From a virus, in the IMG/VR virus record IMGVR_UViG_3300008267_000908, positions 1 to 20,678 of that record: 20,678 nucleotides of DNA, one strand, 5' to 3'. The notes below the pieces were generated by a model. That model saw only the letters and a list, made by a program, of their open reading frames with translations, had not been told where the DNA came from and ran no database searches. The position numbers and the translations under genes are program-made. Positions 1 through 20,678 of this stretch are shown here, one piece after another (within the stretch, counting starts at the first letter, position 1; every line of letters starts with the position of its first letter).

Positions 1-2
1 TA

Positions 3-788
3 ACAGCCGAACAAATCCAAGACAATTGGGTTGAATTACTTGCTTATATTGACAAGTATATTTCTGATCCACGTAAAGAAAAACTTAGAGAATTTTATGA
101 AAAGTATGCTGAGCGTTTAATAGTAATGCCTGCTGCGCATAAAAAAGAATACCATAATGCTTTCCCTGGAGGATATGTAGAACATGTTTTACGCGTTATT
201 CGATGTGCTTTAAAACAATATGATTTATGGAAAAGTGAAGGAGCTGATGTAGACACTTTTACTCTTGAAGAACTTGTATTCTCAGCTTTAAATCATGATT
301 TAGGTAAAATGGGTGATGAAGAAGAAGAATCATATATCCCTCAGACTGACCAATGGAGAAAAGATAAATTAGGAGAAGATTATATGTTTAATATTAAAGT
401 TTCCTTCTCTTCAGTACCTGATAGAGGTTTATTTATGCTTCAATCTCATGGTATTCAGTATACATTTAATGAAATGGTTGCTATTCAGACTCATGATGGT
501 TTATATGATGAAGCAAATAAAAAATACCTTTTAAATTTTATGCCAGAACAAAAACCAAGAACATCACTTCCTTTTATATTACACCAGGCAGATTTAATGG
601 CAGCGCGTATTGAGTTTGAACGTGAATGGTTACCTAAATTAAAAGAAGGTAAGAAGTCCGTGGATATTAAAAAAGAAAATTTTACATTAGGGTCAAAACA
701 AAATGTGTCTAAAAAAACTTCTACTAAAGAAAAAGCTTTAGGTTCATTTAAAAGTGATAGTTTAAAAAATTTATTAGATAATATATGA
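3..788 (+). CDS. HD-domain phosphohydrolase, 5' partial
   Basis: The reading frame is open from the left edge (first full codon at 3), and the residues before the first internal ATG (126) look like genuine protein (a helical segment ending FYEKYAERLIV). The gene therefore starts outside the window and 126 is unlikely to be the true start. Visible HD-superfamily features are a conserved YHNAFPGGYVEHVLRV segment (about 150-200), the HD doublet in NHDLGK (His codon 294, Asp codon 297), a later THDG, and an HQAD segment near 580-595 that could supply the last metal-binding Asp. HD proteins are metal-dependent phosphohydrolases acting on nucleotides or phosphodiesters; the substrate here cannot be read. 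The Lys-rich C-terminal 50 residues look disordered. Its stop overlaps the next ATG (ATGA), which suggests translational coupling. Arg codons are mainly CGN, unlike most structural genes downstream. The family call is solid and the function is open. Confidence 0.8.
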   Translation, partial: TAEQIQDNWVELLAYIDKYISDPRKEKLREFYEKYAERLIVMPAAHKKEYHNAFPGGYVEHVLRVIRCALKQYDLWKSEGADVDTFTLEELVFSALNHDLGKMGDEEEESYIPQTDQWRKDKLGEDYMFNIKVSFSSVPDRGLFMLQSHGIQYTFNEMVAIQTHDGLYDEANKKYLLNFMPEQKPRTSLPFILHQADLMAARIEFEREWLPKLKEGKKSVDIKKENFTLGSKQNVSKKTSTKEKALGSFKSDSLKNLLDNI

Positions 789-1072
789 TAGGGTTAATAG
801 TTGCCGTTTGTATCCTTTCAATGATAGTCGTGATCCTTGGGTTCACGACTTTCAATTTGATGAGAAAACAAGAAAAATCAGAAGATGTTTTAGCTGGTTA
901 TTTGGATTATTTAGATAGACTTTCTCGTGTAATTGAAATTTCAGGGAAAAAACTTAAAGAAGTAGACCGTGCAGGTATATTTGAAAAAGATGATGAAGTG
1001 GGAGTAATATTCCAATCAATATTAAAAATCCAAGAAATATTAAATGAGTTCAATCTTAGAAAGTTCAACTAA
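785..1072 (+). CDS. small membrane-anchored phage protein, unknown function
   Basis: This 95-aa protein overlaps the HD gene by four bases (ATGA). Residues 1-25 (MIGLIVAVCILSMIVVILGF) form one strongly hydrophobic helix, either a membrane anchor or an uncleaved signal anchor, followed by MRKQEK. That positive patch suggests the remainder is cytoplasmic. The soluble part (about 30-95) is charged and helical, with a DRAGIFEKDDEVGVIFQ segment that looks like a conserved core. The hydrophobic start followed by an acidic and basic helix resembles small inner-membrane phage proteins, but I recognise no named family. The sigma factor gene starts one base after its stop, so the two are probably co-transcribed. 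I do not assign a function. Confidence 0.75.
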   Translation: MIGLIVAVCILSMIVVILGFTTFNLMRKQEKSEDVLAGYLDYLDRLSRVIEISGKKLKEVDRAGIFEKDDEVGVIFQSILKIQEILNEFNLRKFN

Positions 1073-1073
1073 A

Positions 1074-1784
1074 ATGGCTAAAAAAGCTAAAAGCAAAAAT
1101 TACTTCACCCAGGAAACAGAAGATGCTATTGTGTTATATAATAATACTCCAAACCCTGCTTTAAGAAGTAAAATATATGAAGAAAAAATTCATTATGCCT
1201 TTTTTAAGCTTACACAAAATATAATTCATACTTTTAAATTTTATCATACTGAAGTAGAAGATTTAGAACATTTACAACATGAAATTATAGTATTTTTACT
1301 TTCTAAAATTCATCTTTTTAACCCTAATAATGGAGCAAAAGCTTATTCTTATTTTGGTACCATTGTAAAACGATGGTGTATTTTATATAATGATAAAAAT
1401 TATAAAAGTAAAATCAAAAAAACATCTATCTTAGAACTTGAACAAGATGATTCTTATTCTTATACTTTAGATTCTGTTTCACCTCAAAAGGATAAACTAT
1501 CTTATTTTATAGATCAATATGTTGAATATGTAACTGAAAACATATATGATATATTTCATAAAGAATATGATGCAAAAATTGCTGATGCTATTCTAGAATT
1601 ATTTAGAAAAAGAGACCAAATCGATATTTTTAATAAAAAAGCATTATACATTTATATCCATGAAATGATCCCAGATGCTAAAACTCCTAAAATTACTAAA
1701 ATAGCTAATACTTTATATGCTATTTTTAAAAAAAATTATTTATTTTATTTAGATCAAGGGTATATAAATTTTCAATCCTTTTAA
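1074..1784 (+). CDS. late-transcription RNA polymerase sigma factor, T4 gp55-like
   Basis: This is probably the phage sigma factor that redirects host RNA polymerase to late promoters. After a Lys-rich start come FTQETEDAIVLYNN, a segment of RSKIYEEKIHYAFFKLTQNI type, FKFYH, and AKAYSYFGTIVKRWCILYND (codons about 1336-1395). This order matches the region-2-like part of T4-type gp55, where helices bind the polymerase coiled coil and the -10 element. The 236-aa length is longer than T4 gp55 (185 aa). I chose ATG 1074 (MAKKAKSK) over the in-frame ATG 1044: it lies one base after the upstream stop, avoids a 29-base overlap, and the extra ten residues look like frame-shifted upstream sequence. Two Lys-rich blocks (KSKIKK; KKNY near the C-terminus) may contact DNA or polymerase. 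The call rests on pattern recognition, not on an alignment. Confidence 0.75.
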   Translation: MAKKAKSKNYFTQETEDAIVLYNNTPNPALRSKIYEEKIHYAFFKLTQNIIHTFKFYHTEVEDLEHLQHEIIVFLLSKIHLFNPNNGAKAYSYFGTIVKRWCILYNDKNYKSKIKKTSILELEQDDSYSYTLDSVSPQKDKLSYFIDQYVEYVTENIYDIFHKEYDAKIADAILELFRKRDQIDIFNKKALYIYIHEMIPDAKTPKITKIANTLYAIFKKNYLFYLDQGYINFQSF

Positions 1785-1791
1785 TATTTCA

Positions 1792-1799
1792 TATTTATA
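1792..1799 (+). promoter_or_regulatory. candidate late-promoter element TATTTATA
   Basis: The 29-base gap after the sigma factor gene contains CATATTTATAC, with the core TATTTATA 14 bases before ATG 1814. The 9-mer ATATTTATA recurs in two other gaps and an eight-base version in a fourth. The core is the exact reverse complement of the T4 late-promoter consensus TATAAATA, so it is either a variant sense-strand -10 element or an antisense-facing element. In DNA this AT-rich such 8-mers also arise by chance, and copies exist inside genes. No -35 box is evident. Confidence 0.35.
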
Positions 1800-1813
1800 C
1801 CCAAAAAAATACT

Positions 1814-2155
1814 ATGAGTAATTTAGAAGAAAATATTTGGGGTAAGAAAAAATTTTCGGATTTATTAAAAGAAATTTACGAAAACTCAAAGAAAAAAGAA
1901 TCCCAAATTAATGCTTTAATAGGTGAATTAAAACCATTAATTAATGATATCGGTGATGCTACTTTAATAGTTCCATTAATTAAAGAATATATGGAATTAG
2001 GTATTAAAAACGATGAACAATTAATTAAAATGGCTACTATTGCTCAACGTGCTATTGCTAGTGGAAAATCTAGTGAAGAAGGGTTTGGTATGACTGAAGA
2101 AGAAAAACAACAATTATTAAACGAAGTTCAAAAGTTTAATTCAAACAACAAATAA
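1814..2155 (+). CDS. conserved-looking 113-aa phage protein, unknown function
   Basis: This acidic, mostly helical protein has no hydrophobic membrane segment. It has an N-terminal helix rich in Lys/Glu (KKFSDLLKEIYENSKKKE), a middle section resembling a packed domain (LINDIGDATLIVPLIKEYME, then KNDEQLIKMATIAQRAI), a Gly/Ser linker and a terminal helix with TEEEKQQLL. It follows the late sigma factor and a candidate late promoter, and its stop shares one base with the start of the baseplate spike gene (TAATG), so it is probably made with the tail genes. A tail-assembly, chaperone or small virion role is plausible but only from position. Its length is close to T4 gp33, the late co-activator, but I see no gp33 sequence features. 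Confidence 0.7.
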   Translation: MSNLEENIWGKKKFSDLLKEIYENSKKKESQINALIGELKPLINDIGDATLIVPLIKEYMELGIKNDEQLIKMATIAQRAIASGKSSEEGFGMTEEEKQQLLNEVQKFNSNNK

Positions 2156-3279
2156 TGGCTCGATATGACTTAGGATGGACTGGGACCATGAAAACTTCAG
2201 TCCCTAATAAACCAGCTTCAGCTGGTAAAGGTAATAATACACCTTCTCCATCAAATGTTTTTTTTGGAGTAGTAAATGAAATTATTTCTGATTCATCAAA
2301 ACCCCAAGGTACTATATCTTATATTTCCAACAAAAATAAAATCCCAGGAGAAGCATCTCCATTATTAAGTGATAATTCTTATTATCCTATAGCAGGAGAA
2401 ATGGTTTTACTATTTACTTTTTCTGATACTGAATATAACAAGTCTGGTGAATCTTCACCTTTTGGAACAATTACAAGAACATTTTACATTGGAGGTATTA
2501 ATGTATGGGATAATCCTTCATTTAATGGAGTAGCTGAAACTGATCAAATTAAAAATCCTTCTAATACTAATTATTTTAATCCTGCTAATGGTGCTCGTTC
2601 AATGCAATCTTTTGTAGGAGATAAAATTTTGCAAGGAAGATTTGGAAATAGTATTAGATTGGGAGGATCATATAATACTCCATGGAAATCATTTAATTCA
2701 AATAATCCTATAACTATAATAAGTAATGGAAATCCAAATTCAACATCTCAATATATTATAGAAGATCCTAATAAAGATCCCTCTTCTATATATTTAACAT
2801 TTGATCAACAAATTCCATTTAGTATAGCTAATGAAAATTTTAATTCATATACTAATAAACCTACTATTCCTTCCCAATTTAATCAACCCCAAATATTACT
2901 TAACTCAGATAGAGTAGTTTTAAATGCTAAAAAAGACAGCATTTTAATCAGTGGAGAAAAATCAGTTGGTTTATCATCAAATAAAAGTATAAATTTAGAA
3001 GCTGAAAAAATTTATATGAGTGGAGTAGATATTAGGTTAGGAAATAAAAGCGCTTCTCAATCTGTATTAAAAGGGGATGATACAGTGCAGTTATTAAAAA
3101 TTGTAATTAATGAACTACTTAATATAACAACTCTCTTAAAAACTTCCCAAATATACCCAGGAGGTGTTCCTGTTCCTGATGCTTTGATGAATACAGCGGC
3201 TACTATTGCTTCTGCTAATTTAAATAAAATTTTAGTAGAAATAGATAGTATTAAATCTAATTTTGTAAAAACTATATAA
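2155..3279 (+). CDS. baseplate hub/central spike protein, gp5-like without lysozyme domain
   Basis: This is probably the puncturing hub protein at the centre of the baseplate. An OB-fold-like N-terminal part is suggested by VFFGVVNEIISD (about 35-46) and YYPIAGEMVLLF (about 76-87). The segment GRFGNSIRLGG (about 161-171) is the signature seen in gp5-type spike proteins of marine T4-like phages. Residues about 249-297 contain short alternating strands (VVLNAKKDSILISG, KSINLEAEKIYMSG, VDIRLGN), as in the triple-stranded beta-helix spike of gp5 and VgrG. The helical C-terminal 75 residues are less typical. At 374 aa it is much shorter than T4 gp5 (575 aa), and no muramidase domain lies between the OB and helix parts; the next gene supplies a separate GH19 enzyme. 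The start overlaps the upstream stop (TAATG). Confidence 0.75.
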   Translation: MARYDLGWTGTMKTSVPNKPASAGKGNNTPSPSNVFFGVVNEIISDSSKPQGTISYISNKNKIPGEASPLLSDNSYYPIAGEMVLLFTFSDTEYNKSGESSPFGTITRTFYIGGINVWDNPSFNGVAETDQIKNPSNTNYFNPANGARSMQSFVGDKILQGRFGNSIRLGGSYNTPWKSFNSNNPITIISNGNPNSTSQYIIEDPNKDPSSIYLTFDQQIPFSIANENFNSYTNKPTIPSQFNQPQILLNSDRVVLNAKKDSILISGEKSVGLSSNKSINLEAEKIYMSGVDIRLGNKSASQSVLKGDDTVQLLKIVINELLNITTLLKTSQIYPGGVPVPDALMNTAATIASANLNKILVEIDSIKSNFVKTI

Positions 3280-3289
3280 TTTTTAAAAT

Positions 3290-4177
3290 ATGCCTGTAAC
3301 ATTTGATGTAAACAAAGCACTAGATTTAGCTAAAGAACTATGGGTAAAAGAAAATCCCCCAAACGTTCCTTTTATGTTTAGTAGTTCTTTACTTTTAGTT
3401 TTAGAAAAAATCCAAGTTGATGAAAGAATAGACGATATAAGAAAAGCAGCTTATCTATTAGGAACAGCCGCAGGAGAAAGTGGATATTCCTTGTCAAGAT
3501 GGGAAGCCGATTATGTATGTACCACTACTAATGCACAAGGAAAAAAAATTAGTATGACAGGAATTGCTTATGGAGAGGAAGGACCATGCCAATCAGCTCT
3601 TAGTTATTATCGTAGTACAGCAGGTGGTAAAAAAAATTATTATACTTTAGGATTAGATAAAAAGGGATTACCTTATTTTGGTCGTGGATTAATTCAATTA
3701 ACCGGAAAAGGTAACTATGAAACTTATGGAGATAAAATTGGTGTAAATCTTGTAGATGATGCTGATTTAGCATTAGAAGAAAATAATAGTTACAATATAG
3801 CTGTTGAATATATGATAAAAAGAAAAACTTTTACATATGTTACTGATCCAAAAGCTAGATTTACTACCAAAAAAGGATCTTGGACTGGTTTAGAAGCAGC
3901 AAGAAGAAGTGTTAATGGTGGAATCAAAGGACTTTCAGAAATAAATAAATCTTATAAGTGGTGGGTAGAAACAATAAAAAAAACAACTATTTCTAACCCC
4001 ATTAAAACCCAAGGAACAATAATTTCTGGGACTACTGTTGAACCTATAAAAGGAGCAACAATAAAAATTGTAGAACCTTTGCCTAGACTTGAACCTCTTA
4101 GACCAACTCTAGTTTCCCCTTCCAACCCAGATCAATTTACAACAACAATATCTCCTTTAGGTTCCCCTGAAGGATAA
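3290..4177 (+). CDS. GH19 chitinase-like peptidoglycan hydrolase (baseplate or endolysin type)
   Basis: This enzyme of the GH19 fold is likely to cut peptidoglycan during infection or lysis. The likely catalytic pair is visible: Glu63 in AAGESGYS (codon 3476) and Glu72 in SRWEADY (codon 3503). The family signature YFGRGLIQLTGKGNY is at residues 129-143, and the substrate-cleft motif SVNGG lies near residue 206. The catalytic domain ends around residue 228. No signal peptide is present, which fits either holin-dependent lysis or a virion-bound enzyme. Placement directly after a lysozyme-less gp5-like spike favours a baseplate-associated role. The last 60 residues are a Pro/Thr-rich tail containing GTIISGTTVEPIKGATIKI, which resembles the first strands of a carboxypeptidase-regulatory-like domain. 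Two Cys (77 and 100) lie near the active site. Confidence 0.85.
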   Translation: MPVTFDVNKALDLAKELWVKENPPNVPFMFSSSLLLVLEKIQVDERIDDIRKAAYLLGTAAGESGYSLSRWEADYVCTTTNAQGKKISMTGIAYGEEGPCQSALSYYRSTAGGKKNYYTLGLDKKGLPYFGRGLIQLTGKGNYETYGDKIGVNLVDDADLALEENNSYNIAVEYMIKRKTFTYVTDPKARFTTKKGSWTGLEAARRSVNGGIKGLSEINKSYKWWVETIKKTTISNPIKTQGTIISGTTVEPIKGATIKIVEPLPRLEPLRPTLVSPSNPDQFTTTISPLGSPEG

Positions 4178-4187
4178 AATAAGAGCA

Positions 4188-6125
4188 ATGATTACGAATC
4201 CATACACATATAATATTATACCTCAAAATAATGAGTTTAAAGTTAAAATATATTATGAAGGAAAACTAATTGATATCCAAACATATGATAATTCTTATAC
4301 TTATGATGAAGTTGGTAGTCAAGTAAAATATAAAATTAAAGATGTTGGATTTAATGATTCTAATGGAAAATTTTATCCTCCATTTGATGAGGCTGCAATA
4401 GTAACTGAAGAAGAATTTAATCAATCAACTTCTATAGAAGAATCTAACCAAACATTAATACCTACTACTTCATTATCTTTAAGCCCGTATTCTTATAATG
4501 TAACCGGAGATAACATATTTGGTTGGGAATTAACTATTTTTTATAATGGAGTTAAAATTGATTTAGAAAAATATAATAGAGCTAAAAATTATTTTCCTAC
4601 TTATACTTTTATAGACTCTAATGGAACTACTTACCCAGATGGGGATAAATCCGTTAAAGCGTGGGCTGAATTTCTTATAAAAGACATAGGGTTTGAACCT
4701 GAATATCCACCTCTTTCTTCAACAACATCTTTAAATCCTCCTTCCTCAACCCCACCCACTTCAACCTCAACCACTCCCCCACCCCCCCCAGTTACCGAAA
4801 GTATTTCTAATAATAAGGGAGAAGTAGTTTTAGATGTTGCACCTTTAAATAATGTAAATTCAAATAATCCTTATTTTTACACTATTGAAAAAGATTATGG
4901 ATATGCTCCAACGACATCAACATCACAAAAAGGATGGAAAGTTTTTATTTTATACAATGGAACCCCTATTAATCTTCCTCCAGATGGTCCTTTACGATTA
5001 GATTTAAGTCGTAATTATGATGAAGTAGTAGAATTTGTAGAGAGAAAAATTAGAAAAACAGGATTTACTGATATTAATAATCAAACTTATCCCCCTTTTG
5101 AGCTCCAAGTTCCAAAAGCAATTATTACTGCTCCGGGTTATGAAACTCAAGAAATACCTTTAATTAAAGGAGATGGTACTCCAAAAGAATTAGGGGTAAT
5201 TCAAATGACCCCTATTGATAAAGCTACAGAAATTGATAAAATTGAAGCTGCCCAATTTGACCCTAAACAACTAGAAGATTTAATATCTTCTTCTACTAAA
5301 ACCCCAGAACATTTTGCTCAAAAGAAACTTATAGATTTAATTATAAATCTTAAAAACACAGCATTACCATTAGCTATAACATTAATATCCTCATTTGGGA
5401 TTACCCAAGCTTCTAAACTTATAGAAAAAGGAAAAAATAAAGCATCAGATTTACAAGACCAACTTTCATGTCCTACTAACCCAGAAATATTAGATTTAAT
5501 TTCACGTAAAAATAAATTAGTAAAACAATTAAATAATTCTTTAAAAACTATAGATAAAGCAACTCAAATATTAGGGATAACAGGAAATGTAATTACTACT
5601 TTGGAAATTGCTTTTAGAGTTTTAAAAAATTTACCAATCCCTTCATCTGTTCCTCCTGGAGTAGGTCTTCCTGTTAATGTGATATTAGGTATTCAAGATA
5701 GCAAAGATACTATAGATAAAACTATAACTAGATTAAAAACAGCAAATGCTAGTATATTAATTATTTTAGTTATAGTTAGACAAATTTTAACTCAATTATT
5801 ACAATATTTATCTTTACTTGATAGCCTTATTCAAGAATGTTCCCCTGATACAGAAATAACCCAAGAAACAGTTTCAGATGATTTACTTGTCTTAACCCAA
5901 GATCAATCAAATGAGTCTTCTCCATTAGTTACTAATGTAAATGGTTTTGAAATGGGAGTTGAAACTGAACCAACAACAAATTCTTTAAAACGTAGAAGAG
6001 CTTTAGCTAGAAATAAACAAGGTGTAATAATGTTAAAGGGAGAGTGGTCCTTCAGCTCAATTGATCAGATATTAATAGATGAACTAGTATTTTATATTCA
6101 ACAAAATAATTTAAAGGCTGATTAA
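4188..6125 (+). CDS. mosaic tail/baseplate-associated protein: triple repeat, PST linker, helical region
   Basis: This 645-aa protein is built in blocks. Three related beta-type repeats lie at about residues 3-68, 97-175 and 226-304; each has YxY near its start, a VxIxYNG-type strand, a kIkxxGF stretch and (F/I)xDxNGxxYP at its end. A Pro/Ser/Thr linker (about 176-205) separates the second and third. Residues about 305-340 (AIITAPGYETQEIPLI, then ELGVIQMTPI) resemble the second half of a carboxypeptidase-regulatory-like domain. Residues about 350-557 are helical, with hydrophobic stretches near 390-405 and 520-548. The C-terminus has a basic RRRALARNKQG patch followed by an acidic helix. Position between the GH19 enzyme and gp25-like gene suggests a baseplate or tail component, perhaps carrying a binding domain. 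A tape-measure role is possible but not shown. No known single family is recognised. Confidence 0.7.
   Translation: MITNPYTYNIIPQNNEFKVKIYYEGKLIDIQTYDNSYTYDEVGSQVKYKIKDVGFNDSNGKFYPPFDEAAIVTEEEFNQSTSIEESNQTLIPTTSLSLSPYSYNVTGDNIFGWELTIFYNGVKIDLEKYNRAKNYFPTYTFIDSNGTTYPDGDKSVKAWAEFLIKDIGFEPEYPPLSSTTSLNPPSSTPPTSTSTTPPPPPVTESISNNKGEVVLDVAPLNNVNSNNPYFYTIEKDYGYAPTTSTSQKGWKVFILYNGTPINLPPDGPLRLDLSRNYDEVVEFVERKIRKTGFTDINNQTYPPFELQVPKAIITAPGYETQEIPLIKGDGTPKELGVIQMTPIDKATEIDKIEAAQFDPKQLEDLISSSTKTPEHFAQKKLIDLIINLKNTALPLAITLISSFGITQASKLIEKGKNKASDLQDQLSCPTNPEILDLISRKNKLVKQLNNSLKTIDKATQILGITGNVITTLEIAFRVLKNLPIPSSVPPGVGLPVNVILGIQDSKDTIDKTITRLKTANASILIILVIVRQILTQLLQYLSLLDSLIQECSPDTEITQETVSDDLLVLTQDQSNESSPLVTNVNGFEMGVETEPTTNSLKRRRALARNKQGVIMLKGEWSFSSIDQILIDELVFYIQQNNLKAD
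4194..5103 (+). repeat. three degenerate protein-level domain repeats (about 65-80 aa each)
   Basis: Unit 1 is about 4194-4391, unit 2 about 4479-4710 and unit 3 about 4864-5103. Shared anchors are (P)YxYN/T at the start, KVKIYYEGKLID / ELTIFYNGVKID / KVFILYNGTPIN in the first third, KIKDVGF / LIKDIGF / KIRKTGF near the end, and DSNGKFYPPF / DSNGTTYPDG / DINNQTYPPF. In unit 2 the DSNG motif precedes the IKDIGF motif, so its order is rearranged. The copies are divergent in DNA and are therefore an old duplication, not a recent tandem repeat. Confidence 0.65.
4714..4792 (+). repeat. low-complexity Pro/Ser/Thr linker with C5-A-C8 tract
   Basis: This stretch encodes a Pro/Ser/Thr-rich hinge between repeat units 2 and 3 and is unusually C-rich for this AT-rich DNA. 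It contains five Cs (4776-4780), an A, and eight Cs (4782-4789). Homopolymer C8 tracts are prone to slippage; a one-base change would shift the frame of the downstream two-thirds of the protein. Confidence 0.8.
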
Positions 6126-6130
6126 TCCTA

Positions 6131-6138
6131 TATTTATA
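6131..6138 (+). promoter_or_regulatory. candidate late-promoter element TATTTATA
   Basis: The 18-base gap before ATG 6144 contains CTATATTTATAAC, with the same ATATTTATA 9-mer as the gaps before 1814 and 8787. The core ends only five bases before the ATG. If it acts as a -10 element, the transcript would be nearly leaderless; otherwise it could be a translation-related A/T-rich leader. Confidence 0.3.
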
Positions 6139-6143
6139 ACTAT

Positions 6144-6491
6144 ATGAAAACCGATATATTAAAAAAATTAATTAAAGAAGCAGTAAGAGAAGTAATTCAA
6201 GAAGAATTAAGAGATATTCTTTTAGAAGCAGTTCGTTCACCAAAAACTGTTGTTAGAGAATCATATGCTCCAACTACAAATCCTATTCAACCATCTCAAC
6301 CAACATTTACTCCACCCATAATGGATTTAAGATCAAAATATAGAGAAGCATTAGGAGAAACAGCTTTAAGTTTTACATCAAATGATGTTCAACAACCTTT
6401 TAGACCTCAAATAGCTGACCCTGTAAATGGAAATTTAGGACTAGGTGAAGTTGGAATGGATCAAATTATGAATTTGTTAAATAACAAATAA
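6144..6491 (+). CDS. small helical tail-region protein, unknown function
   Basis: This 115-aa protein begins with an amphipathic, highly charged helix (residues 3-30, ILKKLIKEAVREVIQEELRD) of the kind used for oligomerisation or partner binding. A Pro/Thr/Gln-rich, probably flexible section follows (about 40-60), then MDLRSKYREALGE and a C-terminal GLGEVGMDQIMNLLNNK. No membrane segment or catalytic motif is visible. Its stop shares one base with the gp25-like start (TAATG), so it is tightly coupled to the wedge genes and may be a small baseplate or assembly factor. I do not recognise the family. Confidence 0.7.
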   Translation: MKTDILKKLIKEAVREVIQEELRDILLEAVRSPKTVVRESYAPTTNPIQPSQPTFTPPIMDLRSKYREALGETALSFTSNDVQQPFRPQIADPVNGNLGLGEVGMDQIMNLLNNK

Positions 6492-6904
6492 TGCCTATAT
6501 CTAATCCTATACAAATTTATCCTAATGATTTAAATCCTAATATTGCTATAGGAGTAAATATACCATTTAATGCACCTGCAGTATTTCAATCTAATTATCA
6601 AACAAAGGATGCTATAAGAAATAATATAATTAATTTTTTTTTAACTGAACCTGGAGAAAGATATATGAATCCTACTTTTGGAGGAGGATTAAGAAGATTT
6701 ATATTTTCTCAAATAGAATCTCAAACTACTGATTTATTAAAAGAAGATGTTGAAAGTAAATTATCAACGTATTTTTCAAATATAGAGGTTAAATCTTTAG
6801 AAGTATTAGAATTTCCTGATGAAAATGTTTATCAAATAATACTAAAATATTCTATAAAAAATACCAATTTAAGTGATGTTTTAATTTTAAATTTTAACCA
6901 ATAA
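6491..6904 (+). CDS. baseplate wedge protein, gp25/GPW family
   Basis: This is the small lysozyme-like structural protein that joins the sheath to the baseplate wedge in contractile tails. The family hallmark is plain: NFFLTEPGERYMNPTFGGGL at residues 48-67, continuing RRFIF to residue 72. The TEPGER and FGGGLRR parts match the conserved EPR-type core of gp25 and of TssE in type VI secretion. At 137 aa it is close to T4 gp25 (132 aa). It sits directly before the gp6/J-like gene, the usual order in contractile phages, separated by one base. No sign of truncation. Confidence 0.93.
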   Translation: MPISNPIQIYPNDLNPNIAIGVNIPFNAPAVFQSNYQTKDAIRNNIINFFLTEPGERYMNPTFGGGLRRFIFSQIESQTTDLLKEDVESKLSTYFSNIEVKSLEVLEFPDENVYQIILKYSIKNTNLSDVLILNFNQ

Positions 6905-6905
6905 G

Positions 6906-8759
6906 ATGTCTAATTTACCAGTAAATAGAAATGTTAATTATATAAATAAAGATTTTTCTCAATTTAGAGAAAAACTTATTACATTTGCCCAAACATATTT
7001 TCCAACCACATACACTGATTTTTCCCCAGCCTCTCCAGGTATGATGTTTATAGAACAAGCAGCATATGTAGGTGATGTTTTAAGTTTTTATTTAGATAAC
7101 CAATTTCAAGAAAATTTTTTACAATATGCTAGACAAAATAATAATATTTATGATTTAGCATATATGTTTGGGTATAAACCAAAACTTACTGCTACCTCTC
7201 AAACAACTTTAGATATATTTCAAGAGGTTCCTGCTATATTAGTTAATGGAGAATATATTCCTGATTATAACTATGCTCTTACAATTCAAGAAAATTCTGA
7301 ATTTACTTCATTAAATGGGGTAAATTTTATTACTCAAGATTTCGTAGATTTTTCTATTTCAAGTTCTCAAGACCCTACAGAAGTAACTATATCTCAAATT
7401 TTAGGAAACACTCCCCAATATTTTCTCTTACAAAAACAAGTAAAACTTATTTCAGCTACTATTCAAACTACTACTTTTAGTTTTACAAATCCAATTCCTT
7501 TTAATACTGTAAATTTAAATTCTTCTAATTTTATAAAAATACTAGACATTATAGATTCTGATGGAAACGTATGGTATGAAGTAGATCATTTAGGGCAAGA
7601 AACTATTTTAGACAGCATTAAAAACACTAATATAAATGACCCTAACTCAGGGACAGATGCTCCTTATTTACTTAAATTAAAAAAAGTTCAAAGACGTTTT
7701 TGTACTAGATTTACTTCTCAAGACAATATAATAATACAATTTGGAGCAGGATCACCTTACGATATCGATGAAGAAATTACTCCTAACCCAAATAATGTAG
7801 GATTAGGATTACCTTTTAAAAAAGACAAATTAACTACCGCATATTCACCTGTTAATTTTTTATACACAGGAACTTATGGAATAGCACCTTCTAATACTAC
7901 TTTAACAGTTAGGTATTTAACTGGAGGTGGGGTAGAATCAAATGTTTCTGCTAATAATATCACAGCTATAGTTGATGATAGTAGGGTTAGATTTTTAACT
8001 AATAATCTTACCCCATCAACCTCAGATTATGTCTTTAATTCTCTTAGTTTTACTAACCCTGACCCAGCAAATGGAGGAAAAGGAGGAGATACCTTAGAAG
8101 AAATAAGACAAAATACTTTAGTTAGTATGGCTGCTCAAAAACGTTCAGTTACAGCTGATGATTATTTTGTTAGAGCCTTAAGTATGCCTTCATATTATGG
8201 TTCTGTTACTAAAGCATATATTGAACAACCAAAATTAACAGATAATCAAGTTTCAACTATTGAAACCTTAAATTTATATGTTTTATCTCAAAATTCTGAA
8301 GGTCAATTAGATTATGCTGGAAGTGCTTTAAAAAATAATTTAAGAACTTATTTATCCCAATATAGAATGATTGGTGATAATATTGAAATTAGAGATGCTT
8401 TTATAATTAATATAGGTGTTTCTTTTGAAATAATAGTATTACCTGAATTTAATAATAATGAAGTATTATTAGAATGTATTAATAAATTAAAGGTTTACTT
8501 TGATATCAATAAATGGCAAATTAATCAACCAATTTTAATAAGAGATATTTACATTTTATTAGATAAAATAAAAGGAGTCCAAACTGTAAAAAATGTTAAT
8601 ATCATTAATAAAGCAGGAACAGCACAAGGATATTCTCCTTACGCATATGATATCCCAGCAGCTACTAGAAACTTAGTTATTTATCCATCGTTAGATCCTA
8701 GTATTTTTGAAGTAAGATACCCTAATACTGATATAAAAGGTAGAGTAGTTCCTTTATAA
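6906..8759 (+). CDS. baseplate wedge protein, gp6/baseplate-J-like
   Basis: This 617-aa protein corresponds to T4 gp6 (660 aa), the ring-forming wedge component. Residues about 38-92 carry the conserved N-terminal block, including DFSPASPGMMFIEQAAYVGD and then LSFYLDNQFQENFL. A central beta-rich part follows. Then comes the J-like segment GGDTLEEIRQNT, with AQKRSVTADDYFVRA (about 415-425), and a C-terminal wedge domain with KWQINQPILIRDIY, KGVQTVKNVNI and a terminal SIFEVRYPNTDIKG. That C-terminal motif is typical of T4-like gp6 proteins. It lies just after the gp25-like gene and shows no frameshift. Confidence is high for a gp6-type wedge protein. Confidence 0.93.
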   Translation: MSNLPVNRNVNYINKDFSQFREKLITFAQTYFPTTYTDFSPASPGMMFIEQAAYVGDVLSFYLDNQFQENFLQYARQNNNIYDLAYMFGYKPKLTATSQTTLDIFQEVPAILVNGEYIPDYNYALTIQENSEFTSLNGVNFITQDFVDFSISSSQDPTEVTISQILGNTPQYFLLQKQVKLISATIQTTTFSFTNPIPFNTVNLNSSNFIKILDIIDSDGNVWYEVDHLGQETILDSIKNTNINDPNSGTDAPYLLKLKKVQRRFCTRFTSQDNIIIQFGAGSPYDIDEEITPNPNNVGLGLPFKKDKLTTAYSPVNFLYTGTYGIAPSNTTLTVRYLTGGGVESNVSANNITAIVDDSRVRFLTNNLTPSTSDYVFNSLSFTNPDPANGGKGGDTLEEIRQNTLVSMAAQKRSVTADDYFVRALSMPSYYGSVTKAYIEQPKLTDNQVSTIETLNLYVLSQNSEGQLDYAGSALKNNLRTYLSQYRMIGDNIEIRDAFIINIGVSFEIIVLPEFNNNEVLLECINKLKVYFDINKWQINQPILIRDIYILLDKIKGVQTVKNVNIINKAGTAQGYSPYAYDIPAATRNLVIYPSLDPSIFEVRYPNTDIKGRVVPL

Positions 8760-8764
8760 TTGCA

Positions 8765-8772
8765 TATTTATA
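8765..8772 (+). promoter_or_regulatory. candidate late-promoter element TATTTATA
   Basis: The 27-base gap after the gp6-like gene reads GCATATTTATAATAAAAC, with the core 14 bases from ATG 8787. That is the same core-to-ATG distance as the copy upstream of 1814, which strengthens the case for function. A TATAAATG sits at the start codon itself (8782-8789), one base off the T4 late consensus. Confidence 0.38.
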
Positions 8773-8786
8773 ATAAAACATTATAA

Positions 8787-9962
8787 ATGGCTGTTTATAA
8801 AATTTTCCCTTTACAGGATACAACCTTATATTCTTCTTATCCTTCTATGAATACTGGATTAGATGCTATGTGTGAAGTATCTAATATATTAAACTTAGAT
8901 GGTCTTCCTTCAATTTCTAGATATATAATCCAATTTGATAACAATGAAATAAAAGACATTTTAAACAAAATTGGAGATAATCAGTATGATGTTTTTTTAA
9001 GAAATTTTATAGCCACAGCACAAGGAATAAACTTAAATGTATCTTTAGAAGTAAGACCCTTAGCCCAACAATGGAATAATGGAACTGGATACTATTTAAA
9101 TCACCCTGAAACTCAAGATGGAGCTTCTTGGAGATTTCCTTTATATTCAGGATCAATTGATTGGGATATAAGTGGTTCTTATAATGGATTTCCTTTTACA
9201 AGTTCATATAATTCTACTTATTCAGGACCTGGAGGAGGTAATTGGTTTTATGATGATAATAATTTATTCTATGTAGAATATATTTATAGTGATCCTTCTT
9301 ACATTGAAGGAAGCAGTATGGGGATCCCAAAAACTCAATCTTTTGAATTAAGAAGTAATAAAGATTTAAGTGTAAGTGTAAAACCTATAGTAGATGTTTG
9401 GTATTCTGATACTATACCTAATAATGGTTTTCTAATTAAATTCCCTGAAGAATTTGAATTTAACCCAAGCAAATATGTTCAACCTATATTAAAATATTAT
9501 AGTGTTGATACTAATACCATATACCCACCCCAATTAGAATTCAAATGGAGAGACTACACTTCAGTTATAGATGAAAATTCTCCTATAGTAAATACAACTG
9601 ATTTAAAAATGTCTCTAGCTGAAAATCCAGGTGTATTTGATCCAAGTAGTATAAATAGATTTTATATAAATGTAAGTCCTTTGTACCCTACTAGAGTTTA
9701 TCAAACTTCTTCATTATATACAAATTTAAATTATTTACCTACTTCTTCATACTATGCTGTAAAAGACTTGGATACTAATGAATTTGTTATTAACTTTGAT
9801 GAACAATATACTCAAATTAGTTCTGATGAAAACGGGAATTATTTTGATTTATATATGAGTGGACTCGAACCAGAAAGATATTATAAAATTATAATTAAAA
9901 CAATAATTAATAATTCTACATTAATATTTGATGATAATTACTATTTTAAAGTTATTAACTAA
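8787..9962 (+). CDS. DNRLRE-like beta-rich baseplate/tail protein
   Basis: The N-terminus (KIFPLQDTTLYSSYPSMNTG) and the middle part (VDVWYSDTIPNNGFLIKF, about 201-218, then PPQLEFKWRDY) follow the usual DNRLRE pattern, a jelly-roll-like fold in surface and phage structural proteins: an opening strand with DTT and NTG, and a closing strand after NNGFLI. A long aromatic, Gly/Ser-rich insertion (SGPGGGNWFYDD) lies between. The C-terminal 120 residues look like a separate beta domain, perhaps fibronectin-like (SGLEPERYYKIIIKTII). The gene sits between the gp6-like wedge protein and the coiled-coil and giant proteins, so it is probably an outer baseplate component or attachment protein. No catalytic motif is seen. 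Confidence 0.65.
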   Translation: MAVYKIFPLQDTTLYSSYPSMNTGLDAMCEVSNILNLDGLPSISRYIIQFDNNEIKDILNKIGDNQYDVFLRNFIATAQGINLNVSLEVRPLAQQWNNGTGYYLNHPETQDGASWRFPLYSGSIDWDISGSYNGFPFTSSYNSTYSGPGGGNWFYDDNNLFYVEYIYSDPSYIEGSSMGIPKTQSFELRSNKDLSVSVKPIVDVWYSDTIPNNGFLIKFPEEFEFNPSKYVQPILKYYSVDTNTIYPPQLEFKWRDYTSVIDENSPIVNTTDLKMSLAENPGVFDPSSINRFYINVSPLYPTRVYQTSSLYTNLNYLPTSSYYAVKDLDTNEFVINFDEQYTQISSDENGNYFDLYMSGLEPERYYKIIIKTIINNSTLIFDDNYYFKVIN

Positions 9963-10321
9963 TGGCTGAAAAAATTACTTTAAATAAACAAGTTTATAAT
10001 AAATCTCAATACGAAAAAATAGTAGATACTTCTTTTTCTCAATTGGGTGTTCAATCTCTTCAAACACAAATCTCTGAACAACCTACTATTAGAGATTTTT
10101 TTAAAATGTATAATGATATGTTTTATGATATACCTGAAACAGGAGATATTGATTCACATGAATATTTAATTAAAAAAAGTAGTGAATATATCAATTTTGA
10201 AGCTAATCAAGAAGAGATAGAAGCTTTACAAAATGAAATTGCTCAATTAAGAACAGAGTTACTTGATGCTCAAAAACAAATAGTAGAATTACAAACAGGA
10301 ACATCATTAGCTAATCCATAA
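9962..10321 (+). CDS. small coiled-coil baseplate-region protein
   Basis: This 119-aa protein starts inside the previous stop (TAATG). Residues about 45-75 (IRDFFKMYNDMFYDIPETGD, then SHEYLIKKSSEYI) look like a conserved core. Residues about 80-112 are a clear heptad-like coiled coil (EEIEALQNEIAQLRTELLDA) suitable for oligomerisation. It lies between the DNRLRE-like gene and the 2040-aa protein and probably works with one of them. I do not know a named family. Confidence 0.75.
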   Translation: MAEKITLNKQVYNKSQYEKIVDTSFSQLGVQSLQTQISEQPTIRDFFKMYNDMFYDIPETGDIDSHEYLIKKSSEYINFEANQEEIEALQNEIAQLRTELLDAQKQIVELQTGTSLANP

Positions 10322-10334
10322 AAAATAAAAATTA

Positions 10335-13300
10335 ATGGCTAATATAGAAATTATCCAACTTCCTACCGAAACATCAATGGGAGAAATGCAAAATTTAATG
10401 CTTGAATCTCAAGGTGTCCCTAATTTTGAAATAAATACCTATTTCACCTCAGATAGTTATATTGAACTTTTTTTATATAATTTTTTTAATTATCCCGAGA
10501 CTCAATTTTTAATAGGAAAAACATATGATTGTAAAGATTATACCATTTTAAATGATGGTCAATCATCTTTAACTAACCAAATTTCTACCCTAAACTTAAA
10601 CCCAGAATTATCTCTTTCACTTATTCCATTTGGAATTAATAGTTATGAAATTCAAGATATTATAGCAAAGTATTATTTTTATAATAAAAAAATAGGCTCT
10701 TTCAACCAACGTCTTTTTATTTCAGAAATTTCATCAGATAGAACTGAATTAAGGTTAGATAGTATTACACTTTCAACAGTAGAGATTTTAAATCAAGCTC
10801 AAAATTTAATTTCTGAAAGAGAAGGAGCTAATTATTTTGTAGAGTTTTATTTAAATTTTGGAGATAATAAAAAAGTTTTAGGAATTAATTTATTATTAGA
10901 TAGTGATGATATTTCCAACCCAACAATTTTAGTTAAATTAAATGAACCTTTACCTTTAGAATTTGAATTAAATTCGGATTTATGGATTGTTACCCAAATA
11001 GAAAATCCTATAAGTTATAGACTTACTATACCTTCTGAACCAATAATCATCTCAGACACACAATCCATTTTAGGACCTAATTTTAATTTAGATTTAAGCG
11101 ACCAGGTAAATAATTCAACTTTAGAATTATCATATGTTGATATATTATCTTCTCCATTAACTTCTTCTATAAATCAATTAAATAGTATTTTAGAAGAAAC
11201 CCAATTAGATATCAATATTGATTATACTGATTTTTCAAATTTTGTTCATTTTAGTTCGGCACAAACAAGAATAGAAAATTTTTATTATAAAGTTAAATTA
11301 ATAGAACAATTTTCTTCCTCTATAGCTATTTTATCTAATTCTCCATCTGGAACTAGTGGAAGTATAGCTTTATATGAAAGTAAAATAAATAATATTATTA
11401 CAAATTTTGATGGATATGAATATTATCTCTACTATGAAAGTGGATCTTGGGCATGGCCTAAATTAAATAATGAACCTCCATACCAATTAGCATCTGTTAA
11501 TAGTTCCCAAGTAATATCATGGTTAGGAAATGGAAATGAAGATTCCCCTTTATATTCAGGAATACTTGCTTCGGCTTCAATGTATGATAGAAATAATAGA
11601 GACGAACTTAAAAAATCAATTCCCGAATATTTAAGAGATGATTCTGATAATGAACCATATGAATTATTTGTTGATATGGTTGCTCAACATTATGATAGTG
11701 TTTGGGTGTATATAAAAGATGTAATTAATAAATATGATGCTGATAATAGATTAAATTTTGGTATTTCAAGAGATTTAGTAGCTGATGCTATTAGAGATTT
11801 TGGAGTTAAATTATATCAAAATAATTTTTCAAATGAAGATTTATTTACTGCATTTTTAGGTTTAACTCCTGAAGGTGGATTATTCCCATTTCCTAATATA
11901 ACAGGATCATTACCTACTCCTTCTGGATTTGAATACATTGATACTCTAATCTCAGCATCTAATGATTATATGCCGTTAGATGATGTTAATAAATCGTTAT
12001 ATAAACGCATTTATCATAATTTACCATATTTACTTAAAACAAAAGGTACTTTACCCGGACTACGCGCTTTAATTACTTCATATGGTATCCCTGATACTAT
12101 ATTAAGGATAAATGAGTATGGGGGTAAAGATAAATCTAATTCAAATGATTGGGATTATTGGCAAAATGAATTTAATTATTCTTTTTACACAGAAGGAAGT
12201 AATTGGATTTCTTCTTCATTTAGTCCTATAAATAGTTCTTGGAATAATAGTACTGGAGCTCCTGAATCTATGATGTTTAGATTTAAAAATGCAGTATCCC
12301 CTGATATAGATCCTACAGGTAATCTTTTAATTTGGAATACTACTATAACTAATTGGGATGATACTTTTTACATATGGAATGCTGTTCTCCCAACCCCTGC
12401 ATCTCAAAGTTTATGGTCAAAACAATTTAATACTGCCCATATAACTCTAACCTATACTGGTTCGGGAAATGCTAGTGGGTCTTATAGTGGTTCAATAATA
12501 GATCCTTATTATCAATATGCTACTTTAACTCTTTACCCATCATATGCTTCCGACCCAACTATATCAGCTAGTTTATATTTACCATTTTTTGATGGTGGGT
12601 GGTGGTCTGTTATGGTTAATGCTACTCCTTCAGGATCAGGTAATAATATATTTGAATTATATGCTGCTAATAAGATATATGAAGGTGGAGATAATGATAC
12701 TAGAATTGGATTTATAGCTTCATCCTCAGTAGTTGCTAGTGATAGTGATTGGGTTACTTTTGGTGATTGTTATTTTGCTTCTGGAAGTACCTTAAATGGA
12801 AATATGTACAACACATTTTCAGGTTCATTCCAAGAAATAAGATATTATGTTAATCCTATAAGTGAAAGCGTATTTAGAGATTATACTATGAATCCTTACT
12901 CAATTGAAGGAAATTCATTAAATAGTTCTCCAAATGAACTTTTATTTAGAGCTCCTTTAGGAGGTGAACTTTATACAAGTTCAATTTCTATTCATCCAAA
13001 AATAACTGGTTCATGGGTTGTTACTAATTCATTTACTTCTGATAGTAGTTTTTATTTTGATCAAACACCTATATTTGCTCCAAATAAAGAATATTTTTTC
13101 TATGATCAACCTATAGCAGGTATAAAAAATACTATTTCTGATAAAATTAGAGTAGAAAATAATGTAATACCTGAAGGAGATACTTTATCGCCGTTTATGT
13201 CTTTATCTCAAATGGCTAATATATCTCAAAGTTATACTCAAAATATAAATTATTTAGAAGTAGCTTTTTCACCTACTAATGAAATAAATGAAGATATAAT

Positions 13301-16300
13301 GGATCAAATTGGTTCATTTAATATAGGAGAACTCATAGGTGACCCAAGACTTAGATCTTCATCAGCTGTTACATATCCTGATTTAGATAAATTAAGAAAT
13401 GAATATTTTCAAAAATATATTTCAAATTATAATTTAACTGATTTTATACGTTTAATTAAATTTTTTGATAATTCATTATTTAAAATGATTAGAGATTTTG
13501 TACCTGCACGTACAAGTCTTGCTTCTGGGATTGTAATTAAACAACATTTACTTGAAAGAAATAAATATCCTCAACCACAAGTTGATCCTTATACAACTAT
13601 AGCTTATCAAGCTAGTAGTTCTCAAAATAACATTCCATTTACTTTTCAAAATATTACTGTTTCTGGAACATTAAAACCAACATGGAATGGGTATCAAGAA
13701 GGAACTGTAGAAAATCTTAGTGGGGGTACCGGAGGAACATTTGAACAGTTTAATGGACTATTTACCTCCCCCTCAGGAGCTAATGGTACTGGTCCTGAAA
13801 ATATTTTTTCCATAACTCAAAGTTGGATTGAAAACTATCCATCCTTATCAGGTTCAGTATTAGTATTACATGATTCACAAGATGAATTTTATGATGGTGA
13901 ATTTAGTGGTTCTAATATATTAATTACTAATGGAATAGTAAATGAAGCTTATCCTCCAACAACCCAAGCTTTTAATTATAAACAAGTTTATTATTATGGT
14001 ACATCTTTTGCTGAAGACATAATATTTGAAAATAATTTTTTAAATAGTGCTACTTCACCTGAAAATGGAGAAGTGTTATTTTTTAATAAAGCTATGGTTC
14101 CACCTCCGAATCCTTTCCCACTTATTCTTGTAACTAAATATGTAAAAATCTCTAAATTTGATTGTGATGGAAATAATCATTCACTTCCGTTAGGAGAAGT
14201 TACTAAAATTATATTTTATAATCCAAATGTAATTCAATATGTATCTTACGATATTAGCGATATAAATGAATATTCAACATATTACTTATATGAAACTTTT
14301 GAAGCATTTGTTCCTATATTTTGGCCTAACAATATACTAGATTATTATGTATCTTCATCTAAATCTATTTTAACTTCATTTCTCCCAATTCAAATTCCCG
14401 TTGATAATTATAATATTGAAACTGGAAATACTCTTGGATATTTTGATTCTAATCAAGGAACTTATACTTTAGGAAATACCCCAAATACACCCCTATTAAT
14501 TACAGCATCATTTACAGTAAGCCAATCTGATGGAGGGAGCCCAGGTACATGTTCTATTTCTTTTATTAATCCTACATCTAATGCTATAACAGATTTATCA
14601 ATCTTCCAATTCTCCCCTTCATATACAGGAACCAATACTATCTCAGCATCTTATTATGGAATATCAGGAGATATATTAGCCTTTACTATTAAAGGAGGAA
14701 TAAACTGTTCTCTTACAGATGCTAGTTTTCTTGTTACCCAAAGTAGAGAAGTAACTTCTTCAAATTGTGGACCTATAATTTTTGAACCTTACGTTGAAAT
14801 TCCAAATTTTTATAACAGTGATGACAATGCATTAATAAATAACGCTTTTGATTTAAGAGACAGTTCAAAATATTTAGATGTTGATTACACCAGAGGTATA
14901 ACACAACCTGTTAATTTTAATCAATTAATAGACGGAAGTGCAACTAAAGCAAAAGTTCAAGATTCTAATTATACTACTCTTCGCCACATAATACCAAGAT
15001 ATTCAGGTTCAAAATCAACTTCTCAATATTTAAATAAATGGACTTCTAATGATGTTGGTACATTTGGTAAATTACCTACTATTGAAAATCTACAGTCATA
15101 TATAGCTTATGGTTATATGGATGGAAGTTGGATACCTGAACGAATGAATGCAATTAAGTATTTGATAGATAAAGAAGGAAATATTTTAACCCCAAATATA
15201 TCTCAAATTTCTTTACCTATTGTACAACAAAACTTTTTAACAGGGGATAGATTTAGGTATACCTCTATGTTAGGCCAATCAGGACAAGGAGGTGCAGATA
15301 ATCAATTTAGAAATATAATCAGAGGAGGATATAGAATTGAACCTATATTGTATACTCAATCAGGAAGTACCCCAAATGTATATTGGAACACAACAATGAG
15401 TTTCCAAGATATTATCCCTTCAGATGCAGGAAATGTTGGGAATTATACAGCATTATATGGAAAAACAGGATCTGCCCAAATATTTGGTACTCCTGGTATA
15501 GATTATGGAGTTCCTGTACAAGTTAAATTTAATCAAACTACATATGGTGCTCCAATATCATTAAATTCTTATACAATCCCATTAGGTGCTGTTCAAGATG
15601 GTGTTAATCTTATAATAGAATCTAATGTTAGAATTAAATTAGAAAATCCTAGTTTTAGTGGTGATCCTTATTCATATGTAGTAACAATTTATATTTATAA
15701 AAATTCAAACCCTATTTATCAAGATCCTTATTCTCCTGTAAATGTTTATCCTAATAGTGAGGAATTTGTAGAATTTTCTACTGCTACTACACTTAATGCT
15801 GGAAATTACACAGTTGGGGATACTATTTCTACATATATTAAAGTAGATAGTTATGAAGGATATCCCGGAGGCGCATCAATTTTTAACCAAAATACCTCCC
15901 TTAAAATCTCCCAATACCCAGCATACACTCAACCAATTACATCCTCTGGAATTAATTCTATTTGGGGTTATACTGATGCTACAAATTATCCATATATTAT
16001 AACTTCTTCAAATCAAACATTAGTTGAATTATATGGTACAAATGTTAAACAAGTTGACATAACCGGATCAGGTTTTAATCCTATAGCATTACCTTGGTCT
16101 ATAAAGTATGGAGATGAATTTAGATTTGAAGGAAGAGAAGATTTTACTTTTCAAGTAAAAAAAATATTTTCCCCTTCTGAAAGTGGTTCAGCAAGAATTA
16201 CAGAAACGGGATCAATTGAAGTTCATTTTAATAATAATCTCCCAGTTAGTGCTAGTTCTTCAGCATTTAATTTAGATCATTTTTTAATTAGAAGGTATGT

Positions 16301-16457
16301 AGATGATGCTTCTCAAATAATATTTGAAGGATTTAGACCTGAAGGAGGTGGATTTCCAAATTCATTTGTTATTACACCTGAATATGTAGTTTCACAATTA
16401 GATAAAAGCTCTGATGAATATATTAAAGATCTTACTGAAAAAGGTTTGATTAATTAA
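10335..16457 (+). CDS. giant baseplate wedge/peripheral protein with gpI/gp7-like core
   Basis: At 2040 aa this is by far the largest gene, about twice T4 gp7 (1032 aa). Residues about 420-500 contain the helical IPEYLRDDSD and ELFVDMVAQHYDSVWVYIKD, and residues about 555-600 contain KRIYHNLPYLLKTKGTLPGL followed by RALITSYGIPDTILRI. This KGTxxGLRxLI..YG layout resembles the tail-protein-I/gp7 wedge family, which partners gp6. Residues about 620-850 are a Trp/Tyr/Ser-rich beta section suggestive of a laminin-G or lectin-like insertion. Residues about 990-1080 (IGELIGDPRLRSSS, DFVPARTSLASGIVIKQHLL) and about 1512-1634 (NYTTLRHIIPRYSGSKSTSQ, MDGSWIPERMNAIKYLIDKE) look strongly conserved. Its place after the gp6-like gene supports a wedge role. 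The far-C-terminal function is unknown. Confidence 0.65.
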   Translation: MANIEIIQLPTETSMGEMQNLMLESQGVPNFEINTYFTSDSYIELFLYNFFNYPETQFLIGKTYDCKDYTILNDGQSSLTNQISTLNLNPELSLSLIPFGINSYEIQDIIAKYYFYNKKIGSFNQRLFISEISSDRTELRLDSITLSTVEILNQAQNLISEREGANYFVEFYLNFGDNKKVLGINLLLDSDDISNPTILVKLNEPLPLEFELNSDLWIVTQIENPISYRLTIPSEPIIISDTQSILGPNFNLDLSDQVNNSTLELSYVDILSSPLTSSINQLNSILEETQLDINIDYTDFSNFVHFSSAQTRIENFYYKVKLIEQFSSSIAILSNSPSGTSGSIALYESKINNIITNFDGYEYYLYYESGSWAWPKLNNEPPYQLASVNSSQVISWLGNGNEDSPLYSGILASASMYDRNNRDELKKSIPEYLRDDSDNEPYELFVDMVAQHYDSVWVYIKDVINKYDADNRLNFGISRDLVADAIRDFGVKLYQNNFSNEDLFTAFLGLTPEGGLFPFPNITGSLPTPSGFEYIDTLISASNDYMPLDDVNKSLYKRIYHNLPYLLKTKGTLPGLRALITSYGIPDTILRINEYGGKDKSNSNDWDYWQNEFNYSFYTEGSNWISSSFSPINSSWNNSTGAPESMMFRFKNAVSPDIDPTGNLLIWNTTITNWDDTFYIWNAVLPTPASQSLWSKQFNTAHITLTYTGSGNASGSYSGSIIDPYYQYATLTLYPSYASDPTISASLYLPFFDGGWWSVMVNATPSGSGNNIFELYAANKIYEGGDNDTRIGFIASSSVVASDSDWVTFGDCYFASGSTLNGNMYNTFSGSFQEIRYYVNPISESVFRDYTMNPYSIEGNSLNSSPNELLFRAPLGGELYTSSISIHPKITGSWVVTNSFTSDSSFYFDQTPIFAPNKEYFFYDQPIAGIKNTISDKIRVENNVIPEGDTLSPFMSLSQMANISQSYTQNINYLEVAFSPTNEINEDIMDQIGSFNIGELIGDPRLRSSSAVTYPDLDKLRNEYFQKYISNYNLTDFIRLIKFFDNSLFKMIRDFVPARTSLASGIVIKQHLLERNKYPQPQVDPYTTIAYQASSSQNNIPFTFQNITVSGTLKPTWNGYQEGTVENLSGGTGGTFEQFNGLFTSPSGANGTGPENIFSITQSWIENYPSLSGSVLVLHDSQDEFYDGEFSGSNILITNGIVNEAYPPTTQAFNYKQVYYYGTSFAEDIIFENNFLNSATSPENGEVLFFNKAMVPPPNPFPLILVTKYVKISKFDCDGNNHSLPLGEVTKIIFYNPNVIQYVSYDISDINEYSTYYLYETFEAFVPIFWPNNILDYYVSSSKSILTSFLPIQIPVDNYNIETGNTLGYFDSNQGTYTLGNTPNTPLLITASFTVSQSDGGSPGTCSISFINPTSNAITDLSIFQFSPSYTGTNTISASYYGISGDILAFTIKGGINCSLTDASFLVTQSREVTSSNCGPIIFEPYVEIPNFYNSDDNALINNAFDLRDSSKYLDVDYTRGITQPVNFNQLIDGSATKAKVQDSNYTTLRHIIPRYSGSKSTSQYLNKWTSNDVGTFGKLPTIENLQSYIAYGYMDGSWIPERMNAIKYLIDKEGNILTPNISQISLPIVQQNFLTGDRFRYTSMLGQSGQGGADNQFRNIIRGGYRIEPILYTQSGSTPNVYWNTTMSFQDIIPSDAGNVGNYTALYGKTGSAQIFGTPGIDYGVPVQVKFNQTTYGAPISLNSYTIPLGAVQDGVNLIIESNVRIKLENPSFSGDPYSYVVTIYIYKNSNPIYQDPYSPVNVYPNSEEFVEFSTATTLNAGNYTVGDTISTYIKVDSYEGYPGGASIFNQNTSLKISQYPAYTQPITSSGINSIWGYTDATNYPYIITSSNQTLVELYGTNVKQVDITGSGFNPIALPWSIKYGDEFRFEGREDFTFQVKKIFSPSESGSARITETGSIEVHFNNNLPVSASSSAFNLDHFLIRRYVDDASQIIFEGFRPEGGGFPNSFVITPEYVVSQLDKSSDEYIKDLTEKGLIN

Positions 16458-16465
16458 TATTTATT
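16458..16465 (+). promoter_or_regulatory. candidate promoter region: TATTTATT, TATAAT and palindrome
   Basis: The 37-base gap before ATG 16495 is the longest in the window. It contains TATTTATT (a one-base variant of the motif in three other gaps), then TATAAT at 16468-16473 and the perfect 10-base palindrome ATACATGTAT at 16472-16481. It precedes a run of virion-protein genes and could be a late promoter, with the palindrome as a possible operator or simple AT-rich coincidence. Confidence 0.35.
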
Positions 16466-16494
16466 AGTATAATACATGTATATAATATAAAATA

Positions 16495-17157
16495 ATGGGA
16501 TATTTAAATAATCAAGTTGTTACAGTTGATGCTATACTAACAACAAAAGGTAGAGAACTTTTAGCTAAAAACGATGGTTCTTTTAGAATTACACAATTTG
16601 CTTTAGCAGATGATGAAATAGATTATACTCTTTACAACCCAAACCATCCTTCTGGTTCTGCGTTTTATGGTGAAGCTATTCAAAATATGCCTCTACTTGA
16701 AGCATTTCCTCTTGAAACTCAAATCATGAAATACAAATTAGCTACTTTACCTCGTGGAACAGCTAAATTACCTGTACTTGATTTAGGTTATTCTGCAGTA
16801 ACATTACAACAAGGAGCTTCACTAGCTATTACCCCTCAAACATTAAATTATCTAGGAAATAACCAAACATTTGAAACCAGTGGATACTCAGCTACAATTT
16901 CAGATGTTAGATTAATGAATACATTTACAGGAATTGGAATTAATACCCCAGCTGCAGCAACAGCTAATTCAACATCAACAACTACATTAGGAACAAATGT
17001 TTCTAAAACTATAATAGGAACTCAATTTAACTTAAGAGCAACAACGGTTAACACTTTGTTTGGCTCAAGTACTCAACTTGCTGCTACTTTAACAGTAGTA
17101 GGTTTAGATAGTGGTGCTAGGTTAACTATTCCAATTACAATTAATTACGTTCAATAA
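16495..17157 (+). CDS. conserved beta-rich virion protein, unknown function
   Basis: This 220-aa protein begins MGYLNNQVVTVDAILTTKGR, a start pattern that I associate with structural proteins of marine T4-like phages, followed by ITQFALADDEIDYTLYN (about 32-48). The middle has LPRGTAKLPVLDLGYS. Residues about 115 to the end are Thr/Ser/Ala-rich short strands, with a C-terminal pattern resembling a small beta-sandwich (LAATLTVVGLDSGARLTIPI). No membrane segment or catalytic motif is visible. It follows the longest gap and candidate promoter, and precedes the two paralogous genes, so it may be an abundant tail or fibre-attachment component. The function is not known to me. Confidence 0.7.
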   Translation: MGYLNNQVVTVDAILTTKGRELLAKNDGSFRITQFALADDEIDYTLYNPNHPSGSAFYGEAIQNMPLLEAFPLETQIMKYKLATLPRGTAKLPVLDLGYSAVTLQQGASLAITPQTLNYLGNNQTFETSGYSATISDVRLMNTFTGIGINTPAAATANSTSTTTLGTNVSKTIIGTQFNLRATTVNTLFGSSTQLAATLTVVGLDSGARLTIPITINYVQ

Positions 17158-17171
17158 AAAAATAAAATATA

Positions 17172-18233
17172 ATGTCATTTAAAAGATTTGATCCTGAAGA
17201 TTTTGTAGTAAGTAGTGATTCTATCACAGCCACATTATGGTCAAGTGGAACTCCAACTATATCTTCATTTTATACTAATTCTCTTCAAGAAGCAAGTTCT
17301 GCAGGGAATTATTATTTAAGTATATATAATACATCTTCTAACGATCAAGAAGTTCAATTTGATATAGTATATTGTGATTCATTAGGTAGTGGAAGTGAAC
17401 TTTATAATACTAATGTTGATAATTTATCCCCTACAAGAACAATGTATGGGCAATACCGTACATTGATTTTAGAAGATGAAAATGCTAATTTTATTTTTGG
17501 AGTTACTACTACAACTAATACAGGTCCTTGTCAACCTCTCTCAGGTTCAAGTTTAGTATTAGGAGATCATTTTTGGGTTATTAATATTGAACGTGCAAGA
17601 TATAAACAATCTTTATTCCCAGGATCACTTAATTTAACTCTTTCAGGATCAGGTGGAAGTAATGGTAGTATTATTAATTTAACGGATAATTCAAGAGATG
17701 TTTCTGTTAATTCATTTATTGGATCTTCACGTGTTTATCAATTAATCTCAGGATCAAATGGAACAGCAGGCTCACTTCCTAATGGAGGATATGTATCTAA
17801 TTCAGGTTCATATGGATTTGTTTTCCCAGATTTAGGAATTATTATGGTAAATCCTTATGCTTTATCTCAATCTATTGGGGTTGCACCCGATAGATCATAT
17901 AATGCTAATACGGGATTAAGTAATACTATATTATATAATGCTATTAGTGGTGGAGCTGCATTCTCATTAAATTCAGAAGAAACTATTACTTCAGATTACA
18001 TATTTGTTAGAGCTAGAAATAGTGAATTTAATTATTCAGAAAACCCATCATTTATATCAGGTTCAACAGGTGAAGTAATTTATGATAATTTTATAAATGC
18101 CCCTCAAACATATATTACAACTGTGGGAATGTATAATGATTCTAATGAACTTTTAGCAGTTGCTAAAATGTCAAGACCATTATTAAAAGATTTTACAAAA
18201 GAAGCTCTAATTAGAGTAAAACTTGATTTTTAA
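17172..18233 (+). CDS. beta-rich virion protein, paralogue 1
   Basis: This 353-aa protein shares architecture with the next gene. Near the N-terminus both have a VVS stretch and ITATLWSSGTP / ITASLWTSGSYP; in the middle both have FPGSLNLTL / KPGSFSLKTT; and at the end both carry the same layout: EFNYSENPS / EFNFSQNPT, then TYITTVGMYNDSNELLAVAK / YVTTIGLYNNNYELIAVAK and PLL / PLP. The last 80 residues are the best-conserved part and probably form a common attachment or capping domain. The rest is Ser/Gly/Thr-rich beta sequence, typical of outer tail proteins. No enzyme motif is visible. Its leader (TAAAAAAATAAAATATAATG) resembles that of the 10335 gene. Its exact role, baseplate rim or fibre base, is inferred from position. 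Confidence 0.72.
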   Translation: MSFKRFDPEDFVVSSDSITATLWSSGTPTISSFYTNSLQEASSAGNYYLSIYNTSSNDQEVQFDIVYCDSLGSGSELYNTNVDNLSPTRTMYGQYRTLILEDENANFIFGVTTTTNTGPCQPLSGSSLVLGDHFWVINIERARYKQSLFPGSLNLTLSGSGGSNGSIINLTDNSRDVSVNSFIGSSRVYQLISGSNGTAGSLPNGGYVSNSGSYGFVFPDLGIIMVNPYALSQSIGVAPDRSYNANTGLSNTILYNAISGGAAFSLNSEETITSDYIFVRARNSEFNYSENPSFISGSTGEVIYDNFINAPQTYITTVGMYNDSNELLAVAKMSRPLLKDFTKEALIRVKLDF

Positions 18234-18239
18234 GAATGA

Positions 18240-19370
18240 ATGAGTGTATTCAAACCCTTCATAACTTCTGACGTTGTTGTTTCACCTTTTGAGGTAAATA
18301 AATCTTTTACCTTTCAAGGAACCGCTTCTTTTTCACAACCTAATGTAAGTATAGAAAGGCATATAGGAAAAAACATAACAGCCTCTTTATGGACCTCAGG
18401 ATCATATCCAACAGGAATTTCAACAATTCAAGATCAACAATTAGTATATCGTTCAATTAGGGAATTATATTACACTAATTTTTTAAAAGACCCAAAAGGT
18501 TCCCCGGCATCAACTGCTTCATTTTATAGTAATGATTTTGTTCCTGATTTATCAACAGCTATTGAATTAGATAATCAATATCCTAGTTCAAACTATAATG
18601 TTATATTTGGTGAAAGAGATACTACAAATTATTATAATTATCTTTCTAACACATTACCCCCTAATAGAGTATTCCCTACATCCTCAGATGCTTTGATTGG
18701 AGTATTTTCTATTCCTTCAAATTTATTTGGAGAATATATCAAACCTGGAAGTTTTAGTTTAAAAACCACTTACAGTACGATAACAGATGATTTTAATGGA
18801 AATCTTTTATTTAATGACTCATTTACAGAAGATTATCATGTAGGAAATATAATATATGAACATGGTATGATCATATTAAATGCAGAGTTACTTAGTACAA
18901 TCCAAGGATATGGTTATGTTACTTATGGAACTTCTTCATTTCCTTACCCTGTTGGTATATATGGTGGAATTTTTGGAACCCTATTTACTTCAGATGATAT
19001 AACATGTTCATTTCAAAGTACAACTACAATATATGAATCTCAGTATAAATGTACTATTAGACAAAATGAATTTAATTTTTCACAAAACCCAACTATCATA
19101 GGTCCCCCAGATCAAGGATATGATGTTAGTTATTACAATGATATTTTAACTTATAATGATGATGCTATATATGATGGATATGATTTATGTAATCCAATTA
19201 TAAATTCTAATATCTATTCATGGGCTACAGGTTCTTATTTTAATCCATATGTAACAACTATAGGTTTATATAATAATAATTATGAGCTAATAGCTGTAGC
19301 TAAATTAGCCCAACCATTACCCTTATCATCAATCACAGATACAACAATATTAGTTAATTTAGACTTATAA
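18240..19370 (+). CDS. beta-rich virion protein, paralogue 2
   Basis: This 376-aa protein begins seven bases after its paralogue's stop codon and aligns with it at the start (DVVVS, ITASLWTSG), in the middle (KPGSFSL) and over the C-terminal 80 residues (EFNFSQNPT, TTIGLYNNNYELIAVAK, VNLDL). The variable middle holds different aromatic and Asp/Asn-rich strands. Residues about 66-100 (QLVYRSIRELYYTNFLKDPK) lack an obvious counterpart in paralogue 1 and may be an acquired segment. Tandem duplication followed by divergence is the simplest explanation, giving a heteromeric or paired component of the tail periphery. ATG 18240 is preferred over the overlapping ATG at 18236, which is in another frame and short. 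Confidence 0.72.
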   Translation: MSVFKPFITSDVVVSPFEVNKSFTFQGTASFSQPNVSIERHIGKNITASLWTSGSYPTGISTIQDQQLVYRSIRELYYTNFLKDPKGSPASTASFYSNDFVPDLSTAIELDNQYPSSNYNVIFGERDTTNYYNYLSNTLPPNRVFPTSSDALIGVFSIPSNLFGEYIKPGSFSLKTTYSTITDDFNGNLLFNDSFTEDYHVGNIIYEHGMIILNAELLSTIQGYGYVTYGTSSFPYPVGIYGGIFGTLFTSDDITCSFQSTTTIYESQYKCTIRQNEFNFSQNPTIIGPPDQGYDVSYYNDILTYNDDAIYDGYDLCNPIINSNIYSWATGSYFNPYVTTIGLYNNNYELIAVAKLAQPLPLSSITDTTILVNLDL

Positions 19371-19382
19371 TATATATAATAT

Positions 19383-20426
19383 ATGGCAAATACATTAAAT
19401 CAAGTAGGAATTGAAACTGGAAACGTAGTTGAAGCATATCATATTACCCAATCTATAGATGCTTTTACCGGAACTGTAGACTATGACATATACCTTTCAG
19501 GATCATTTAATATGACAGGTTCTATAAATGGTGAACCTGGGGTTATAAACCCATTAACTGCTTCTTATGCTATAACAACTTCATATGCTGAAACTGCTTC
19601 TTATGCTGTTTCTTCTTCATATGAAATAAATTATGAAACATCTTCAAGCTATGCTGAAACTGCTTCTATTGCTGAATCATCATCTTATGCTTTAAGTGCT
19701 TCATACGTTGAAAGTGCATCTTATGCTTTAAGTGCTTCATACGCTGAAAGTGCTTCATACGCTGAAAGTGCTTCATACGCTGAAAGTGCTTCATACGCTT
19801 TAAGTAGTTCATACGCTGAGAGTGCTTCATACGCTGAAAGTGCATCTTATGCTGCAACTGCTTCATATGTAGAAAATGCTCAAACTGCTTCATATGTAGA
19901 AAATGCTCAAACTGCTTCATATGTTAATTTAGTAGCAGGTCCTAATATAACAATTAATCAAGTAGGAACATCTTTTCAAATAAGTGGATCATCTTTATCC
20001 CCAAGTGGTTTTAATATTGTTGATTTAACAACCCAATTATATACAATTCCTGGTCCTGGTAATTACATGATTATTCAAAATCATACTACTACTCCAAATT
20101 GTTCTATAACTATGCCTTCTACTGCTAATTTAGGAGATGTAATTGAAATTTTTGAAAGAGGATCTTCTAGAACTATTCTTGATATTAGTGGTACTATAGG
20201 AGCAGGCCAACGAATTAACTTTGCAAGCTATACAACTACTACAGGTGCAGCAGGAAATGTTGAAACTAGAAGCACATTAGGTGATAATAATACTTATATG
20301 AAATTAATATGTATAAACCCTGGAGTAGGACCAAATGCAGGTCAACGTTGGCAAATAGTAGAAGTTACTAGTGATAATTTTATAGATGATATATCTCCTT
20401 TATATCAAATTATAACACTTAATTAA
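19383..20426 (+). CDS. repeat-shaft tail fibre protein
   Basis: This 347-aa protein has three parts. The N-terminal 58 residues (VGIETGNVVEAYHITQSIDA, then SGSFNMTGSINGEPG) are a likely attachment domain. Residues about 60-181 form a shaft of hexads of type (A/S)SYAxS, such as ASYAES and ASYALS, followed by two identical nine-residue units ASYVENAQT. The C-terminal 165 residues (ITINQVGTSFQISGSS, PGPGNYMIIQNHTTTPN, RWQIVEVT) look like a beta-sandwich tip, possibly the receptor-binding or trimerising end. Similar SYA-repeat shafts occur in marine phage fibres. The repeat is encoded by 18-base units, so gain or loss keeps the frame. Its location at the end of the structural genes fits a host-recognition fibre. 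The receptor is unknown. Confidence 0.75.
   Translation: MANTLNQVGIETGNVVEAYHITQSIDAFTGTVDYDIYLSGSFNMTGSINGEPGVINPLTASYAITTSYAETASYAVSSSYEINYETSSSYAETASIAESSSYALSASYVESASYALSASYAESASYAESASYAESASYALSSSYAESASYAESASYAATASYVENAQTASYVENAQTASYVNLVAGPNITINQVGTSFQISGSSLSPSGFNIVDLTTQLYTIPGPGNYMIIQNHTTTPNCSITMPSTANLGDVIEIFERGSSRTILDISGTIGAGQRINFASYTTTTGAAGNVETRSTLGDNNTYMKLICINPGVGPNAGQRWQIVEVTSDNFIDDISPLYQIITLN
19560..19925 (+). repeat. in-frame 18-bp and 27-bp tandem repeats (fibre shaft)
   Basis: About sixteen 18-base units encode (A/S)SYAx(S/T), ending in two identical 27-base units encoding ASYVENAQT (19860-19886 and 19887-19913) and a partial third. Three consecutive units at 19734-19787 are identical in DNA (GCTTCATACGCTGAAAGT), while others use TAT and varying codons, suggesting recent local expansion or homogenisation. 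One unit (near 19611-19640) is interrupted. Confidence 0.9.
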
Positions 20427-20432
20427 TAATTT

Positions 20433-20678
20433 ATGTTTAATTGGTTTTATAAAGATAAATGGATAGAATCCATTACGGATTTCCCCAAAGATACGTTTGG
20501 TTTTATTTATCTTACAATCCATGAACCCTCAGGTAAATCTTATTTAGGTAAAAAATCTCTTTACCATAATGTAAAGAAAAAATTAACTAAAAAAGAATTA
20601 GCTGAACAAACCGGTAGAGGAAGAAAATCTACTACTCAAGTTATACAAAAAGAATCTGATTGGAAAACATATTATGGT
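20433..20678 (+). CDS. GIY-YIG-like nuclease, 3' partial
   Basis: An ATG at 20433 opens a frame of 82 codons that runs off the right edge without a stop. It lies six bases after the fibre gene. Residues 22-40 read FGFIYLTIHEPSGKSYLGKK: a GFIY ... YLG pair fits a degenerate GIY-YIG nuclease core, the fold used by many phage homing endonucleases. Later residues form a basic stretch (VKKKLTKKELAEQTGRGRKS, 47-66) and the segment ESDWKTYYG (74-82), which I associate with small phage nuclease-like proteins that pair a GKxYxGKK motif with ESDWxxYYG. The catalytic residues beyond the core lie outside the window, so activity and any mobility cannot be judged. Confidence 0.7.
   Translation, partial: MFNWFYKDKWIESITDFPKDTFGFIYLTIHEPSGKSYLGKKSLYHNVKKKLTKKELAEQTGRGRKSTTQVIQKESDWKTYYG

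Follow-up and report, generated by a model that had tools for sequence, protein, structure and literature searches.

A carboxypeptidase-regulatory-like domain divided between a GH19 enzyme and its neighbour in a viral tail gene cluster: a candidate natural split-domain docking system

A GH19 cell-wall hydrolase encoded in a viral tail gene cluster ends in what looks like the beginning of a carboxypeptidase-regulatory-like (CpReg) domain, and the gene that follows appears to hold the remainder. Do the two gene products share one domain, and if so, how did the division arise and what would it serve? The window, that is, the whole stretch of DNA analysed here, comprises 20,678 bases of an IMG/VR record and contains a portion of a contractile-tail gene cluster, arranged as spike-like gene, GH19 gene (ORF A), ORF B, a small gene, and gp25-like and gp6-like baseplate wedge genes. 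All features described below lie on the plus strand. The spike-like gene (2155–3279) gave no confident match in Pfam and PHROG searches; its homologue adjoins B upstream in every unsplit relative tested. ORF A (3290–4177), the predicted payload, matched PF00182 (E 3.5e-7, 30.7 bits, above the curated cut-off of 25.5) and the phrog_181 endolysin (E 4e-16, residues 46–228). With the spike-like gene on one side and the gp25-like (phrog_261) and gp6-like wedge genes (6491–8759) on the other, ORF A is encoded among baseplate genes, the gene context of a tail-associated cell-wall hydrolase, and it would have a cell-wall-digesting role during entry. ORF B (4188–6125), predicted to carry the receptor half of the domain and a helical region, has relatives in about 400 viral contigs.

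The initial annotation placed the first CpReg strands in the tail of the GH19 protein and the last ones in the next gene, in a different frame and 10 bases away, and each of these elements was located. GTIISGTTVEPIKGATIKI occupies residues 242–260 of the GH19 ORF (nt 4013–4069), AIITAPGYETQEIPLI residues 311–326 of ORF B (nt 5118–5165) and ELGVIQMTPI residues 334–343 of ORF B (nt 5187–5216); the GH19 stop codon ends at 4177 and the ATG of B lies at 4188, which leaves an intergenic gap of 10 bases (4178–4187) and sets B in the +1 frame. An element overlooked in that annotation is SISNNKGEVVLDV between repeats 2 and 3 (B residues 205–217, nt 4800–4838), which aligns with strand C of unsplit relatives and, in split ones, with the beginning of B, and is predicted to form strand C. 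Neither half was matched in a Pfam search of the window up to E 10, PF13715 and PF13620 included, and ordinary annotation misses the system because neither half alone matches a domain model. We used two HMMs trained solely on relatives in which a single ORF holds the entire domain, an A–B HMM of 25 columns covering the first two strands and a C–F HMM of 59 columns covering the remainder of the domain. Among the 289 six-frame ORFs of the window, the A–B HMM ranked the GH19 tail first (13.4 bits, E 6e-4) and the C–F HMM ranked B first (17.0 bits, E 8e-5). In a shuffling control 4 of 20,000 shuffled tails reached 12 bits, and the real tail scored 15.8. The division of one CpReg-like domain between genes A and B is beyond chance; to judge from the profile matches, A carries strands A–B and B carries strands C–F of that domain.

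The predicted half-domain tag, identified with the HMM from unsplit relatives, covers A residues 238–260 at the C-terminus of A (4001–4069, the KTQGTIISGTTVEPIKGATIKI region). The 35 residues that follow GTIISGTTVEPIKGATIKI form a Pro-rich variable tail (4070–4174), the putative equivalent of the B–C loop, marked by a drop in identity and by low pLDDT in the L024 model described below. In B, inserted repeat 1 (YTYNIIPQNNEFKVKIYYEGKLIDI..., 4203–4397) and inserted repeat 2 (YSYNVTGDNIFGWELTIFYNGVKIDL..., 4488–4715) precede strand C, and inserted repeat 3 (4872–5096) lies in the C–D loop, the ends of all three being approximate. Putative strands D–F (KAIITAPGYETQEIPLIKGDGTPKELGVIQMTPI, B residues 310–343, 5115–5216) belong to the best C–F match in the window and are followed by the helical region and invariant C-terminus of B (NGFEMGVETE...LKRRRA...QILIDELVFYIQQNNLKA, 5220–6122), conserved in all relatives.

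The relatives of B, taken as the best 80 per scan of the approximately 400 viral contigs with B, comprised 136 distinct proteins, some of them near-copies. About 80 of these (76 and some five more with a weaker match) have a complete CpReg domain in one ORF, and the commonest relatives carry the complete domain without any enzyme. The unsplit L019, whose N-terminal domain reads SIKGTVIDEQSKSPINGAKISIS...VSSDENGDFIINGDIPENEFISLIISSPGYQFEEPAIYKGDNTIKNNIGIIQLQPL, passes the curated Pfam cut-offs of both PF13715 (37.3 bits, cut-off 32.2) and PF13620 (32.7 bits, cut-off 32.3), and the unsplit L008 exceeds that of PF13715 at 37.0 bits. In 40 of the 136 relatives, the window included, the domain is cut at the B–C loop. 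Using the HMM from unsplit proteins only, a match to A–B of at least 6 bits was found in the ORF upstream of B in 24 of 37 split loci and in 0 of 72 unsplit loci, and in one of 970 other ORFs (Fisher p 4e-15 for the association with the split); that sole other ORF is a tagged protein of L038. With an HMM retrained on split and unsplit halves, by which the window tag scored 27.2 bits, the missing A–B half was detected on another ORF in all 40 split loci, upstream in 39 and downstream in one. HMM searches revealed no second A–B half on any other ORF at the unsplit loci, and no A–B half at L110, a further split locus outside the 40. The halves were degenerate or weak in some split loci, namely L087, L041 and the second paralogue of L209.

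The spike-like family was tested by its own HMM at loci with usable upstream sequence. A spike-like gene lay directly upstream of B in 75 of 75 joined loci, fused forms included, and in 34 of 40 split loci another gene stood between the spike-like gene and B. No enzyme gene was present in the unsplit relatives with usable upstream sequence. A tblastn search of B against phage genomes gave no match, the sole match of the L050 protein in phage genomes was a distant gene of Flavobacterium phage immuto without a CpReg domain, and a profile search of B against the PDB gave no match.

In a typical split locus the gene between spike and B bears the A–B half, mostly near its C-terminus, as in the window, L001, L002, L006, part of L009–L018, L021, L024, L025, L038 and others. 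The position of the half is not restricted to the C-terminus: L040 and L041 have it after GH19 and ahead of another C-terminal domain, which in L041 is LysM, and the payloads of L058 and L149 carry it at the N-terminus. L114 has a bare half, MDTQTKGTIVDQGTNQPIKGANIKIVNPTTTK, encoded by a 32-residue ORF (2146–2244) that overlaps the start of B by ATGA. In L236 a tagged DUF5675-like enzyme is encoded downstream of B, in L038 a GH19 protein upstream and an unrelated protein downstream of B are both tagged, and in L209 and L212 the gene next to B on the upstream side is untagged and the one before it bears the tag. After removal of the tag the payload carriers fell by phmmer into seven unrelated groups: a DUF5675-like group of 19 members with an HxG...GCI motif and a weak second Pfam match to the Tlde1 domain, a GH19 group of 9 members, three groups without assigned function (5, 5 and 3 members) and two singletons. 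The enzyme at this locus is exchangeable. GH19 relatives from a separate scan were tagged where they adjoin B, and four located elsewhere (L239, L244, L246 and L247) were without the tag; the architecture of these four is unlike that of the tagged proteins, GH19 being the C-terminus of a 921-residue protein in L239 and the L246 and L247 proteins ending in a hydrophobic segment.

The initial annotation had recommended a search for an uninterrupted fusion of GH19, a CpReg domain and a helical region, and fusions of an enzyme with the latter two were found. L091 and L116 are single ORFs with a DUF5675-like enzyme, not GH19, followed by a complete CpReg domain and the helical region, and L210 is a single fused ORF with another N-terminal domain ahead of the CpReg domain and helical region. 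The existence of fused relatives supports the initial annotation, but not in its GH19 form: a GH19–CpReg–helical single ORF was not found among the relatives of B or the GH19 relatives scanned. The fused L116 and the split L017 have a DNA identity of 98.4% over 559 bases downstream of the junction and 91.8% over 490 bases upstream of it, the sequence of the B–C loop being the main difference. Since the two loci are near-identical apart mainly from this loop, fused and split forms are interchangeable states at one loop.

The tag retains the sequence features of the intact domain on its unrelated carriers. Columns 9, 10 and 18 are hydrophobic in 100% of both split and unsplit halves, column 24 is V/I in nearly all halves, and Pro 17, Gly 20 and Asp/Asn 11 are dominant. 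Split and unsplit halves do not differ in the buried core pattern of the tag. Among the window, L001 and L002 the identity was 74% in the A–B tag versus 39% in the tail after it. The pN/pS of the tag ranged from 0.40 to 0.86 in small, near-saturated samples that are too noisy to prove constraint.

For structure prediction with AlphaFold the in-frame split pair of L024 was folded as a single chain of 143 residues, with the stop read as Gly and an alignment containing split and natural-fusion rows only. The model (mean pLDDT 68.8) showed the tag strands at 14–22 and 33–37 with pLDDT 76–89, a disordered linker at 40–68 (pLDDT <50) containing the gene junction, and strands at 72–118 followed by a helix. 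Its leading PDB matches were the N-terminal extension of a SusC transporter (9hfj, TM by target 0.71) and the transthyretin-like domain of carboxypeptidase D (5aq0, TM 0.58–0.62), with Foldseek probability 1.00 and a best E of 1.8e-3; CnaB2 appeared lower in the list. As a single chain the L024 pair is predicted to adopt a CpReg/transthyretin-like sandwich, which by itself does not prove assembly from two chains. Together with the unsplit relatives, the one sandwich of this model agrees with the initial view that the two genes each encode a part of one CpReg-like domain. B modelled alone was of low confidence, with helices 373–461 at pLDDT 70–84, and the PDB matches of this low-confidence model are meaningless. 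The C–F region reached pLDDT 54–67 in B alone versus 81–90 with the tag in L024, a lower confidence without the tag that is only suggestive, the alignments being different.

We regard it as quite probable that the locus encodes a natural split-domain docking system, in which A and B share one sandwich, with the tag on GH19 and the receptor on B. Strands A–B would constitute a portable tag on the GH19 enzyme, and strands C–F on baseplate protein B an incomplete receptor needing the tag to complete its fold. The two chains, encoded by adjacent and probably co-translated genes, would meet during tail assembly, where the tag would insert and hold the enzyme on the baseplate beside the spike without a peptide bond, and the enzyme so anchored could act as the tail meets the envelope. 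Assembly would take place in trans, and B would be located in the baseplate and belong to the virion. Relatives would use the same junction for other payloads, a bare tag or one continuous protein. To judge from the covalent linkage in the fused relatives, B and its payload can stay attached permanently. The bare tag of L114 suggests that the strands are required for the folding of B even where no payload is present, and the two tagged proteins of L038 suggest that several copies of B can carry different payloads. We also consider it likely that, in uncultured contractile-tailed phages, a portable and position-independent tag attaches a range of unrelated enzymes, and other proteins as well, to a single baseplate protein, and that split, fused, bare-tag and multi-payload forms have repeatedly given way to one another in evolution.

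Observations of two kinds should be kept beside the docking proposal. That the tag occurs with payloads of seven unrelated types, and by itself in L114, counts for it, as does the free gene order (downstream in L236, two upstream in L209/L212, both sides in L038). So do the intact domain of the unsplit relatives, the detection of the missing half at all 40 split loci and of no second tag at unsplit ones, the fused forms, the presence of the tag on GH19 relatives adjoining B and its absence from the four elsewhere, the unchanged core pattern and the sandwich predicted for L024. The failure to find a tag in L110 and the degenerate halves in L087 and L041 count against it, and so does the nature of the L024 model (one chain, mean pLDDT 68.8, best Foldseek E 1.8e-3).

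Other explanations concern the origin of the split and the number of chains. According to the initial annotation, a lysozyme–CpReg–helical protein was broken by insertion of the repeat cassette in a domain loop. Enzyme–CpReg–helical fused ORFs do exist, as this would have it, but we find such a breakage barely credible, and the cassette part of the claim did not hold. Split relatives without repeats are the rule, L001 with the same split as the window among them; the repeats of the window all lie downstream of the gene junction, the first two ahead of strand C and the third between C and D; and the same repeat occurs once, ahead of the intact domain, in L050, L053, L055 and L067. Judged by these positions, the repeats appear to be a separate insertion and not the cause of the split. 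The absence of any GH19 fusion among the relatives found also speaks against a GH19–CpReg–helical ancestor broken by the cassette. In a tree of the B helical region alone (113 rows, built by a quick method and with some long branches), the window grouped with L001 and L002, both split, and the split state required at least 12 changes, at least five of them forced by well-supported branches. Recombination may inflate this count of changes. Because at least 12 changes are needed, the split arose or reverted many times and does not represent a single breakage event, which argues against the cassette once more. It is also very improbable that programmed frameshifting or readthrough of the stop codon unites the halves in vivo into what would really be one chain. 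The frame of B in the window is open from 4161, ahead of the stop of A, and B is in frame with A in L024, L040, L075 and L149, as joining would demand; however, frame relations of 0, +1 and +2 are all present across the split loci, with junction gaps from −8 to +43 bases, the gene order of L236 is reversed, and extra stops or non-overlapping frames at the junction of L010, L011, L013, L041, L087, L199 and L223 rule out joining there. The payload stops across split loci include TAA, TGA and TAG, and a common programmed frameshift or readthrough is excluded by the varied frames, stops and gaps and by the extra stops. On the simple reading the two genes are translated separately, and their translation is probably coupled.

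Separate chains could still be remnants, or could find other partners. If the split were a decaying fission, a former single protein would have been broken, the halves would be vestigial and the enzyme would work alone as an endolysin. The strongly variable tails, the weak halves of L087, L041, L110 and the second L209 paralogue and a tag pN/pS that is not clearly low would suit such decay; it nevertheless seems unlikely, as the half is kept in all 40 split loci, where its carriers are unrelated and where in one case it makes up a 32-residue gene by itself, and GH19 relatives away from B are without it. Likewise unlikely is a scheme in which the partner of the tag is something else, such as a different CpReg domain or the tag of a second copy, and the sheet of B is completed by strand swapping between B copies. 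B is probably oligomeric and L110 has a receptor half without a visible tag, both of which would favour swapping, but at these loci a tag goes with a receptor half and a receptor half with a tag, and the two add up to exactly one domain, the same as that of the unsplit and fused forms.

If the docking reading is true, phages change a tail enzyme without touching the structural protein, which would explain the free exchange of tail enzymes and provide a natural counterpart of engineered split-domain tags. The natural variants of the tag, approximately 30 in number, and one bare peptide of 32 residues are available for binding tests, with the fused relatives as built-in positive controls, and the system may yield new orthogonal protein-joining tools. 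Searches of the open-access literature, which leaves aside most subscription journals, gave no natural half-domain tag common to unrelated payloads of the tail.

Fold and enzyme are both of known kinds, an ordinary CpReg/transthyretin-like domain and an ordinary GH19. CpReg/transthyretin-like domains (PF13715, PF13620, the SusC N-terminal extension and the transthyretin-like domain of carboxypeptidase D) resemble the unsplit relatives in sequence and the joined halves in predicted fold; the difference is that here the domain is split between two genes at the B–C loop and the first half is portable. In the donor-strand complementation of chaperone-usher pili, a strand from another chain completes an incomplete Ig-like fold. 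These pili polymerise identical subunits, whereas the system described here, known from sequence only, would use two strands, belongs to another fold family and would dock unrelated enzymes. In T4 the tail-associated lysozyme, gp5, belongs covalently to the spike protein itself (PMC3004832). As with gp5, a cell-wall hydrolase is encoded beside spike and gp25/gp6-like baseplate genes, but the window enzyme is a separate chain, of another family and exchangeable. In type VI secretion the C-terminal extension of VgrG1, a transthyretin-like domain, binds Tle1 (PMC6730261). There too a transthyretin-like domain loads an effector on a contractile-tail device; in VgrG1, however, it is the spike protein that contains the domain, and the effector is bound in folded form, whereas in the window the payload itself carries part of the domain. 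A VgrG-type fusion of this domain to the spike is absent from the window, where the domain is on ORF B and not on the spike-like protein. In engineered split CnaB domains such as SpyTag/SpyCatcher, a short peptide bearing a strand supplies in trans what an incomplete beta-sandwich lacks (PMC6539128). These domains are made in the laboratory and become linked by an isopeptide bond, whereas the candidate system of the window is natural and would use the first two strands of its domain.

The C-terminal region of ORF B (the gene carrying the receptor half, strands C-F, of the CpReg-like domain), which comprises the conserved end and the helices preceding it, lies at window 5733-6122. The final 60 residues (NGFEMGVETE..LKRRRA..QILIDELVFYIQQNNLKA) were almost invariant across all relatives, and strongly hydrophobic helices (residues 516-541) were found N-terminal to them. 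ORF B also contains three divergent copies of a module of approximately 70 residues with the motif YxYxI..GWxVxIxYNGxxIDLxxY.. (window 4203-4397, 4488-4715 and 4872-5096). One copy each was detected in the viral loci L002, L050, L053, L055 and L067, and L223 probably has a single copy as well. Long SSYAESASYALSSSY-type repeats characterize a protein near the window end (19383-20426); the antisense ORF at 19666-19920 is simply a reflection of this repeat.

In L209 (1447-2446) and L212 two consecutive genes precede B, and the half-domain tag (strands A-B) was located on the first, with no tag recognisable on the second. The B protein of L110 has the receptor half; no tag could be recognised anywhere in that locus, and the tail of its DUF5675-like protein, encoded upstream of B, is an unrelated one. 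The GH19 relatives of L246 and L247 (about 250 residues) lack the tag and end in a C-terminal hydrophobic segment that is possibly membrane-spanning. An alternative mode of attachment for the same enzyme is represented by L239 (IMGVR_UViG_3300008116_000067), where a 921-residue protein (ORF 1847-4609) carries, as its C-terminal part, a GH19 domain close to that of the window.

The sole cultured relative of B found was gp115 of Flavobacterium phage immuto (NC_055915.1, YP_010114568.1), from which the CpReg domain is absent. Its database annotation, 'DNA repair ATPase RecN', is probably wrong, since the gene lies immediately upstream of the baseplate genes.
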